Assembly (NCBI RefSeq): GCF_900103345.1
Contig: NZ_LT629702.1
Span: forward strand, 2,728,001 to 2,792,000
Direction: 5' to 3'
Source: Pseudomonas azotoformans
GTDB lineage: Bacteria; Pseudomonadota; Gammaproteobacteria; Pseudomonadales; Pseudomonadaceae
DNA length: 64,000 nucleotides
The translations under genes were made by a program, and so were the position numbers. Shown one piece after another: positions 1 through 64,000 of the stretch. The notes beneath the pieces were generated by a model. The model made no database searches. It was not told where the DNA came from and saw only the letters and a list, made by a program, of their open reading frames with translations. Each line of letters starts with the position of its first letter. Within the stretch, counting starts at the first letter, position 1.

Positions 1-197
1 ATCGTCGCCTGGCTGATCTTGCCCTTGCCCACCAGTTTGGCAAACGTGGTACCGAGGTTGTCACGGGCCGCTTGCGCAGCGCCGTCGCGAGCATCGAACA
101 GGCGCACCACCACACCGGCCTGGGCGGCGATTTGCGCAATGCCCGCCCCCATCACACCGGTGCCCACCAGGCCCAGCGTATTGATAATGTCGGTCAT
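1..197 (-). CDS. 3-hydroxyacyl-CoA dehydrogenase, N-terminal part (runs off left edge)
   Basis: This is the first 65 or so residues of an NAD-dependent 3-hydroxyacyl-CoA dehydrogenase, which oxidises 3-hydroxyacyl-CoA to 3-ketoacyl-CoA in beta-oxidation-like routes. The visible part begins MTDIINTLGLVGTGVMGAG and is a Rossmann nucleotide-binding fold. GTGVMG is the GxGxxG dinucleotide loop, and an acidic residue (LFDARD) follows at the end of the second strand, as expected for NAD. The ATG lies 2 nt downstream of the enoyl-CoA hydratase stop, with a purine-rich ribosome site inside the end of that gene, so the two are co-transcribed. The catalytic His and C-terminal domain lie outside the window. 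The paralogue and substrate cannot be decided from this fragment. Confidence 0.85.
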   Translation of the reverse strand, partial: MTDIINTLGLVGTGVMGAGIAQIAAQAGVVVRLFDARDGAAQAARDNLGTTFAKLVGKGKISQAT

Positions 198-199
198 GT

Positions 200-985
200 T
201 TATTCCCCCCGGTATTGCGGCGTGCGCTTTTCGAAGAACGCCGCAGCGCCCTCCTTCTGGTCCTTGGAGTCGAACAACAATTGGAACGCCTTGCGCTCCA
301 GCACCAGGGCGCTTTCCAGCGGCAGGTCGGCACCGGCCAGCATCACCTCCTTGATCTGCTCCACCGCCAACGGCGGCAGCGCAGCGATCTGCGCGGCCAG
401 TTCCAGGGCGCGGGGCAGTGTCTGATCGTCGCTGACCATCTCGCTGAGCATGCCCATGGCCAGGGCTTCCTTCGCACTGACCATGCAGCCGGTAAGCGCA
501 ATGCGCATCGCCTGGAATTTACCCACCGCCCGCACCAGCCGCTGGGTGCCGCCCGCGCCCGGCATCAAGCCCAGCTTGACCTCCGGCTGGGCAAACCGCG
601 CCGACTCGCCCGCCACGATCAGGTCGCAATGCATCGCCAGCTCGCAGCCACCGCCCAGGGCAAAACCATTGACGGCCGCGATCACCGGCTTGGGGCAGCG
701 GCTGATGGCTTCCCACAGGTATTCGGTGTGGCGGCGGTACATATCGATCGCGCCGGCAGCGGCGAACTCCTTGATATCCGCGCCAGCGACGAAGAACTGT
801 TCGCCCCCGGTCAGCACAATGGCGCGCACATCCTGGCGGCGAGCCAGTGCACGGAAATGCTCGGCGAGCGCTTCACGTACCTGGGCATTCAGGGCGTTCT
901 TGACGTCGGGACGATGGATACACACCACGGCCACGCCATTGTCCTGGATGTCGAGGGTCACCACGGGTGGGTTAGCGTTGGTCAC
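200..985 (-). CDS. enoyl-CoA hydratase/isomerase (crotonase family)
   Basis: A 261-residue crotonase-family protein, the normal length for a short-chain enoyl-CoA hydratase that adds water to trans-2-enoyl-CoA. The oxyanion-hole and CoA-binding motif (AGADIKEF) and both acid/base glutamates (GGGCELAMHCD and FAQPEVKLGLMPGAGGTQ) are present, so it should be an active hydratase. I chose the GTG at 985 because CAGGAG sits 5 nt upstream and the family alignment starts at VTLDIQDNGVAVV; the frame is open for 26 more codons upstream but those look non-coding. It is the first gene of a leftward operon with the 3-hydroxyacyl-CoA dehydrogenase and is divergent from an IclR regulator. A feruloyl-CoA or other specialised crotonase cannot be excluded. 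Confidence 0.88.
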   Translation of the reverse strand: MTNANPPVVTLDIQDNGVAVVCIHRPDVKNALNAQVREALAEHFRALARRQDVRAIVLTGGEQFFVAGADIKEFAAAGAIDMYRRHTEYLWEAISRCPKPVIAAVNGFALGGGCELAMHCDLIVAGESARFAQPEVKLGLMPGAGGTQRLVRAVGKFQAMRIALTGCMVSAKEALAMGMLSEMVSDDQTLPRALELAAQIAALPPLAVEQIKEVMLAGADLPLESALVLERKAFQLLFDSKDQKEGAAAFFEKRTPQYRGE

Positions 986-1028
986 ATTCACTCCTGCTGC
1001 ACTGTTCTTGTTAGTTGGACTGCATATG

Positions 1029-1043
1029 TTTCGCTGTGCGAAA
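1029..1043. promoter_or_regulatory. palindromic operator-like site, copy 1
   Basis: TTTCGCTGTGCGAAA is a perfect inverted repeat (TTTCGC, TGT, GCGAAA). It lies 44 bp upstream of the enoyl-CoA hydratase start, within its likely promoter. A second copy lies at 1189-1203. The placement between divergent genes suggests a binding site for the adjacent IclR protein; that assignment is inference. Confidence 0.6.
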
Positions 1044-1188
1044 TAACATTCCGTATTTGTCAATAATCATAAGTATCGACCCCGCAGGTGTAAACGTAAA
1101 AACCCGAACTCATTCTAAAACAGTGACTAACTCGCTGTTTTACTGGGGTTTATCGCATTAAATAATCACAACTCAAAAAGTTGCTTAG

Positions 1189-1203
1189 TTTCGCTGTGCG
1201 GAA
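1189..1203. promoter_or_regulatory. palindromic operator-like site, copy 2
   Basis: TTTCGCTGTGCGGAA repeats the site at 1029-1043 with one mismatch (A to G) in the right arm. It lies 44 bp upstream of the IclR start codon at 1247, so the two sites are placed almost symmetrically before the two divergent genes. This fits an autoregulated IclR repressor or activator controlling both directions. Confidence 0.6.
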
Positions 1204-1246
1204 TACTATTTTGTTTTGTTGATTTTATAAAAAAATGAGGCTTAAC

Positions 1247-2104
1247 ATGCGCCGTCGAAACCCGGACTCGGACAACAACGAAGTCCCAGCAGGCAACAAC
1301 GCCTTCGAGCATTTGTTGATTGACCCGATGCACAACGATGAGGAGGAAGACAAGGATCGCCAGTTCGTCACCGCCCTGGCCCGTGGCCTGGAACTGCTGC
1401 GCTGTTTCACGCCAAGCGAGAGCGTGCTGGGCAACCAGGAACTGGCGCGCAAGACCGGGTTGCCGAAACCGACGATCACCCGCATGACCCACACCCTGAC
1501 CCGCTTGGGTTACCTCAGGCACCTGCCGCAGTCGGGCCGGTACCAGTTGGAGGTGGGCGTGATGGCCTTCGGTTACGCCATGTTGTCGAACCTGTCGATC
1601 CGCGCCGTGGCCCACCCGTTGATGGAGACCATGGCCAAGTACGCCCAGGCGGCCGTCGCGATGGCCACCCGGGACCGCCTCGACGCGGTGTACCTGGACG
1701 TGGTCCAGGGTGAAGCCAACATGACCATGCGCCGCCAGGTCGGCACACGGTTGCCGTTGCACTTGAGTTCAGCAGGCCGCGCCTGCCTGGCAGCGATGCC
1801 GGAAAACGAGCGGGAGTTCATTCTCGACCACATCCGCCAGCGTCATCTGGAGGACTGGCCGAACATCCGCAAGGGGCTGGAACGCGCCTTCCGGGACTAC
1901 ACCGATTTCGGCTACTGCATGTCGATCGGTGAGTGGCACCGCGATGTCAATGCCATCGCCGTACCGCTGCGACACGCACAACACGGCTTGCTGGCGTTCA
2001 ACTGTGGCGGACCGAGTTTCCACCTCTCCCGGGAGAAACTCGAAGACGACATCGGCCCCCGCCTCAAGCACATGGTGAACAATATCGAGGCCGCCACCCG
2101 CTAG
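1247..2104 (+). CDS. IclR-family transcriptional regulator
   Basis: A 285-residue IclR-type regulator. An N-terminal winged helix-turn-helix (about residues 40-100, with ELARKTGLPKPTITRMTHTL as recognition region) is followed by the GAF-like effector domain (about 110-280, containing RVGTRLPLHLSSAGRACLA-type motifs here written QVGTRLPLHLSSAGRA). The ATG at 1247 is preferred over the in-frame ATG at 1235 because GAGG at 1237-1240 then gives a 6-nt spacing, whereas 1235 has no Shine-Dalgarno sequence. IclR proteins near acyl-CoA and aromatic-acid genes usually sense the substrate or an intermediate. It is divergent from the hydratase/dehydrogenase operon, with two identical-looking palindromes between them, and reads towards an acyl-CoA dehydrogenase and transporter. 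The ligand is unknown. Confidence 0.9.
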   Translation: MRRRNPDSDNNEVPAGNNAFEHLLIDPMHNDEEEDKDRQFVTALARGLELLRCFTPSESVLGNQELARKTGLPKPTITRMTHTLTRLGYLRHLPQSGRYQLEVGVMAFGYAMLSNLSIRAVAHPLMETMAKYAQAAVAMATRDRLDAVYLDVVQGEANMTMRRQVGTRLPLHLSSAGRACLAAMPENEREFILDHIRQRHLEDWPNIRKGLERAFRDYTDFGYCMSIGEWHRDVNAIAVPLRHAQHGLLAFNCGGPSFHLSREKLEDDIGPRLKHMVNNIEAATR

Positions 2105-2173
2105 CTGGACCGGTGCATGGCCTCGGCAGATTGACGATAACAGGCCCGCCGAACGGGCCGCTGAGGGCTGCAC

Positions 2174-3328
2174 ATGATCCGAGACGCACAAACCCTGCAT
2201 ATCCTGGTGGAAGCCATTGCGCAGTTCGTCGATGAAGCGCTGATCCCACGGGAAAACGAAGTCGCCGAGACCGACGAAATCCCGGCCGACATCATCAACC
2301 AATTCCAGGACATGGGCCTGTTCGGCCTGACCATCCCCGAAGCCTACGGCGGCCTGGGCCTGACCATGGAAGAAGAGGTGACCATCGCCTTTGAACTGGG
2401 GCGCACCTCCCCGGCCTTCCGCTCATACTTCGGCACCAACAATGGCATCGGCTCCATCGGCATCCTGCTCGACGGCACCGACGCGCAGAAGGAACATTAC
2501 CTGCCGCTGCTGGCCAGCGGCGCGCTGCTCAGCTCGTTCTGCCTCACCGAACCCGACTCCGGCTCCGACGCCGCCTCGCTGAAAACCACCGCCGTACGCG
2601 ATGGCGACCACTACGTGATCAACGGCACCAAGCGCTTTATCACCAACGCACCCCACGCCGGGATTTTCACGGTGATGGCGCGCACCGATCCGGCGATCCG
2701 CGGCTCGGGCGGTATCAGCGCGTTCATCATCGAACGTGACACACCGGGCCTGTCCCTGGGCAAGCGCGACCACAAGATGGGCCAGCAAGGTGCGCACACC
2801 AGCGACGTGATCTTCGACAACGTGCGTGTGCCGGCCAGCCAGTTGATCGGTGGCGTGGAAGGCGTGGGGTTCAAGACCGCCATGAAGGTCCTCGACAAAG
2901 GCCGCCTGCACATTGCCGCCGTCAGCGTCGGCGCCGCCGAGCGCATGCTGGGCGATGCGCTGATCTACGCGATCGAACGCAAGCAATTCGGCCAGCCGAT
3001 TGCCGAGTTCCAGTTGATCCAGGCCATGCTCGCCGACAGCAAGGCCGAAATCTATGCCGCACGCTGCATGGTGCTCGACGCCGCCCGCAAGCGTGACGAA
3101 GGCCAGGACATTGGCACCGAAGCCTCCTGCTCGAAGATGTTCGCCACCGAGATGTGTGGCCGCGTGGCTGACCGCTGCGTGCAGATCCATGGCGGCGCCG
3201 GCTATATCAGCGAGTACGCCATCGAGCGTTTCTACCGGGATGTGCGCCTGTTCCGCCTGTACGAAGGCACTACGCAGATCCAGCAACTGGTGATTGCCCG
3301 CAACATGATTCGCGCGGCGCAACGCTAA
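2174..3328 (+). CDS. acyl-CoA dehydrogenase
   Basis: A 384-residue FAD-dependent acyl-CoA dehydrogenase introducing the alpha-beta double bond in an acyl-CoA and passing electrons to ETF. It shows the N-terminal helical domain, the FAD/substrate signature CLTEPDSGSDAASL (about residues 122-135), the middle beta domain and a C-terminal helical domain ending in RLYEGTTQIQQLVIA. The Glu of that motif is the expected catalytic base. Length is typical of short-chain members. It lies 69 bp after the IclR gene and 46 bp before the MFS gene, on the same strand. With the divergent hydratase and 3-hydroxyacyl-CoA dehydrogenase it supplies steps 1-3 of a beta-oxidation spiral for one imported acid. The specific acyl chain is not predictable from sequence. 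Confidence 0.92.
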   Translation: MIRDAQTLHILVEAIAQFVDEALIPRENEVAETDEIPADIINQFQDMGLFGLTIPEAYGGLGLTMEEEVTIAFELGRTSPAFRSYFGTNNGIGSIGILLDGTDAQKEHYLPLLASGALLSSFCLTEPDSGSDAASLKTTAVRDGDHYVINGTKRFITNAPHAGIFTVMARTDPAIRGSGGISAFIIERDTPGLSLGKRDHKMGQQGAHTSDVIFDNVRVPASQLIGGVEGVGFKTAMKVLDKGRLHIAAVSVGAAERMLGDALIYAIERKQFGQPIAEFQLIQAMLADSKAEIYAARCMVLDAARKRDEGQDIGTEASCSKMFATEMCGRVADRCVQIHGGAGYISEYAIERFYRDVRLFRLYEGTTQIQQLVIARNMIRAAQR

Positions 3329-3374
3329 GCACCACCCATACCCAATGCCCTAACAACTACAACAAGGTATCGCT

Positions 3375-4649
3375 ATGGAAGTCGCCGCATCGGCGGGCGC
3401 GTTGTCGCCTGCAAAAAGCAAACTGTGGATCATTGTCTTTATCTTCTGCTTCCTCGGCCTGTTGATCGATGGCGCAGACCTGATGTTGCTGTCCTACAGC
3501 CTCAGCAGCCTCAAGGCCGAATTCGGCCTGACCAGCGTCGAGGCCGGCAGCCTGGGCAGTTTCACCCTGGCCGGGATGGCCATCGGTGGCATCTACGGGG
3601 GCTGGGCCTGTGACCGCTTCGGCCGGGTCAAAACCGTGGTGTGGAGCATCGTGCTGTTCTCCGTGGGCACGGCGATCCTGGGCATGACCCACAGCTATTG
3701 GCAGTTCGCGAGCACGCGGTTCTTCGCCTCCCTCGGCCTGGGCGCGCTGTACGTGGCGTGCAATACGTTGATGGCCGAATACGTACCAACCCGCTACCGC
3801 ACCACCGTGCTCGGCACCTTGCAGGCCGGCTGGTCGGTGGGTTACATCGTCGCCACGCTGCTGGCCGGCTGGATCCTGCCCGAGCACGGCTGGCGCTGGT
3901 TGTTCTACGTGGCGATCATCCCGGTGATCCTCGCCGTGCTGATGCAACGCCTGGTGCCCGAGCCTCAAGCCTGGCTGACCGCAAGGGCCGAGCGCGCGCG
4001 GGAGAAAGCCAATGGCACCCGCCAAGCCCTGAAGAACAAGCCCGACGGTATGTTCAAGCTGATCTTCAGCGACCCGAAAGCCAGCCGCATGTTCCTGCTC
4101 TGGGCCCTGACCGCAGGCTTCCTGCAGTTCGGCTACTACGGTGTGAATAACTGGATGCCCTCCTACCTGGAAAGCGAACTGGGGATGAACTTCAAGTCGA
4201 TGACCAGCTACATGGTCGGCACCTACGCGGCGATGATCTTCGGCAAAATCCTCGCCGGTCTCGCCGCAGACCGCCTGGGACGACGCACCGTGTTCGCCGT
4301 CGGCGCCCTGGGCACGGCGATCTTCCTGCCGGTGATCGTGCTGTTCCAGAGCCCGGCGAACATCCTGTGGATGCTGGTGGTGTTCGGTTTCCTGTACGGG
4401 ATTCCCTATGGCGTGAACGCCACGTACATGACCGAAAGCTTCGAGGCGAAATTTCGCGGCTCGGCGGTGGGTGGGGCCTACAACATCGGGCGCATTGGTG
4501 CGGCAGTGGCACCAGCGGCGATTGGTTTCCTGGCGTCCCATGGCTCCATCGGCATGGGGTTCCTGGTGATGGGCGGCGCGTACTTCATCTGCGGCGTCAT
4601 CCCTGCGTTGTTTATCCGCGATAAACAGTTCGATCCGCAAAAACAGTAA
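3375..4649 (+). CDS. MFS transporter, aromatic acid:H+ symporter (AAHS) type
   Basis: A 424-residue, 12-helix major facilitator. The first helix carries LLIDGADLMLLSYS, the DGxD signature of the AAHS family (PcaK, BenK, MhpT relatives). The loop 2-3 motif appears as GGWACDRFGRVKTV and its counterpart in the second half as AGLAADRLGRRTVF. Family members import benzoate-type or other organic acids with protons. It follows the acyl-CoA dehydrogenase by 46 bp and is probably the last gene of the rightward arm, since a strong hairpin lies at 4690-4719. This suggests that the cluster imports an aromatic or alicyclic carboxylic acid and degrades it as the CoA thioester. The CoA ligase is not in the window. 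Confidence 0.88.
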   Translation: MEVAASAGALSPAKSKLWIIVFIFCFLGLLIDGADLMLLSYSLSSLKAEFGLTSVEAGSLGSFTLAGMAIGGIYGGWACDRFGRVKTVVWSIVLFSVGTAILGMTHSYWQFASTRFFASLGLGALYVACNTLMAEYVPTRYRTTVLGTLQAGWSVGYIVATLLAGWILPEHGWRWLFYVAIIPVILAVLMQRLVPEPQAWLTARAERAREKANGTRQALKNKPDGMFKLIFSDPKASRMFLLWALTAGFLQFGYYGVNNWMPSYLESELGMNFKSMTSYMVGTYAAMIFGKILAGLAADRLGRRTVFAVGALGTAIFLPVIVLFQSPANILWMLVVFGFLYGIPYGVNATYMTESFEAKFRGSAVGGAYNIGRIGAAVAPAAIGFLASHGSIGMGFLVMGGAYFICGVIPALFIRDKQFDPQKQ

Positions 4650-4956
4650 GCGCGGCGTCCGTTTGCCAAATAACTGGCGTCATTCTTCGGCGACTGTTTT
4701 TAGCGATAAAAACAGTCGCTTGATTTGTAAGGCTTTTTATTTAATTGAACGAATGTGGCATGAATCTCGCTCTAACCCTGTCCAAGCAGGTTAAGCGATG
4801 ACAAGACGTGCGGCAGTGCCCAGGGGTTATAACCCATGGTAAAGCGGTCTAGACTGTAACTCATGTTTTACGGAACTGAAGGAACAGTAAGACGCTTGGC
4901 ATTCGCCACTCTCATCGAGCCTGTAAGACAGTTGAGTGCTTAGAGGCCAAACGGTT
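4650..4956. other. intergenic region before the diguanylate cyclase gene
   Basis: A 307-bp non-coding stretch. It contains the hairpin at 4690-4719 and an A+T-rich tract around 4715-4760. A TGGCATGAATCTCGC sequence at 4756-4770 has GG-N10-GC spacing like a sigma-54 promoter, but it is a poor match and 187 bp from the gene. No small RNA or other conserved element is recognised. Confidence 0.5.
4690..4719 (+). terminator. hairpin after the MFS gene, probable terminator
   Basis: A perfect 13-bp stem (GCGACTGTTTTTA / TAAAAACAGTCGC) with a GCGA tetraloop, 40 bp after the MFS stop codon. The downstream T content is moderate (TTGATTTGTAAGGCTTTTTAT), so factor-independent termination is likely but not textbook. 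Confidence 0.65.
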
Positions 4957-5883
4957 ATGAAAACACCTACCCAGACCCATGCAATTGACTTTGACAGTGC
5001 CAAATTGCAACGCCTGGGCTTTGGCCAACCCGCCCTCCTGCCGCGCCGCCCCACCACCGTTATCGAACTTCGCCAGCAACTGGGCCAGCAACTGCAAACC
5101 AGCCTGGAACCGGAGCGCATTCTCGCGGTGTTCTTCCGTGAGATCCAACGCCTGGTGCCCCTGGACGCCCTGCACTACCGTCACCAGGCCAGCGACCTGC
5201 GCCTGGAGTTTGGCCATCGCGGCCATCACTCGATGAGCTACAGCCTGAGCCATGAAGGCGAGCACCTGGGCGAGCTGATCTTCCGGCGCAACCAGCGCCT
5301 GCTGGAAGAAGAACTCGGCCAGCTTGAATCGCTGCTGGCGACCCTGCTCTACCCGATGCGCAACGCCCTGCTCTACCGCGCCGCCACCCGCAGCGCGCTG
5401 CGCGACCCGCTGACCGAGACCGGCAACCGCATCGCCATGGACCAGACCCTGCAACGGGAAATCGACATGGCGCGCCGGCACCTCAACCCGCTGTCCTTGC
5501 TGATGCTGGACATCGACCACTTCAAGACCATCAACGACACCCACGGCCATGCCGCCGGCGACAACGTGCTGCGCACTGTGGCGGCATCGATCAAGAGCCA
5601 GTTGCGGAACGTGGACATGGTGTTTCGTTATGGCGGGGAAGAGTTTCTGATCCTGCTGTCCAACACCGGTCGCGATGCGGCGGCGATGGTCGGCGAACGC
5701 CTGCGCCAGGCTGCACAGGCCCAGGACTACTGGGCGGACGGAACGCGGATCGAATTGACGGTGAGCCTGGGTTGCTCGACCTTGCTGGCCGCCGAATCTG
5801 CCGAAAGCCTGCTGCGCCGGGCCGACAGCGCGCTGTACGTGGCCAAGCGCGAAGGCCGCAACCGCCTGGCGATGGCGGGGTAA
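4957..5883 (+). CDS. diguanylate cyclase (GGDEF domain)
   Basis: A 308-residue cytoplasmic protein making c-di-GMP from two GTP. The C-terminal GGDEF domain (about residues 140-305) has an intact active site, GGEEF at 226-230, and the inhibitory I-site RNVD at 217-220, exactly five residues upstream, so feedback inhibition is expected. The N-terminal half (about 30-135) has no membrane segment and no motif I can name; it could be a divergent GAF-like sensor. The ATG at 4957 is chosen over an in-frame GTG at 4936 because AGAGG lies upstream of it and the extra codons look non-coding. It ends 20 bp from the convergent undA gene, with a hairpin over its stop codon. The GGDEF-EAL gene lies beyond undA. 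Confidence 0.9.
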   Translation: MKTPTQTHAIDFDSAKLQRLGFGQPALLPRRPTTVIELRQQLGQQLQTSLEPERILAVFFREIQRLVPLDALHYRHQASDLRLEFGHRGHHSMSYSLSHEGEHLGELIFRRNQRLLEEELGQLESLLATLLYPMRNALLYRAATRSALRDPLTETGNRIAMDQTLQREIDMARRHLNPLSLLMLDIDHFKTINDTHGHAAGDNVLRTVAASIKSQLRNVDMVFRYGGEEFLILLSNTGRDAAAMVGERLRQAAQAQDYWADGTRIELTVSLGCSTLLAAESAESLLRRADSALYVAKREGRNRLAMAG

Positions 5884-5894
5884 ACCCCGCCATC
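5871..5894. terminator. hairpin spanning the diguanylate cyclase stop codon
   Basis: GATGGCGGGG and CCCCGCCATC form a perfect 10-bp stem whose TAAA loop contains the stop codon of the cyclase gene. It sits between two convergent genes (stops at 5883 and 5904), where it could terminate both. No clear U-tract is present. Confidence 0.5.
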
Positions 5895-5903
5895 TGCTCT
5901 ACA

Positions 5904-6704
5904 TCAGGCTTCGCTGGCAACCCGCGCCTGGCGCTCACGCATCAAGGCTGGGGCTTTTTCTTTCTCCAGACGCATGCAGCTTTCCAGGAACAGGTACATG
6001 TAGTCGTAGCTCTTGCACACGGCCTGGCGCAGTTCTGCCTGCAACGCCTTGGTCGGGTTCATCCCGGCCAGGGTGCAGATGATTTCCAGCGCTTCCCACG
6101 GGTGGGCGTCATCGTACTGGGCATGCATATTCAACCACTTCATCGCACGCTTGCGTTCGTCCTCGGGGAAAGCCGCCGCGTAGACACCGGTGGAACACAC
6201 CACGGCGGACCACTCACCGGTCGCGCCTTCGATCGCGTAATTGGTCGCGGCAATGGCCACGATCAGCGAATCGGCAGAACTGGTGTGCCAGCACCAATGG
6301 CTGAGGGCGTGCAACTCCGGCGGCACGTCCTGGGCCTGCAATTCGTCCAGGCTCACGCCGTGGGCACTGGCCCAATTGACCCAGTAATCGGCGTGATTGA
6401 GTTCCACACGAATATTGCGCATCAGCCAGCGGCGCGCCATGTCCTCCCCAGGATGGCGGGCAAATTTGGTCTTGGTCAGGTTCTGTGCCATGTACAAGGC
6501 AAACTGTTCCACCACCGGCCAGCCACCGATCAGGTAGTGGCGCAGGGTCCTGGCGCTGAGCGTGTTGTCGCGCATGCGCTGGTACAGTTCGTGTTCGACA
6601 ACTCGGCGCTTGCTCTCGCTACAGTCCAGGATCAATTTCTGAGCCCAGGCGGGGTAACTTGAGGCTTCCATAAGCGGGCCGGTTCTGTTGAATGTGTCGA
6701 TCAC
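5904..6704 (-). CDS. undA: UndA-type non-heme diiron oxidase (1-undecene synthase)
   Basis: A 266-residue heme-oxygenase-like diiron oxidase of the TenA/PqqC fold. UndA of fluorescent pseudomonads decarboxylates medium-chain fatty acids (lauric acid) to the volatile terminal alkene 1-undecene. Expected metal ligands are visible at E66, E101, H104 (VELNHADYW), E159 (AIEGATGEW) and H194 (WLNMHAQYDDAHPWE), and numbering and sequence agree closely with what I remember of the characterised protein. TenA-type thiaminase is less likely because there is no thiamine gene nearby and the TenA cysteine motif is absent. The start is the GTG at 6704, 6 nt after AAGGAGCC. It is a single gene between a diguanylate cyclase and an RbdA-like protein. 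Many databases label it a TenA-family regulator. Confidence 0.82.
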   Translation of the reverse strand: MIDTFNRTGPLMEASSYPAWAQKLILDCSESKRRVVEHELYQRMRDNTLSARTLRHYLIGGWPVVEQFALYMAQNLTKTKFARHPGEDMARRWLMRNIRVELNHADYWVNWASAHGVSLDELQAQDVPPELHALSHWCWHTSSADSLIVAIAATNYAIEGATGEWSAVVCSTGVYAAAFPEDERKRAMKWLNMHAQYDDAHPWEALEIICTLAGMNPTKALQAELRQAVCKSYDYMYLFLESCMRLEKEKAPALMRERQARVASEA

Positions 6705-6749
6705 TGTAAGGCTCCTTTTTAAGTGTGATTGTACAGACCAGCAAAGTTT

Positions 6750-9212
6750 TCAGCGGAATGTGCCGGGCGCCTTGAATAACAGAGGCTGCGGCCGCACAGG
6801 TCGACACTGCAAGCTATCAAAGGTAAACAATTGCGGTCGTTCAATCAGGTAGCCCTGAGCGTAATCCACACCAATTTCGAGTAATGCCTGTTCGATGTGC
6901 GGTGTCTCGACAAACTCTGCAATTGTGCGCTTACCCATGACATGGCCGATGTGGTTGATCACTTCGACCATCGCGCGGTTAATCGGGTCGTCCAGCATAT
7001 CCTTTACGAAACTTCCATCGATCTTCAGGAAGTCTACAGGTAAATGTTTGAGATAAGCGAATGAGGACATTCCGGCACAAAAGTCATCCAGCGAGAAATG
7101 ACAGCCTAAGGCTTTGAGTTCATTGATAAAGCGGATCGCACTGCCCAAGTTTGCAATCGCACTGGTTTCAGTGATTTCAAAACAGATCATGCCCGGCGGA
7201 ATATTGTATGTATGAAACTTCTCACGCAAAAACCCGAGGAAGTCATCGTCACCAATGGTGATGCCCGACAGGTTGATCGCACACATCGCCATGGGACGCC
7301 CCGGGCGCTCCTGCAGGCATCGGCTGATGATCTTGAACACATTTTCTACTACCCAGCGGTCCAGGGACGTCATCAAGCCATAGCGTTCGGCGGCTGGGAT
7401 AAAGCTGTCCGGAAGGATGATGCGGCCAGCCTCGTCATGCAGGCGCAGCAGGATCTCGATGTGCCCATCGCCACCGTCAGTGTGCCCCAGGGGTGAGATT
7501 TCCTGGGCGTAGAGGCAGAACCGGTTTTCTTCCAGGGCCATGTGCAGGCGCTGCACCCAGGCCATTTCGCCGAAGCGCACGGACAATTCCGAGTCGTCGG
7601 CGTGGTAGACCTGCACGCGGTTGCGGCCCTTTTCCTTGGCCATGTAGCACGCCATGTCGGCGGCGCGCAGTGAGGTTTCCAGGGTCGTCGGGGTATGCCC
7701 AAGGTGCACCAGGCCGATGCTGACGGTGGTCATGAACGGCCGGCCCTTCCATACGAAGTGCAGGCTTTGCACCGTATGACGCAGACTCTCGGCGATTTTT
7801 TCAGCCGCGGCCGCCGGGCAGTTCTCCAGCAGAATGCCGAATTCATCGCCGCCCAAGCGCGCCAGGGTGTCACCTTCACGCAGGTCCGATTGCAACAGCG
7901 CGCAGATATGCCGCAACAACTCGTCGCCTGCCGCATGGCCACAGGTGTCGTTGACCAACTTGAACTGGTCCAGGTCGAGGAACATCAGCGCATGCCGCCC
8001 GCCCAGCTGCGACCCCGTAGGGTGGAGCACCTGTTCCAGGCGAAACTCGAACTCACGACGGTTGGCCAGGCCGGTCAGGGCGTCGTGGGTCGCCTGCCAG
8101 GACAGGTTGGCGATGTATTGACGCTCCTGGGTCATGTCGTGCAACACCAGCACCGCCCCGGTCACCTTGCCGGCGCTGCGGATCGGCGCGCCCACCAGGG
8201 TCACCGAAACCGTACTGCCATCCAGGCGCTGGATGGTTTTCGAGTGCTCGCTGCCGCCGCCGAGCTGACCCTTGACGATATGTTCGATCAAGGTAAAGCC
8301 ATCGGGCTGGGCATTGTCATCCAGCAGGTTGAACAGCGCCGCCAGGGGTAACCCCTGGGCCTGGGCAGAATTCCAGTGGGTCAGCGCCTCGGCCGCCGGG
8401 TTCATGTAGGTGATGGCGCCATCGACATCAGTGGTAATCACCCCGTCGCCAATCGACTCCAGGGTGATCTGCGCCCGCTCCTTCTCTTGTTGCAGCGCGT
8501 CGGCAAAGGCGTGGCGTTGGGCCAGCAGTTTATGCGTGCGCAGCAGCGCCAGCACAATCAGGCCCAAGGCCGTGGCCAGGTTGGTGATCACCAGCAGCCG
8601 CAGGATCATCCGCGAACCTTCGCCCAGGGCATCGCTGAACGCCTTGGCGGCGGGCGTCACACCTTCGTTGATGGCGGTGATATGTGCCTTCCATTGACGC
8701 ACATCGTTGGCGCTGACCTGGTCGCGGCTGATTGCGCCATGCATCTCGCGCGCCAGGTCATCCAGTTGCACCAGATAGCCATCGCCCACGGTCCACAGCT
8801 CGATGGCTTTTTCCAGGTAGCTGAAATGGCGGAAGTTGAGGTACAGCCAGATCAGGCTGGAAACGTCATCCGGGTGGTTACCGCCTTTGAGGATGCCCAA
8901 TCGAGCGGCAGCAAGATCAGGGGTGGAGCGGTCCAGGGCAATACGCAATTCATGCCCGCCCTGGGGCACGGCGATCGCCTGCTGGTATTTGAGATAAGTG
9001 GTTTCGTCGCGGTTGTCGGCATACAGCGTCAGGTAGTAGATCGCATCTTTCTGGCCCTTGGACCACAGGCTTTCGCCAGCCACATAACCACGCACCGCCG
9101 AGAGCACGTAGAGGCTGACGCAACCCAACAATGCCTGGAACAGCACCACGGCGATAAAGGGCCAGACAATGCCCAACAACCGTGGCGTTCCGAGAGTCCG
9201 CTTTTGCTTCAT
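6750..9212 (-). CDS. rbdA: RbdA-like membrane PAS-GGDEF-EAL c-di-GMP protein
   Basis: An 820-residue inner-membrane c-di-GMP enzyme. A first helix (about residues 12-38), a periplasmic sensor region (40-200) and a second helix (about 202-222) are followed by PAS (250-365), GGDEF (375-545) and EAL (560-800) domains. The GGDEF site is intact (ARLGGDEFGILL, near 453). The EAL motif reads EIL (HIEILLRL, near 584), but the metal and base residues around DDFCAG (near 708), LKIDG, EFVET and YAQGY are present, so phosphodiesterase activity is likely. Length, N-terminus and neighbours (ABC exporter, DsbA-like, trhO, bolA, fumC) match RbdA of P. aeruginosa (PA0861) as I recall it, a protein promoting biofilm dispersal. 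A weak ribosome site precedes the ATG. The ligand of the periplasmic domain is unknown. Confidence 0.82.
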   Translation of the reverse strand: MKQKRTLGTPRLLGIVWPFIAVVLFQALLGCVSLYVLSAVRGYVAGESLWSKGQKDAIYYLTLYADNRDETTYLKYQQAIAVPQGGHELRIALDRSTPDLAAARLGILKGGNHPDDVSSLIWLYLNFRHFSYLEKAIELWTVGDGYLVQLDDLAREMHGAISRDQVSANDVRQWKAHITAINEGVTPAAKAFSDALGEGSRMILRLLVITNLATALGLIVLALLRTHKLLAQRHAFADALQQEKERAQITLESIGDGVITTDVDGAITYMNPAAEALTHWNSAQAQGLPLAALFNLLDDNAQPDGFTLIEHIVKGQLGGGSEHSKTIQRLDGSTVSVTLVGAPIRSAGKVTGAVLVLHDMTQERQYIANLSWQATHDALTGLANRREFEFRLEQVLHPTGSQLGGRHALMFLDLDQFKLVNDTCGHAAGDELLRHICALLQSDLREGDTLARLGGDEFGILLENCPAAAAEKIAESLRHTVQSLHFVWKGRPFMTTVSIGLVHLGHTPTTLETSLRAADMACYMAKEKGRNRVQVYHADDSELSVRFGEMAWVQRLHMALEENRFCLYAQEISPLGHTDGGDGHIEILLRLHDEAGRIILPDSFIPAAERYGLMTSLDRWVVENVFKIISRCLQERPGRPMAMCAINLSGITIGDDDFLGFLREKFHTYNIPPGMICFEITETSAIANLGSAIRFINELKALGCHFSLDDFCAGMSSFAYLKHLPVDFLKIDGSFVKDMLDDPINRAMVEVINHIGHVMGKRTIAEFVETPHIEQALLEIGVDYAQGYLIERPQLFTFDSLQCRPVRPQPLLFKAPGTFR

Positions 9213-9283
9213 GAAGCCCCTTGCACATGCACTGCTGGATACGCACGCGAAACACCGCTTCCGATAGCTCAGCCTAGGCTAAA

Positions 9284-11086
9284 TCAACGTACTTGTTGCA
9301 AGTGCCCGTAGAGTTTGGCGTACAAACCACCGTCAGCAATCAATTGCTGATGGTCGCCATCCTCTGCAATGTGACCGCCGTCGAACACTAAGACTCGATC
9401 TGCCTGCTTAACCGCCGACAGGCGGTGGGCGATGATCAGTGTAGTACGGCCGCTGAGGAAGCGCGCCAGCGCCTGGTGCAGGTTGTACTCGGTGGCGGCG
9501 TCCAGGGCGGAAGTCGCTTCGTCGAGGATCACCACTTTCGGTTCGGCCAACACCATGCGCGCAATCGCCAGGCGCTGACGCTGGCCGCCGGAAAACCGCA
9601 CCCCGGAACGCCCCACCACACTGTCCAGGCCCATGGGCAACGCCTTGACGGTCGCATCCAGTTGGGCGATTTCCAGTGCCTGCCAGCAGGCCTGGTCACT
9701 GCGCTCGCGGCCCATGGTCAGGTTTGCGCGCACAGTGTCGTTGAACAGCGCGGGATGTTGCAGCACCACGGCGACGTGCTCGCGGATGGTCTCCAGGCCG
9801 ATGTCCTGCTGGGTGGCACCGCCAAAGCGGATAGTCCCGGCCTGGGGCGTGTACAGGCCCAGCAACAGTTGCACCAGGGTGCTTTTGCCACCGCCGCTGG
9901 CGCCGACGATCGCGACCTTTTCCCCCGGTGCAATGGCCAGGTTCAACTGGTCGAGCACCAGGTCTTCGCCGTAGCCGAAACTCAGGCCACGCACTTCGAT
10001 GCCGACGGTTTCGCGCCCGGTGAACGGGTCTTCGCCGCCCGCATATTGCGGCTCATCGGCCCGCGCCAGCAGCTCGTTGATCCGCGTCAGCGCCCCGCCC
10101 GCCGCATAGTAGGCATATTGCAGGTTCAGCAATTGCTCCACCGGGCCGATCATGAACCACAGGTAACTGAACACCGCGAGCATCTGGCCGATGGACAGGT
10201 CGGAAAACAGCACCGTGAGCATGGCCGCCGCACGGAAGATGTCGATGCCGAACTGAAACAGCAACCCGCTGGCGCGGCTGGAAGCATCGGTTTTCCACTG
10301 GGAGTGGATCGCGTAGTCGCGCACTTCCTGGGCCCGCTGGCCGAGGCGCCCGAGGAAGAAGCCCTGGCGGTTGCCGGCGCGCACTTCCTGGATGGCGTCC
10401 AGAGTTTCGGTGAGTGCCTGGGTAAACCGCGAAGTGCTGTCGTTTTCCAGCTTCTTCAGGTGTTTGACGCGTTTGCCCAACTGCACCGTGGCGTAGATCA
10501 CCAGCGGGTTGAACAGCAGGATCAGCAGCGCCAGTTGCCAATGCATCCACACCAGGATCGCCGACGTGCCCACCAGCGTGAGCATCGCCACCAGAAAGCG
10601 GCTGAGGGTTTCGCCGACGAATTTATCCAGGGTATCCAGGTCGGTGACCAGGTGGGTGGTAACCGTGCCACTGCCCAGGCTTTCGTATTCGCCGAGGGAA
10701 ATGCGCTTGAGCCGCTCGATCAGGCGCACGCGGATGCGGTACACGATGTCCTTGGCCAACCGCGCAAACAACCGCGCCTGTACCACGTTGAACACCAGCG
10801 CGCCGCAGCGCAGGAACAGCGTCACCAGCAACATCAGGCCGATATAGCCGGCAGCCTTCTGCCAGCCCAGGGGCAAGGCGTGGTTCATCACCTTGAGCGC
10901 GGCATCGCCACGGCCCAGCAGCACTTCATCCACCAGTAACGGCAACAGCAGAGGGATGGGCACGCTGCACAGGGTCGCCAGCACGGCGACACCATTGGCG
11001 ATCCACAGGGATTTCTTGTGGCGCAGGGCCAGGCGGCGAATTTCCGCCCAGGTCAGGCGGTCAGTGCGTTGAGGTTGCTCATGCAC
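9284..11086 (-). CDS. ABC exporter, fused permease-ATPase (MsbA/MdlB-like)
   Basis: A 600-residue half-transporter: six transmembrane helices (about residues 25-310) fused to one nucleotide-binding domain. Walker A is GASGGGKST (about 394-402), the signature is FSGGQRQRLAIARM, Walker B is VVILDEATSALD, and the switch His follows in TLIIAHRLSAV. It should work as a homodimer exporting a hydrophobic substrate, which cannot be named. The GTG at 11086 is the start; it overlaps the stop of the DsbA-like gene by 8 bp, implying translational coupling. Placement beside an RbdA-like gene and trhO is conserved in pseudomonads from memory. It is unlikely to be msbA itself, which normally lies next to lpxK. 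Confidence 0.9.
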   Translation of the reverse strand: MHEQPQRTDRLTWAEIRRLALRHKKSLWIANGVAVLATLCSVPIPLLLPLLVDEVLLGRGDAALKVMNHALPLGWQKAAGYIGLMLLVTLFLRCGALVFNVVQARLFARLAKDIVYRIRVRLIERLKRISLGEYESLGSGTVTTHLVTDLDTLDKFVGETLSRFLVAMLTLVGTSAILVWMHWQLALLILLFNPLVIYATVQLGKRVKHLKKLENDSTSRFTQALTETLDAIQEVRAGNRQGFFLGRLGQRAQEVRDYAIHSQWKTDASSRASGLLFQFGIDIFRAAAMLTVLFSDLSIGQMLAVFSYLWFMIGPVEQLLNLQYAYYAAGGALTRINELLARADEPQYAGGEDPFTGRETVGIEVRGLSFGYGEDLVLDQLNLAIAPGEKVAIVGASGGGKSTLVQLLLGLYTPQAGTIRFGGATQQDIGLETIREHVAVVLQHPALFNDTVRANLTMGRERSDQACWQALEIAQLDATVKALPMGLDSVVGRSGVRFSGGQRQRLAIARMVLAEPKVVILDEATSALDAATEYNLHQALARFLSGRTTLIIAHRLSAVKQADRVLVFDGGHIAEDGDHQQLIADGGLYAKLYGHLQQVR

Positions 11087-11714
11087 AGGTGGCTCGCTCC
11101 AGCCATCGACCCAGTAGCGGTGATAGCTCGGACAGCGGCTGGTAACCGTTGGTCAGCAACGCCAACTGGCCATTGCGCTCGGCCAGCAGCGTGGGGAAAC
11201 CGGCGATACCCAGGTCCTGCACCCAGGTAAAATCGGCCGCTGTGGCGGCGTGCTGCTCGGCGCGGTCGAATTCGCCGGCAAACTCGATGCGCGGGATGCC
11301 TGCCTGCTCGGCCAGTTCCACCAGCACGCTGGCGAGGGTCACATCGCGACCCTCGACATAAAACGCGCGCTGGATCAGCCCCAGCAGCTTCCACGCGCAA
11401 TCCGGCGCCAGGCTGCGTGCCGTGACGATGGCGCGGCACGCCGGCTCGGTGTCATACACAAAACCGTCGGGCAGTGCGCCGTCACGCTTGAACGGCTGGC
11501 CGGTGGCGTCGGTCACCGCCTGCCAGTGCTCCAGGATGTACCGCCGCGTGGTCGGCTCCAGCGCCGCACCGCTGCCGGTGCGCAAGCCGCCCACCACCAG
11601 ATGCAGTTCCACGCCGGCGGCCTGGGCCTGCTCCACCAACGCTTCGGCCACCGGGGCAAAGCCCCAGCACCAGGAACACATCGGGTCCATTACATAGAGC
11701 AGGCGCGCGGACAT
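11079..11714 (-). CDS. DsbA-family (FrnE-like) thioredoxin-fold protein
   Basis: A 211-residue thioredoxin-fold protein with an inserted helical domain, as in FrnE/2-hydroxychromene isomerase relatives of DsbA. The redox motif is CSWC (PMCSWCWGF, about residues 13-16) close to the N-terminus, and the cis-proline region reads GIAGFPTLL. There is no signal peptide, so it should act in the cytoplasm as a disulfide oxidoreductase or isomerase. It overlaps the ABC exporter by 8 bp and starts 4 nt after trhO ends, so it belongs to the trhO operon. Its substrate is unknown. Confidence 0.88.
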   Translation of the reverse strand: MSARLLYVMDPMCSWCWGFAPVAEALVEQAQAAGVELHLVVGGLRTGSGAALEPTTRRYILEHWQAVTDATGQPFKRDGALPDGFVYDTEPACRAIVTARSLAPDCAWKLLGLIQRAFYVEGRDVTLASVLVELAEQAGIPRIEFAGEFDRAEQHAATAADFTWVQDLGIAGFPTLLAERNGQLALLTNGYQPLSELSPLLGRWLERATCA

Positions 11715-11717
11715 GGC

Positions 11718-12659
11718 TCAGGCCTCGGAAGGAGTTTGCTTGTAATTGAAGCCAATCGGGTGCGGCATGTTACGGGCCTTGGCCAGCTCGATCTGCTTCT
11801 GGCGGTCAATCGCACTGCGGCGGGTCTTCTCCGGCAGCTTATCCCAGCAATGTGGGCAGCTGATACCCGCCACATAATGCTCGGAGGCGCGGTCCTCAAC
11901 ACTCACGGGGGTGCGGCAGGCATGACATTGATCGTAGTCGCCTTCGCTCAGGTCGTGGCGCACGGTGACGCGATTATCGAAAACAAAGCAGTCACCCTGC
12001 CATTTGGTTTCTGCCTGCGGCACCTCTTCGAGGTACTTCAGGATGCCGCCCTTGAGGTGGTAGACCTCATCGAAACCCTCGCTGAGCATGTAGCTCGAGG
12101 CCTTCTCGCACCGAATGCCGCCGGTGCAGAACATGGCGACCTTCTTGTGCTTGGCCGGGTCGAAGTTGGCTTTGATGTAGTCGGGAAATTCGCGAAAACT
12201 GGTGGTTTTCGGGTCGATTGCGCCTTCAAAGGTGCCGATCGACACTTCGTAGTCGTTGCGGGTGTCGATCAACAGCACTTCCGGGTCGCTGATCAGCGCG
12301 TTCCAGTCTTGTGGGTCGACGTAGGTGCCGACTTTTTTGTTCGGGTCGACGCCTTCGACGCCCAGGGTCACGATCTCTTTCTTGAGCTTGACCTTGGTGC
12401 GGTAGAACGGCTGGTCGTCGCAGTAGGATTCTTTGTGGTCGATGTCGACCATGCGCGGGTCGTTCTTCAGCCAGGCCATCAAGCCATCAATGCCTTCGCG
12501 GCTGCCGGAAACGGTGCCGTTGATGCCTTCTTCGGCGATCAGCAAGGTGCCTTTGATGCCGTTGTCGACCATCGCCTGCAGCAGTGGCTCGCGCAGGGCG
12601 ACGTAATCTTCGAGGGTGACGAACTTATACAGTGCCGCCACGACAATCGGTTGAGTCAT
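11718..12659 (-). CDS. trhO: tRNA uridine(34) hydroxylase TrhO (YceA, rhodanese domain)
   Basis: A 313-residue protein of the YceA/TrhO family, which hydroxylates U34 of certain tRNAs on the way to 5-methoxyuridine or cmo5U, using O2. An N-terminal acylphosphatase-like region (about residues 1-100) precedes a rhodanese domain whose active loop is [11 protein letters not shown], with Cys and Arg as required. A C-terminal zinc-like CxxC...CxxC segment (QCHACRTPV and [11 protein letters not shown]) is visible. It begins with ATG at 12659 behind a GGAGA-type site and heads a leftward operon with the DsbA-like and ABC genes. A terminator separates it from the upstream bolA pair. Confidence 0.93.
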
Positions 12660-12712
12660 GGGTGTTCTCTCCAGGTGGCTACCCTCGTAAGGGGTGAACC
12701 GGATGCAAAAAA

Positions 12713-12736
12713 AACGCGCCGGCTAGGCGGCGCGTT
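12713..12736 (-). terminator. rho-independent terminator of the bolA transcript
   Basis: AACGCGCCG / CGGCGCGTT form a perfect 9-bp stem with a GCTAGG loop. On the minus strand it is followed by a U-run (A-run at 12707-12714 on the plus strand). It lies between bolA and trhO, both read leftward, so it closes the bolA/DUF2059 unit. Confidence 0.85.
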
Positions 12737-12777
12737 GCGGATTCTAACAAATGCCCGGTGTCAGAGACACCCGATCA

Positions 12778-13074
12778 TCAATCATGTCCGCCGGCGCAGG
12801 TCGGCGAGGCCGGGGCTGCGTCGATTTTCGCCCATTCTTCAGGCGTGTAGGTATGCAGCGCCAGCGCATGAAACTCGCTCATCAGGTCACCCAGGGTGGC
12901 GTAGACCTTCTGGTGGCGCTTGACGCGGTTGAGCCCCTCGAACTGCGGGCTGACCAGCACGGCCTTGAAGTGGGTCTGCAACCCACGGCTGTGCATGTGG
13001 CTTTCATCCAGCACGCTCAAGTGGTCGGTGCCCAGGGCGGCAAGCGCCGTTTCGATACGCTGTTGCATGGTCAT
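12778..13074 (-). CDS. bolA: BolA-family protein
   Basis: A 98-residue BolA protein with the class II KH-like fold. The motif FEGLNRVKRHQKVYATLGDLM carries the conserved RVxRHR-type segment and the His used to hold a [2Fe-2S] cluster with a monothiol glutaredoxin; HSRGLQTHFKAVLVSPQF is the strand before it. BolA proteins take part in iron-sulfur trafficking and stress morphology. It starts 7 bp after the DUF2059 gene ends and is followed by a clear terminator, so the two genes form one short transcript. The C-terminus has a short tail (PTCAGGHD) with a Cys and a His whose role is unknown. Confidence 0.9.
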   Translation of the reverse strand: MTMQQRIETALAALGTDHLSVLDESHMHSRGLQTHFKAVLVSPQFEGLNRVKRHQKVYATLGDLMSEFHALALHTYTPEEWAKIDAAPASPTCAGGHD

Positions 13075-13080
13075 TCCTGC

Positions 13081-13599
13081 TTACTTCTTCTTGGCCGGTG
13101 CGGCGGCTTTAGGTGTCAGCTCGTTGGTCATGTCTTCCAACAGCTTGTTCACCACCGGTACGGCGCTTTCCAGCTTGGCCTGGGTCATCTGAGCCGATTG
13201 CTGGGTCAGTTGCGGCATTTTTTCCAGGACTTTCTTGCCCAGTGGCGACTGGTAGAAGGCAACCAGGTCCTTGAGTTCGGATTCGCTGAAGTTGGTGGTG
13301 TAGAGCTTGACCATGTCCGGTTTCAGCTTCGGCCAGCCGATGGCCTGGTCGAGGGCGGCGTTGGCCTTGGCCTGGTAGCTGTCGAGTACGGACTGCTTGG
13401 CGGCAGGCGCCTTGGTCTGTTCGAAACGCTGGGCGAACATTTGCTGCACTTGCATGTACACCGGGGTACCCAGCTTGTCGGCATGGGCCAGGGTAAGGAA
13501 GGCTTCGGCACTGGCGTTGTGGCTGGCGGTATCGGCAAGAACCTGGCCGCTGGCGCAAACCAGAGCAACCGCGGTACAGATGGCACGAAGACGAGTCAT
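13081..13599 (-). CDS. DUF2059 secreted protein
   Basis: A 172-residue protein with a typical signal peptide (MTRLRAICTAVALVCASGQ, cleavage near LADTA at about residue 23), so it is periplasmic. The rest is helical and carries the DUF2059 signature around FSESELKDLVAFYQSPLGKK. It ends in a Lys/Ala-rich tail (KAAAPAKKK). DUF2059 proteins have no established biochemical role. It is the first gene of a two-gene unit with bolA and is divergent from fumC. The same order is found in P. aeruginosa as I remember it. Confidence 0.85.
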   Translation of the reverse strand: MTRLRAICTAVALVCASGQVLADTASHNASAEAFLTLAHADKLGTPVYMQVQQMFAQRFEQTKAPAAKQSVLDSYQAKANAALDQAIGWPKLKPDMVKLYTTNFSESELKDLVAFYQSPLGKKVLEKMPQLTQQSAQMTQAKLESAVPVVNKLLEDMTNELTPKAAAPAKKK

Positions 13600-13781
13600 C
13601 GAGTTTCCTTTTCTAGCAGGCGAGGTAAGACCCCAAGGGCGCCCATTCTGCGCCTAAAAAACCTTGGGGCTCAACCCCGGGCCTTGTCGGACAAGGATTG
13701 CCCGATGAAAAGTCTTTCAGGGGAACCCCCAAGGCTCATCACAGCCTAAACTGCGCAAACGAACCTGAAGGAGTGTGCCCG

Positions 13782-15164
13782 ATGAGCCGTATCGAAACCG
13801 ACAGCCTGGGAGAAGTCCACGTCCCGGATGACGCTTACTGGGGCGCCCAGACCCAACGTTCGCTGGTGAACTTCGCCATCGGCGAGCAGCGCATGCCCCT
13901 CGCGGTATTGCACGCCCTGGCCCTGGTCAAGAAGGCGGCGGCACGGGTCAACGACCGCAATGGCGACCTGCCTGCCGATATCGCCCGCCTGATCGAACAG
14001 GCCGCCGACGAAGTGCTGGCCGGCCAGCACGACGACCAGTTCCCCCTGGTGGTGTGGCAGACCGGCAGCGGCACCCAGAGCAACATGAACGCCAACGAAG
14101 TGATCGCCGGTCGCGCCAACGAACTGGCGGGCAATAAGCGCGGCGGCAAGAGCCCGGTGCACCCCAACGATCACGTCAACCGTTCCCAGAGCTCCAACGA
14201 CTGCTTCCCCACGGCCATGAGCATCGCCGCCGTGCAGGCGGTGAATCAACGGTTGCTGCCGGCGATTGCCACCCTGTCCGGCGGGCTGGCGGAGCAAGCC
14301 GCCAAACATATGAAGCTGGTGAAGACCGGTCGTACCCACATGATGGATGCCACGCCGATCACCTTCGGCCAGGAACTGTCGGCATTCATCGCTCAACTCG
14401 ACTACGCCGAACGTGCGATCCGCGCCGCCCTGCCCGCCGCGTGCGAACTGGCCCAGGGCGGCACCGCGGTGGGCACCGGGCTCAATGCGCCCCACGGCTT
14501 CGGCGAGGCGATTGCCTCGGAGCTGGCGGCGCTGTCGGGCTTGCCGTTCGTCACCGCGCCGAACAAATTCGCCGCTCTTTCCGGCCACGAGCCGCTGGTA
14601 ACGCTGCACGGCGCGCTGAAAACCCTGGCCGTGGCCCTGATGAAAATCGCCAACGACCTGCGCCTGCTGGGCTCCGGCCCGCGCACCGGGCTGGCCGAGG
14701 TGAAATTGCCGGCCAACGAGCCGGGCAGCTCGATCATGCCGGGCAAGGTCAACCCGACCCAGTGCGAAGCACTGTCGATGCTGGCCTGCCAGGTGCTGGG
14801 CAATGACGTGACCATCGGCATTGCCGCCAGCCAGGGCCACTTGCAGTTGAATGTGTACAAGCCGGTGATCATCCACAACCTGCTGGAGTCGATCCGCCTG
14901 CTGGCCGACGGCTGCAACAACTTCCAGGAACACTGCGTGGCGGGTCTTGAGCCCGACCCGGTGCAGATGGCCGAGCACCTGGAACGCGGCTTGATGCTGG
15001 TCACCGCGCTCAACCCGCACATCGGCTATGACAAGTCCGCAGAGATCGCCAAGAAGGCCTACGCCGAAGGGTTGACGCTGCGGGAGGCCGCGCTGGAACT
15101 GGGCTACCTCACTGACGAAGAGTTCGACCGGTGGGTTCGCCCCGAAGACATGCTAGGCGCCTAG
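13782..15164 (+). CDS. fumC: class II fumarate hydratase
   Basis: A 460-residue class II (iron-free) fumarase interconverting fumarate and malate in the TCA cycle. Family motifs are clear: [23 protein letters not shown], the catalytic loop [16 protein letters not shown] and the [11 protein letters not shown] segment. The start at 13782 is chosen because GAAGGAG lies 8 nt upstream and [15 protein letters not shown] matches the family N-terminus; 28 upstream in-frame codons are rejected. Pseudomonads often carry two fumC genes; position next to DUF2059/bolA fits the non-iron-regulated copy. The stop codon overlaps the palindrome GCTAGGCGCCTAGC (15152-15165) and lies 1 bp from the convergent DMT transporter stop. 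Confidence 0.95.
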
Positions 15165-15165
15165 C

Positions 15166-16122
15166 CTAGGATGCCATGCGCAACCGCCGGGCCTTGAGCC
15201 CGGCGAGCAGCGACGGCGCCAACGCAACGGTTGCCGACCCCAGCACCACCACCAACGCCCCGGCATAGCCCAGGGCGTTGATCTCTTCGGCCTGCACATA
15301 CTCGGGCCACAGCCAGGCCGCCAAGGCCACCGCTACAAACGTCACCAAAGGCGTGAGCGCCAGGGTCGCACTGACCCGCGAAGCCTCCCAGTGGGCCAGC
15401 GCTTCGGCAAAGGCGCCGTAGGCCACCAGGGTATTCATGCAGCACGCCAGCAACAGCCAGCCTTGCAACGGGCTCAGGTCGAATGCCTCAAGCGGATGCG
15501 CCCAAGGCGTGAGCAGCACGGCGCAGGACAGGTAGATCACCATCATCACCTGCAACGAATTCCACACCGTCAGCAATTGCTTCTGGCCCAGTGCATACAA
15601 CACCCAGATGCTCGTGGCGAGCAGGACCGTCAGCACGCCGGCAGTGTAGGTACCCAGTGACGTCAGCAACTCCATCAGCCGCTGATTGAAGAACAACGCA
15701 AAACCGATGATCAGCACCACCAGACCCACACCTTGGCCCAGGCTGAAGCGTTCCTTGAAGATGAACACACTGGCGATCATCAACAGGATCGGGCCGATCT
15801 GGACCACCAGTTGCGCGGTGCCGGGGCTGAGCATTTTCAGGCCCACCAGATACAACACATAGTTGCCTACCAGGCCGCACACCGCCATCCCCACCAGCCA
15901 GCCGCCCTTGTGGCCCAAAACCTTGAGGTTGGGCAAGCGTCTGGTCAGCGCCAGGTAGACAAACAGGCAGCCGCCAGCCACGGTCAGGCGAAACCAGGTC
16001 ACGGTGATCGGGTCCATCACCTGCAACACCTGTTTGAGTTTGATCGGCAGAATGCCCCAGAGCAGCGCGGCCAGCAGGGTCAGGAGAAAACCATAGACCC
16101 AGCGGCCGGAAGATATGTGCAT
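15166..16122 (-). CDS. DMT-superfamily (EamA/RarD-like) transporter
   Basis: A 318-residue, ten-helix drug/metabolite transporter made of two EamA repeats (about residues 8-145 and 155-300). The first helix reads FLLTLLAALLWGILPIKLKQ, resembling the RarD branch. Family members export amino acids, nucleosides or small toxic metabolites; the substrate here is not predictable. I start it at the ATG at 16122 because the 61 codons upstream in the frame are Cys/Ser-rich and overlap the thiolase end. It is convergent with fumC with only 1 bp between stop codons, and lies 82 bp downstream of the thiolase gene on the same strand. Confidence 0.85.
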   Translation of the reverse strand: MHISSGRWVYGFLLTLLAALLWGILPIKLKQVLQVMDPITVTWFRLTVAGGCLFVYLALTRRLPNLKVLGHKGGWLVGMAVCGLVGNYVLYLVGLKMLSPGTAQLVVQIGPILLMIASVFIFKERFSLGQGVGLVVLIIGFALFFNQRLMELLTSLGTYTAGVLTVLLATSIWVLYALGQKQLLTVWNSLQVMMVIYLSCAVLLTPWAHPLEAFDLSPLQGWLLLACCMNTLVAYGAFAEALAHWEASRVSATLALTPLVTFVAVALAAWLWPEYVQAEEINALGYAGALVVVLGSATVALAPSLLAGLKARRLRMAS

Positions 16123-16204
16123 GAGTGCCCCAGAGCCAGAGGAAGTGGAGCCGCATTCTAGGGGCACCCGATGCACTTTGTGTAGCGAACACTTACTTTG
16201 CCGA

Positions 16205-17389
16205 TCAGCGCACCACTTCGAACAACCCGGTGGCCCCCATGCCGCCGCCCACGCACATGGTGACGATGCCGTAACGCAGGTTGCGCCGCTGCAACTCACG
16301 CACAAGGTGCCCCACCTGCCGCGAGCCGGTCATGCCGAACGGATGCCCGATGGAGATCGAGCCGCCGTTGACGTTGTACTTGGCATTGTCGATTTCCAGG
16401 CGATTACGCGCATACAGGCACTGGGAGGCAAAGGCTTCGTTCAGTTCCCACAGGTCGATGTCCGCCACCTGCAAACCCTTGGCCTTGAGCAACTTGGGCA
16501 CCGAAAACACCGGGCCGATGCCCATCTCGTCCGGCTCGCAGCCGGCCACGGTAAAGCCACGAAAAAACGCCTTGGGCTTAAGCCCCAGTGCCAGGGCTTT
16601 CTCCAGGCTCATCACCAGGGTCATCGAGGCACCGTCGGAGAGCTGCGACGAGTTGCCCGCCGTCACCGAGCCGTCATCGGCAAACACCGGCTTCAAACCT
16701 TGCAGACTGGCCAGGGTGGTGTCCGGGCGGTTGCAGTCGTCACGGTCGACCACGCCGTCAAGGATCTGCACTTCACCCGTGTGCTTGTCCTCGACCTTGT
16801 ACTTGACCGCCATCGGCACGATTTCATCGTTGAACAGGCCGTCGGCCTGAGCCTGGGCGGTGCGCTGCTGGCTTTGCAGGGCGTACAGATCCTGTTCTTC
16901 GCGGCTGACGTTGTAGCGACGCGCGACGATCTCGGCGGTCTGTCCCATGGGGAAATAGATACCCGGCACCTGTTCTTTGAGCAGCGGGTTGATCAGGTTG
17001 TCGGTGTTGACGCTTTTCATGGTCAGGCTGATCGATTCGACGCCGCCGGCAACGATGATATCGCTGCAACCCGACGCAATCTGGTTGGCCGCAATGGCAA
17101 TCGCCTGCAAGCCCGACGAGCAGAAACGGTTGAGGGTCATGCCGGCCACGCCAGTGCCCAGTTGCGAGAGCACCGCCACATTGCGCCCGATGTTGTAGCC
17201 CTGGGCGCCCTCGTTGGAGCCGGCGCCGACGATGCAATCCTCCACGGTCGCCGGGTCGATGCCGTTGCGGGCGAGCAGCGCGTTGACGCAATGGGCCGCC
17301 ATGTCATCCGGGCGGGTCTGGTTGAACTTGCCGCGAAAGGACTTGGCCAGGCCGGTTCGCACGCTGTCGACGATCACTACTTCACGCAT
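16205..17389 (-). CDS. acetyl-CoA C-acyltransferase (thiolase)
   Basis: A 394-residue thiolase that cleaves 3-ketoacyl-CoA with CoA, or condenses two acetyl-CoA. The nucleophilic Cys is in RFCSSGLQAIAIAANQI (about residue 90), the His in GGSISIGHPFGMTGSRQ, and the second catalytic Cys in TMCVGGGMGATG. Length and the opening MREVVIVDSVRTGLAK are typical of the FadA-like acetyl-CoA C-acyltransferases of pseudomonads that are not in a fadBA operon. It stands alone with a repeat-rich upstream region and is followed by a DMT transporter. Whether it is degradative or biosynthetic cannot be decided. Confidence 0.92.
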   Translation of the reverse strand: MREVVIVDSVRTGLAKSFRGKFNQTRPDDMAAHCVNALLARNGIDPATVEDCIVGAGSNEGAQGYNIGRNVAVLSQLGTGVAGMTLNRFCSSGLQAIAIAANQIASGCSDIIVAGGVESISLTMKSVNTDNLINPLLKEQVPGIYFPMGQTAEIVARRYNVSREEQDLYALQSQQRTAQAQADGLFNDEIVPMAVKYKVEDKHTGEVQILDGVVDRDDCNRPDTTLASLQGLKPVFADDGSVTAGNSSQLSDGASMTLVMSLEKALALGLKPKAFFRGFTVAGCEPDEMGIGPVFSVPKLLKAKGLQVADIDLWELNEAFASQCLYARNRLEIDNAKYNVNGGSISIGHPFGMTGSRQVGHLVRELQRRNLRYGIVTMCVGGGMGATGLFEVVR

Positions 17390-17494
17390 GGGCTACCTCG
17401 ATCTTGTGGTTGTTGGATCGAGCATAGATCCCGCTCTGCGCAGCCGCGACGATCATTCACCCCATAGATACAAAACCATGGCGGCCCGGTTCAC

Positions 17495-17755
17495 TGTGGC
17501 GAGCAGGCTTGTTGTGATGGTTCGGCTTGTTGTGGCGAGTCGGCCTGTTGTGGTGAGCAGGCTTGTTGTGGTGAGCAGGCTTGCCCTGCGTTGGGGCGCG
17601 AAGCGGCCCCGAATCAGGCACCGCGGTTCTTCAGGCACGACTGAGTTGGCAGGTTTTAGGGCTGCTTCGCAGCCCAACGCGGGGCAAGCCCGCTCACCAC
17701 AACAAGCCTGCTTGCCACAACAGGCCTGCTTGCCAAAACAAGCCCGCTCGCCACA
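17495..17755. repeat. expanded REP array: mirrored tandem 18-bp units around a REP core
   Basis: Five tandem 18-bp units of the type TGTGGCGAGCAGGCTTGT occupy 17495-17584 (unit starts 17495, 17513, 17531, 17549, 17567). Four units in the opposite orientation (type ACAAGCCTGCTTGCCACA) occupy 17684-17755 (starts 17684, 17702, 17720, 17738). The 99-bp centre holds two short hairpins, including GGGCTGCTTCGCAGCCC. The innermost pair plus centre is an ordinary Pseudomonas REPIN; the outer units look like amplified copies of its end. It fills most of the 379-bp gap between the thiolase and PPK2 genes. The rest of the gap (17390-17494) shows nothing recognisable. Confidence 0.85.
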
Positions 17756-17768
17756 ACGAGCTGCATCA

Positions 17769-19283
17769 TTATTTCTTTTTCTTTTTGTCGTGCTTGTCGG
17801 TCTTTGCGAACGCTTCTTCCAGCGCCAGGTTGATCGTGCGCAACACCTTGACCCGCGCCCAGCGCTTGTCATTGGCCTCCACCAGGGTCCAGGGCGATAC
17901 CTCGGTGCTGGTGCGATCGACCATATCGCCTACCGCCGCGCGGTAGTCGTCCCATTTGTCGCGGTTGCGCCAGTCGTCTTCGGTGATCTTGAAGCGCTTG
18001 AAGGGGATTTCCTCGCGGGCCTGGAAGCGCTCCAGTTGCGTGTCCTTGTCGATGGCCAGCCAGAACTTGACCACGATCACACCGGCATCGCGCAATTGTT
18101 CTTCGAAGTCATTGATCTCGCCATAGGCGCGCATCCAGTCGGCCGGGGTGCAGAAGCCTTCGATGCGTTCTACCAGCACGCGGCCATACCAGGAGCGGTC
18201 GAACACGGTGAACATGCCGCGTGCCGGGATCTTCTGCCAGAACCGCCACAAATAAGGCTGGGCGCGCTCGTCTTCACTGGGCGCGGCAATCGGCACGATG
18301 TGGTACTGACGCGGGTCCAACGCCGCTGCCACCCGGCGGATCGCGCCGCCCTTGCCCGCCGCATCATTGCCTTCAAATACCGTGATCAAGGCGTGCTTGC
18401 GCATACGCTTGTCGCGCATCAGCCCGGAGAAACGCGCCTGTTCGGTGATCAGCTGTTCTTCGTAATCGTCCTTGTCCAGGCGCTGGGACAGGTCGAGGCT
18501 GTCCAGCAGGCTCTTCTTGTCCACCGAGGCGATCAACGGCGCCGGGTTCATGCCGCTGGCCTTGCCCTTGGGCAGCTTGAGCGCATTCTGCAGGCCTTCG
18601 AGCAGGAGTTTGCCCACGGTGAGGCTGCGGTAGTTGCTGTCCACGCCTTCGATCACATGCCACGGCGCATAGTCGCGGCTGGTGCGGCGCAACACACGCT
18701 CACCGAAGTGCACGAATTTGTCGTAGGTCTCCGATTGCTGCCAGTCCAGCGGGCTGATGCGCCAACTGTGCAGGGGGTCGTCGGCCAGGGCCTTGAGCCG
18801 CGCTTTCATCTGTTTTTTGGAGAGGTGGAACCAGAACTTGAAGATCAGCGCGCCTTCATCGCAGAGCATCTTTTCCAGGCGTTCGGCGCCGGCGATGGCC
18901 TGGTCCAGGCGGGCGTCCTTGATCTGCCCATGCACCCGGCTTTGCAGCATCTGGCTGTACCAGTTGCCAAAGAAGATGCCCATGCGGCCTTTGGCAGGAA
19001 GTTGGCGCCAATAGCGCCAGGCCGGCGGGCGCGCCAGTTCTTCGTCGGTCTGCTGGTCAAAGGTGCGCACCTCGATCAGGCGCGGGTCCATCCATTCATT
19101 GAGCAGCTTGACCGTCTCGCCCTTGCCGGCGCCTTCGATACCGTTGATCAGGATAATCACCGGGAAGCGCTTCTGCTGCTGCAACTCGTACTGCACCTCA
19201 AGCAAGGCTTCGCGCAATGCAGGCACTTCAGCCTCAAAGGTGTCTTTGTCGATGGCGTGACCGATTTCGGCGGATTCGAACAT
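17769..19283 (-). CDS. pap: two-domain PPK2, polyphosphate:AMP phosphotransferase
   Basis: A 504-residue protein with two fused PPK2 domains. The first carries Walker A NGIEGAGKGET (about residues 48-57); the second carries EGNDAAGKGGAIRR (near 301), the lid and Walker B segment RSWYGRVLVER and the AAPSEDERAQPYLWRFW region. Two-domain PPK2 enzymes (class II) phosphorylate AMP to ADP with polyphosphate. Both P-loops look intact, although in characterised members the C-terminal domain does the chemistry. The start at 19283 is chosen for GGAG 7 nt upstream; 17 upstream codons are rejected. The C-terminus is a run of Lys (KHDKKKKK). It is divergent from mnmC and its 3' side abuts an expanded REP array. 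Confidence 0.9.
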   Translation of the reverse strand: MFESAEIGHAIDKDTFEAEVPALREALLEVQYELQQQKRFPVIILINGIEGAGKGETVKLLNEWMDPRLIEVRTFDQQTDEELARPPAWRYWRQLPAKGRMGIFFGNWYSQMLQSRVHGQIKDARLDQAIAGAERLEKMLCDEGALIFKFWFHLSKKQMKARLKALADDPLHSWRISPLDWQQSETYDKFVHFGERVLRRTSRDYAPWHVIEGVDSNYRSLTVGKLLLEGLQNALKLPKGKASGMNPAPLIASVDKKSLLDSLDLSQRLDKDDYEEQLITEQARFSGLMRDKRMRKHALITVFEGNDAAGKGGAIRRVAAALDPRQYHIVPIAAPSEDERAQPYLWRFWQKIPARGMFTVFDRSWYGRVLVERIEGFCTPADWMRAYGEINDFEEQLRDAGVIVVKFWLAIDKDTQLERFQAREEIPFKRFKITEDDWRNRDKWDDYRAAVGDMVDRTSTEVSPWTLVEANDKRWARVKVLRTINLALEEAFAKTDKHDKKKKK

Positions 19284-19424
19284 GGGCAGCTCCGTTTCAA
19301 GATGGCTCAAGACTAGCGGATTGGGCAACAACACGCGGGAGGAAATTCCACCGGCGCTTGCCGTGGGTCAATTCAATGCCGGTTGATCGGCTAGAATGGC
19401 GGCCTTGTCTTTACCGAGCCGCCC

Positions 19425-21407
19425 ATGAACCCCATCACCCACGCCCAGCTCGACTGGGATGACCAAGGTCGCCCGCACTCGCGAATCTTTGACGACGTGT
19501 ATTTTTCCGATAAGTCCGGCCTTGAGGAAACCCGCTATGTGTTCCTCGAACAGAACCGTTTGCAGGAACGCTTCGCCGCGCTGCCCGCCGGTGGGCGGCT
19601 GGTGATCGGTGAGACCGGGTTCGGCACGGGGTTGAATTTCCTCTGCGCCTGGCAACTGTTCGAACAACACGCGGTAGCCGGTGCGCGCCTGCATTTCGTC
19701 AGCGTGGAAAAGTATCCGCTGAGCCATGCCGACCTGCGACGCGCCCTGCTGCTCTGGCCCGAACTGCACCCCTTCGCCGAACAACTGCTGGCGCAATACA
19801 TTGCCATCCATCAGGGCTTCCAGCGCCTGGTGCTGGATAACGGCCGCGTGAGCCTGACCCTGCTGGTCGGTGACGCCCTGGAACAACTGCCGCAACTGGA
19901 TGCGCAGATCGACGCCTGGTTCCTGGACGGCTTCGCCCCGGCGAAAAACCCGGAAATGTGGACCGCCGAGCTGTTTGCCGAGCTGGCACGCCTGGCGGCG
20001 CCAGGCTCGACCATCAGCACCTTTACCAGCACCGGCTGGGTGCGTCGGTTGATCAACGCCGCCGGGTTCAAGATGAAACGTACGCCGGGCATTGGCCACA
20101 AGTGGGAGATCCTGCGTGGGGAGTTTCTCGGTTGGCCGGCCGACACACCGGTACCGGCCGCTGCCAAGCCGTGGTTCGCCAGGCCGCCCGCCATTACGGG
20201 TGAGCGTCACGCACTGGTGATCGGCGCCGGCCTGGCGGGCTGCGCGACAGCGGCCAGCCTGGCAGCCAGGGGCTGGCAAGTCAGTCTGCTGGAGCGCCGT
20301 GCCGGCGCGGCCCGGGAAGCCTCCGGCAACCCCCAGGGCGTGCTGTACCTGAAACTGTCAGCCCACGGCACGGCCCTCTCGCAGTTGATCGTGGCGGGGT
20401 TCGGCTACACCCGCCGGGTGCTGGAGCACCTGCATCGCGGCGTCGACTGGGACGGTTGCGGCGTGCTGCAGCTGGCCTTCGATGCCAAGGAGGCCCAGCG
20501 CCAGGCGCAACTGGCCGCTGCCTTCGCGCCGGACTTGCTGCACCTGCTCGACCGCGACCAGGCCCAGGCCCGCGCCGGTATCGCACTGGCGCACGGTGGG
20601 TTGTTTTTCCCCGAAGGCGGCTGGGTGCACCCACCGGCATTGTGCGAATGGCAAGCACACCAGCCGGGCGTGACCCTGCTGCCCCACCATGATGTGCTCG
20701 ACCTGCGGCACGTCGACGGTCAGTGGCAAGCCTGGGACGGTGAGCGCCTGCTCGCCAGCGCCAGCGTGGCGATCCTGGCCGGCGCCGCTGAAGTCCAGCG
20801 CTTCGCCAACCTGCCCCTCAAGCGCATTCGCGGGCAGATCACCCGTTTGCCGCAGACCGCCGACAGCCAGGCCCTGGCCACGGTGGTGTGCGCCGAAGGC
20901 TACGTCGCCCCGCCACGCCTGGGCGAGCACACCCTGGGCGCCAGTTTCGACTTCAAGAGCGATGACCTTACGCCCACTGCCGCTGAACATACCGGGAACC
21001 TGGAGCTGCTCCAGGGCATTTCCGAAGACCTGGCCCAGCGCCTGGGCGCCGACAGCCTGGCGCCGGAAGCCCTGGAAGGCCGCGCTGCGTTCCGCTGCAC
21101 CAGCCCGGACTACCTGCCGATTGTCGGGCCATTGGCTGACCGCCAGGCGTTCGACCAGGCCTACGCCGCCCTGCGCAAGGACGCCCGGCAAGTGCCAGGT
21201 GCCGCCTGCCCGTGGCTGAACGGGCTGTACGTCAACAGCGGCCACGGCTCAAGGGGGCTGATCACCGCCCCGCTGAGTGCGGAGCTACTCGCCGCCTGGC
21301 TGGACAACGAGCCGCTGCCGGTGTCGCGCGCGGTGGCTGACGCCTGCCACCCCAACCGCTTCGGCGTGCGGGCGCTGATCCGCACCACCACCGGCAAGGC
21401 CGAATGA
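19425..21407 (+). CDS. mnmC: bifunctional MnmC (mnm5s2U34 tRNA modification)
   Basis: A 660-residue bifunctional enzyme for the last steps of mnm5(s2)U34 synthesis at the tRNA wobble position. The N-terminal SAM-dependent methyltransferase (about residues 1-240) has GETGFGTGLNFLCAW as SAM motif I and WFLDGFAPAKNPEMW as motif IV. The C-terminal FAD-dependent oxidoreductase (about 260-640) begins with VIGAGLAGCATAASLAARGW, the dinucleotide-binding loop, and removes the carboxymethyl group of cmnm5U. Both halves look intact and length is standard. The stop codon at 21405-21407 is directly followed, with no gap, by the stop codon of the giant toxin gene on the other strand. Confidence 0.95.
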   Translation: MNPITHAQLDWDDQGRPHSRIFDDVYFSDKSGLEETRYVFLEQNRLQERFAALPAGGRLVIGETGFGTGLNFLCAWQLFEQHAVAGARLHFVSVEKYPLSHADLRRALLLWPELHPFAEQLLAQYIAIHQGFQRLVLDNGRVSLTLLVGDALEQLPQLDAQIDAWFLDGFAPAKNPEMWTAELFAELARLAAPGSTISTFTSTGWVRRLINAAGFKMKRTPGIGHKWEILRGEFLGWPADTPVPAAAKPWFARPPAITGERHALVIGAGLAGCATAASLAARGWQVSLLERRAGAAREASGNPQGVLYLKLSAHGTALSQLIVAGFGYTRRVLEHLHRGVDWDGCGVLQLAFDAKEAQRQAQLAAAFAPDLLHLLDRDQAQARAGIALAHGGLFFPEGGWVHPPALCEWQAHQPGVTLLPHHDVLDLRHVDGQWQAWDGERLLASASVAILAGAAEVQRFANLPLKRIRGQITRLPQTADSQALATVVCAEGYVAPPRLGEHTLGASFDFKSDDLTPTAAEHTGNLELLQGISEDLAQRLGADSLAPEALEGRAAFRCTSPDYLPIVGPLADRQAFDQAYAALRKDARQVPGAACPWLNGLYVNSGHGSRGLITAPLSAELLAAWLDNEPLPVSRAVADACHPNRFGVRALIRTTTGKAE

Positions 21408-24400
21408 TCAACCGGCCGGGGCCTCACACACGGGGCCCAGCCCTTCGGTCCTGATGGCGTCCTCGGTCAAGCGCTCGATCAGCACGCTTTCAGCCTGCTC
21501 CCGTTCACTGAGGACGGTGTGCATGCGACTGCGGTAATCGGCATCGCTCAGTACCAGGCTTTGTTCGAAGATGTCATTGAGGCGCTCATCATAGGGCGTG
21601 TTCAAGGCCTCGAAGCGAGCCGCCTGGGCACGCTTGAGGTAGTCGGTCCAGAACGGCAGCTTCTTGAGATACGTCATCAGCTCGGGGGACAGCTCGGCCA
21701 GCGTGACTTCGGCCTTGGCTTCATCCAGCGCCAACTGAGTGACCTCCCCCAGCCGCGAATAGCGCATGTGCCGAGGCTGGCCGGGCAAATAGAATTCGCC
21801 GACCAGGCCTGTGCGGAACGCCAGGCTGACCTCCAATGGATCGGCGGCAGGATGCAGGCCACTGTGACGGCGCGCAATCGCCTCCAACTGCTCCAGGCGA
21901 AACAGGCCACGACCCAGTTTCAACAGCGGCTTGGGCGTCAGAGCACGCCCCTGAATGAGGGCCTTGGCATCGCTGATTTCCACCAGGACTTCCAGGCTGC
22001 TGAAGTTGACGGCGGCGGCATCGTCACAATTGATCGGCGTGGCGGCCCGTTCGAATACTTCATCACGCAGTTCGCTGTTCATCGCGGCAGCCTCCAGCAC
22101 CCGCCAGACGCGGCGCTGCAGATCCTCACGCACGAACTCGGCGTCTTTGGTACCGCCCAGTTCCGCGAGCAGCTTGAACAGGGCATCCGACCGGCGATCG
22201 TCCTTGAGCCCCGTCCACGTGAGTTTCTTCGCCGCATAGCCCGCCAGCCGTTCGTCCGCCAGCCACAATTCCCGCGCGCTCTGCTCGTTCAAACGGGCAA
22301 TGTCGTCTTCCAGGAACCCCATCCCCGGACCGAACGCCTGACGGTAGTTTTTCAAGGCCAGTTGGCTTTGAACCGATAACGGGTTGTGCCGCAAGTTGAC
22401 ACCCTGGGCAAAGTTTCGCGGCACGCGCAATAGCCACTCCGGCAGCACGCTGATGTCATTGGCGCGCAAATCGATGTGTTCAAGATAAGGCAGGCGCCAC
22501 AGGTCCTTGGGCAGTTCCTTGAGCCGGCAATTGCGCAACACCAGGCTGCGCAGCGCGAACATCCGGCTGATATCCGGCGGGTCCAGCAGCGGGTTATCCG
22601 TCAGGTTCAACACCTTCAGGCGCGTCAGGTCGGCCAGCTTGGCACGGGTGTATTCGGTGAGCTGGAGTTTGTTGTTGCTCAGGTACAACCGCTCCAGGCC
22701 CGGCATGTGCGACAGGGCTTCAGGTAGCCGGGTCATCTGGTTTTCGCCTAGTTCAAGGGTGCGCAGCCCCTTGAAGTGGCTGAGGAAATACGCCACATCG
22801 TCAGTCAGGTTCAAACGGCGCAGTGACAAATGCTCGACGTGATCGAAGCGCACCTGTGCGGGCAATGTCGGCAGAGGGCCGATGACCATATCATCGAGCA
22901 ACAGCCCAGGAACCTGGCGGGCGTGCTCATCGGGCAGGGTCGACATCCGTCGCCAGCACTTTTCGATGCTCTTCGCCGCCTGGTGGCGGCTCAATCGATA
23001 GTCCCACAGGGGGTCGGCCTGCACGATATTGACAGACTTCTCGGCACGCCAGCGTTTGAGTGCCATGTGCAGCGCTTCAAACTCCTGCTCGCGTGCCTGA
23101 ACCGCCTTGGCACGCGACAGGTGATCATGGCCCGCATCGCGCAGGAAATCGTTGACCTGCGACGGACTGAGCAAGGGATAGAGCTTGTTGACTTTACGCA
23201 CCAACGCCGCCGGGAAATGCTCTGCCTCGGCGCGCGCCGCCTGGGTACAGATCAGCGGCTCTTCGTCCAGCAGCCCGCGTTCCGGCCACAGGTAACGGGC
23301 GACCCTGTCACGCTCATGCACCGTGGTAGCACGCAGGCGGCCGCGCAGGTCGGCCGCCTCGTTTTCGGCCTGAAGCTTCAATGCAATGCGCTGGCGTGGC
23401 AGCAGGCTATCGAAAAGCGCCGTGTACAAGCCGTCCGCGCCTGTCGCGACCGGCCCGAGGGCTTTGCCTTTTTGATCGAATGCCTGATACCCCTGGGGCG
23501 TACTGACCAGGGTCCTCTGCGTTGCGGCTGTTGACGCGCCCGCCTCGGCCAGCACCTCCCCGCCCAGGGTTTGCCTGCGCACCTGCAACGCCAAGTCTCG
23601 GGGCCAGCCGGGCATTCGCTGCAGCATACCGACGGCCACGCGTCGGGTGCCGTCCCCCGCCAGTTCCGGCCAGTACAGGCCCATCAATGCGCGGTCCTGC
23701 TCCAACAGGTCCACCGCCTCGCGTGCCCGCTGGGCAAGCACCAGCGGTACCTGGCCGGTGGTGCGCAAATACCGGCGCTCCCATAATGTGGCCTGTGAGT
23801 ACAGCTCCCACGCCACACGGGGCGGCAGTTGTTTGAAGCGCTCGCACAACGGCACCAATTCGTTCAGGGCAACACCGGCGTAATAGGTGTACAAATGATC
23901 GAACACGGCTTGATGCCGGCTGCGCAGCGTGTCCAGCAGACGACGCTCCAGTGTGCTGCGCATGTCGTCTTCCGCCACGCCCTTGCCCAACAGGTCGCTA
24001 CGTTCCTCGTCGCTCAAGTGCTCCAGCAGAGTCTCCATGACTCGCCCCTCCCTCAACTCCTTGCGGGTGATATGGATGCTCAGGTCCTCATAATCGAAAG
24101 GTGCTGTTTCCGGATGCCTTTCCAGCAGCTCGCCCTCCTCGTCCAGCACCTCGAAAAAACGCCCCTGGGGCCAGCCTGGCACCAGCGGCAACGCAAACAA
24201 TTGCGCGCGTGCGGTACTCGCATCGGGACGTTCACCACGCTCCAGGTACTCCATCAGTTCATGGACCCTGTCGTTTTGCTTATAGCGCAGCACTGCGTCA
24301 TGAAAACGCTCGGGTAACGGCTCGTAGGCACTGCCCAATGCCTGCAGGTGTGGCAGGGTCATTCCTGTGAGGGTTGCCAGGTTCGACAACGGCTCAGCCG

Positions 24401-26252
24401 GCAACTCTTCAAGGCTTGGATCCAGTCGCCTGAGGCTGTAGACGGGGTCTACCCACTGCAAGGGGCGCTCGTAGACATGCTGCCAGCCACCACGGAAGTT
24501 GTGCTCCAGCGGCGGGCGATAAGCCTGCGGACGCTGTGGATGGATGACCCGCCACTTCTGCAATCGGGTATCGAACGCAACCGAATAGTGGTTTCCCCCC
24601 ATGCGGATGTAGGAGCGGCCGTTGACTTGGTACACCCCTCGAGAACTGGCCACGGCCTGGCGTGCGACCGGCTCAGGCTGTCGATAGGCATTGAGCCTTG
24701 GTCGCCAGAGTTTCTGGCCCTGATCGGCAGTGTTGACGGCTTCGAACTTCTCGAAGAACTGCGCAGACGTTGTCAGGGTGCGCTTCAACGTCCCCACTAC
24801 CCGCCCGCCCGCCACGAACAACGCCATGGCCGCGATATTTTCAGCCACATTCAGCAGATGCTTGAGGGCCTCGGTATGCTCATCGTGCTGCCAGTCCTCG
24901 ACGGCCTCGAACACTTCACCCAACAGCTGTCCGACGGCTACCCCGAGCATCAACTGACCCAACACCGGCACCACCAACGACGCCACATTCAGCAGGTCCA
25001 GCCCCAGGTCCAGATAGCGCTGCATGCGCTCTTCACTGGCTTGCTGGTCGACCTGGGCCTTGGGTACCGCCAGCACCAGCGCGTCCAACTGAATCTTGCC
25101 GACAAATGCCTGGAAGAAGAACCCGGTCAGGCTGGTCGTGACGGGTAAGGCACGCAGCTGGCCAACCTTGCGCGTCCTGTCGAACGATTCGAAAAAATCC
25201 AGGCGGTTGGACTCATCCAGGTACCCTTCGAAAAACGTCCGGTAGCTCTTGATTTGCAGCTTCAAGGACAAGTACACCTTGAAGTCTTCCAGCGTCGGAT
25301 ACTCGTACCAGGGCCTGGAGGGCTCGTTCGGCATGTAGACAATAAAGGGGCCGGTATGCAGGCTGCCCGGTGCGCTGTCGGAAAATACCAATACACTCCA
25401 CACACAGGTGTCATCGATGTTCACACCTTGCCACGTACTCAGACCGTTGCCCGGCAGCTTGCTCTTGAGCTCACTGGCCGGACGGTCGAAACCGATCAGC
25501 TTGAGCAACCGCGCGTAGGTCCCGGCTTCGATATGCCCCTTGCACAAGGCAATATGCAAATCCATGCGCATGTCCATGAGTTTGCCCAGGCCAATACTGA
25601 CGGCAACCTGGTTGTAGGAGCTGACTTCCTCTTTGCTTTTCGGGTCGGGCAGGTCGAAGACCTCTTCGATGTGCTTTTGATAGAGCGCCCCCAGGTCCAG
25701 CTCCCGGCAATAACCGACAAATTCAGGCACCGTCATCCCCACCATCGGCTGCCTGGTGGCCGCGGAGCGCACTACAGCTGCGACGGACATGCCCCCGGGC
25801 TCAGCGCGCTCTGCAGAGAAATTCTGCATCGCCGCATGCAGCAGGCTTTGTTTGGTATAGGTAACGGTCTGGAGCAAGCCGCCGCCCAGGTCCGGGCTCA
25901 CTCCAGTGAGCTTGCGCCGGGGCAACTCCAGCAGGTCTTGCCTGACATCCGGCGACTCCACCCCTTTGGCCCGCAGAAAATTGGTCAAGCGCTCTGCGCA
26001 ATACTGATCCAGCGGTTCCAGGCGGCTCAACAGGTAACGGACATTCTCACGAATCACCTTGCTGTCGATATGCGTCTGTTCAAGGGCTGTGAGTGTCGAA
26101 GCGTCGGCCTCAACCAACCAGTGCGGCACGGTTGTGCGCAAAACCTGCGCCTTGTCCAGGTCGGCGGTCATGTCGAGCAATGCCCTGTCCAGTTCATCTT
26201 GAGTCGCCCCTGCGGCGACCTCACTCAAATCGCGTTTTTGCGTCATCGGCAT
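21408..26252 (-). CDS. giant DUF6543 toxin/effector with LRRs and NEL-type E3 ubiquitin ligase domain
   Basis: A 1614-residue protein. Residues about 1-400 resemble the dermonecrotic-toxin-like DUF6543 module (FIVYMPNEPSRPWYEYPTLE). A hydrophobic hairpin follows (about 417-450 and 471-490). About 1131-1301 holds six or seven leucine-rich repeats (for example LRTLELGENQMTRLPEALS). The C-terminal 280 residues look like a NEL domain of the IpaH/SspH E3 ligase family: the catalytic CxD motif is C1409-D1410-D1411 (PINCDDAAAVNF), with the usual helical continuation. NEL enzymes ubiquitinate eukaryotic proteins, so a eukaryotic target is inferred. There is no signal peptide and no secretion gene nearby. 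The start at 26252 has GAGGAAAC just upstream. It is a lone gene, flush tail-to-tail with mnmC. Confidence 0.82.
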   Translation of the reverse strand: MPMTQKRDLSEVAAGATQDELDRALLDMTADLDKAQVLRTTVPHWLVEADASTLTALEQTHIDSKVIRENVRYLLSRLEPLDQYCAERLTNFLRAKGVESPDVRQDLLELPRRKLTGVSPDLGGGLLQTVTYTKQSLLHAAMQNFSAERAEPGGMSVAAVVRSAATRQPMVGMTVPEFVGYCRELDLGALYQKHIEEVFDLPDPKSKEEVSSYNQVAVSIGLGKLMDMRMDLHIALCKGHIEAGTYARLLKLIGFDRPASELKSKLPGNGLSTWQGVNIDDTCVWSVLVFSDSAPGSLHTGPFIVYMPNEPSRPWYEYPTLEDFKVYLSLKLQIKSYRTFFEGYLDESNRLDFFESFDRTRKVGQLRALPVTTSLTGFFFQAFVGKIQLDALVLAVPKAQVDQQASEERMQRYLDLGLDLLNVASLVVPVLGQLMLGVAVGQLLGEVFEAVEDWQHDEHTEALKHLLNVAENIAAMALFVAGGRVVGTLKRTLTTSAQFFEKFEAVNTADQGQKLWRPRLNAYRQPEPVARQAVASSRGVYQVNGRSYIRMGGNHYSVAFDTRLQKWRVIHPQRPQAYRPPLEHNFRGGWQHVYERPLQWVDPVYSLRRLDPSLEELPAEPLSNLATLTGMTLPHLQALGSAYEPLPERFHDAVLRYKQNDRVHELMEYLERGERPDASTARAQLFALPLVPGWPQGRFFEVLDEEGELLERHPETAPFDYEDLSIHITRKELREGRVMETLLEHLSDEERSDLLGKGVAEDDMRSTLERRLLDTLRSRHQAVFDHLYTYYAGVALNELVPLCERFKQLPPRVAWELYSQATLWERRYLRTTGQVPLVLAQRAREAVDLLEQDRALMGLYWPELAGDGTRRVAVGMLQRMPGWPRDLALQVRRQTLGGEVLAEAGASTAATQRTLVSTPQGYQAFDQKGKALGPVATGADGLYTALFDSLLPRQRIALKLQAENEAADLRGRLRATTVHERDRVARYLWPERGLLDEEPLICTQAARAEAEHFPAALVRKVNKLYPLLSPSQVNDFLRDAGHDHLSRAKAVQAREQEFEALHMALKRWRAEKSVNIVQADPLWDYRLSRHQAAKSIEKCWRRMSTLPDEHARQVPGLLLDDMVIGPLPTLPAQVRFDHVEHLSLRRLNLTDDVAYFLSHFKGLRTLELGENQMTRLPEALSHMPGLERLYLSNNKLQLTEYTRAKLADLTRLKVLNLTDNPLLDPPDISRMFALRSLVLRNCRLKELPKDLWRLPYLEHIDLRANDISVLPEWLLRVPRNFAQGVNLRHNPLSVQSQLALKNYRQAFGPGMGFLEDDIARLNEQSARELWLADERLAGYAAKKLTWTGLKDDRRSDALFKLLAELGGTKDAEFVREDLQRRVWRVLEAAAMNSELRDEVFERAATPINCDDAAAVNFSSLEVLVEISDAKALIQGRALTPKPLLKLGRGLFRLEQLEAIARRHSGLHPAADPLEVSLAFRTGLVGEFYLPGQPRHMRYSRLGEVTQLALDEAKAEVTLAELSPELMTYLKKLPFWTDYLKRAQAARFEALNTPYDERLNDIFEQSLVLSDADYRSRMHTVLSEREQAESVLIERLTEDAIRTEGLGPVCEAPAG

Positions 26253-26461
26253 GTTTCCTCAGCCAGCTGAACATGACGCCAAACGATAAGCCTGGACCGG
26301 ACCGCATCCGGGTATCTGTATACCGCCCTGCAACCACCTTCATCCGCTTATAACCGATTGATCTAAAACTCCACGAATAGCCCCGTGTCAGTTTCTGGGT
26401 ACGCGCCCTGTCGGGCGTATTGAGTTTTATGCTCCCCAACGGAAAAACCGGTAAGGAATTT

Positions 26462-28234
26462 ATGTGCGGATTAGCTGGAGAATTACGTTTCGATGCCCAA
26501 CCTGCCGACCTGGCAGCGATTGAACGCATCACCCATCACCTGGCCCCGCGTGGCCCTGACGCGTGGGGTTTTCATGCCCAGGGGCCGATAGCCCTGGGCC
26601 ATCGGCGCCTGAAAATCATGGACCTGTCGGACGGTTCAGCCCAACCGATGGTCGATTCGCACCTGGGCCTGAGCCTGGCCTTCAATGGTGCGATCTATAA
26701 CTTTCCGGAATTGCGAGAAGAGCTGGAAGCCCTGGGCTACGCCTTCTTTTCCGGCGGCGACACAGAGGTGCTGCTCAAGGGGTATCACGCCTGGGGCGAG
26801 GCACTGCTGCCCAAGCTCAACGGCATGTTTGCCTTCGCGATCTGGGAACGCGATGCCCAGCGCCTGTTCATCGCCCGCGACCGCCTCGGCGTGAAGCCGT
26901 TGTACCTGTCGCGCACCGGTCAGCGCCTGCGCTTTGCCTCGGCTTTGCCGGCGCTGCTCAAGGGTGGCGATATCAACCCGATCCTCGATCCGGTTGCCTT
27001 GAACCACTACTTGAATTTCCACGCCGTGGTACCGGCGCCACGCACCCTGCTGGCGGGCATTGAAAAACTGCCACCGGCGAGCTGGATGCGCATCGATGCC
27101 AGCGGCAAGACTGAACAGAAGACTTGGTGGACCCTGCCCTACGGCCCGCATGAAGATGAAAAAAATCTGAGCCTGGAAGACTGGACCGACCGCGTGCTCG
27201 ACAGCACCCGCGAAGCCGTGGCCATCCGTCAACGTGCTGCGGTGGATGTGGGGGTGTTGCTCTCCGGTGGTGTCGATTCGAGCATGCTCGTCGGCCTGCT
27301 GCGTGAAGTCGGCGTACAGGATTTGTCGACCTTCTCCATCGGCTTTGAAGACGCCGGTGGCGAAGCCGGCAACGAGTTCCAGTACTCGGACCTGATCGCC
27401 AAGCACTACGGCACGCGCCACCACCAATTGCGCATCGCCGAAAGCGAGATCATCGAGCAACTGCCGGCGGCCTTCCGCGCCATGAGCGAGCCGATGGTCA
27501 GCCATGACTGTATTGCTTTCTACCTGCTGTCACGGGAAGTGGCAAAGCATTGCAAGGTGGTGCAAAGCGGCCAGGGCGCCGATGAGTTGTTCGCCGGTTA
27601 CCACTGGTACCCGCAGGTGGACGGTGCTGCCGACCCCTATGCGGCCTATCGCGATGCATTTTTTGACCGCAGCTATGAAGACTATGCCGCTACTGTCGCG
27701 CCCAAATGGCTGACCGCCAACGACGCTGCCGGTGATTTCGTGCGCGAGCATTTCGCCATGCCCGGCGCCGATGCGGCGGTGGACAAGGCCCTGCGTCTGG
27801 ACAGCACGGTGATGCTGGTGGACGACCCGGTCAAACGTGTCGACAACATGACCATGGCCTGGGGCCTGGAAGCGCGCACGCCGTTTCTCGACTACCGCTT
27901 GGTCGAGCTCTCGGCCCGCGTGCCGGGTAAGTTCAAGCTGCCCGACGGCGGCAAGCAAGTGCTCAAGGAAGCGGCGCGCCGGGTCATCCCGAGCGAAGTC
28001 ATCGACCGCAAGAAAGGCTACTTCCCCGTGCCGGGCCTCAAGCATTTGCAGGGCGATACCTTGAACTGGGTACGCGAACTGCTGCTCGACCCGAGCCAGG
28101 ATCGCGGCCTGTTCAACCCCGCCGCGCTGGACCGCTTGTTGACCGACCCGCAAGGCCAATTGACGCCGTTGCGTGGCTCAAAGCTGTGGCAACTGGCAGC
28201 GCTGAACCTGTGGCTCAGCGAACAAGGAATCTGA
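26462..28234 (+). CDS. asnO: N-acetylglutaminylglutamine amidotransferase (asparagine synthetase-like)
   Basis: A 590-residue class II glutamine amidotransferase of the asparagine synthetase family. The start at 26462 is fixed by the Cys directly after Met (MCGLAGELRF), the N-terminal nucleophile, with AAGGAA 4 nt upstream. The C-terminal synthetase domain carries the pyrophosphatase loop LLSGGVDSSML (near residue 267). Together with the next gene it forms the pair that makes N-acetylglutaminylglutamine amide (NAGGN), an osmoprotectant dipeptide of Pseudomonas and Sinorhizobium. AsnO supplies the terminal amide. Three genes in this order (asnO, ngg, M42 peptidase) define the operon, so ordinary asparagine synthetase is unlikely. 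Osmotic induction is known for the pathway; I could not find a clear AlgU promoter. Confidence 0.9.
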   Translation: MCGLAGELRFDAQPADLAAIERITHHLAPRGPDAWGFHAQGPIALGHRRLKIMDLSDGSAQPMVDSHLGLSLAFNGAIYNFPELREELEALGYAFFSGGDTEVLLKGYHAWGEALLPKLNGMFAFAIWERDAQRLFIARDRLGVKPLYLSRTGQRLRFASALPALLKGGDINPILDPVALNHYLNFHAVVPAPRTLLAGIEKLPPASWMRIDASGKTEQKTWWTLPYGPHEDEKNLSLEDWTDRVLDSTREAVAIRQRAAVDVGVLLSGGVDSSMLVGLLREVGVQDLSTFSIGFEDAGGEAGNEFQYSDLIAKHYGTRHHQLRIAESEIIEQLPAAFRAMSEPMVSHDCIAFYLLSREVAKHCKVVQSGQGADELFAGYHWYPQVDGAADPYAAYRDAFFDRSYEDYAATVAPKWLTANDAAGDFVREHFAMPGADAAVDKALRLDSTVMLVDDPVKRVDNMTMAWGLEARTPFLDYRLVELSARVPGKFKLPDGGKQVLKEAARRVIPSEVIDRKKGYFPVPGLKHLQGDTLNWVRELLLDPSQDRGLFNPAALDRLLTDPQGQLTPLRGSKLWQLAALNLWLSEQGI

Positions 28235-28237
28235 TTG

Positions 28238-29986
28238 ATGAAACCTCTCGCAGCGGCCTATAGCCAACGCTTGCTCAAGGGCCAGGCGCCGACCTACGAG
28301 CGCCTGCAGGCGCGCCTGGCGGAAGATGGCAGCCCACTGGGCGCCGAACCGATTGCCGTGCATTGCGGCTGGGGCCGGTTGCTGATCGGGCATACCTTTC
28401 CAGACCCCGCGACCCTGGCGCAGGAACTGTTGAATGAACAGCCAGGCGAACGCGACATCGCCCTGTATGTGGCGGCGCCGCAACAGATCCTGGGGATCGA
28501 CCCGCAGCAGTTGTTCCTCGACCCGTCCGACACCTTGCGCCTGTGGTTCACCGACTATCGTCCAGCCACCCGGGTGTTCCGCGGCTTCCGCATTCGACGG
28601 GTGCAGACCGAGGCCGATTGGCTGGCGGTGAATCAGCTGTACCAGGGGCGCGGCATGTTGCCGGTCGACGCCGAACGCCTCACGCCGCGCCATCAAGGCG
28701 GCCCGGTGTACTGGCTGGCAGAAGACGAAGACAGCGGCGCGGTGATCGGCAGCGTCATGGGCCTGAATCACCAGAAGGCATTTCATGACCCGGAAAACGG
28801 TTGCAGCCTGTGGTGCCTGGCAGTCGACCCGCAATGCACGCGCCCCGGCGTGGGCGAAGTGCTGGTGCGCCATCTGGTGGAGCACTTCATGAGCCGTGGC
28901 CTGAGCTACCTGGACCTGTCGGTGCTGCACGATAACCGCCAGGCCAAGAACCTTTACGCCAAGCTCGGTTTCCGCGCGCTGACCACCTTTGCCATCAAAC
29001 GCAAGAATGGGATCAACCAGCCGTTGTTCCTCGGCCCTGGCCCACAGGCTGGGTTTAATCCGTACGCACGGATAATTGTCGAAGAGGCCCACCGACGTGG
29101 CATCGATGTGCAGGTGGATGACGCCGATGCCGGTCTGTTCACATTGAGCCATGGCGGGCGCCGAGTGCGTTGCCGTGAGTCGTTGAGCGACCTGACCAGT
29201 GCCATCAGCATGACCTTGTGCCAGGACAAAAGCCTGACGCACAAGGTGCTGAAGGCCGCCGGATTGAAACTGCCGGCGCAGCAACTGGCGGGCAGCGCGG
29301 ATGACAACCTGGAGTTCCTCGATGAGCACCAGCGCATCGTCGTCAAGCCGCTGGATGGCGAGCAAGGCCAGGGCGTGGCGGTGGATTTGCAGAGTATCGA
29401 GGAGGTGCAGCAAGCCATTGAAGCGGCGCGGCAATTCGACAGCCGTGTGTTGCTGGAGAGTTTCCACCAAGGCTTGGACCTGCGCATCCTGGTGATCGGC
29501 TTCGAGGTGGTGGCCGCCGCGATCCGCCGCCCGGCGGAGGTGACCGGTGACGGCCATCACTCCATTGGCGCATTGATCGAAGCCCAGAGCCGCCGTCGCC
29601 AGGCCGCCACCGATGGTGAAAGCAAAATCCCCCTGGATGGCGAAACTGAACGCACCTTGAAAGCGGCCGGCTACGACTACAGCAGCATCCTGCCTCGTGG
29701 CCAGGTCCTGGCCGTGCGCCGCACCGCCAACCTGCACACCGGCGGCTGCCTGGAAGACGTCACCGCCATCCTGCACCCCACGCTGGTGGACGCCGCCGTG
29801 CGCGCCGCCCGCGCCCTGGACATTCCCATGGTGGGCCTGGACCTGATGGTGCCCGCCGCCGACCAACCCGAGTACGTGTTTATCGAAGCCAACGAACGGG
29901 CCGGCCTGGCCAATCATGAACCGCAACCAACCGCAGAAAAGTTTGTGGATTTACTGTTTCCTCATAGCCAGCCGGCCACTCAATAA
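28238..29986 (+). CDS. ngg: N-acetylglutaminylglutamine synthetase (GNAT-ATP-grasp fusion)
   Basis: A 582-residue fusion of a GNAT acetyltransferase domain (about residues 100-260; acetyl-CoA-binding segment WCLAVDPQCTRPGVGEVLV) and an ATP-grasp ligase (about 290-580; RIVVKPLDGEQGQGV and EYVFIEANERAGLANH). It acetylates and joins two glutamines to give N-acetylglutaminylglutamine, which AsnO amidates to NAGGN. The ATG at 28238 begins 3 nt after the asnO stop; AAGGAATC lies just upstream, so the two genes are translationally linked. The C-terminal ATP-grasp resembles cyanophycin synthetase and RimK relatives. The third gene of the operon lies 261 bp downstream, across a repeat array. Confidence 0.92.
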   Translation: MKPLAAAYSQRLLKGQAPTYERLQARLAEDGSPLGAEPIAVHCGWGRLLIGHTFPDPATLAQELLNEQPGERDIALYVAAPQQILGIDPQQLFLDPSDTLRLWFTDYRPATRVFRGFRIRRVQTEADWLAVNQLYQGRGMLPVDAERLTPRHQGGPVYWLAEDEDSGAVIGSVMGLNHQKAFHDPENGCSLWCLAVDPQCTRPGVGEVLVRHLVEHFMSRGLSYLDLSVLHDNRQAKNLYAKLGFRALTTFAIKRKNGINQPLFLGPGPQAGFNPYARIIVEEAHRRGIDVQVDDADAGLFTLSHGGRRVRCRESLSDLTSAISMTLCQDKSLTHKVLKAAGLKLPAQQLAGSADDNLEFLDEHQRIVVKPLDGEQGQGVAVDLQSIEEVQQAIEAARQFDSRVLLESFHQGLDLRILVIGFEVVAAAIRRPAEVTGDGHHSIGALIEAQSRRRQAATDGESKIPLDGETERTLKAAGYDYSSILPRGQVLAVRRTANLHTGGCLEDVTAILHPTLVDAAVRAARALDIPMVGLDLMVPAADQPEYVFIEANERAGLANHEPQPTAEKFVDLLFPHSQPATQ

Positions 29987-29989
29987 CCC

Positions 29990-30230
29990 TGTGGCTAGCG
30001 GGCTAGTGTGGCTAGAGGGCCTGTTGTGGCGAGCGGGCTTGCCCCGCGTTGGGCTGCGCAGCAGCCCCAATCCAGGCGCCGCGCTCCTTCAGTCAAAGCT
30101 CATTGGCAGGTTTTGGGGCTGCTTCGCAGCCCAACGCGGGGCAAGCCCGCTCACCACAGAAAACCCGCTCGCCACAACAAGCCCGCTCACCACAAAAAGC
30201 CAGCTAGCCACAACACGGCTGTTCGCCACA
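29990..30230. repeat. expanded REP array inside the NAGGN operon
   Basis: The same element type as at 17495-17755. Three left-hand units of about 18 bp start at 29990, 30007 and 30025 (type TGTGGCGAGCGGGCTTGC). Five right-hand units in inverse orientation start at 30141, 30159, 30177, 30195 and 30213 (type GCAAGCCCGCTCACCACA), each exactly 18 bp. The core between them has the same order of hairpins (GGGCTGCGCAGCAGCCC; GGGCTGCTTCGCAGCCC) as the other array. It fills the gap between ngg and the M42 peptidase gene, so it is transcribed if the operon is read through, and could form very stable RNA structures that alter mRNA stability of the two halves. Confidence 0.85.
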
Positions 30231-30247
30231 CCTCATCAGGAGTCTTT

Positions 30248-31432
30248 ATGAGCCGAACCATCCCCGAACCGGATCTGAACTACCTGCAAAAAGTGCTGCT
30301 GGAAATGCTCGCCATCCCCAGCCCCACCGGGTTTACCGACACCATCGTGCGCTACGTCGCCGAGCGCCTGGAAGAGCTGGGCATCCCCTTTGAGATGACC
30401 CGCCGCGGTACCATCCGCGCCACCCTCAAGGGCCAGAAAAACAGCCCCGACCGCGCGGTTTCAGCGCACTTGGACACCATTGGCGCCGCCGTGCGCGCCA
30501 TCAAGGACAACGGCCGCCTGAGCCTGGCGCCGGTAGGCTGCTGGTCGAGCCGCTTTGCCGAAGGCAGCCGCGTCAGCCTGTTTACCGATAACGGCGTGAT
30601 CCGTGGCAGCGTGCTGCCGTTGATGGCCTCCGGGCACGCGTTCAATACCGCCGTGGATGAAATGCCGGTGAGCTGGGACCACGTGGAATTGCGTCTGGAC
30701 GCCTACTGCGCGACCCGGGCCGACTGCGACTCCCTGGGGATTGGCATCGGTGACTATGTCGCCTTCGACCCACTACCGGAATTCACCGAGAGCGGGCACA
30801 TCAGCGCCCGACATCTGGACGACAAAGCCGGCGTCGCCGCGCTGCTGGCCGCACTCAAGGCCATCGTCGACAGTGGCGAGCCGTTGCTGATCGACTGCCA
30901 TCCACTGTTCACCATCACCGAGGAAACCGGCAGTGGCGCAGCGGCCGCGCTGCCCTGGGACGTCAGTGAGTTCGTCGGCATCGATATCGCCCCGGTCGCC
31001 CCCGGCCAGCACTCCAGCGAGCATGCGGTGAGCGTGGCGATGCAGGATTCCGGCGGGCCGTATGACTATCACCTGTCGCGGCATTTGCTGCGCCTGGCGT
31101 CCGACCACGAATTGCCGGTGCGCCGCGACCTGTTCCGCTACTACTTCAGTGACGCACACTCGGCTGTCACCGCCGGCCACGATATCCGCACCGCGTTGCT
31201 GGCGTTTGGGTGCGATGCGACCCACGGCTACGAGCGCACGCATATCGACAGCCTGGCGGCGCTGAGTCGTCTATTGGGCGCCTACATTCTCAGCCCGCCC
31301 GTGTTCGCCAGCGATGCACAGCCGGCACAGGGTTCCCTGGACAGGTTCAGTCACCAGATCGAGCACGAGACGCAGATGGAGAGCGACACGCGAGTGCCGT
31401 CGGTGGATAGCCTGGTGGGCAACAAGTCCTGA
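30248..31432 (+). CDS. NAGGN-associated M42-family metallopeptidase
   Basis: A 394-residue dinuclear metal peptidase of the M42 (glutamyl aminopeptidase-like) family. Expected ligand motifs are SAHLDTIGA (His and Asp), RHLDDKAGVAALL (bridging Asp), ITEETGSGAA (catalytic Glu and ligand) and a C-terminal GCDATHGYERTH. The third gene of NAGGN operons codes for this subfamily; it is thought to degrade or trim the osmolyte or a precursor, which is not proven. The start at 30248 has AGGAGTCTTT directly upstream. A strong repeat array separates it from ngg. The C-terminus has an extra charged tail (about 40 residues) past the last ligand. Confidence 0.88.
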   Translation: MSRTIPEPDLNYLQKVLLEMLAIPSPTGFTDTIVRYVAERLEELGIPFEMTRRGTIRATLKGQKNSPDRAVSAHLDTIGAAVRAIKDNGRLSLAPVGCWSSRFAEGSRVSLFTDNGVIRGSVLPLMASGHAFNTAVDEMPVSWDHVELRLDAYCATRADCDSLGIGIGDYVAFDPLPEFTESGHISARHLDDKAGVAALLAALKAIVDSGEPLLIDCHPLFTITEETGSGAAAALPWDVSEFVGIDIAPVAPGQHSSEHAVSVAMQDSGGPYDYHLSRHLLRLASDHELPVRRDLFRYYFSDAHSAVTAGHDIRTALLAFGCDATHGYERTHIDSLAALSRLLGAYILSPPVFASDAQPAQGSLDRFSHQIEHETQMESDTRVPSVDSLVGNKS

Positions 31433-31491
31433 GACTGGCAACTGCGGTCCCGGCGCAGTAGGATCGCCGGGATCCATCACCCGAGGCTTGT

Positions 31492-31719
31492 ATGCTGATT
31501 CCCTACGATGCACTTGAAGTCGACACGCTGACGCGCCTGATCGAAGACTTCGTGACCCGCGACGGCACCGACAATGGCGATGACACGCCCCTGGAAACCC
31601 GTGTACTGCGCGTGCGCCAGGCGCTGACCAAGGGCCAGGCACTGATCGTGTTCGACCCAGAAAGCGAGCAGTGCCAGCTGATGCTCAAGCACGACGTGCC
31701 CAAGCATCTGTTCGACTGA
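31492..31719 (+). CDS. YheU-family protein (UPF0270)
   Basis: A 75-residue acidic protein matching the YheU/UPF0270 family: MLIPYDALEVDTLTRLIEDF at the N-terminus is diagnostic. The function is unknown; the fold is a small helical domain. It is 59 bp after the peptidase gene and may be the last gene of that transcript. Its stop codon is 2 bp from the stop of the convergent csrA paralogue. Confidence 0.88.
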   Translation: MLIPYDALEVDTLTRLIEDFVTRDGTDNGDDTPLETRVLRVRQALTKGQALIVFDPESEQCQLMLKHDVPKHLFD

Positions 31720-31721
31720 CG

Positions 31722-31925
31722 TCAGAGATTGGGTACCGGCACCGGATGGGTGCTGGGGTCCTGGCGATCGCGGATTTTCTGATGCACCTCCGCGCGATGT
31801 ACATGCACCCCGGCCGGCGCTTCAACGCCGAGTTTCACCTGGGTACCGTTCAACTCGAGGATATGCACGGCGATGTCATCGCCGATGGAGATGACTTCGC
31901 CTATGGCGCGGCTTAAGACCAGCAT
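31722..31925 (-). CDS. csrA: CsrA/RsmA-family RNA-binding regulator, divergent paralogue
   Basis: A 67-residue CsrA-family protein. CsrA dimers bind GGA in the leader of mRNAs and control secondary metabolism, biofilm and stress genes. The RNA-contact residues L4, R6 and R44 (VHVHRAEV) are conserved, so it should bind RNA, but the sequence differs from RsmA and RsmE at many sites (R31 is Lys; [12 protein letters not shown] replaces the usual GVNAPKEVAVHR). It has a proline-rich tail ([12 protein letters not shown]). Pseudomonads of this group carry several csrA copies; this is one of the divergent ones, not rsmA or rsmE. The ATG has AAAGGACAACCGCC upstream. It stands alone. Confidence 0.85.
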
Positions 31926-32055
31926 GGCGGTTGTCCTTTATAACAGTGAAAGGACCTCGACCATGCGCGCAGGCTGTGCTGCGCATCAATGGCTTGCCGT
32001 GAAATCAGGCACTACTTACATGTGTAGGTAAAATACCTGACAGACCACTACCCGA

Positions 32056-32871
32056 TCAGCCCTTGGCAGCCTGTGCCTTGGCGCGCATTTTGTCGGCCAT
32101 GCTGGTCATTTCGTCATACAGCAATTGCGGGTTCTTCTGCTTCAACGCCCATGCCATGCGCCCCTGTTCGTGGGGCAGGATCATGAACTCGCCCTCCGCG
32201 ACCCGCTGATAGATGTAGTCGGCGATATCCGCCGCCGAAATCGGCGAGCTTTCCAGCAGCTTGCCCACCTGGGCCTTCATGGCGGGGGTCGGCCCACGGA
32301 ACGAATCCAGGAGATTGGTCTGGAAGAACGATGGGCACACCACATGCACACCGATTTCCTGCTGCTTGAGTTCCACCAGCAGACTCTCCGACAATGCCAC
32401 CACACCGGCCTTGGCCACGTTGTAGTTACTCATGGCCGGCCCCTGCATCAGTGCAGCCATGGAGGCGATGTTGATGATGCGGCCCTTGCTCTTTTCCAGC
32501 AGCGGCAGGAATGCCTTGCAGCCCTTGACCACGCCCATCAGGTTGATTGCGATCTGCCAGTCCCAGTCCTCCAGGGACAACTCGGCAAAGAAGCCGCCTG
32601 ACGCCACGCCCGCGTTGTTGACGATCACATCGATACCGCCCAGCTTGACCTCACAGGCCTGAGCGAATGCAGTGAGCTGGCTGTAGTCGCGCACGTCGCA
32701 GCGCTGGATAAAACCTTCGCCACCGGCGTTACGCACGAGCTTGAGGGTTTCTTGCAGGCCGGGCTCACTGACATCCGACAAGGCCAACTGCCACCCCTCA
32801 CGGGCCCAGCGCAGAGCGATTTCACGACCCAGGCCGGACCCGGCGCCAGTGATCATCATGCGATTTTGCAT
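32056..32871 (-). CDS. SDR-family oxidoreductase
   Basis: A 271-residue classical short-chain dehydrogenase/reductase. The NAD(P) loop is TGAGSGLGREIAL (residues about 8-20), NNAG follows in VIVNNAGVASGG, and the catalytic Ser/Tyr/Lys are in NIASMAALMQG and SNYNVAKAGVVAL. The charge after the second strand (LALSDVSE) suggests NAD rather than NADP. A Lys/Ala-rich tail follows the fold. The substrate is unknown. It is a single gene with its own promoter region and is divergent from the DUF3309 gene. Confidence 0.9.
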   Translation of the reverse strand: MQNRMMITGAGSGLGREIALRWAREGWQLALSDVSEPGLQETLKLVRNAGGEGFIQRCDVRDYSQLTAFAQACEVKLGGIDVIVNNAGVASGGFFAELSLEDWDWQIAINLMGVVKGCKAFLPLLEKSKGRIINIASMAALMQGPAMSNYNVAKAGVVALSESLLVELKQQEIGVHVVCPSFFQTNLLDSFRGPTPAMKAQVGKLLESSPISAADIADYIYQRVAEGEFMILPHEQGRMAWALKQKNPQLLYDEMTSMADKMRAKAQAAKG

Positions 32872-33199
32872 AGGAAGTTGCCTTGTGGTTCACAGAAGAA
32901 GTGACCGGCAGTGTAGCGAAGGTTTTTCCTGCCCCCATCCACCATCAGAGTGATGAATGCCCCTGGCAAACCGTGGGCCGGGTCGGATGTTTGCGTATAG
33001 CCTAAGTTCAATATTTTTCAACTAATAGGTTTTAGTTGCGAGCGCATTAAAAGAAATAAACACGTTTGCGAAATGCTTTAAAAAAATACTGAATTTTCTA
33101 TGAAGGGCCACAGTCGGAGTTGTTAAGGCGTCCGTATTAATTACTCGGGCCTATCGTTAAACAACCGGTCTTTGCAGAAGGCCAATAAGGAAAAAAACC
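32872..33199. other. A+T-rich intergenic region between the SDR and DUF3309 genes
   Basis: A 328-bp divergent promoter region, markedly A+T-rich from 33001 to 33110. It must hold the leftward SDR promoter and the rightward DUF3309 promoter. I could not assign clear -35/-10 boxes, and no AlgU-type GAACTT box is visible. No repeat or RNA gene is recognised. Confidence 0.5.
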
Positions 33200-33352
33200 A
33201 TGAGCCTCATTCTGATCATTATCCTGATCCTGCTACTGGTCGGCGGTTTGCCAGTATTCCCTCACTCCCGCAACTGGGGTTATGGCCCGTCGGGTATCCT
33301 GGGCGTGGTGTTGGTGGTGCTGCTGGTGCTGTTGTTGCTCGGCCGCATATAA
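33200..33352 (+). CDS. DUF3309 small membrane protein
   Basis: A 50-residue hydrophobic peptide with two membrane segments (about residues 2-18 and 32-48) joined by PVFPHSRNWGYGPSG. That linker is the signature of the DUF3309 family, small proteins common in proteobacteria and often linked to stress conditions; the role is unknown. The ATG at 33200 has AAGGAAA at a good distance. It is too short for usual gene-length cut-offs and easily missed. It is followed by a REPIN and a bidirectional terminator. Confidence 0.88.
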   Translation: MSLILIIILILLLVGGLPVFPHSRNWGYGPSGILGVVLVVLLVLLLLGRI

Positions 33353-33362
33353 ACGCCACCCC

Positions 33363-33465
33363 CTGTAGGAGCGAGCTTGCTCGCGAAGGTCGTTAACGAT
33401 AACGCGGGCTTTCCGGATTAACGTGTTGTTCTAGAATTCTTCCGCGGGCAGGCCCGCTCCTACAG
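33363..33465. repeat. REPIN of the CTGTAGGAGCGAGC family
   Basis: Two inverted REP ends: CTGTAGGAGCGAGCTTGCTCGCG on the left and CCGCGGGCAGGCCCGCTCCTACAG on the right, about 55 bp apart. A relative lies at 63725-63828. Such non-autonomous doublets are mobilised by RAYT transposases, none of which is encoded here. The right copy has diverged (GGGCAGGCCC for GAGCAAGCTC). Confidence 0.85.
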
Positions 33466-33482
33466 TAAAACGCACAAAAAAA

Positions 33483-33502
33483 GAGGCCCTTTAAAGGGCC
33501 TC
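33483..33502. terminator. bidirectional rho-independent terminator
   Basis: GAGGCCCTTTAAAGGGCCTC is a perfect 20-bp palindrome flanked by seven A residues on the left and six T residues on the right. It works in both directions, closing the DUF3309 transcript and the leftward sulfatase gene that ends at 33521. Confidence 0.95.
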
Positions 33503-33520
33503 TTTTTTATGGCCGGTTAA

Positions 33521-35608
33521 TTAGTCCGGCTTGCCGTTGACCACACCGGCAGTGTTATCCAACAGACTCTTGGTAGCCGTCTGCAGGAACGACTCAAGTT
33601 TCTGCTTCAGCGCCGCCTCGTCCGGTGACTCGGGGATCACTTTACCGGTCGGGTTCGCGCCCAGTTCGTATTCCCACAACTTCGGTGGCATTTCCTTCGG
33701 CAGCACCAGAATGCGGTCTGCGGTCACCAGCGCCACGGTCTGATCGCTGCCCGATGGCTTGATCACGCCGAAACCTTTGTCGCCTTCCGGCAGGTTCAGC
33801 AGGTCACGGCCCCAGCACTGGTGCAGGGTATCGCCACCGAGGCGGCCCATGATGGTCGGCACGATGTCGATCTGGGTGCCTACGGTATGGTCACGCTCGC
33901 CGAACTTTTCCTGCATGCCTGGCGCGATCATCAGCATCGGCACGTTGAAACGGCCCAGGTCCATTTCGGTGATCTGCTGCTCGTTGCCGAAGCCATGGTC
34001 ACCGACAATGACGAACAGGGTTTCCTTGAAGTACGGCTCCTTGCGGGCCTTCTCAAAGAACTGGCCCAGGGCCCAGTCGGAGTAGCGCATGGCGGTCAAA
34101 TGCTCGTTGAGGCTGCCACGGTCGGTGACTTTCTCCACTGGCAATGGCGTCGGCAGCGCATACGGCGTGTGGTTGGACAGGGTTTGCAGCAACGCATAGA
34201 ACGGCTTGCCGCCTTCACGCGCCTTCAGCTCTTCCAGGCCACGGTTGAACATGTCCTGGTCGGAGACGCCCCACGTCGGGTCGGAGAACACCGGGTCGAC
34301 GAAGTCATTGCGACCGATGAAGTTGGTCATGCCCTGGTTGCTGAAGAAGCCCGACTGATTGTCCCAGGCGAAATCGCCGTTGTAGACATACACGTCGTCA
34401 TACTTGCGCGCGCTGAGCAACTGCGGCAGGCCCGACAGCTTGTGGCTGCCTTCGGGGGTCTGCATCAGGTATTCGAAGCCCGGCAGGTTCGGGAAGCACG
34501 CCATGGTGGCGAACATGCCCTGGTGGGTATGGGTGCCGTTGGAGAAGAAACGGTCGAACAGCAGGCCTTCTTTGGACAGTTTGTCGAAGTACGGCGTGAT
34601 GTTGCCTGGACGACCCAAGGCGCCGACCGAGTGACCGGCGAAGCTTTCCATCAGGATCACAACCACGTTCTTGATCGGCAGGGTCTTCTCGGCCGGCGGC
34701 ATGTAGTCGCGGCGCACGGCGGCGATGTCGGTATCCACCAGCTTCTCTTGCGGCAGCACCAGCATGTCACGCACGGTCTGGGTGGCCAGCGGCTGGTCGA
34801 GCGTGGCCTTCCAGACGTTGGAACGGTCTTCGCCGAAGCGGGCCTTGGCCGCGCCAATCAGTGACAAGGTGCCATTGAGGCCCAACTGGTTGGCGAAGTT
34901 GGAGTCGGTGGTGTAGACATCACCCCAACGCAGCGGCGGACCCTGGCGCAGGGTGCCACGGATGGCGACCACGGCGATCAGCAGGCAGACCACGAACACC
35001 GCGATGCGCGTGTACCAAGGCGCCACCTGGCGGGTGCCGATGCTGCCACCGCTGAACGGGCCACGGGGACGTGTGGCGCGGTCGGCACCTTTGAACGCCA
35101 TGCTCAGGATCAGCGTACCCACGGCCCAGGCCAGCAGGTAGCGCACTACCGGGAAACCGTACCAGAGCATGCTCATCACGGTCTTGGGGTCTTCCTTCAC
35201 ATACTGGAAGACCAGGCCGTTGAGGCGCTGGTGGAACTCGCGGTAGAAGTCCATTTCCATCAGGCCCAGGAACAGGGCAATGCTGGACGCGACGGTCAGC
35301 CACAGACGGAAGAACCCACGCGCGGCCATGGCGCGGACGCTGAACAGCGCCAGCAGCAGCGGGACCAACGCGTACATCACGAAGCGGATGTCAAAGCGCG
35401 TGCCATTGCCGAACGCTTCGAGGAAGGTCGAGGCCGGCGTGTCGAGGATCATTTCGCGGTTGTACACCAGCAGCGCCAGGCGCAGCAGGGAGAACATCAC
35501 CATCATGACCAGTGCGCAAAGCAGCGTGTACGCCAGATGGGATTTGACGGTCGGTTGCAGCAGGCGATTAGAAGCTCGCTGCTGACTCAGGGCGTCCGGG
35601 TTTGCCAT
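33521..35608 (-). CDS. LTA synthase-family membrane sulfatase/phosphotransferase
   Basis: A 695-residue inner-membrane protein with five N-terminal helices (about residues 27-48, 71-90, 97-118, 150-172, 200-225) and a large periplasmic alkaline-phosphatase-superfamily domain. Metal-site motifs are VVVILMESFAGHSVG, the nucleophile region NGTHTHQGMFATM (near residue 356), and VIVGDHGFGNEQ. This matches the LtaS/OpgB-like group, which in Gram-negatives transfers phosphoglycerol or phosphoethanolamine to periplasmic glucans or other glycans. The acceptor is not known here; OpgB-type phosphoglycerol transfer is one reasonable possibility. It is a single gene ending at a strong terminator. Confidence 0.85.
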   Translation of the reverse strand: MANPDALSQQRASNRLLQPTVKSHLAYTLLCALVMMVMFSLLRLALLVYNREMILDTPASTFLEAFGNGTRFDIRFVMYALVPLLLALFSVRAMAARGFFRLWLTVASSIALFLGLMEMDFYREFHQRLNGLVFQYVKEDPKTVMSMLWYGFPVVRYLLAWAVGTLILSMAFKGADRATRPRGPFSGGSIGTRQVAPWYTRIAVFVVCLLIAVVAIRGTLRQGPPLRWGDVYTTDSNFANQLGLNGTLSLIGAAKARFGEDRSNVWKATLDQPLATQTVRDMLVLPQEKLVDTDIAAVRRDYMPPAEKTLPIKNVVVILMESFAGHSVGALGRPGNITPYFDKLSKEGLLFDRFFSNGTHTHQGMFATMACFPNLPGFEYLMQTPEGSHKLSGLPQLLSARKYDDVYVYNGDFAWDNQSGFFSNQGMTNFIGRNDFVDPVFSDPTWGVSDQDMFNRGLEELKAREGGKPFYALLQTLSNHTPYALPTPLPVEKVTDRGSLNEHLTAMRYSDWALGQFFEKARKEPYFKETLFVIVGDHGFGNEQQITEMDLGRFNVPMLMIAPGMQEKFGERDHTVGTQIDIVPTIMGRLGGDTLHQCWGRDLLNLPEGDKGFGVIKPSGSDQTVALVTADRILVLPKEMPPKLWEYELGANPTGKVIPESPDEAALKQKLESFLQTATKSLLDNTAGVVNGKPD

Positions 35609-35897
35609 GTCGTTTCAGGACCCATTGGAAGTTTAAGTGACGAAGTAATGCAGTGGCGCGAATGGTGCCCGATCAACGGCGGCAAGGCTATTAATTACTG
35701 AACGTGCACCGGCGCTCCGCCTTTAGTGGCTCTTGAAATAGGGCCTTGGCAGGAAGATAAAGCCGGCGAATTGTCTTGGACGGGATGTGAAAATTGTGTG
35801 CAGCGAATATTTCGAAACACAAAATGAATTGAAGGGAAGAACCCTAGCCTGGCAGCTGCCGAGCCAGGGCTCGACAGCTGCCAGGTCGGGCGCACGA
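35609..35897. other. promoter region of the LtaS-like gene and 3' region of the PLDc_N gene
   Basis: A 289-bp non-coding stretch. It must carry the leftward promoter of the sulfatase gene near 35640-35720. A long near-perfect hairpin lies at 35848-35885. The part around 35780-35840 is A+T-rich. Nothing else is recognised. Confidence 0.45.
35848..35885 (-). terminator. long hairpin downstream of the PLDc_N gene, probable terminator
   Basis: An outer 11-bp perfect stem (CCTGGCAGCTG / CAGCTGCCAGG) and an inner 6-bp stem (CGAGCC / GGCTCG) are separated by a single C-A mismatch and closed by a 2-nt loop. It lies 12 bp after the stop codon of the leftward PLDc_N gene. The following minus-strand sequence has only short T runs (GGGTTCTTCCCTTC), so termination is probable rather than certain. 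Confidence 0.6.
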
Positions 35898-36089
35898 TCA
35901 GATCCGCACGTTACCCCTTGGCCCGGCAATCGCCCAGATGATCAGGCCCAGCACCGGCAGCAGCAGGATCAACAGGATCCACAACACCTTGGCGCCCGTG
36001 CTTGCGCCGCTTTTGAACACGTTGATGATCGCCCAGATATCCAGCGCGAGGATGATCAGCCCGATCAAGCTGTTAAAAGTGGAACCCAT
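35898..36089 (-). CDS. small PLDc_N-domain membrane protein
   Basis: A 63-residue peptide with two membrane helices (about residues 5-24 and 32-53) separated by INVFKSGASTGAKVLW. This is the phospholipase-D N-terminal (PLDc_N) domain found on its own, as in many small bacterial membrane proteins. It has no catalytic HKD motif and no known activity. The ATG at 36089 is chosen because TAGGAGCGACACC precedes it; an upstream ATG adding eight codons has no ribosome site. The nearest upstream gene on this strand ends 68 bp away. Confidence 0.82.
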   Translation of the reverse strand: MGSTFNSLIGLIILALDIWAIINVFKSGASTGAKVLWILLILLLPVLGLIIWAIAGPRGNVRI

Positions 36090-36156
36090 GGTGTCGCTCC
36101 TAAGTGAGGGCATGCCCTTGTAGGATAGTCAGCCCTGGCGGGGGTTCCGTTTTATT

Positions 36157-36687
36157 TCAGACGTGAACGGCCACTTTCAGCGCTTCCAGGGACGGTTCGC
36201 CCTTGATGCCCACTTCGGCGCACAGCTCCAGCACGCGCGGCAGGTCGTTGCCGTAGACCAGTACTGCCTGGATTTCGTCATCCAGCAGCTGGCTGAAGTT
36301 GAGCAGCACATAGCCGCCATCCTCGGGGCTGAGGGCGCTCATCTGGATCTGGATGCGGTTGAGTGCGGTCAGGTCTTCGGTCTTGGCCAGTTGCTTGGGC
36401 TTGAGGTTGAACGCCACGCCGGGGCCGAACGACGCGACGATCTGCGCGAACAGGTCGCCATAGGTGTCGGCCTGGAACAGTACGGTGTCCGGCAGGCTGC
36501 CGACCACCACCCACTCACCGAGTGGGATGGGGAAGGTGTCGTCGTAGTTGATATCCGGGTTGGCCGCCAGAAACGCGGCCGGGTCGGCGTAGGCCTGGGC
36601 CGCTTCATCGGCGATGCGCGCCACCTCGTCCTCGCCCATGACGCCGGCGCTGATTTTGCTGATGAGTTCGACGAGGGCGGTTTTCAT
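36157..36687 (-). CDS. conserved hypothetical protein (176 aa)
   Basis: I do not recognise this family. The 176-residue protein is acidic and soluble, with no signal peptide or membrane segment. The first 50 residues look helical (ELISKISAGVMGEDEVARI); the rest alternates predicted strands and helices (VVVGSLPDTVLFQAD, YVLLNFSQLLDDEIQAVLV), suggesting a compact alpha/beta fold of the kind seen in chaperone-like or adaptor proteins. No catalytic pattern stands out. It lies 42 bp downstream of the ankyrin gene on the same strand and is probably co-transcribed, so the two may act together. Confidence 0.7.
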   Translation of the reverse strand: MKTALVELISKISAGVMGEDEVARIADEAAQAYADPAAFLAANPDINYDDTFPIPLGEWVVVGSLPDTVLFQADTYGDLFAQIVASFGPGVAFNLKPKQLAKTEDLTALNRIQIQMSALSPEDGGYVLLNFSQLLDDEIQAVLVYGNDLPRVLELCAEVGIKGEPSLEALKVAVHV

Positions 36688-36729
36688 GGGAATGGTCCTG
36701 TAGCGGGCTGGCTTTTGAGGGCGCGTAGC

Positions 36730-37245
36730 CTACACCAGTTTCTGCAACTGCGCCGCCGTATCCACCGCGCCCATGGTCTGCGCGGCAGCCAGTGCGGTGG
36801 CGCCATTGGCGTCGGTGGCCTTGGGGTTAGCGCCCTGGCCCAGCAGGTAATCGACCATCTCGACGCGGTTGAACATCGCCGCCATCATCAACGCCGTACG
36901 GCCATCGGAAGACGCGGCATCCACCGGCGCGCCCCCTTCGATCAGCGCCTTGACCACGTCCAGGTTGCCCTTGAACGCTGCACCGGCCATCGGCAGCTGG
37001 TTCTTGTCGTTGGCGATCTGCGGATCGGCCTTGAACTCCAGCAGCACTTTTACCGCCTCGGCGTGGCCGTGGTAGGCCGCGAGCATCAGCAAGGTGTCGC
37101 CGTTATGGTTGCGAAAGTTGGCCGGCAAGCCCTTGGCCAGCAGCGCAGCGAGCATGGCGGCGTCGCCTTTACGGGCAACGTCGAAGACCTGCTCGGCAAA
37201 TTCGGCGGCTTCGTCTTCGGTCATTTGTTTGGCTTGGTCTGACAT
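36730..37245 (-). CDS. ankyrin-repeat protein
   Basis: A 171-residue protein with about four ankyrin repeats (residues 30-165); typical units are GDTLLMLAAYHGHAEAVKVL and GRTALMMAAMFNRVEMVDYL. There is no signal peptide, so it is cytoplasmic, unlike the periplasmic AnkB found next to catalase genes. Ankyrin repeats bind partner proteins; the likely partner is the product of the gene 42 bp downstream. The ATG has GGAGCCCCACATG-type spacing upstream. Bacterial ankyrin proteins can be host-directed, but nothing here points to secretion. Confidence 0.88.
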   Translation of the reverse strand: MSDQAKQMTEDEAAEFAEQVFDVARKGDAAMLAALLAKGLPANFRNHNGDTLLMLAAYHGHAEAVKVLLEFKADPQIANDKNQLPMAGAAFKGNLDVVKALIEGGAPVDAASSDGRTALMMAAMFNRVEMVDYLLGQGANPKATDANGATALAAAQTMGAVDTAAQLQKLV

Positions 37246-37355
37246 GTGGGGCTCCTTGTCTGGTGCTTTATATGGCGCCCAGTGTCGCGAGGGAGTTCCC
37301 CCCTGTCATGGCTTTTTTGTCAAAAGCAGCCATAGGCAGAATCAATAGCGCTCCT

Positions 37356-39182
37356 TTAATAGCGGAAATGCCCACCCTGGATCTGCGCCAGCAACTGCCC
37401 GGTGACTGGCACATAACTGTCCGACCCCGGCAGCCAGGCATAGACCGGGTCATTGCCGGCCTTGTCCGGGTCGAAGGCCTCCTCCTTGAGCCGCACCTTC
37501 TGGTATTTGAAGGTGCCGGTGGTTTCCATCTTCACCTTGATGCGCAGGAACAACGGCACGGCATAGTGCGGCAACTGGCCATGAGCGAATTGCAGCAACT
37601 CGCGCATGTCCAGGGCAGCCAGCGATTCGCTCGGGGTGATGGCGACCATGCCAGCACGGCCGTTGGTGTTTTCGATTTCCACGCCATAGGCCACGACTTC
37701 GGCGATCTGCGGGTGTTGCAGCAGGATGTTCTCCACTTCGGTGGTGGAGACGTTTTCACCCTTCCAGCGATAGGTGTCGCCCAGGCGGTCGACAAACTGT
37801 GCATGGCCAAAGCCGATGCTGCGCACCAGGTCGCCGGTATTGAAGTAGCGGTCGCCCTTCTCGAACACATCCGTGAGGATCACCTTGCGGTTTTTCTCCG
37901 GGTCGGTGTAACCGTCATAGGGCGACTTTTCATCGATCCTGGCCAGCAACAAGCCCTGCCCGCCGGTCTTCACTTTATGCATGAAACCATCACTGCCACG
38001 GATCGGCTCACCGCTGTCGTGGGCATAGTCCACCAACGCCCAGTGTTGCAGGCAAAAGCCGACGGTGTTGTCGAAATTCAATATGTTGGTGAAACCGATA
38101 TTACCGTCGCTGGCGGCATACAACTCACAGACATGCTCCACGCCGTAACGCGCCTTGAACTGCGCCCACACACCAGGACGCAGGCCATTGCCAACCATCT
38201 TGGTCACGCGGTGGTCACGGTCGTTTCCGGTGGCCGGCTGATCGAGCAGATAGCGGCACAATTCGCCGACATAGCCGAGGGTGGTCGCCTTGAATTTGCG
38301 CGCATCCTCCCAGAACTGGCTGGCGCTGAACTTGCGCCGGATAGCGAACCCGGACGCGCCGACAATCGCCGAGCCCCAGCACACGCAGAGGCCGGTGGCG
38401 TGGTACAGCGGCAGGGTGCAATAAAGAACATCCTCCGGCCCCATGTCCAGCGCAATGCTGCCGAAGCTGACAGCGGTCTTGGTCCAGCGACCATGTTTCA
38501 TGATGCCGGCCTTGGGCAGCCCGGTCGTGCCGGAGGTGTAGATATAGAAGCAGGGGTCGTTGAAGAAAATCTGCGCGGTACTCGGCGGGTTGTCCACCGG
38601 GCATTCGGCGCTGGCTGCCACCAGGTCACAATAACCGTCGGGCAGCGCATTGGCTTGCTGGTCCGCGACAAACCAGGTCCGTTCCACAGGAATGCTCACC
38701 TGCTCACGTACCGCGTCATAAGAAGCCACCAGTTCCGCACCGGCCACAATCGCCACCGGGTTCACCAGGTTGAGGCTGTGCAGCAGCGCCGCCTGGGTTT
38801 GCGCGGTATTGAGCATCGCGCAGATGCCGCCCAACTTGGCCACGGCCAGCACGCTCAGCAGCAACTCGGGACGGTTTTCAATAAAGATCGCCACCACGTC
38901 GCCCTTGCCGATGCCCTGGGCTTGCAGATGGTGGGCCATGCGGTTGGCCTGTTGGTTGGCTTCGCTGTAGCTGAGCACGCGGTCGCCGTACAACAAGGCT
39001 GTGCCATCCGGGTTACGCAGGGTGGCTTGTTCAAAATGCCAGCCCAGGCCACAGGGCTGCGCAGGGTCGGTGACATTGGCGGCCCGCATGCCGCGCACCA
39101 CGCGAGGCAAAGCGCGAACAATGGCCGGCACCTTACGTAGCATCATGCCCCAGGTGATCATGTCGTTTTGCGCGTGGCTCAT
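37356..39182 (-). CDS. long/very-long-chain acyl-CoA synthetase (FATP-like)
   Basis: A 608-residue adenylate-forming enzyme that activates fatty acids to acyl-CoA. The AMP-binding motif is YIYTSGTTGLPKAGIMKHGR (about residue 205); the FATP/very-long-chain signature is GDTYRWKGENVSTTEVE (about 475), followed by the hinge and C-terminal domain with GTFKYQKVRLKEE near the catalytic Lys region. This is the FATP/ACSVL branch rather than the FadD1/FadD2 pair of Pseudomonas. The ATG at 39182 has AAAAAGGACG upstream. It is a single gene, divergent from a DUF3509 gene, with 352 bp of A+T-rich DNA between. Confidence 0.9.
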   Translation of the reverse strand: MSHAQNDMITWGMMLRKVPAIVRALPRVVRGMRAANVTDPAQPCGLGWHFEQATLRNPDGTALLYGDRVLSYSEANQQANRMAHHLQAQGIGKGDVVAIFIENRPELLLSVLAVAKLGGICAMLNTAQTQAALLHSLNLVNPVAIVAGAELVASYDAVREQVSIPVERTWFVADQQANALPDGYCDLVAASAECPVDNPPSTAQIFFNDPCFYIYTSGTTGLPKAGIMKHGRWTKTAVSFGSIALDMGPEDVLYCTLPLYHATGLCVCWGSAIVGASGFAIRRKFSASQFWEDARKFKATTLGYVGELCRYLLDQPATGNDRDHRVTKMVGNGLRPGVWAQFKARYGVEHVCELYAASDGNIGFTNILNFDNTVGFCLQHWALVDYAHDSGEPIRGSDGFMHKVKTGGQGLLLARIDEKSPYDGYTDPEKNRKVILTDVFEKGDRYFNTGDLVRSIGFGHAQFVDRLGDTYRWKGENVSTTEVENILLQHPQIAEVVAYGVEIENTNGRAGMVAITPSESLAALDMRELLQFAHGQLPHYAVPLFLRIKVKMETTGTFKYQKVRLKEEAFDPDKAGNDPVYAWLPGSDSYVPVTGQLLAQIQGGHFRY

Positions 39183-39378
39183 GGGAACGTCCTTTTTCTT
39201 ATTGTGCGTAAACCTTGCAGAAAAGTACGTCAGGCCCTCTTCGGCTGTACACGCAGGATTTGAAAAGTTTTGTATCCCGATAAGCGAGCGCTAAAAAAAG
39301 GAATTTAGCCAGCCAAGGGCAGTCTTTATGAGGAGTGAAGCGCCTGCTCGAGCGTGCATAGCCACGCAAAATGCAGGA

Positions 39379-39399
39379 TGCATGATGGCCATTCATGCA
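39379..39399. promoter_or_regulatory. 21-bp inverted repeat, candidate upstream activator site
   Basis: TGCATGA and TCATGCA flank TGGCCAT, giving a dyad of 7 + 7 bp with a near-symmetrical centre. It lies about 74 bp upstream of the -24 element of a candidate sigma-54 promoter, the usual position of an enhancer-binding protein site, and also about 200 bp upstream of the divergent acyl-CoA synthetase gene. The binding protein is unknown. Confidence 0.45.
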
Positions 39400-39472
39400 A
39401 ATTGCACGAATCCGAAAATCTTGAATTCTTATAAGATGTTGATTTATAACGATATTTATTTAAACCATTAGC

Positions 39473-39487
39473 TGGCACAATCACTGC
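39473..39487 (+). promoter_or_regulatory. candidate sigma-54 promoter of the DUF3509 gene
   Basis: TGGCACAATCACTGC has the invariant GG-N10-GC spacing and the full TGGCAC -24 box; the -12 box is CTGC instead of TTGC. It ends 47 bp before the ATG at 39535. The rest of the 352-bp gap (39183-39534) is A+T-rich and, apart from the dyad at 39379-39399, shows nothing I can name. Confidence 0.55.
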
Positions 39488-39534
39488 ACCTATCTCTCCA
39501 TGCTTGCCAACTTGAGCCAACGGAGCTGATAGAC

Positions 39535-39813
39535 ATGAGCCTGATCCAAGATAAATTCGCTTCAGTATTCTCCAACTACGATGTCACCACCCAGCCTCGT
39601 CCAGACGGCGGCATCCTGCTGACCCTGCGCAACAGCGAGGGTAAACAGGTCAAGCGTTCGATCTCTTACCAGCAATTGCACACTGCCGACCAGCTGACAT
39701 GGGTTATCAGCGCCATTCGCCGCGACCTGGCAGAACAGGCCAGCGAGCTGCCGCAGATTTCGATGCTGCAAAGCCAGAACCGCTTTGCCTTGCCGACCTA
39801 CCACTCGGCTTAA
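39535..39813 (+). CDS. DUF3509 domain protein
   Basis: A 92-residue soluble protein of the DUF3509 family, which is essentially restricted to Pseudomonas; several paralogues occur per genome. The recognisable pattern is a strand-rich N-terminus (YDVTTQPRPDGGILLTLRNS) followed by a helix (QLTWVISAIRRDLAEQA). No function is established. The ATG follows AACGGAGCTGATAGAC. A candidate sigma-54 promoter lies upstream and a strong bidirectional terminator downstream, so it is a single-gene unit. Confidence 0.88.
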   Translation: MSLIQDKFASVFSNYDVTTQPRPDGGILLTLRNSEGKQVKRSISYQQLHTADQLTWVISAIRRDLAEQASELPQISMLQSQNRFALPTYHSA

Positions 39814-39830
39814 GCTCCAGATACCCAAAA

Positions 39831-39859
39831 GGGCCGCGACGCCTCTAGCGTCGCGGCCC
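39831..39859. terminator. bidirectional rho-independent terminator
   Basis: GGGCCGCGACGC / GCGTCGCGGCCC form a perfect 12-bp stem with a CTCTA loop, AAAA on the left and TTTTT on the right. It separates the convergent DUF3509 gene (ends 39813) and LuxR-type gene (ends 39872). Confidence 0.95.
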
Positions 39860-39871
39860 TTTTTCATGGGT

Positions 39872-40141
39872 TCAACACAGCCCTTGGCGGCTGGCTTCAT
39901 TGACGGCCTGTACCCGATTGGTCACTTCCAGCTTGCAGTAGATATTGCGCAGGTGGAACTTCACGGTTGCTTCAGACGTAGCGCGTATCTGGCTGATCTC
40001 CCAGACGGTCTTGCCTTCCGAAGCCCAGCGCAGGATTTCCAACTCCGCTGGCGTCAGGGCCTTGCCCGCCAGGTTCAAACGTCGCCTGATTGCATTAGGC
40101 ACTGAATACGGCGGTAGATACGATTCCTTGGGGCCGCTCAT
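39872..40141 (-). CDS. LuxR-type HTH protein lacking a sensor domain
   Basis: An 89-residue protein consisting almost only of the GerE/LuxR DNA-binding domain (about residues 25-86: LTPAELEILRWASEGKTVWE then TSEATVKFHLRNIYCKL). There is no receiver, autoinducer-binding or PAS domain. The ATG at 40141 is chosen for GGAGAGG 5-9 nt upstream, which shows that the short form is a real gene and not a 3' fragment; 24 upstream codons are rejected. Small LuxR-type regulators of this kind act without a known ligand. It is alone, downstream of the acireductone-dioxygenase-like gene on the same strand. Confidence 0.85.
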   Translation of the reverse strand: MSGPKESYLPPYSVPNAIRRRLNLAGKALTPAELEILRWASEGKTVWEISQIRATSEATVKFHLRNIYCKLEVTNRVQAVNEASRQGLC

Positions 40142-40350
40142 TAGATCCTCTCCTTTTTCTGGCTCATGCCGCACCACCTTCGGATTCCTCCTATTGACAG
40201 GTGACATAAACATTGATGCCGCAGAGGGTTACATAACGAATGGTATTAAGGCGCAGGCCCGCGCATAAACATCCGAGCCTTACAGAAGTTTAAGTTTCTT
40301 CCCACAGCAACTTCCAACCTTCAGGGGTTGTAGTTTTTGATAAGTGGGGA

Positions 40351-40881
40351 TTAGTCGTCGAGGCCGGGAAAACGACTGGCAATATCGTCCTCGGTGAACT
40401 CCGGTGTACATTCTTCAGCCGTATTGCACAGGCGCAGCGTGACAAAGTGCGGGTTCTCACCCATGTCAATCCAGTGCGCCATACCGGCCGGGATCACCAA
40501 CAGGTCGTTTTTCTCACAGCGCACGGCGTATACGTAATCGCCTATGTGCAGGGAAAACAGCCCCTGGCCAGCAATGATGAACCGTACGGTATCCTCGCTG
40601 TAGCGGCGCTCAGCAAGAAAACCCGCACGCACTTCGGCCTTCTGGAGATGATCCTCCGTCACCTTGAGCACACGCGCATCTGCGTAGCCCAAGGCCTGAA
40701 TCTGCGCCTGGTACGCCGCAATCAATTGCGCATCTGTGGCCCCCTTCTCGATGGGGACAGGCTGCCAACGCTCAAAACGCACGCCGTGCTCGGCCAGGGT
40801 CGCAGCAATATCCTCGTAGTGGGTGAGGACCTTGTTCGGGGTGTCTGGTGAAGCAACGGAGTAGACGGCGACATAGCTCAT
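40351..40881 (-). CDS. acireductone dioxygenase-like cupin lacking metal ligands
   Basis: A 176-residue protein plainly homologous to acireductone dioxygenase (MtnD), which oxidises the acireductone of the methionine salvage pathway. Family segments NKVLTHYEDIAATLAEHGVR, VYAVRCEKNDLLVIPAG and HWIDMGENPHFVTLRL are well kept. The metal-binding motif, normally EHxHSEDEVRF, reads ERRYSEDTVRF: the first His is Arg, the second is Tyr and the Glu is Thr. Only the last ligand His (AHWID) remains. It should not bind Ni/Fe in the usual way and is probably not a working dioxygenase. The mtnB and mtnC genes that accompany mtnD in P. aeruginosa are absent. The ATG overlaps the MFS stop by 4 bp. It could be a decaying remnant or a re-used cupin. 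Confidence 0.82.
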   Translation of the reverse strand: MSYVAVYSVASPDTPNKVLTHYEDIAATLAEHGVRFERWQPVPIEKGATDAQLIAAYQAQIQALGYADARVLKVTEDHLQKAEVRAGFLAERRYSEDTVRFIIAGQGLFSLHIGDYVYAVRCEKNDLLVIPAGMAHWIDMGENPHFVTLRLCNTAEECTPEFTEDDIASRFPGLDD

Positions 40882-42041
40882 TGAAGGGTTCCTTGGTTCT
40901 GCTCGTGCAATCGAAGACCGATGATAAGGGCGGCGGCCAGGGCCGCGAGGCTCGCGATGCTGAAGGTCAGGGTCGGCCCCAACAGGTTCCAGCTGTAGCC
41001 GGCATACAGCGCACCCAGCGCACCGCCGGTGCCGGCCAGGGCGGCGTAAAGCGCCTGGCCCTGGCCTTGTTGGCGGTCACCAAAACTGCGTTGCACAAAG
41101 GCAATCGAGGCCGCATGAAAGCTGCCGAACGTAGCGGCGTGCATCACCTGTGCCAGCAACAGCACCCAGCAATACTCGGCAAACGACCCGAGCAGCAACC
41201 AGCGCAGCGCCGCCAACAGGAAACTCGCCAGCAGTACCCGACGCACCGAAAAGCGCGTGAGGATGCGGCTCATGCCGAGGAACATCAACACTTCCGCCAC
41301 GACACCCAAGGCCCACAGCATGCCGATCAAGCCCCGGCTGTAACCCAGGTGTTCCAGGTGCAGCGTGAGGAACGTGTAGTAGGGGCCGTGGCTCAGTTGC
41401 ATCAATGCCACACAGGCATAAAACGCCAGCACGCCGGGGCTGCGCAATTGCTTGAGGAAGCCGTCGCCCGCCAGACGATTACCCTGGGTCGTGGGCTGCG
41501 CATTCGGCACCCACAGGCTGGCGCCGATAATGCCGGCCATGATCACCACGACCACCACCGGGTAGATATCCAGGCTCAGCCAGTCGAACAGGCGCCCCAT
41601 GATCACCACGGTGAGGATGAATCCGATGGAGCCCCACAGGCGAATCTGGCTGTAGCGCGACGTCTGCTTTTGCAAGTGCGCGAGGGTGATGACTTCAAAC
41701 TGCGGCAGTACCGCGTGCCAGAAGAACGCATGCAGCGCCATCACCATGGCCAGCCAGGCGTAGGTGTGGCTGACGAAGATCAGCGAAAAACTCGCCAGGG
41801 TGCACACCGCGCCAAAACGCACGATAGTCAGGCGCCGGCCGGTGTAGTCGCCCAGCCAGCCCCACAGGTTGGGCGCCACGCAGCGCATCAGCATGGGGAT
41901 GGCCACCAGCTCGCCGATGCGCGCGCTGGAGAACCCCAGGTGATCGAAGTACAGCGCCAGGAACGGCGCGGTCGCCCCCAGGAGGGCGAAGTAGAACAGG
42001 TAGAAGCTGGAGAGGCGCCAGTATGGGAGAGATGGAGTCAT
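40878..42041 (-). CDS. MFS transporter (HcaT/nucleoside permease-like)
   Basis: A 387-residue, 12-helix MFS protein of the HcaT branch (3-phenylpropionate transporter-like). Visible signatures include the first helix (LSSFYLFYFALLGATAPFLA), the loop GWLGDYTGRRLTIVR and the second-half equivalent. The substrate is unknown; its conserved position next to aroC and methionine-salvage genes in pseudomonads suggests no link with phenylpropionate. The ATG at 42041 fits family alignments, but the 48 bp between it and the aroC stop are almost entirely a REP half-element, so no normal ribosome site is visible. It overlaps the downstream cupin gene by 4 bp. Confidence 0.85.
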   Translation of the reverse strand: MTPSLPYWRLSSFYLFYFALLGATAPFLALYFDHLGFSSARIGELVAIPMLMRCVAPNLWGWLGDYTGRRLTIVRFGAVCTLASFSLIFVSHTYAWLAMVMALHAFFWHAVLPQFEVITLAHLQKQTSRYSQIRLWGSIGFILTVVIMGRLFDWLSLDIYPVVVVVIMAGIIGASLWVPNAQPTTQGNRLAGDGFLKQLRSPGVLAFYACVALMQLSHGPYYTFLTLHLEHLGYSRGLIGMLWALGVVAEVLMFLGMSRILTRFSVRRVLLASFLLAALRWLLLGSFAEYCWVLLLAQVMHAATFGSFHAASIAFVQRSFGDRQQGQGQALYAALAGTGGALGALYAGYSWNLLGPTLTFSIASLAALAAALIIGLRLHEQNQGTLQ

Positions 42042-42045
42042 GTCA

Positions 42046-42088
42046 GGGGCTGCTGCGCAGCCCAGCGCGAGCAAGCTCGCTCACCACA
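42046..42088. repeat. single REP half-element between aroC and the MFS gene
   Basis: GGGGCTGCTGCGCAGCCC followed by GCGAGCAAGCTCGCTCACCACA, the right half of the TGTGG(C/T)GAGC family seen in the large arrays. It exactly fills the gap between the aroC stop (42090) and the MFS start (42041) and replaces the normal translation-initiation region. Confidence 0.75.
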
Positions 42089-42089
42089 G

Positions 42090-43181
42090 TCACAGCTGGC
42101 CCAGCACCGGCGTACTCACGCGCACATCGGCGTTTTGCCCGCGATTGCGTAGCAGGTGGTCCATCAACACGATGGCCATCATCGCTTCGGCAATTGGCGT
42201 GGCACGGATGCCGACGCAGGGGTCGTGGCGGCCTTTGGTGATCACATCCACCGGGTTGCCGTGCACATCGATGGAACGGCCCGGCGTGGTGATGCTCGAC
42301 GTGGCCTTGAGCGCCAGGTGCGCCACAATCGGCTGGCCCGAGGAAATACCGCCGAGGATGCCCCCCGCGTTGTTGCTGAGGAAACCCTGCGGGGTCAGTT
42401 CGTCGCGATGCTCGGTGCCACGCTGGGACACACAGGCGAAACCGGCGCCGATTTCAACGCCTTTGACCGCGTTGATGCTCATCAGCGCATGGGCCAGTTC
42501 CGCATCGAGGCGGTCGAAGATCGGTTCGCCCAGGCCCGGCTTCACGCCCTCGGCCACCACGGTGATCCTGGCGCCGACGGAATCCTGGTCGCGGCGCAAC
42601 TGATCCATATAGGCTTCCAGCTCTGGCACTTTGTCCGGGTCCGGGCTGAAGAAGGCATTGTCTTCAACGCTGTCCCAGGTCTTGAAGGGGATTTCAATCG
42701 GGCCCAGTTGGCTCATGTAGCCACGGATCACGATGCCCTGGGTGGCCAGGTATTTCTTGGCGATGGCACCGGCGGCCACACGCATGGCGGTTTCGCGGGC
42801 CGAACTGCGGCCGCCGCCACGGTAGTCACGCTCGCCGTATTTGTGGTGGTAGGTGTAGTCGGCGTGAGCCGGGCGGAACAGGTCCTTGATCGCCGAGTAG
42901 TCCTTGGACTTCTGGTCGGTGTTGCGGATCAGCAGGCCGATGGCGCAGCCGGTGGTGCGGCCTTCGAACACCCCGGAGAGAATCTCGACTTCGTCGGGCT
43001 CCTGGCGCTGGGTGGTGTGGCGGCTGGTGCCGGGCTTGCGGCGGTCGAGGTCACGCTGCAGGTCTTCCAGGGACAGCTCGAGGCCGGGCGGGCAGCCGTC
43101 GACAATGGCGACCAACGCCGGGCCATGGCTTTCGCCCGCGGTGGTGACAGTGAACAGCTTGCCGAAGGTATTGCCGGACAT
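42090..43181 (-). CDS. aroC: chorismate synthase
   Basis: A 363-residue chorismate synthase, which converts EPSP to chorismate with reduced FMN, the last common step of aromatic amino-acid synthesis. All three family signatures are visible: [18 protein letters not shown] near the N-terminus, the [24 protein letters not shown] block ([12 protein letters not shown]), and [16 protein letters not shown] near the C-terminus. Length is standard. It heads a leftward group with the MFS and cupin genes; order is conserved among pseudomonads as I recall. Confidence 0.97.
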
Positions 43182-43324
43182 GCAGGGCGCTCCGTGAAAT
43201 CAGTTGAATCAAGTCAACCGTAATAACTTAAGGCGGCCAGTATACGCAGGCTAACCGAGTAGTTCATCCTCGAAACCTTACCGGTAGACCTTGGTCCAAC
43301 CGGCACCTTCCTCATGATGGCGCG

Positions 43325-44287
43325 ATGATGCTGCGAGTTCTGCTTTTGACCCTCACCCTGTTTTCCAGTGTTGGCTTCGCTGCCTCTCCTGTCGTGCTGC
43401 AAAGGCCCATCAGCCTGGACACCGGCAGTGGCGAGCTGTTTGGCTCACTCTTGTTGCCCAAATCCGATAAGCCAGTCCCGGTTGTACTGATCATCCCTGG
43501 CTCCGGCCCTACCGACCGCAACGGCAACAGTGCCGACGGCGCGCGCAACGACAGCCTCAAGCGCCTCGCCTGGGTGCTGGCGCGGCACAACATCGCCAGC
43601 GTGCGCTACGACAAGCGCGGCGTCGCGGCCAGCCTGGCGGCCACGCCGGATGAACGCAACCTGACCCTGGAGGCCTACGCGGCCGATGCCGTGGCCTGGG
43701 GCAAGTTGCTCAAGACCGACCAACGCTTTGGCCCGCTGATTGTGCTGGGCCATAGCGAAGGGGCGTTGGTGGCGGCCCTCGCCGCGCCGCAACTGGACCC
43801 GGCCGGCGTCATTTCGTTGTCCGGCAGCGCACGCCCGGTGGACCAGGTGATACGCCAGCAGTTGGCCGATCACCTGCCCCCTGCCCTGTTGCTGCGCAGC
43901 AACGAGATCCTCGATCACCTCAAGGCCGGCCAGGTGGACGCCGATGTACCCGGCCCGCTGGAAGGCATTTTCCGCCCCAGCGTGCAGCCGTACCTGATCA
44001 GCCTGTTCCGTGCCGACCCTTCGGCCGCTTTCGCCCAGTTGCGCATGCCCGCGCTGATCATCCAGGGCACCAACGATATCCAGGTGGGTGTGAGCGACGC
44101 CCAGCAATTGAAAAAGGCCAAGCCCGACGCACAGCTGGCGGTGATCGAAGGCATGAACCACGTGATGCGCATTGTGCCCAACGACGTGAAGCAGCAATTG
44201 GCCTCCTACAACGATCCGCAACTGCCCCTTGCCGCCGAGCTGGGCAGCCGCATCGTGCGCTTTATCGACGGACTTCAACCCCGTTAA
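43325..44287 (+). CDS. secreted alpha/beta hydrolase
   Basis: A 320-residue serine hydrolase with a signal peptide (MMLRVLLLTLTLFSSVGFAA, cleavage near residue 20), so it is periplasmic. The oxyanion segment is IIPGSGPTDRNGNS, the nucleophile elbow is LGHSEGALVAAL (Ser about residue 144), the acid lies near IQGTNDIQVG and the His in IEGMNHVMR. This pattern is common in acyl or ester hydrolases of the dienelactone hydrolase type. The substrate is unknown. It is followed 99 bp later by a membrane-anchored hypothetical gene. Confidence 0.85.
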   Translation: MMLRVLLLTLTLFSSVGFAASPVVLQRPISLDTGSGELFGSLLLPKSDKPVPVVLIIPGSGPTDRNGNSADGARNDSLKRLAWVLARHNIASVRYDKRGVAASLAATPDERNLTLEAYAADAVAWGKLLKTDQRFGPLIVLGHSEGALVAALAAPQLDPAGVISLSGSARPVDQVIRQQLADHLPPALLLRSNEILDHLKAGQVDADVPGPLEGIFRPSVQPYLISLFRADPSAAFAQLRMPALIIQGTNDIQVGVSDAQQLKKAKPDAQLAVIEGMNHVMRIVPNDVKQQLASYNDPQLPLAAELGSRIVRFIDGLQPR

Positions 44288-44386
44288 GCGACAATTTGCC
44301 TCCAGTCCTGGGAAAAACGGCCGATAAGCACTGAGTCGACAGCAAAAAGACTGTCGGCTCGCCGGGCTTGGACAGGATCGCGCCGC

Positions 44387-45193
44387 ATGACAACCACTGA
44401 AGCAACACCGGAATCCACCGCCGACACCCCGGCAGAAAAAACCGAGGCCGTCGACGCGGCGCCCTTGCCGTGGGCGGATGTCCAGGCCGAGCATTTCAAG
44501 ATGCTGCGCCTGGCGCCCCTGGCCACCGACCGCGCCACCGGCGTGCGGCCGTTGCGCTTCGTGCAGTTCGGCTATGCCGAACGCAATGACAAACACCACA
44601 GCCTGCTGCGCATGGTCATCCAACTGCCAGGGCAGCGCGTGCGCCGTGAGCAGAACCACCTGGATATCTGGGTCGACCACGACAAGCACCGCGTGCACTT
44701 CGGCCCGGGCAACAGCCTGGAAATCGAACCGGCCAACCGGGGTATCGGTCGCTTCCTGGTAGCTCAGGGCGCCGCGTGGGCGAAGAAGAAGTGGTCACAC
44801 TACCGCGTCGACGGCGTCGACCTGGCCAACAAAGATGCGTTGAACGAGGCCACCCGCCTGCGCCGCGATCACTTCCTGCGCATCCAGGGCTTTGATGTGG
44901 CCTACGCCGATGTACAGCACCTGAAAGGTAACGTGCAGCCGGGCAAGGTCGGTGATGTGCTGGATAGTTGGAACACCGAGAAGGTCCAGTTTGTGGAGAT
45001 TCTTGAAGCGGCGCAGATGCTGCAACAGGCCGAGCAGAACCTGGCCGAGCAGGAAGTGAAGCTGCGCAAGGAAGAGGAAAAGGTCACCAAGTTCAAGCGT
45101 GAGGACAGCGGGTTGCGCTTTACCATCACCTGCCTGGTGGCGTTTACGGTGTTTCAGGCGGGGTTGTTGATCTGGATTGCTACGCACCGCTGA
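44387..45193 (+). CDS. conserved hypothetical protein with C-terminal membrane anchor
   Basis: I do not recognise a named domain. The 268-residue protein has an acidic disordered N-terminus (TTTEATPESTADTPAEKTEA), a folded centre (about residues 35-190) with conserved-looking aromatic and His residues (YAERNDKHHSLLRM, HLDIWVDHDKHRVHFGPG), a coiled coil (about 205-240: ILEAAQMLQQAEQNLAEQEV) and one C-terminal helix (about 245-264, ITCLVAFTVFQAGLLIWIA). That layout suggests a cytoplasmic domain tethered to the inner membrane by its tail. Orthologues sit beside prmB and aroC in other pseudomonads, from memory. It is convergent with prmB across a perfect REP palindrome. Confidence 0.72.
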   Translation: MTTTEATPESTADTPAEKTEAVDAAPLPWADVQAEHFKMLRLAPLATDRATGVRPLRFVQFGYAERNDKHHSLLRMVIQLPGQRVRREQNHLDIWVDHDKHRVHFGPGNSLEIEPANRGIGRFLVAQGAAWAKKKWSHYRVDGVDLANKDALNEATRLRRDHFLRIQGFDVAYADVQHLKGNVQPGKVGDVLDSWNTEKVQFVEILEAAQMLQQAEQNLAEQEVKLRKEEEKVTKFKREDSGLRFTITCLVAFTVFQAGLLIWIATHR

Positions 45194-45224
45194 AATGAGT
45201 CTATGCCTTGAAATAAGGCCTGAA

Positions 45225-45252
45225 TGTGGGAGGGGGCTTGCCCCCTCCCACA
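45225..45252. repeat. perfect REP palindrome between convergent genes
   Basis: TGTGGGAGGGGGC, TT, GCCCCCTCCCACA: a 13-bp perfect stem with a 2-nt loop, the end unit of the TGTGGGAGGGGGCTTG family. It lies between the membrane-anchored protein gene (stop 45193) and prmB (stop 45280) and may act as a transcription barrier for both. Confidence 0.85.
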
Positions 45253-45279
45253 TTGGCCCTATTCGTTCAGTAAGGTGGG

Positions 45280-46188
45280 TTAAACGCGGGCGGCGAAGAC
45301 GGCCTGATGCTGACGGCATTGCTCAGCCGTCAGCATGAACACCCCATGCCCACCGCGCTGGAAGTCCAGCCAGGCGAAGTCCACTTCCGGGTACAACGCC
45401 TCGACGTGCACCTGGCTGTTGCCCACTTCCACGATCAGCAAGCCCTTCTCGGTCAGGTGGTCTGCCGCTTCGGCCAGCATGCGCCGTACCAGGTTCAAGC
45501 CATCATCGCCACAGGCCAGGCCCAGCTCCGGTTCGTGTTGGTACTCATCCGGCATGTCGGCGAAATCTTCGGCATCCACATACGGCGGGTTCGACACGAT
45601 CAGGTCAAAACGCTGGCCCGGCAGGCCGTCGAAACCGTCACCCTGCACGGTGTAGACGCGCTCATCGACGCCATGCCGCTCGATATTCTGGTTGGCCACT
45701 TCCAGGGCTTCGAACGACAAGTCGCCCAGCACCACTTCGGCGTCCTGAAACTCGTAGGCGCAGGCGATACCGATGCAGCCGGAGCCTGTGCACAGGTCGA
45801 GGATGCGGGCGGGCGGCTGAGCCAGCCAGGGTTCGAAGCGGTTTTCGATCAGCTCGCCAATCGGCGAACGCGGGATCAGCACGCGCTCGTCGACGATGAA
45901 CGACATGCCGCAGAACCAGGCTTCCTTCAGCAGGTAAGCAGTTGGCACACGCTCATGGATGCGGCGATGCAGCAAACGCTGCACGTGGGAGACTTCCTCT
46001 TCTTCCAGGTTGCAATCCAGATAGCTGTCGGCAATCTCCCACGGCAGGTGTAAGGCACCGAGCACCAGTTGCCGGGCTTCGTCCCAGGCATTGTCAGTGC
46101 CATGCCCGAAAAACAGGTCTTCCCCATGGAAACGGCTGACAGCCCAACGAATATGGTCGCGCAAAGTGCGCAGGCGGGATGTGATCAC
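45280..46188 (-). CDS. prmB: 50S ribosomal protein L3 N5-glutamine methyltransferase
   Basis: A 302-residue SAM-dependent methyltransferase of the HemK/PrmB family that methylates a glutamine of ribosomal protein L3. SAM motif I is [19 protein letters not shown] and the substrate motif NPPY is in [17 protein letters not shown]. The N-terminal region [19 protein letters not shown] matches PrmB rather than PrmC. I place the start at the GTG at 46188 (reads [19 protein letters not shown]), with AGGAG 9 nt upstream; 33 upstream codons are rejected. It is divergent from the isochorismatase-like gene. Confidence 0.92.
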
Positions 46189-46427
46189 GGGGACAAGCTC
46201 CTGGAAAAAACGACTGGCGATTCTAACAGCCTTCACCTGTACCGACGATGTACGAAAAGCCGCGCCCATCCGTCGGATTTCATCCAAATTGCCATCATTG
46301 TGTTAAACAGGCCCACCTCTTGACATGGCTGCACGTCAACAACGGCGTACCTTACGATGGTAGCGATTCACAGAACCGCTCAGCCAGTGGACAATGTCGC
46401 AAAAGCCCCCCTCACAGGAGCCCCAGA

Positions 46428-47018
46428 ATGTCCGTTCCAAAGACGATGTTTCAACTCAGCGGTCGTGGTTACGCAGCAGCGAACCTCAGCCACGCGACCC
46501 TCGTGATCATCGACGCCCAGAAGGAATACCTCAGCGGCCCGCTCGCCCTCTCGGGCATGGACGCGGCCGTTGGTAACATCAAGCAACTGGTCGCCGCAGC
46601 GCGCAACGCCGGGCGCCCGATCGTGCATGTGCGTCACCTGGGCACCGTTGGCGGCTTGTTCGACCCTCAAGGCGAACGGGGTGAGTTCATCCCGGGCCTC
46701 GAGCCTGAGGGCGACGAAACCATCATCGGCAAACTGCTGCCCAGCGCATTTCACGGCACTGGCCTGGAAAAACACCTGCAGGACCTCGGTTCCCTGGACC
46801 TGATCGTCTGCGGTTTCATGAGCCACTCCAGCGTCAGCACCACCGTGCGTGCCGCCAAGAACCTGGGCTTTCGCTGCACCCTGGTGGAAGACGCCTGCGC
46901 CACCCGCGACCTGCCTTACAAAGGCGGCATCCTCAGCGCCGAGCACGTACAGCAGACCGAAATGGCCATCATGGCCGACAACTTCGCCACCCTGGCGTTG
47001 ACCAAAGATCTGATCTGA
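46428..47018 (+). CDS. isochorismatase-family hydrolase with Ser in place of the usual Cys
   Basis: A 196-residue alpha/beta protein of the isochorismatase/nicotinamidase superfamily. The Asp (VIIDAQKEYL) and Lys (GKLLPSAFHGT) of the triad are in place. The motif normally reading G-x-M-T-H-x-C-V has become CGFMSHSSVSTTVRAA, so the nucleophile position is Ser. An upstream Cys (CGF) is four residues earlier in the strand and is not in the catalytic place. Family members without Cys, such as true isochorismatases (Gly here), do not need a thiol, so hydrolysis of a vinyl ether or a changed chemistry is possible. The start at 46428 has ACAGGAG 7 nt upstream. It stands alone, divergent from prmB. 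Confidence 0.82.
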   Translation: MSVPKTMFQLSGRGYAAANLSHATLVIIDAQKEYLSGPLALSGMDAAVGNIKQLVAAARNAGRPIVHVRHLGTVGGLFDPQGERGEFIPGLEPEGDETIIGKLLPSAFHGTGLEKHLQDLGSLDLIVCGFMSHSSVSTTVRAAKNLGFRCTLVEDACATRDLPYKGGILSAEHVQQTEMAIMADNFATLALTKDLI

Positions 47019-47028
47019 TCGACCTTCT

Positions 47029-47065
47029 GATGAGCGGTGCGACAATGTTTATTGCCCCGCTCATC
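47029..47065 (+). terminator. weak hairpin after the isochorismatase-like gene
   Basis: GATGAGCGG (47029-47037) and CCGCTCATC (47057-47065) form a 9-bp stem with a 19-nt loop 10 bp after the stop codon. A short T-run (CCTTTTCATTT) follows 8 nt later. Termination is plausible only. Confidence 0.4.
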
Positions 47066-47160
47066 CGCAAAGCCTTTTCATTTGGCGCATTTACCCCTCG
47101 TCCCGGAACAACCTGTGTATTGTCCGGTCCAAGGGCCGATACCCTGGAGGAAAGGTCGGA

Positions 47161-47481
47161 ATGAAGATATCCGATGGTTTTGATGCTCGTCGCTTGCGCC
47201 CCAAGGGCCCGAGCAACTGGCGTCTGCGCCTGGTAGCCGGCATCGCCGCGCTGCTGGCGATCGTAGGTCTGCTGTTGGCCGGCGCTGGTGGCGCCGGTCT
47301 GTCTGGTCACTCGCCGGCCCTTGGCGAGCTGAATGCCAGCCCTGGTGGCTCGGCTATCCTGCTGGGGATCGGGCTGCTGGTACTGTGGCTGGGCGTATGG
47401 TTGTGGCGGCGCAGCCGTCGGAAAATGCGCCAGCCGTTGTCGCTTAACATCGCTTCGCACCTGATGAAAAAACACGACTGA
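47161..47481 (+). CDS. small two-helix membrane protein, hypothetical
   Basis: A 106-residue protein with two hydrophobic segments (about residues 24-45, VAGIAALLAIVGLLLAGAGG, and 62-82, GSAILLGIGLLVLWLGVWLW), each flanked by Arg/Lys. The N- and C-termini are both basic, so both probably lie in the cytoplasm. I know no function. The ATG has GGAGGAAAGGTCGGA upstream, a very strong ribosome site. It lies 75 bp before the Smr-domain gene. Confidence 0.75.
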   Translation: MKISDGFDARRLRPKGPSNWRLRLVAGIAALLAIVGLLLAGAGGAGLSGHSPALGELNASPGGSAILLGIGLLVLWLGVWLWRRSRRKMRQPLSLNIASHLMKKHD

Positions 47482-47556
47482 TGGCGCTTGGATAGCGTTT
47501 CCTGCGCCCCGGCCGCCGCGATTTAGGTAAACTGCCCGCCCTTCGCGGAGGCTGAC

Positions 47557-48114
47557 ATGCAAGACGACGATTTTTCCCTGTTCAAAAACGAGTTGCGCGG
47601 CGTCAAGCCGATCAAGCACGACCGCGCCGACACTGGCAAACCCAAGGCCGACCGCGCGCAGATCGCCAAGCTGCGCCAGGCCGCGACCGTGCGCACCGAT
47701 GCCACCACCGTAGACGGCCTGTCGGACCAGTTCGTGATCGACGTCGGCCCCGAAGACGAGCTGATGTGGGCCCGCGACGGTGTGCAGGAAAGCCAGATGC
47801 GCAAGCTCAAGATCGGCCAGATCCCGTTCGAAGGCAGCCTCGACCTGCACGGCATGACCGTGGAAAAAGCCCGGGAAACCCTGTGGGCCTTCCTCGCCGA
47901 AGCCACCAAGTTCGAAATCCGCTGCGTGCGCGTCACCCACGGCAAGGCCGTGCGGCTGGACGGCAAGCGGCCGATGATCAAGAGCCATGTCAACACCTGG
48001 CTGCGCCAGCACGCCCAGGTACTCGGCTTTACCTCGTGCCAGGCTCGTCACGGCGGCGCGGGGGCGGTGTATGTGATGCTCAAGCGGACCATGATGGAAG
48101 GGCGCGACGAGTAA
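47557..48114 (+). CDS. Smr-domain protein (MutS C-terminal-like nuclease)
   Basis: A 185-residue protein with a charged N-terminal arm and a C-terminal Smr domain (about residues 90-180). The two Smr signatures are SLDLHGMTVEKARETL and VRVTHGKAVRLDG, followed by GAGAVYVMLKR. Stand-alone Smr proteins (SmrA/SmrB types) are endonucleases on branched DNA or on mRNA at collided ribosomes; the N-terminal arm resembles the SmrB/YfcN group. It starts at an ATG with CGGAGGCTGAC upstream and lies 78 bp before folE. Confidence 0.88.
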   Translation: MQDDDFSLFKNELRGVKPIKHDRADTGKPKADRAQIAKLRQAATVRTDATTVDGLSDQFVIDVGPEDELMWARDGVQESQMRKLKIGQIPFEGSLDLHGMTVEKARETLWAFLAEATKFEIRCVRVTHGKAVRLDGKRPMIKSHVNTWLRQHAQVLGFTSCQARHGGAGAVYVMLKRTMMEGRDE

Positions 48115-48192
48115 CAAGTGCCATCGTCAGGCTTGCAGCGATGTGCCCGCCACCGTAACCTTGCGCTTTGCGAAAATCCCACAGGTAGTTTC

Positions 48193-48738
48193 ATGTCCCT
48201 GGAACAGAATTACACCGCGATCCTCGGCCAACTCGGCGAGGACGTTTCCCGCGAGGGCCTGCTCGACACGCCAAAACGTGCCGCCAAGGCGATGCAGTAC
48301 CTTTGCCGCGGCTATGAGCAGACACTCGAAGAAGTCACCAACGGTGCCTTGTTCAGCTCCGACAACAGCGAAATGGTGCTGGTCAAGGACATCGAGTTGT
48401 ACTCGCTGTGCGAACACCACCTGCTGCCGTTTATCGGCAAGGCGCACGTTGCCTACATCCCCAGCGGCAAAGTGCTGGGCCTGTCCAAGGTCGCGCGGAT
48501 TGTCGACATGTATGCGCGCCGCCTGCAGATCCAGGAAAACCTCAGCCGCCAGATCGCCGATGCGGTGATGCAAGTCACCGGCGCCCTGGGCGTGGCCGTG
48601 GTGATTGAAGCCAAGCACATGTGCATGATGATGCGCGGTGTGGAGAAACAGAATTCGTCGATGATCACTTCGGTGATGCTGGGTGAGTTCCGCGAAAACG
48701 CGGCGACCCGCAGCGAATTCCTCAGCCTGATCAAATAA
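48193..48738 (+). CDS. folE: GTP cyclohydrolase I
   Basis: A 181-residue GTP cyclohydrolase I, first enzyme of tetrahydrofolate synthesis (GTP to 7,8-dihydroneopterin triphosphate). The zinc ligands are Cys and His in [17 protein letters not shown] and Cys in [16 protein letters not shown]; substrate residues appear in [17 protein letters not shown] and SVMLGEFRE. It matches the second Pseudomonas paralogue (folE2 of P. aeruginosa) by neighbours, as I recall. The start at 48193 is preferred over one 25 codons upstream by the family N-terminus ([12 protein letters not shown]). A good terminator follows. Confidence 0.95.
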
Positions 48739-48756
48739 CGGGCTGCGTAGGAAAAG

Positions 48757-48782
48757 ACCGGCGTTCATCGCCGGTTTTTTTT
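48757..48782 (+). terminator. rho-independent terminator after folE
   Basis: ACCGGCG / CGCCGGT with a TTCAT loop, followed by eight T residues in total. It lies 19 bp after the folE stop codon. Confidence 0.93.
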
Positions 48783-48839
48783 CGCCCGCAGAATTCAGGT
48801 AAGCTGCCGCCCCTCAGTTATGGGCAAGAGGTTTACACC

Positions 48840-49211
48840 ATGTTGGTCAAAGCACTTCGAGTCGGCCTCGGCCAGATCATCATCGCGGGCGACTTCCTGA
48901 CCCGTCCCCGCAAAAAACAGCGCCCCGCCGAACAGCAGGCGCAGGTGAATGCAGCGGCCAAGGAACTGACCCTGTATCAGTTCCACGCCTGCCCGTTCTG
49001 CGTGAAGACCCGTCGCACCCTGCACCGCCTGAATGTGCCGGTGGCGTTGAAGGACGCGAAGAACAACGCGCAGGACCGCCAGACCCTGCTGGAGCAAGGC
49101 GGCAAGATCAAAGTGCCGTGCCTGCGCATTGAAGAAAATGGCCAGACCACCTGGATGTATGATTCCAAGGTGATCATCGACTACCTCGACAAGCGTTTCG
49201 CTGCGGTCTGA
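48840..49211 (+). CDS. glutaredoxin-like protein (GST N-terminal domain)
   Basis: A 123-residue protein. The first 40 residues hold a short hydrophobic stretch (VGLGQIIIAGDFL) and a basic linker; the rest is a glutaredoxin fold with the dithiol active site CPFC (FHACPFCVKTRRTLHRL) and the cis-Pro and glutathione motif IKVPCLRIEENG, then SKVIIDYLDKRF. It probably reduces mixed disulfides with glutathione. The hydrophobic start could be a membrane anchor. It follows folE after a terminator, so it has its own promoter. Confidence 0.88.
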   Translation: MLVKALRVGLGQIIIAGDFLTRPRKKQRPAEQQAQVNAAAKELTLYQFHACPFCVKTRRTLHRLNVPVALKDAKNNAQDRQTLLEQGGKIKVPCLRIEENGQTTWMYDSKVIIDYLDKRFAAV

Positions 49212-49229
49212 CAGACACTGGATAACCAA

Positions 49230-49318
49230 TGTGGGAGGGGGCTTGCCCCCGATGGCGGTGTATCAGTCAACTTATGTGTGACTGACACTCTGCTATCGGG
49301 GGCAAGTCCCCTCCCACA
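49230..49318. repeat. REPIN copy A, left border of the citrate-transporter cassette
   Basis: Two inverted TGTGGGAGGGGGCTTGCCCCC ends enclose a 47-bp middle. It ends 1 bp before the stop codon of the leftward AtuA-like small gene. Compared with the reverse complement of 53246-53333 it differs at three bases and one single-base indel over 89 bp. Confidence 0.92.
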
Positions 49319-49319
49319 T

Positions 49320-49640
49320 TTAGTTCAGTATTGGCAAATCAATGTCCAGCAGCGCGGAGCCCAGGCACTTGCCGTGGGCATCCAGCGCCAGCGAGCGGGT
49401 GACACCGCCGCGCAGAATGCCCGGCAGCACGAAGTTCAATGCCTGCACGTTCGGCAGTTCATAGCGCCGCACCGGTGCGGCGCCTGGCTCCAGTTGGTCG
49501 GCAAAGAACGCGGCCACGCGCTCAACCGTCAGCTGTGCGCAGAGCAATGGGTAATCCTCGGCACGATAGGCAATGATCGAAATGTTCGACGTGTCGCCCT
49601 TATCCCCGGTACGGGAATGGGCCAGTGTGTGCAGCTTCAT
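49320..49640 (-). CDS. AtuA C-terminal-like small subunit
   Basis: A 106-residue protein resembling the C-terminal ferredoxin-like domain of AtuA-family proteins, here as a separate gene. It opens with LHTLAHSRTGDKGDTSNISI, a pattern shared by this domain wherever it follows a DUF1446 protein, and contains GALDAHGKCLGSALLD-like strands. Its ATG overlaps the stop codon of the larger AtuA-like gene by 4 bp (ATGA), so the two should form one complex. In AtuA of the acyclic-terpene pathway the two parts are fused. No catalytic residues can be named. Confidence 0.82.
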   Translation of the reverse strand: MKLHTLAHSRTGDKGDTSNISIIAYRAEDYPLLCAQLTVERVAAFFADQLEPGAAPVRRYELPNVQALNFVLPGILRGGVTRSLALDAHGKCLGSALLDIDLPILN

Positions 49641-50962
49641 GCTTCGATCCTCGGTTTGACCGCATTACGCGGCAGCAGCAACGACGCCACCGCCACCACC
49701 TGCCGCACACTCTTGCTCGCGCCGCCGCCACCGGACGGGCCGTTGGTATAAAGGGTTTCCACTTCGTTGCCGACGCGCACCGCTTCGCTGCGCTCTTCAC
49801 AGCGAGCCGCCACGCGCAGGCGCACTTCCCAGGGCTCCACCGTGCTGCGCGGGCCGTGCAGCGAGTCCATGCCGATCAGTTCGGCACGCACGTCCTGCAT
49901 CTTTACCCCCATCAACTCAAGGCGCTTGAGCACGACATCCCTCGCCAGCTGTGCCCGTGCGACAGCACCGGGGCCACCGTAGGACATCTGCCCTTCACCG
50001 ATCCATCCGTCCAGATAGCCAACACTCACCTTCAACTGTGCGGGACGCGAGCGCCCCCCAGCACCTTGGGCACGAACACGATCAGCGCCCTCCTCGACAA
50101 AACCCACCTGAGAAAAGTCGGCGGTCACATCCGGCGTCAGGTACGCGGCCGGATCATGCACTTCGTAGATCAGTTGCTCAGTGCAGGTGGCACGGCTGAC
50201 CCGCCCACCGGAGCCGGTGACCTTGGTGATCACGGCTTCACCGTCGGCATCAATCTCGGCCAGCGGGAAACCCAGGCGCGCCAGGTCATCCACATCCTTG
50301 AAACCCGGATCGGCAAAATAGCCGCCGCTGACTTGCCCGGCACACTCGAGCAGATGCCCCACCAAGGTGCCGCGCCCCAAGCGCTGCCAATCATCCTCCG
50401 TCCAGCCGAACTCAAACATCTGCGGTGCCAGGAACAGCGAGGGGTCGGCCACGCGCCCGGTGATCACCACATCCGCGTCAGCGTGCAACGCCTGCAGAAT
50501 GCCGTCGACGCCCAGGTAGGCATTCGCAGAGATCAACCGTTCGCCCAAAGAGCCGACGGTCTGGCCGTTATCCAACAAAAAATCAGGCTGCAACAGCGTC
50601 AACACATCGTCGCCCACCACAGCGAGCACCTTGAGATCCAGGCCCATCTCACCCGCAATTCGCCGCACTTCGGCCGCCGCCGAGACTGGGTTGGCCGCGC
50701 CCATATTGGTGATCACCCGCAGGCGACGGCGCCCGGTCTGCACCCCCACAAACGGCAGCACCCGGCGCATGCGCTCACTCAGCAGCGGATCGTAACCGCC
50801 CTGCGGATCGCTGATACGCGCCTGTTGCGCCAAGGCGATGGTGCGTTCAGCCAGGCATTCAAATACCAGGTAATCCAGGTCGCCGTGTTCGGCCAACTCG
50901 ACCGCAGGTTCGATACGGTCACCGGAATAGCCGGCACCAGAACCGATGCGCAAGGTTTTCAT
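49637..50962 (-). CDS. AtuA-family (DUF1446) protein, large subunit
   Basis: A 441-residue cytoplasmic protein of the AtuA/DUF1446 family. It opens with LRIGSGAGYSGDRIEPAVEL and contains VITNMGAANPVSAAAEVRRIA and DGILQALHADADVVITGRVADPSL, typical of the family. AtuA takes part in acyclic terpene catabolism, but relatives lie in many clusters for carboxylic acid breakdown, and the reaction is not established. It is translated just after a CitMHS transporter (1-nt gap) and coupled to the small subunit gene. With a citrate-type transporter and LysR regulator, a di- or tricarboxylate substrate is a reasonable inference. Confidence 0.85.
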   Translation of the reverse strand: MKTLRIGSGAGYSGDRIEPAVELAEHGDLDYLVFECLAERTIALAQQARISDPQGGYDPLLSERMRRVLPFVGVQTGRRRLRVITNMGAANPVSAAAEVRRIAGEMGLDLKVLAVVGDDVLTLLQPDFLLDNGQTVGSLGERLISANAYLGVDGILQALHADADVVITGRVADPSLFLAPQMFEFGWTEDDWQRLGRGTLVGHLLECAGQVSGGYFADPGFKDVDDLARLGFPLAEIDADGEAVITKVTGSGGRVSRATCTEQLIYEVHDPAAYLTPDVTADFSQVGFVEEGADRVRAQGAGGRSRPAQLKVSVGYLDGWIGEGQMSYGGPGAVARAQLARDVVLKRLELMGVKMQDVRAELIGMDSLHGPRSTVEPWEVRLRVAARCEERSEAVRVGNEVETLYTNGPSGGGGASKSVRQVVAVASLLLPRNAVKPRIEA

Positions 50963-50963
50963 C

Positions 50964-52256
50964 TCAAATCACTCCCAGGAGCAACGCGGTCAGGGTCATC
51001 AACACCGACGCGGCAAACAGAAACGGAATGGTGAAGCGCTGGTGATCGGCCAGTTCGACCTTGCACAGGCCCACCAACAGGAAGGTCGCGGGCGTCAGCG
51101 GGCTGACCGGGAAACCGGTGGTGTGCACCCCCAGCAACGAGGCCTGGGCGACTTGCAGTGGATCGACACCCAGGGCCTTGCCGACCTCGGCGATCACCGG
51201 CATTACGCCGAAATAGTAGGAATCGGGGTCAAACAGCATGCTCAACGGCATGGAAATGAAGCCCACCACCGCCGGGATCAACTTGCCATGGCCCGCCGGA
51301 ATCTGCGCCACCGCCACTTCGGCGATGGCCTTGAGCATGCCGGTGCCTTGCATGATCCCGGTGAACACCCCGGCGGCCAGCAGGATACTGGCCATGGTCA
51401 GAGCGGTCTTGGCATGGGCATCGATGCGGGCACGCTGGGCATCCACGTTCGGGTAGTTAATGCACAACGCCACTACGGTGCCGAGCATGAACATCACCAC
51501 TGGGTCGACCCAGCCGGCAATCATCACCACCATCACCAGCACGGTGAGGATCAGGTTGACCCAGAATAGGCGCGGGCGACGCAGCTTGATGTCGTCGTCG
51601 CTGAGCACCCGTTGCGGCACCGCATCCACCGTGGAGCCGGCGCCGAGGCCCAGGCGTTTTTCTTCGCGACGGCCCAGCCACCAGGCACAGGCAAACACAA
51701 AGATCAGGCCGACGATCTGCACCGGGATCAGCGGCTGGAACAGGTCTGCCACCGGCACATGCAGGGCGGCGGACGAACGCAACACCGGCCCGGTCCACGG
51801 CAGGAAGTTGACCCCGGCGGCCATCGCACAGACGCAGGCGAGGATGCGTTTATCGATGCCCAGCCGCGTATACAGCGGCAACATGGCCGGCACCGTCACC
51901 AGGAAGGTCACCGCGCCGGAGCCGTCCAGGTGCACCAGCAGCGCAAGGGTCGCGGTGCCTACAACAATGCGTGTAGGACGCGTCCCTACCGTGCGCAGGA
52001 TGCGATCAATGATGGGGTCGAGCATGCCGGCATCGGTCATGATCCCGAAAAACAGAATCGCAAAGACGAACATGCCGACCACGGGGGCGACGTTCTTGAT
52101 CCCGGTGATGATGAAGGCACTGGTTTGCAGGCCGAACCCGCCGAGCAGTGCGGCGATGATCGGCAAGGCGATCAGGGCCACCAGCGGCGAGAGGCGTTTG
52201 CTCATGACGGCAGCGAGCAGGCACAGGATGGTGATGACACCCAGGGTAGCGAGCAT
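50964..52256 (-). CDS. CitMHS-family citrate/tricarboxylate:cation symporter
   Basis: A 430-residue membrane protein with about 12 helices of the CitMHS family (metal-citrate:H+ symporters such as CitM of Bacillus). Typical segments are LATLGVITILCLLAAVMSKR at the N-terminus, HLDGSGAVTFLVTVPAMLP in the first half, and LFDPDSYYFGVMPVIAEVG in the second. Members import citrate complexed with Mg or Ca, or related polycarboxylates. It is the first gene of the leftward three-gene operon, divergent from its probable LysR regulator, with 111 bp between them. Confidence 0.9.
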   Translation of the reverse strand: MLATLGVITILCLLAAVMSKRLSPLVALIALPIIAALLGGFGLQTSAFIITGIKNVAPVVGMFVFAILFFGIMTDAGMLDPIIDRILRTVGTRPTRIVVGTATLALLVHLDGSGAVTFLVTVPAMLPLYTRLGIDKRILACVCAMAAGVNFLPWTGPVLRSSAALHVPVADLFQPLIPVQIVGLIFVFACAWWLGRREEKRLGLGAGSTVDAVPQRVLSDDDIKLRRPRLFWVNLILTVLVMVVMIAGWVDPVVMFMLGTVVALCINYPNVDAQRARIDAHAKTALTMASILLAAGVFTGIMQGTGMLKAIAEVAVAQIPAGHGKLIPAVVGFISMPLSMLFDPDSYYFGVMPVIAEVGKALGVDPLQVAQASLLGVHTTGFPVSPLTPATFLLVGLCKVELADHQRFTIPFLFAASVLMTLTALLLGVI

Positions 52257-52367
52257 GGGTTACTCCAGAGCGGCCTTTTTGGCCGGTTATTGTTTTCCCT
52301 GGAGTATTGGAAGCAGGTTAGTCTTTGTAAATTGGAATATTCACCCGTTAGTGTTCGGAAAAACAAA

Positions 52368-53297
52368 ATGAAGAACAGTATCCAACACATTCAGGCATTT
52401 CTTACGGTGGCCCGTACTGGCAGTTTCACCAAGGCGGCCAATGAGCTGCATCTGTCGCCTTCTGCGCTGACGGTGCAGGTGCAACAACTGGAAGACTGGC
52501 TCGGCGTCGCCTTGCTCGACCGCAGCCCGCGCCACGTCAGCATCACCGTCGCCGGCCAGGAGGCCCGCGGGCCGATGGAAAAACTGCTGCTGGACCTGGA
52601 CAACATCGTCAGCGGGTCCCGCGACCTGGCGGCGTTGCGCCGAGGCGTGGTGACCATCGCCGCCCTGCCCTCGGTCTGTGCCGGCAGCCTGCCGCCGGTG
52701 CTGCGCCTGTTTCGCGAGCGTTTTGCCGGAATCGAAGTACGCCTGCATGACCTGGTCGCCCATCGCATTCATGCCCAGGTACGTTCCGGCGAGGTGGATT
52801 TCGGCGTAGGTGTGCGCGCTCGGCTCAGCCACGGGCTGGAATTCGTGCCGGTGCTGAACGATCGCCTGTGTGCGTTCGTGCCGGTGGATCACCCCCTCAC
52901 CCGCCATCGCCGACTGACCCTGGAGCAACTGGCGGACCAGCCGATCATCCTCACCGGCCGCGACAGCAGCGTGCGCGAGCAAGTGGATGCACTGTTCGAT
53001 CAGACACGCCTGACGATGAACGCGGGCATGGAAGCCAACTACATGTCGACGGTATTGGCGCTGGTGCGCCAGGGGTTGGGGATCAGTGTGCTGCCGGAAT
53101 CGGCGGCGGACAGCTTGGCGGGGTTGAAGCGCATGCCCATCGATCATCCCGGGGTGAACCGCGAGATCGGCTTGATCACTCGCAGCGGGATGGGCCTGAG
53201 CCCGGCGGCGCAGCGTTGTTTCGACTTGCTGAACGAACAACTGAATGTGGGAGGGGGCTTGCCCCCGATAGCAGAGTGTCAGTCACACATCAGTTGA
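52368..53297 (+). CDS. LysR-family regulator with repeat-derived C-terminus
   Basis: A 309-residue LysR-type regulator. The N-terminal winged HTH (residues 1-60: FLTVARTGSFTKAANELHLS) is followed by the two-lobed effector domain (about 90-293). It is divergent from the CitMHS/AtuA operon and should control it in response to its substrate. The last 16 codons (V onward in QLNVGGGLPPIAECQSHIS) are read through a REPIN that starts at 53246, so the natural stop codon has been lost or replaced. The tail lies beyond the effector domain and probably does no harm. The ATG at 52368 is preceded by a weak GGAAAAACAAA region. Confidence 0.9.
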   Translation: MKNSIQHIQAFLTVARTGSFTKAANELHLSPSALTVQVQQLEDWLGVALLDRSPRHVSITVAGQEARGPMEKLLLDLDNIVSGSRDLAALRRGVVTIAALPSVCAGSLPPVLRLFRERFAGIEVRLHDLVAHRIHAQVRSGEVDFGVGVRARLSHGLEFVPVLNDRLCAFVPVDHPLTRHRRLTLEQLADQPIILTGRDSSVREQVDALFDQTRLTMNAGMEANYMSTVLALVRQGLGISVLPESAADSLAGLKRMPIDHPGVNREIGLITRSGMGLSPAAQRCFDLLNEQLNVGGGLPPIAECQSHIS

Positions 53298-53333
53298 CTG
53301 ATACACCGCAATCGGGGGCAAGCCCCTCCCACA
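53246..53333. repeat. REPIN copy B, right border of the citrate-transporter cassette
   Basis: TGTGGGAGGGGGCTTGCCCCC on the left and GGGGGCAAGCCCCTCCCACA on the right with a 47-bp middle. It is the inverse-orientation twin of 49230-49318 and overlaps the 3' end of the LysR gene. The GST gene ends 4 bp further on. Confidence 0.92.
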
Positions 53334-53336
53334 GGT

Positions 53337-53939
53337 TTAACCGAGCATGGCCACATGCTTGGGATGGCTGGCAACCCTCTTCAACCAAGCCTGCACCGCC
53401 GGATAAGCGTCCAAGTCAAAACCACCCTCATTCGCCACATGGGTATAGGCATACAACGCCACATCCGCGATGGAGAACTGCTCGCCCACCAGGTACGGCG
53501 TCAGTTGCAGTTGGCGTTCCATGACCTTGAGCGCCTTGTAACCGCCTTTGTGCAGCTTCTTGTATTCCTCCAGGCGATCCTCGGGCAGGCCCAGGTAAAA
53601 CTGGATAAACCGCGCCACCGCAATGTACGGCTCATGGCTGTACTGCTCGAAGAACTGCCACTGCAACACCTGGGTACGCAGGCGCGGTTCGCTGGGCAGG
53701 AACTCGCTGCCATCGGCAAGGAAGTTGAGGATCGCGTTGGATTCCCACAGGCAGGTGCCGTCTTCCAGCTCCAGCACGGGGATCTTGCCGTTGGGGTTCT
53801 TCGCCAGGAACTCGGCGGTCTGGGTGTCACCCTTGAGGATGTCCACATCGATCCATTGGTAGGGAATGCCCAGTAGGCTGAGCATCAATTTGACCTTGTA
53901 GCAGTTGCCCGACTTGTAATCGCCATAAACCTTGTACAT
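53337..53939 (-). CDS. glutathione S-transferase family protein
   Basis: A 200-residue GST with a thioredoxin-fold N-terminal domain (residues 1-80; YGDYKSGNCYKVKLMLSLLG, cis-Pro in NGKIPVLELEDG and the glutathione-binding ESNAIL) and an all-helical C-terminal domain (about 90-200; FSIADVALYAYTHVANEGG is the capping motif). The Ser in SGNCYK is in the usual catalytic place. The substrate is unknown. It lies 10 bp downstream of the aminotransferase gene on the same strand and is probably co-transcribed. Its stop codon is 4 bp from a REPIN. Confidence 0.92.
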   Translation of the reverse strand: MYKVYGDYKSGNCYKVKLMLSLLGIPYQWIDVDILKGDTQTAEFLAKNPNGKIPVLELEDGTCLWESNAILNFLADGSEFLPSEPRLRTQVLQWQFFEQYSHEPYIAVARFIQFYLGLPEDRLEEYKKLHKGGYKALKVMERQLQLTPYLVGEQFSIADVALYAYTHVANEGGFDLDAYPAVQAWLKRVASHPKHVAMLG

Positions 53940-53949
53940 GGGGCTCCCC

Positions 53950-55116
53950 TTATGCCGCTTGCGCGTGCTGTGCTTGACGGATCACCGCGGCCAGGCGCTT
54001 GAGACCTTCATCCAAACGGGCCGGGTCGATGTGGCTGAAATTGAGCCGCAACGAACCCAGGTGTCGGTCGGGCTCGGAAAAGAACGGTTCACCGGGCATG
54101 AACGCAACGTCCTGGTCGAGCGCTTGAGCCAACAAGGTGCGGGTGTCGAGCGGCTGTTTCAAGGTCAGCCAGAAGAATAAACCGCCCTGGGGCACCTGCC
54201 AGTCGGCCAACTCGGCGAAGTGACGCTCCAGCGCCGACTGGAAAGCATCGCGGCGCTCGCGATAAAAGCTGCGCAGTTGCGCCAGGTGCTGCTGGTAGTG
54301 CTCCGTGCCGATCCACTGCATGGCCTGCCATTGGCCGACGCGGTTGGTGTGCAAGTCCGCCGATTGCTTGAGCTTGAGCAGGTGCGGGAACAGATCCGGG
54401 CTGGCGATCAGGTAGCCCACGCGCAGCCCCGGCAACAGGGTCTTGGACACGGTGCCGGTGTAGATCCAGCTGGCTTTTTTCAAGCGCCCGACGATGGGTT
54501 TGGCGCTGCCGCCGTCGAAGGTCAGCTCGCGGTAGGGTTCGTCTTCGATCAGGGTCACGCCGAACTCATCGAGCAAAGCGGCGACGGCTTCGCGCTTGGC
54601 CTCGCTGTAGCGCACGGCCGAGGGGTTCTGGAACGTTGGGATCAAGTAGATGAAGGCCGGGCGATGGCGCTCAAGATTGGCACGCAACGCGGCCAGATCC
54701 GGGCCGTCGGCTTCCAGTGGCACAGTGAGGCAATCGGCGCCGAACAGTTGGAAGATCTGCAACGCGGCCAGGTAGGTAGGCCCTTCCAACAGAATCTGGG
54801 TGCCCTTGTCGATGTACAGCTTGGCCGCCAGGTCCAGGGTTTGTTGGGAACCGCTGACCACCAGCACCTGGCAGGCCTGGCACGGTACACCCAGGGCACG
54901 CGCCTCGGCGGCGAGCAGTTCGCGCAGCTGCGGTTCGCCTTCGCTCATGCCGTATTGGCCGATGTTCAGCGGCATGTCGTCCCAGTTCAAGGCAGGCAGC
55001 ATGGCTTCGGCCGGCAGGCCACCGGCGAACGACATCACTTCCGGACGCTGGGCTGCCGCGAGGATTTCACGGATCAGGGAGCTTTTGAGGCGCGTAACAC
55101 GTTCAGAGAAGGCCAT
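53950..55116 (-). CDS. PLP-dependent aminotransferase (class I/II, MocR-domain-like fold)
   Basis: A 388-residue fold-type I aminotransferase. The PLP Lys is in IYTGTVSKTLLPGLRVGYL (near residue 225), with supporting residues in VVSGSQQTLDLAAKLYIDKG, LIPTFQNPSAVRYSEAKRE and LIEDEPYRELTF. The N-terminus (RPEVMSFAGGLPAEAMLP) is typical of the 2-aminoadipate/kynurenine aminotransferase-like group. No winged HTH is present, so it is not a MocR regulator. The start at 55116 is set by MAFSERVTRLK; the long open extension upstream is antisense to the MarR gene and rejected. It is divergent from the MarR gene and followed by a GST gene. Confidence 0.9.
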   Translation of the reverse strand: MAFSERVTRLKSSLIREILAAAQRPEVMSFAGGLPAEAMLPALNWDDMPLNIGQYGMSEGEPQLRELLAAEARALGVPCQACQVLVVSGSQQTLDLAAKLYIDKGTQILLEGPTYLAALQIFQLFGADCLTVPLEADGPDLAALRANLERHRPAFIYLIPTFQNPSAVRYSEAKREAVAALLDEFGVTLIEDEPYRELTFDGGSAKPIVGRLKKASWIYTGTVSKTLLPGLRVGYLIASPDLFPHLLKLKQSADLHTNRVGQWQAMQWIGTEHYQQHLAQLRSFYRERRDAFQSALERHFAELADWQVPQGGLFFWLTLKQPLDTRTLLAQALDQDVAFMPGEPFFSEPDRHLGSLRLNFSHIDPARLDEGLKRLAAVIRQAQHAQAA

Positions 55117-55149
55117 GGGGTCACCGGTAGCGAAGACTGTGGGAAATAC

Positions 55150-55164
55150 GTCAAACTGGTTGAC
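55150..55164. promoter_or_regulatory. palindrome between the aminotransferase and MarR genes
   Basis: GTCAA-ACTGG-TTGAC is a perfect 5 + 5 bp inverted repeat in the 81-bp gap between two divergent genes, 34 bp from one start codon and 33 bp from the other. Its central placement suits a MarR-type operator controlling both. Confidence 0.5.
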
Positions 55165-55197
55165 CGAAATTACGACGACTCGCACGGATACGTCAAT

Positions 55198-55632
55198 ATG
55201 CTTGACCTTAAAAACCCCACCGCCCAGCAGGCCGCCATGGAAGCGTTCTTCTTCGGCTACCAGGCGTTTACCGCCAAAGCCGACGAAATGCTCGAGCGCC
55301 GTGGACTGAGCCGGGTGCACCAGCGCATCGTGTTTTTCATTGCGCGCTACCCGGCGTTGAGCGTCAAGGAACTGCTGGAACTGCTCGGCGTGAGCAAGCA
55401 GGCGCTGAACATACCGCTGCGTCAATTGCAGGAGATGCACCTGGTCAACAGCGTTGCGTCCGAGACAGACAAGCGCAAACGCCTGCTGGAGTTGACCGAG
55501 GAAGGCCTGCGTTTCGAGCAGTCACTGCGCCGCGAGCAGGTGAAGTTGCTGCAACGCGCCTTCAGTGACGCGGGCGAAGACGCGGTGGTTGGGTGGCTGG
55601 CGGTGAATCAGGCGCTCGCCAACCAACCCTGA
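55198..55632 (+). CDS. MarR-family transcriptional regulator
   Basis: A 144-residue winged-helix regulator of the MarR family. The recognition region is LSVKELLELLGVSKQALNIP (about residues 58-77) and the wing follows in NSVASETDKRKRLLELTEEG. Helices at both ends form the dimer. The N-terminus contains AFFFGYQAFTAKADEMLERR, a stretch shared by Pseudomonas MarR proteins paired with PLP aminotransferases. It is divergent from the aminotransferase gene and likely regulates it. The ATG at 55198 fits the family length; its ribosome site is weak. Confidence 0.9.
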   Translation: MLDLKNPTAQQAAMEAFFFGYQAFTAKADEMLERRGLSRVHQRIVFFIARYPALSVKELLELLGVSKQALNIPLRQLQEMHLVNSVASETDKRKRLLELTEEGLRFEQSLRREQVKLLQRAFSDAGEDAVVGWLAVNQALANQP

Positions 55633-55650
55633 TGCGGTGGTGACTCTCCT

Positions 55651-55694
55651 GGGGCCGCTACGCGCCCCAACGCGGGGCAAGCCCGCTCACCACA
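55651..55694. repeat. single REP half-element after the MarR gene
   Basis: GGGGCCGCTACGCGCCCC followed by AACGCGGGGCAAGCCCGCTCACCACA, the right half of the family found at 17684 and 30141. No matching left half is seen nearby. Confidence 0.75.
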
Positions 55695-55746
55695 CAATCG
55701 TGTGGTTGCCTTTCATCTCTTTCGTGCAGCAGATAGAAAACATTAT

Positions 55747-55774
55747 TTGCTTTATTTGTATACAAAAGCATAAT
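55747..55774 (+). promoter_or_regulatory. promoter of the purine permease with operator in the spacer
   Basis: A -35-like TTGCTT (55747-55752) and a -10-like CATAAT (55769-55774) are 16 bp apart. The spacer holds the perfect palindrome TTTGTATACAAA (55755-55766). A repressor bound there would block the promoter. TTGTATACAA recurs near the purine-degradation genes at the right end of the window. Confidence 0.65.
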
Positions 55775-55876
55775 TCGCTTCGTGCGAGTTCCTGACCTAT
55801 TGGTCAACAAACCCGCCAGTACCTCTCAGCGCTTCGGCGCTGGCCATAACAATAAAATGCTTGAGGAGTACTCGCT

Positions 55877-57223
55877 GTGGATAGCCGCAAATCCGAAGCC
55901 TCGACGCTGGACCTTGCCCCCTCACCAAACGGCTGGCTGGAACGCCTGTTCAAACTGCGCTTGCATGGCACCACAGTGAAGACCGAGCTGATCGCCGGCC
56001 TCACCACCTTCATCACCATGGCCTACATCATCTTCGTCAACCCCAACATCATGGCCGACGCGGGCATCGATCACGGTGCGGCGTTCGTCGCCACCTGCAT
56101 CGCCGCCGCACTCGGTTGCCTGTTGATGGGCCTGTACGCCAACTGGCCGGTGGGCCTGGCGCCAGGCATGGGTTTGAATGCGTTTTTCACCTACACCGTG
56201 GTCGGCACCATGGGCTACACCTGGCAGACCGCGCTCGGCGCCGTGTTTATCTCCGGCGTGCTGTTCATGTTCCTGACCCTGTCGCGGGTGCGTGAATGGC
56301 TGCTCAACAGCATCCCCGTGAGCCTGCGCCACGCCATGGGCGCCGGCGTCGGCCTGTTCCTCGGGGTGATCGGCCTGAAGACCGCCGGCATCATCGTCGA
56401 AAGCCCGGCGACCTTGATCAAGCTCGGTTCACTGCACGAGCCGGCGCCATTGCTGGCGGCGGTGTGCTTCCTGCTGATCGCCATCCTCAGCTACCACCGG
56501 GTTTTTGGCGCCATCCTGATCAGCATCATCGCCGTGACACTGGCCGGCTGGGGCCTGGGGCTGGTGCACTACAACGGCTTTATCTCCACGCCGCCGAGCC
56601 TGGCGCCGACCTGGATGGCGATGGATATAGCGGGTGTATTCAATGTCAGCATGATCAGCGTGGTATTTGCTTTTCTTTTTGTACACATGTTCGACACCGC
56701 AGGTACACTGATGGGCGTCGCGCAACGGGCCGGATTGGTCAATGCCGACGGCAAGATCGACAACCTGTCCCGCGCATTGAAGGCCGACAGTGCCTCCAGC
56801 GTGTTCGGTGCCATGGTCGGTGTTCCGCCGGTGACCAGCTACGTGGAAAGTGCTGCGGGCGTGGCCGCAGGTGGCCGTACCGGGTTGACGGCCGTCACCG
56901 TCGGCGTGCTGTTTGTAGCCGCGATGTTTTTTGCACCGCTGGCCGGGATGATTCCGGCCTATGCCACCGCAGGTGCGCTGATTTACGTGGCAATGCTGAT
57001 GATGGCAAGCATGGCCCATATCAATTGGGATGAAGCCACCGACAGCATCCCGGCGATTGTCACCGCGATCATGATGCCGCTGACGTTCTCGGTCGCCGAT
57101 GGGATTGCCCTGGGGTTTATCACCTACGTGGCCCTCAAGGCCGGTACCGGCAAGTACCGCGAGATTTCCGTCAGCTTGTGGGTACTGTGCGCGATTTTCA
57201 TCGCGAAATTCATATTTCTATAA
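55877..57223 (+). CDS. NCS2-family purine permease (hypoxanthine/guanine or adenine type, AzgA-like)
   Basis: A 448-residue transporter with about 13 membrane segments of the AzgA branch of the NCS2 family, which imports adenine, guanine or hypoxanthine with protons. Family marks are TFITMAYIIFVNPNIMADAG, GLAPGMGLNAFFTYTVV, HMFDTAGTLMGVAQRAGLV and GVPPVTSYVESAAGVAAGGR. The start is the GTG at 55877, with GAGGAG well placed upstream; an internal ATG is less well supported. Its promoter carries a palindrome shared with the hydroxyisourate hydrolase region. The LysE gene follows after 12 bp and is probably co-transcribed. Confidence 0.92.
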   Translation: MDSRKSEASTLDLAPSPNGWLERLFKLRLHGTTVKTELIAGLTTFITMAYIIFVNPNIMADAGIDHGAAFVATCIAAALGCLLMGLYANWPVGLAPGMGLNAFFTYTVVGTMGYTWQTALGAVFISGVLFMFLTLSRVREWLLNSIPVSLRHAMGAGVGLFLGVIGLKTAGIIVESPATLIKLGSLHEPAPLLAAVCFLLIAILSYHRVFGAILISIIAVTLAGWGLGLVHYNGFISTPPSLAPTWMAMDIAGVFNVSMISVVFAFLFVHMFDTAGTLMGVAQRAGLVNADGKIDNLSRALKADSASSVFGAMVGVPPVTSYVESAAGVAAGGRTGLTAVTVGVLFVAAMFFAPLAGMIPAYATAGALIYVAMLMMASMAHINWDEATDSIPAIVTAIMMPLTFSVADGIALGFITYVALKAGTGKYREISVSLWVLCAIFIAKFIFL

Positions 57224-57235
57224 GAGGTGTTAGGC

Positions 57236-57862
57236 ATGAGTCTGGAAACCTGGTTGTTGTTCAGTGGCGCTGCATTGGTGGTTATCCTGATCCCCGGGCC
57301 GCTGTCGTTGTTGATGATCAGCAACAGCCTCAACTATGGCTTGCGCCGCTCCTACCCCGCCTTCCTCGGTGGCGTAAGCGCCTCGATCTGCCTGCTCAGC
57401 GCTTCAGCGCTGGGCCTGGGCGCCCTGCTGCTGGCCTCGGAACATCTGTTCAGCGCGCTGAAGATCGTCGGCGCGCTGTACCTGTTTTACCTTGCCTGGC
57501 AGAGTTGGCAGCAGTCGCGCCAGCCAAGCCAGGGCGCCGACGTCCCGCAGGCCGCGCCGACGCCACGCTTTCGCGCCCTGTTCGGGCGCGCGTTTGTGCT
57601 GGGCGCCAGCAACCCCAAGGACATCCTGTTCTTTGCCGCGTTCCTGCCGCAGTTTCTCAACAGCCAGCAGCCGTTCCTGGCGCAGTTGCTGATCATGATC
57701 GCCACCTGGACCGTGCTCGACCTGCTGTGCAAGCTGGCCTACGGCTTGAGTGCCCACGGCGCTGCGCGCTACCTGCGCAGTGGCAAGGGCCAGGGCTGGT
57801 TCAACCGGGTCAGCGCCGGGCTGTTCGGTGGCGCAGGCGCGCTGTCGTTGCTCAAGAGCTGA
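57236..57862 (+). CDS. LysE/RhtB-family amino-acid exporter
   Basis: A 208-residue, six-helix exporter of the LysE/RhtB family. The N-terminal motif GPLSLLMISNSLNYGLRRSY is the usual GPN-type stretch, and NPKDILFFAAFLPQFL is the second family motif. It exports amino acids or related compounds; the substrate is unknown. The ATG at 57236 has AAGAGGTG upstream; a GTG three codons earlier is less likely. It is 12 bp after the purine permease. Its last 11 bp overlap the end of the giant toxin gene on the other strand. Confidence 0.9.
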   Translation: MSLETWLLFSGAALVVILIPGPLSLLMISNSLNYGLRRSYPAFLGGVSASICLLSASALGLGALLLASEHLFSALKIVGALYLFYLAWQSWQQSRQPSQGADVPQAAPTPRFRALFGRAFVLGASNPKDILFFAAFLPQFLNSQQPFLAQLLIMIATWTVLDLLCKLAYGLSAHGAARYLRSGKGQGWFNRVSAGLFGGAGALSLLKS

Positions 57863-60800
57863 CCCCGCCGAACTTGACGAAAAACACCGTCGGGTTGGAA
57901 CGCGATGTCCACTGGATACCGGCAATGATCTTGACCAGGCGGTTCTGATTCAATGCCCGACTGATCTCGGGCATATGCTCCGAATAAGTGCGCGCCACAC
58001 TGCGCCGCCTGAACCATTCGTCAGTCAGTTGCACGCTGGTGGCGGACCGCAGGTTGACCGTGCTGTCCTTCACCCAGCGCGTGAGCACGTAGTACCTGGC
58101 GTTGGATTTGGGGTGCGTGCAGAAGTAATCCACCGAGTACTGCCCGCCCATGCGCTTTTCAATCGAGCGGATGACAAACCCCTGTTGTTCCAGCATCTGG
58201 GCAATCACCGCCTGCACCACCTGGGCTCTGGCACTGGCGTTTTCGCGGGTGCTCACGCGCCAGGAGGGATCGAGGGGCGCTGGCAGGGTGAAGTCCATGC
58301 GTGTAAACCCCGGTGAACGGCCTTCATAGCCAATGTAGAAAGCCAGGCGCCGCCGGCTGTAGGTGGGGCGCAACATTTTCAACAGGTCATCGGTGTGGCC
58401 CACGGCACCGGGGGCGAGCCAGTCGTCCAGGGTGGCGCGGATGGTCAACAGATGACTGGCCGTCACCTCACGACCGGCGTCAGCCAGTTCGATCAAGCGC
58501 TCGCTGGCGAAGCGCCGACTGAGTTCCTTCATGCGCGGAAACACTCGGCCCATGGTGTTTTCCAGCGGTTCCAGGAACAGCACCGGCCGCGCCTTCCAGA
58601 GGCCATCGGCGCCTAGCGTCGCAGGAATCGGCTGCTCACTGAAGCCTGCGCCCAACCAGAAGTGAATGTCGGTGGCCGCTTGAGGGGCCAGCGCCCGGTT
58701 GCGGGTGAGAAAGATAATGCTCTGGAACGAAGAGTTGGTCCCCTCGGGCAGCAACCGGAACAAACGCCCGTCTTGGCGCAGCACATCGAAGGCCCGCTCC
58801 CCCTCCCCGCCCGACACGCGGAAGATCCCGCGCTCGGGCAACAGGTCTGTCAGCACCCAGCGCGAATCGAAGCCCCAGCCCTGCCCCGCGCCTGGCAAAT
58901 GAGCGGCGCGGCCCACGTGTTCCTGCAGCATCGCATGAGAAGGCGGCGACCACTCCTGGGCGCTGGGGGTTGTGGCCCAGGGCCGCCACATCTCGGTACT
59001 GGGCCCCGGCTGCGGCTGGGCTGGCGGAGCATCGGCGCCGAGCAGCCACTCTCCGGGTTCCTCGATGTGCAGAATCAGCTCGTTTTGCACATCGTCCTGC
59101 GGATGCTTGAGACGCAGCACCTGATCATCCTGGCGTCGATAGACCGGGTATTGATGGGTATCGTCGAGCACAAATTGCTCGCCACCCTTGACGTAAGTGC
59201 CCCGATTGCCCGGCCCCTGCAACTCGATGGCTGCGCTTGGCGGCAGGTCCTTGCGAAAACGCTCCAACGCCTTGGCCGGCAGGATCGTCGACGGTTTGAG
59301 CGCAGACAGCCCGCCGCCGACCAACCCATGACGACGGTGCAGCCGGCCCAGGGCACCGCGCATCGACGCGCGCGTGGCGGCCACACCTGTCACCCGCGCA
59401 CTTTTTGGCCCGGGAATGAACGCGGTCAGCACATCCACAAAGCCCAGCAGTGTGACAAACCCTAGGTCCACGGCATCACCGGGTTGGCGACTGTGATGAA
59501 AGCGCCTGGCCGCCAACAGAATTTCGTAAAGGCTGACCCCCAGGCCGATCACCGGTACGAACGACAGCACCCCACGCAACGTGGCCGCGTGTTGCTCGCC
59601 CAAGCGCTCTTGCCGGTAGGCCTGCAATGTCCTGGCCGATACGGCTCGCCCCTGTGCACGGTGCTGGATTTCGAACATCCGCGCGTGCGCCAGCAGGGCC
59701 AGCGCATGGCTGGCGGTGGTCGTGCTGAAGTCGAGCCAGGCTTTCGGGGCGGTGGCGATCTGTTCGTTGATCTGCGTCTGGATATCTTCCACGACCACCG
59801 CCGGAACGCGGTGTTTGACCTTGAACGAGCGAATGAACCGAGCCATGGCCTCGACCGTTTCCAGCACATAAAAACCACGCACCGGGGCAAACACCAACCT
59901 GGAGCCACCCGTGGCGACCATCGCCCCCTCGCTGCCGGCGGCGGGGTAACTGGCGATGGCCTGCGTCTCCCACCCCGGTGCCACCCGATGGGCCAGGGCT
60001 TTCACATTGGCCGGGGTTGCCCAAGCCTTGTTCAATGCAGCGACAGCCTGCTCCCGGCTCGTGTACTCGGCAATGGCCGGGCCGTCCACTGCGGCAGGCC
60101 AGTACACCAGCCACAACCCTGTCGATTCGTCGTGGGTCACCAGCACCCCGGCGATATGCCGGTCGTGTTCCAGGGTATGGCCGCACAGACGCACGAAGTG
60201 CAGTCGCAGGCGATGGCCATTGCGGTTCAGATCGGCCACCGCCTGCGCCGCCATCAGGGTGTTGAACACACTCTGGGCCTTGGCACCCAGGCCCTGCTGC
60301 GCCGCCGAAAATACATGCATGCGTGCCTGCTGGCGCAGCACCCGGTCAACCAGTCCACCAGGCAACGCTGGGGGCGCGGAAGCGGGCGGATAAAACACTT
60401 GCTGGATCAATGTGTCATAGCGCCCACCGATATCCAGGGCTGCCAGGGTCTTGATCAAGTAACGGCTATTCAAGCGCTGCTGCCACTGCGGGGCCAGGTA
60501 GCGCGCACGGTTCAAGCGCCATTCGGTCCAGGGCGCCTGGGCATCCAGATTGTGCAGGGCCAACTGCAACAGGCTGAATGTAGTGCGTTGCGGACTGACG
60601 ACTTTCTTGATATCCCGCTCGCCCACCGCGCACTGGCTGGTCCACCCGCAGAAGTAGGCGCTGACGTCATCGGGCATATCGAGCAAGGGCTGATCGATAT
60701 CCACCTCCGGGTACAACCCATCCAGCTTCAATTGAGCGATCAGCAGCTTACGTGCGAACGCCTCCAACTCCGGCAATTCACGCCAGAGCTTGGCTTCGAA

Positions 60801-63071
60801 TGCCTGGGCACTGCTCAGGTAATGCAGCTGTAATCGTCGGTAGGCATTGCGCTGATCGGCCTGCGCCTGGCCCAGCCATGCCGGCAGTTTTTTCGCCTGG
60901 GCGGCGGCGAACCGCAGCAGCTCCAGGTTGGCCATAGCCTCGGTCACGGCGTCATGCGCCGGCACCTGTAGGTGCTCGCGCATCTCGGCGGCCAACAGCA
61001 TCCGGACCAGCGCCGGGTCGCGGACTTCACTGAAAAGTCGCGAGCCCTGGTCTAGTCCCTGGTCGAGCCTGGCGTAGTGGTTGATCAGTTCAGTGAGCCC
61101 ATGGTGCAGCACATGTTCCTCAAGCACTTCGTACGTCACCTTGATGTCAGACGCGGTCTTCAGCGCCTGGCGCCGATCACGCCCCACGCACTGCCAGAGG
61201 GGCGAGCCGTCGCGACTGCCCAGGCTGGCTCGCAGGCGCTCGGATAGCGTCTCCAGGTTGTCGAATGCAGCCAGCCCGCCGAAGCGCCCGGCCACACACA
61301 GCAGCACCGGCTGCGTCCGCACCGGGGTGGCGTGGGCCTGTTTCGTCGTCACCACGAACGCCCCAAGCATCCCCTCGCCGCCCAACAGCACCCGCAGCAC
61401 GCAGGTGTCGCTGCCGTTGCGATCGCTGGCCTGGGGCTTGTTCAACACCTCGACCAGGCGCTGCAAGGGCGCCTCGGCCATCAGTTTCAAATGCTGCAAC
61501 CGTTGCACCTCCTGCAACAACGCCTCGCGCTGGGCGATCAACAACAAGGTGGTACGGTTGCGCCTGTCGTCTGGGTGTTCCAGCCAGAATGCCGGGCTCA
61601 GCAGGCGCTCATCTGGCCCGAGTGACAGGGCCTGCACCGCATCAGTCTGTGCTTGCCATTGCCCATTGAGCGTGACCAATGCGTCATAGGCCGTGTTCTC
61701 CCGGCTCGGGTCCTGTGGATCGAGCAGCGTCATGAGACGCTTTTCGTAGCGCTCCACCTGCTGTTCGCGGCTGCGCAAGGCCAGTCCGGACGGCAGCTGG
61801 CCGAGGATGATTTCTGCCGCACGCCGCGTTGCATCCCAACCCAACAAGGTCCCCAGGGAAGCGCCCAGGTGCTCCGCGATCGCCAGTCGGTCCCGGCCTT
61901 TTTCGATAAACCGCAGGAAGCGCGCCGTGTCACGCCCCGGTGAAGCCGGCGCCGCTACCGTCGCGTGATTGATCGACAACGCACACGCCAGTTCATTGTC
62001 CCATTGCGCATCAAGCACGGCGATTGCACTGTGCTGCAAGGCATCGCCGGTCAGCGCAGCGCCACGCGCCAACCGCGTCTCGCCGCGACAGGCTTCGTGG
62101 CGACGGCGAAGCGGCAGGCACTGCCACAGGACACTGAACAACGCGCCGTTCAGCAGGCTCGTCAGACCGCATTGCACCTGTTCCCATGCACTGAACTCAT
62201 AGAATGCGCGGGCCATCCCTGGCAGATAGATCACGTGGGGCGCCTGCTGCGCCGCGCCCTCACGGCACAAGTGCAGGGCGCCGGGAATGGCCAGCGCCGT
62301 CTGAAACGTACCGGGCCACAGCACTGTGCTGACGCGCACGCCAGCCCAATCGCCGCCAGCGCACTTGCGCGCCTCGCCGGAAGGCGCGTCCGCCACCTGC
62401 TGCACCAATACCCAACCCGCATCCGACAGTTCATCCAGCTGGTGCGCCAGGAAGCCCGCGTCGATGAACAAGCGCTTGCGCAACTGAACCCAGCGCGCCT
62501 GGCGCGTCAACCACGAGCCGTACGCCAAATACTGCCAATATTCACGCACCTGGTTGTCGAGCCGAGCCATCAACCCCAGCCCCTTGACCCGCTCCAGCGC
62601 CTGCAGGGCGGTAAAAGGCAGTGTGCGCGCAGGGTCGTCCTTGAGGCTCAGTGCGGTGTACTGGTTAAGGTTGATCGGCAAGGACGGATCGCTGAACAAC
62701 GCCAGCGCGCGCTCGGTCAGACTGTCGACTTTCTGCGCGGGACGTGGCGGCGTGGGCTCGGTGAACAGCAGGTTGTCCGGGTCCAGGCCAAAGGCTTCCT
62801 GCAACGCGAAACGAATCACCCGCAACAGCCGTGGCGCCCTGCCTATGAGACGCTTGAGCGCCTTTGAAGATTCGATACAGCGCGTGTTCACGAGGTGCCA
62901 TTGGTTGATCAACCGGCTGGGCTGGGCAGAGGCGTTGAGGCGGCGCGTCAGCAAGCGGCGGACGGCTTGATCACGGGCCTCGCTGGCCTGAATGGGGCTG
63001 TCGAGATCATAGGTTTCGACGGGGACAGTGTCCGGTGCTGAGACTGTGGGGTTAAGGGGATCAGAGCTCAT
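57852..63071 (-). CDS. giant DUF6543-like toxin with an unrecognised C-terminal region
   Basis: A 1739-residue protein related in layout to the 1614-residue toxin in this window. The N-terminal two-thirds is helical, with VIYLPGMARAFYEFSAWEQ matching the FIVYMPNEPSRPWYEY block of the first toxin. A hydrophobic hairpin lies at about residues 1164-1219 (LSFVPVIGLGVSLYEILLAA and LGFVTLLGFVDVLTAFIPG). A small strand-rich segment with TYVKGGEQFVLDDTHQYPVYR follows near 1300. The last 400 residues have no leucine-rich repeats and no NEL motif, and I cannot place them in any family. There is no signal peptide or nearby secretion gene. By analogy it is a host- or predator-directed toxin; that is inference. 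It ends inside the LysE gene. Confidence 0.72.
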   Translation of the reverse strand: MSSDPLNPTVSAPDTVPVETYDLDSPIQASEARDQAVRRLLTRRLNASAQPSRLINQWHLVNTRCIESSKALKRLIGRAPRLLRVIRFALQEAFGLDPDNLLFTEPTPPRPAQKVDSLTERALALFSDPSLPINLNQYTALSLKDDPARTLPFTALQALERVKGLGLMARLDNQVREYWQYLAYGSWLTRQARWVQLRKRLFIDAGFLAHQLDELSDAGWVLVQQVADAPSGEARKCAGGDWAGVRVSTVLWPGTFQTALAIPGALHLCREGAAQQAPHVIYLPGMARAFYEFSAWEQVQCGLTSLLNGALFSVLWQCLPLRRRHEACRGETRLARGAALTGDALQHSAIAVLDAQWDNELACALSINHATVAAPASPGRDTARFLRFIEKGRDRLAIAEHLGASLGTLLGWDATRRAAEIILGQLPSGLALRSREQQVERYEKRLMTLLDPQDPSRENTAYDALVTLNGQWQAQTDAVQALSLGPDERLLSPAFWLEHPDDRRNRTTLLLIAQREALLQEVQRLQHLKLMAEAPLQRLVEVLNKPQASDRNGSDTCVLRVLLGGEGMLGAFVVTTKQAHATPVRTQPVLLCVAGRFGGLAAFDNLETLSERLRASLGSRDGSPLWQCVGRDRRQALKTASDIKVTYEVLEEHVLHHGLTELINHYARLDQGLDQGSRLFSEVRDPALVRMLLAAEMREHLQVPAHDAVTEAMANLELLRFAAAQAKKLPAWLGQAQADQRNAYRRLQLHYLSSAQAFEAKLWRELPELEAFARKLLIAQLKLDGLYPEVDIDQPLLDMPDDVSAYFCGWTSQCAVGERDIKKVVSPQRTTFSLLQLALHNLDAQAPWTEWRLNRARYLAPQWQQRLNSRYLIKTLAALDIGGRYDTLIQQVFYPPASAPPALPGGLVDRVLRQQARMHVFSAAQQGLGAKAQSVFNTLMAAQAVADLNRNGHRLRLHFVRLCGHTLEHDRHIAGVLVTHDESTGLWLVYWPAAVDGPAIAEYTSREQAVAALNKAWATPANVKALAHRVAPGWETQAIASYPAAGSEGAMVATGGSRLVFAPVRGFYVLETVEAMARFIRSFKVKHRVPAVVVEDIQTQINEQIATAPKAWLDFSTTTASHALALLAHARMFEIQHRAQGRAVSARTLQAYRQERLGEQHAATLRGVLSFVPVIGLGVSLYEILLAARRFHHSRQPGDAVDLGFVTLLGFVDVLTAFIPGPKSARVTGVAATRASMRGALGRLHRRHGLVGGGLSALKPSTILPAKALERFRKDLPPSAAIELQGPGNRGTYVKGGEQFVLDDTHQYPVYRRQDDQVLRLKHPQDDVQNELILHIEEPGEWLLGADAPPAQPQPGPSTEMWRPWATTPSAQEWSPPSHAMLQEHVGRAAHLPGAGQGWGFDSRWVLTDLLPERGIFRVSGGEGERAFDVLRQDGRLFRLLPEGTNSSFQSIIFLTRNRALAPQAATDIHFWLGAGFSEQPIPATLGADGLWKARPVLFLEPLENTMGRVFPRMKELSRRFASERLIELADAGREVTASHLLTIRATLDDWLAPGAVGHTDDLLKMLRPTYSRRRLAFYIGYEGRSPGFTRMDFTLPAPLDPSWRVSTRENASARAQVVQAVIAQMLEQQGFVIRSIEKRMGGQYSVDYFCTHPKSNARYYVLTRWVKDSTVNLRSATSVQLTDEWFRRRSVARTYSEHMPEISRALNQNRLVKIIAGIQWTSRSNPTVFFVKFGGVSS

Positions 63072-63175
63072 GACGGCGTCTTCTTGTACGAAAGACGCCG
63101 AGCCTAGGCCTCATCCCTCTGAGGTGTGCGCCACATAATTGAACGGTCGTGTCGACAAGCGCCAGACGAAAAAAA

Positions 63176-63194
63176 GCCCGCAGTGTGCGCGGGC
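63176..63194 (-). terminator. rho-independent terminator of the hydroxyisourate hydrolase gene
   Basis: GCCCGC / GCGGGC with a 7-nt loop, with an A-run on the left (63169-63175) giving a U-run on the minus strand. It lies 43 bp after the stop codon of the leftward hiuH gene and upstream of the toxin gene. Confidence 0.85.
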
Positions 63195-63236
63195 GAAACC
63201 AACGAAGAGCTTTGGGGGTGTGAAGCGAGGTGACGC

Positions 63237-63590
63237 TCAGCTACCGCGATAGGTGGAGTAGCTGTAGGGCGAAATCAGCAGCGGGACATGGTAGTGATCC
63301 TGCTCGGCGCTGATGCCGAAGCGCAGCACTACCACATCCAGGAAGGCCGGTTCCGGCAGTTGCACGCCACGGGCGCGGTAGTAATCACCGGCGCTGAACT
63401 GCAATTGGTACACGCCGCTGCGGTAGTCGTCACCTTGCAGCAGCGGTGCGTCGCAGCGGCCATCGCTGTTGGTCTGCGCGGTGGCCACCAGTTCCAGCTG
63501 CGCGCCTTCGACGCGGTACAGCTCAACCTTGATTGCGCTGCCGGGGCAGCCATGTGCGGCGTCCAATACGTGTGTGGTCAAGCGTCCCAT
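63237..63590 (-). CDS. uraH: 5-hydroxyisourate hydrolase (transthyretin-like)
   Basis: A 117-residue transthyretin-related protein that hydrolyses 5-hydroxyisourate to OHCU in urate breakdown. The active-site residues are visible: His in LTTHVLDAAHGCPG, Arg in the middle (RSGVYQLQFSAGDYY), His in DHYHVPLLISPYSYSTYRGS, with the C-terminal YRGS tetrapeptide that marks the enzyme and is absent from true transthyretin. There is no signal peptide. It is divergent from a gene whose first codons match allantoinase PuuE, as in other pseudomonads. Two copies of a TTGTATACAA-type palindrome lie between them. Confidence 0.95.
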   Translation of the reverse strand: MGRLTTHVLDAAHGCPGSAIKVELYRVEGAQLELVATAQTNSDGRCDAPLLQGDDYRSGVYQLQFSAGDYYRARGVQLPEPAFLDVVVLRFGISAEQDHYHVPLLISPYSYSTYRGS

Positions 63591-63690
63591 GGCGTCTACG
63601 CGCCTCCTGTGGTCAGAAGAAAAGTGATCCGCACTTTTTCAGGGCATCGAAAAAGCCGGTGATTACTGATTAAGACACTTTCCAAAAAAA

Positions 63691-63700
63691 TTGTACACAA
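63691..63700. promoter_or_regulatory. operator-like palindrome, hydroxyisourate hydrolase side
   Basis: TTGTACACAA differs by one base from the perfect palindrome TTGTATACAA at 63937-63946 and 55756-55765. It lies 101 bp upstream of the uraH start codon. Confidence 0.45.
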
Positions 63701-63724
63701 TAAATTTAACAAATCCTCGTATCC

Positions 63725-63828
63725 CTGTAGGAGCGAGCTTGCTCGCGAAAAACGCCAACGATAACGTGGGCTCTCAGGATAAAAAGTGTTGCCCTCAGGT
63801 TTTTCGCGAGCAAGCTCGCTGCTACAAG
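63725..63828. repeat. REPIN of the CTGTAGGAGCGAGC family
   Basis: CTGTAGGAGCGAGCTTGCTCGCG on the left and CGCGAGCAAGCTCGCTGCTACAAG on the right, about 56 bp apart, in the 396-bp gap between uraH and the probable allantoinase gene. It is a relative of 33363-33465. The gap (63591-63986) also holds two operator-like palindromes; the rest is A+T-rich and unassigned. Confidence 0.88.
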
Positions 63829-63936
63829 GAACTTTTTGTGCATTAGCTGACCGATTGGGCAAGTTTATTGCAATAGCCTTCCGAGGGTGCCTGCGGAAAA
63901 AATGCAGAAATGCGGGCTTACAAAGTCGGCGATAAG

Positions 63937-63946
63937 TTGTATACAA
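63937..63946. promoter_or_regulatory. operator-like palindrome, allantoinase side
   Basis: TTGTATACAA is a perfect 10-bp palindrome 41 bp upstream of the GTG at 63987. The same core lies inside the purine permease promoter at 55755-55766, which suggests a shared GntR-type regulator for purine uptake and breakdown. Confidence 0.6.
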
Positions 63947-63986
63947 TCACTCATCGCTATTACGACGAACAAGAAGGAAGACTGCA

Positions 63987-64000
63987 GTGAGCGCTGACTA
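63987..64000 (+). CDS. puuE: start of probable allantoinase PuuE (runs off right edge)
   Basis: Only GTG AGC GCT GAC TA is visible, giving MSAD and probably Tyr. AAGAAGGAAG lies just upstream, an excellent ribosome site. Pseudomonas allantoinases of the PuuE type begin MSADYPRDLIGYG as I remember, and this gene is usually divergent from uraH. The call rests on five residues and context only. Confidence 0.5.

Follow-up and report, generated by a model that had tools for sequence, protein, structure and literature searches.

The cassette encoding a LysR regulator, a CitMHS symporter and a two-subunit AtuA/DUF1446 protein is best explained, with a probability of about 0.8, as an ordinary inherited module that would have been lost repeatedly, whose enzyme would be a lyase of the citramalate/citrate type, and whose bracketing by two REPINs is a by-product of its gene arrangement. 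The pattern holds up, and what mainly explains it is ordinary: a vertically inherited four-gene catabolic module would happen to sit between two convergent junctions, where REPINs settle. Two points deserve follow-up, namely the assignment of the AtuA enzyme and a REPIN-centred crossover in P. paralactis.

The cassette is carried on a 6.73-Mb Pseudomonas chromosome, within positions 2728001-2792000; this stretch of 64,000 nucleotides is the window analysed here, and its nearest named relative in the flank tree is P. extremorientalis LMG 19695. The gene order is a folE/glutaredoxin-like pair, the small and large AtuA genes and CitMHS (all three on the minus strand), a divergent LysR gene, and a GST-family gene. 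The identities that the initial annotation gave to the four cassette genes were upheld by profile searches. The small AtuA subunit (AtuA_ferredoxin, PF23544; 106 aa; 49320..49640, minus strand) scored 127.1 bits against a curated cut-off of 27, the large AtuA/DUF1446 subunit (PF07287; 441 aa; 49637..50962, minus strand) 509.8 bits against 22.8, and the CitMHS citrate-type proton symporter (TIGR00784 and PF03600; 430 aa; 50964..52256, minus strand) 415.8 bits against 259.7 with TIGR00784; the LysR-type regulator (309 aa; 52368..53297, plus strand) was likewise recognised by its profile. On the left, a glutaredoxin/GST-N-like gene (48840..49211, plus strand; open reading frame list and Pfam) is convergent with the operon, and on the right the GST-family gene (53337..53939, minus strand; Pfam) is convergent with LysR.

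Each of these two convergent junctions holds a REPIN of type G1 (the type labels G1-G4 are those of this analysis and differ from published groups). The LOW REPIN (89 bp; 49230..49318) lies between the glutaredoxin-like and small AtuA genes and the HIGH REPIN (88 bp; 53246..53333) between LysR and GST. As first described, LOW stops 1 bp short of the small AtuA gene (49318 against 49320), HIGH overlaps LysR, covering its final 52 bp, and LOW differs by eye from the reverse complement of HIGH by three substitutions and one indel, which appear as 6 differing columns in the way MAFFT set the gap; the arms of the pair are 95% complementary. Both are REPINs in the sense of a pair of oppositely oriented REPs that make up one hairpin, and when each was folded alone as single-stranded DNA the hairpin stood far above shuffled sequences (z of -12.4 and -10.2). 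The inverted orientation of the pair means little, because either REPIN matches its own reverse complement in about 84% of columns (76/90 and 76/91). A pair this close is not unusual either: a strict pattern finds at least 264 further REPINs in the 6.73 Mb, one per 25 kb, a floor given that the pattern misses both window copies, and random placement of 264 elements leads to about 39 expected neighbouring pairs within 4.1 kb.

The likeness of LOW and HIGH is nevertheless real, since HIGH is within the top three matches to LOW among the 40 sites scored of 435 candidate repeat sites. The closest genomic copy to LOW is not HIGH; it is located at 6650636, 3.87 Mb away, with 2 differing columns, which speaks against the pair having arisen locally, by gene conversion or copying. 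Judged by sequence similarity, LOW, HIGH and the copy at 6650636 form a small REPIN subfamily. The genome contains five Y1_Tnp matches, of which one (L220) is flanked by G1-type motifs and two by G2-type motifs, and we infer that the RAYT-type gene L220 encodes the cognate transposase of the G1 REPINs. In P. fluorescens SBW25, paired opposite REPs form long hairpins, occur in hundreds of mostly extragenic copies and are accompanied by a RAYT-type gene with REPs of the same type on its flanks (Bertels & Rainey 2011, PMC3116915). The window's REPINs agree with those in hairpin, copy number and RAYT-type gene, and nothing in them differs in kind from what the relevant parts of that paper describe; what sets the pair apart is its membership of a small subfamily and the extension of the HIGH copy into a gene 3' end. 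The last 16 codons of LysR, or 17 with the straddling one, lie inside HIGH (53246-53297), so that the protein tail from NVGGG on is REPIN-coded. Ten other relatives inspected stop at 294-298 aa with different tails, while the LysR of P. extremorientalis (303 aa) shows the same shift as the window's, with a collapsed REP.

A search of 398 Pseudomonas genomes with the large AtuA protein returned 49 at or above 86% identity, the window's own included, and one split copy (G358). We compared the loci of 46 of the 48 other genomes and of G358, and in all 47 the cassette adjoins the glutaredoxin-like gene in the window's orientation; in one genome (G218) the GST gene follows about 32 kb further on. 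With named genomes added and duplicates merged, place, order and orientation are the same in all 63 rows that have the cassette, the window among them. All four genes are found in 62 of them, the remaining one being P. trivialis (L133), which keeps the AtuA pair and LysR without CitMHS; in G358 (L082) the large AtuA gene is interrupted. Over 62 rows, the distances between cassettes follow those between flanks with a correlation of 0.91, a value reached in none of 2000 permutations, although in 16 of the 62 rows the nearest cassette row falls, by small margins, outside the three nearest by flanks. Since the position is fixed and cassette divergence tracks flank divergence, the cassette has been inherited in place. 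Records titled P. syringae or P. viridiflava (L122, L115, L135, L138, L155) group with fluorescens-subgroup species in the flank tree, and their names may be wrong.

These results bear directly on the initial suggestion of a mobile or invertible cassette. REPINs are mobile in principle, the genome has a RAYT-type gene with flanking G1 motifs, and elsewhere in the genus the four genes occur in other neighbourhoods (9/9 loci, AtuA-large at 72-81%), all of which would suit a unit that its REPIN ends mobilise in the manner of a composite transposon. Against this stand the fixed place and orientation in 63/63 rows, the congruent divergence of cassette and flanks, REP types at the two ends that vary between species, and large-AtuA matches of no more than paralogue level in the empty genomes searched; the idea is largely refuted and we consider it very improbable. 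A switch that inverts when one REPIN recombines with the other would fit their near-identity and opposite orientation, but none of the 63 rows is inverted, the direct neighbours are glutaredoxin/GST-like by Pfam and not recombinases (two genes scanned), and a flip would presumably do no more than swap the neighbours that the two 3' ends face, with the divergent promoter region staying inside; we discount it almost entirely. Of what the initial annotation proposed to look for among relatives, presence and absence of the cassette and empty sites, many with one REPIN, were found, but the inverted orientation was not. It had also reckoned with coincidental bracketing if all relatives shared place and orientation while their REPINs were missing or unrelated: place and orientation are indeed constant and the REPs differ or are absent, but sites that lack the cassette exist.

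The nine loci of other Pseudomonas lineages, drawn from 46 genomes with AtuA-large at 72-81%, carry the same four genes, and all nine are without the folE/glutaredoxin/GST context; over longer times, therefore, the unit has either relocated or been acquired on more than one occasion. As a hint to the substrate these loci offered little, as no neighbour gene recurs beside the unit in more than three of them.

The distribution of REPs across the locus would account for the bracketing. Two detectors were used, a stricter one that calls REPIN, REP, half or none, and a looser one that calls any REP motif; the junction counts come from the looser detector, with gaps of 700 bp or more left out. In cassette-positive tree rows, a REP motif is present at 57/62 glutaredoxin/AtuA-small and 48/61 LysR/GST junctions, both convergent, compared with 2/62 for CitMHS/LysR, 1/63 for folE/glutaredoxin, 2/54 for Smr/folE and none for isoch/DUF (0/60), DUF/Smr (0/60) and GST/PLP (0/51). 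The exceptions among these rows are the long PLP/NCS2 gap (9/38) and GST/NCS2 (7/12), the latter comprising the 12 rows, with shorter gaps, in which the aminotransferase-like PLP gene was not found between GST and NCS2. Cassette-negative rows have REP motifs at DUF/Smr (4/22), Smr/folE (3/20) and PLP/NCS2 (3/12). REPs are thus not confined to convergent junctions at this locus, as PLP/NCS2, GST/NCS2, DUF/Smr and Smr/folE illustrate. By the stricter detector, 38 of 63 cassette-positive rows have a REP or REPIN on both sides of the cassette, and 19 of the 38 share a common type; at both sites the type varies between species, or the REP is absent.

According to the relevant part of an earlier survey, REPs lie mostly downstream of genes, between convergent or co-directional ones (PMC3733652). 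The convergent junctions here are REP-rich as well, whereas the co-directional junctions of the window's locus seldom carry a REP, and at this operon with its divergent LysR the published bias makes both ends look deliberately bracketed. LysR is transcribed away from the CitMHS-AtuA operon, which makes both outer junctions of the cassette convergent; REPINs would stand on both sides because each cassette end is a gene 3' end that faces another 3' end. We consider it highly probable that the bracketing is simply a by-product of convergent junctions at both ends. The rule that follows, that an operon with a divergent regulator can end on both sides in convergent junctions, which collect REPINs, disposes of a tempting false lead, the REPIN-bounded mobile cassette.

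The history of the module was read from a quick tree (43 of 84 inner branches starred, 26 open) built on 120 loci, each containing GST and four or more flank genes, merged where identical into 87 rows; six hand-chosen loci of 23 (L168-L190) represent what we take to be the P. putida group. The glutaredoxin-like gene faces GST directly, without the cassette, in 16 fluorescens-group rows and in all eight P. putida-group rows, and nine presence/absence changes are needed on the tree. With the P. putida group as the outside, the simplest reading would be one gain and eight losses, the latter in a clade of eight rows that we assume to be gessardii-like, in G170, G304, P. kitaguniensis, P. antarctica with G175, P. 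haemolytica, P. paralactis and MYb60. The module would have entered the folE-glutaredoxin/GST junction once, in the fluorescens-group ancestor, and later been lost about eight times. Parsimony makes this single entry with some eight losses quite likely; the counts alone cannot separate loss from regain, and it is the congruence of cassette and flanks that favours loss. No sign of relocation of the cassette emerged from the 12 empty genomes searched whole, a set outside which MYb60, P. antarctica, P. haemolytica and P. kitaguniensis fall. In 11 of the 12, the best AtuA-large match reached only E 1e-74 to 1e-79, which is paralogue level, and for the twelfth, G170, none was among the matches listed; on this basis the cassette has not moved elsewhere in the empty genomes searched.

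By the stricter detector, the 16 fluorescens-group empty rows comprise 9 with a REPIN, 3 with a short REP, 2 with a half and 2 with none, and the looser detector finds a REP motif in 14 of them. A single REPIN at an empty site is nevertheless weak as proof of excision, because P. putida-group junctions at which no cassette was seen often have a REP too: the looser detector calls one in 17 of 25 distinct genomes (19/28 loci before three genomes present twice were removed).

In P. paralactis, one fairly well-resolved case was found in which a REPIN marks the crossover that would have removed the operon. At its start the junction resembles the left flank of LOW in P. lactis; from a point within the first REPIN arm onwards it resembles the HIGH REPIN of P. 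lactis and P. paracarnis instead. This hybrid is visible against three of six references. The other three, G098, P. khavaziana and P. fluorescens EK007-RG4, have different repeats of their own and give no clear hybrid. The crossover coincides with an ancestry switch in the neighbouring DNA: left of the junction P. paralactis is 94-100% like G098, and over the first 750 bp on the GST side its similarity is 91-99% to P. paracarnis and 78-86% to G098. From these alignments, a REPIN of LOW type and one of HIGH type likely recombined in the course of the loss, either on the same chromosome or between the chromosome and incoming DNA. The alternatives are either an exchange with incoming DNA anchored on REPINs, or a GST exchange and a REPIN deletion in succession. 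The P. paralactis scar means that recombination at REPINs can probably remove the cassette. It is the only hybrid scar with a crossover inside a REPIN, none having been resolved in the other seven inferred losses; a LOW/HIGH chimera is the better-scoring model for the junctions of G170, G175 and P. haemolytica, as it would be for any empty junction, and LOW alone scores best for that of MYb60.

For the losses in other species, REPIN crossovers may be inferred only by extension. As a general deletion route, recombination of REPIN with REPIN would remove the operon in one crossover and leave one REPIN; a REPIN being almost a palindrome, any flanking pair would supply short direct repeats, however the two copies are oriented. 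The P. paralactis hybrid is consistent with such a route, as are the REPIN, REP or half in 14/16 fluorescens-group empty rows, the lack of an operon remnant in 11 empty junctions inspected by eye, and the 19 doubly flanked rows with a common type among the 38 of 63. We still find it doubtful, given that REPs are as frequent as 17/25 in the cassette-free P. putida-group genomes, that 8 of the 16 empty rows belong to one clade, that the other 19 doubly flanked rows have differing or unassignable types, and that the P. paralactis GST side looks exchanged between lineages, so that incoming DNA may be the cause. More broadly, REPINs at convergent gene ends could act as generic homology anchors: a resident copy would cross over with a copy placed elsewhere, on the same or on incoming DNA, and the gene block between them would be exchanged or deleted, so that accessory operons of fluorescens-group Pseudomonas come and go from REPIN to REPIN. 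We think this rather unlikely; if it were true, P. paralactis would be a caught example and the citramalate-type module its cargo. REP clusters are recombination hot spots in SBW25, where the pertinent part of a recent paper reports large duplications at clusters of tandem REPs (PMC11708052); crossovers fall at REPs there as they do in the P. paralactis scar, but the event here would be the disappearance of a single operon, at individual REPINs and between species.

A lead on the substrate comes from the predicted fold of the large AtuA subunit, which resembles citramalate lyase subunit A, CmlA (PDB 9erq and 9evf, known here by titles and molecule names), over nearly the whole chain. The two share the fold, the AtuA family name and, in a partial alignment, the motifs GR..DP, LEC and LYE..DP; the sequence match is weak, at 16-17% identity and a profile E of 6.8e-5, and sequence comparison gave no solved relative for the small subunit of the window's enzyme. 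The window's AtuA enzyme looks like a citramalate lyase. Probably, CitMHS would import a citramalate- or citrate-like hydroxy acid, the two-subunit AtuA enzyme would split it into central metabolites (citramalate into pyruvate and an acetyl unit), and LysR would control the module; as the proposed cleavage would yield central metabolites directly, no further enzyme would be needed. Judging from the fold, we give an even chance to the pair being a C-C lyase of the citramalate/citrate acid type, and only tentatively suggest citramalate itself as the substrate. In this way a common unnamed module (LysR, CitMHS and a two-subunit AtuA) gains a testable function.

In enterobacteria, a DUF1446 gene lies beside methylaspartate ammonia-lyase, next to a pathway that leads through citramalate (PMC4682846). 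The large subunit is of the same family by name, but a CitMHS/LysR unit of the window's kind is not described in the part of that paper concerned with this locus. Our literature search found no paper joining any two of AtuA, DUF1446 and CitMHS. Other genes of the acyclic terpene utilisation (Atu) pathway, among them those for the carboxylase and the acyl-CoA dehydrogenase, were not recognised by eye among the open reading frames of 46.2-57.2 kb, and a fused AtuA-like gene at L215 has carboxylase- and acyl-CoA-dehydrogenase-like neighbours by eye.

Several genomes have other inserts around the locus, all named by eye. The block of about 32 kb between LysR and GST in G218 (L109-L110) holds acyl-adenylation-, carrier-protein- and ABC-export-like genes, and similar genes lie beside GST in three other genomes (L132, L136, which is the same genome as L093, and L165). 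The LysR-GST gap contains a 3.1-kb pair of squalene-hopene-cyclase-type and phytoene-synthase-like genes in L135, and a 1.7-kb gene with an isopentenyl-diphosphate isomerase-like start in L141. In L065, the gap at the LOW position opens with a broken REP head and contains an IS110-like transposase open reading frame, and in L033, L057 and L058 a zeta-toxin-like ATPase gene is inserted between Smr and folE.
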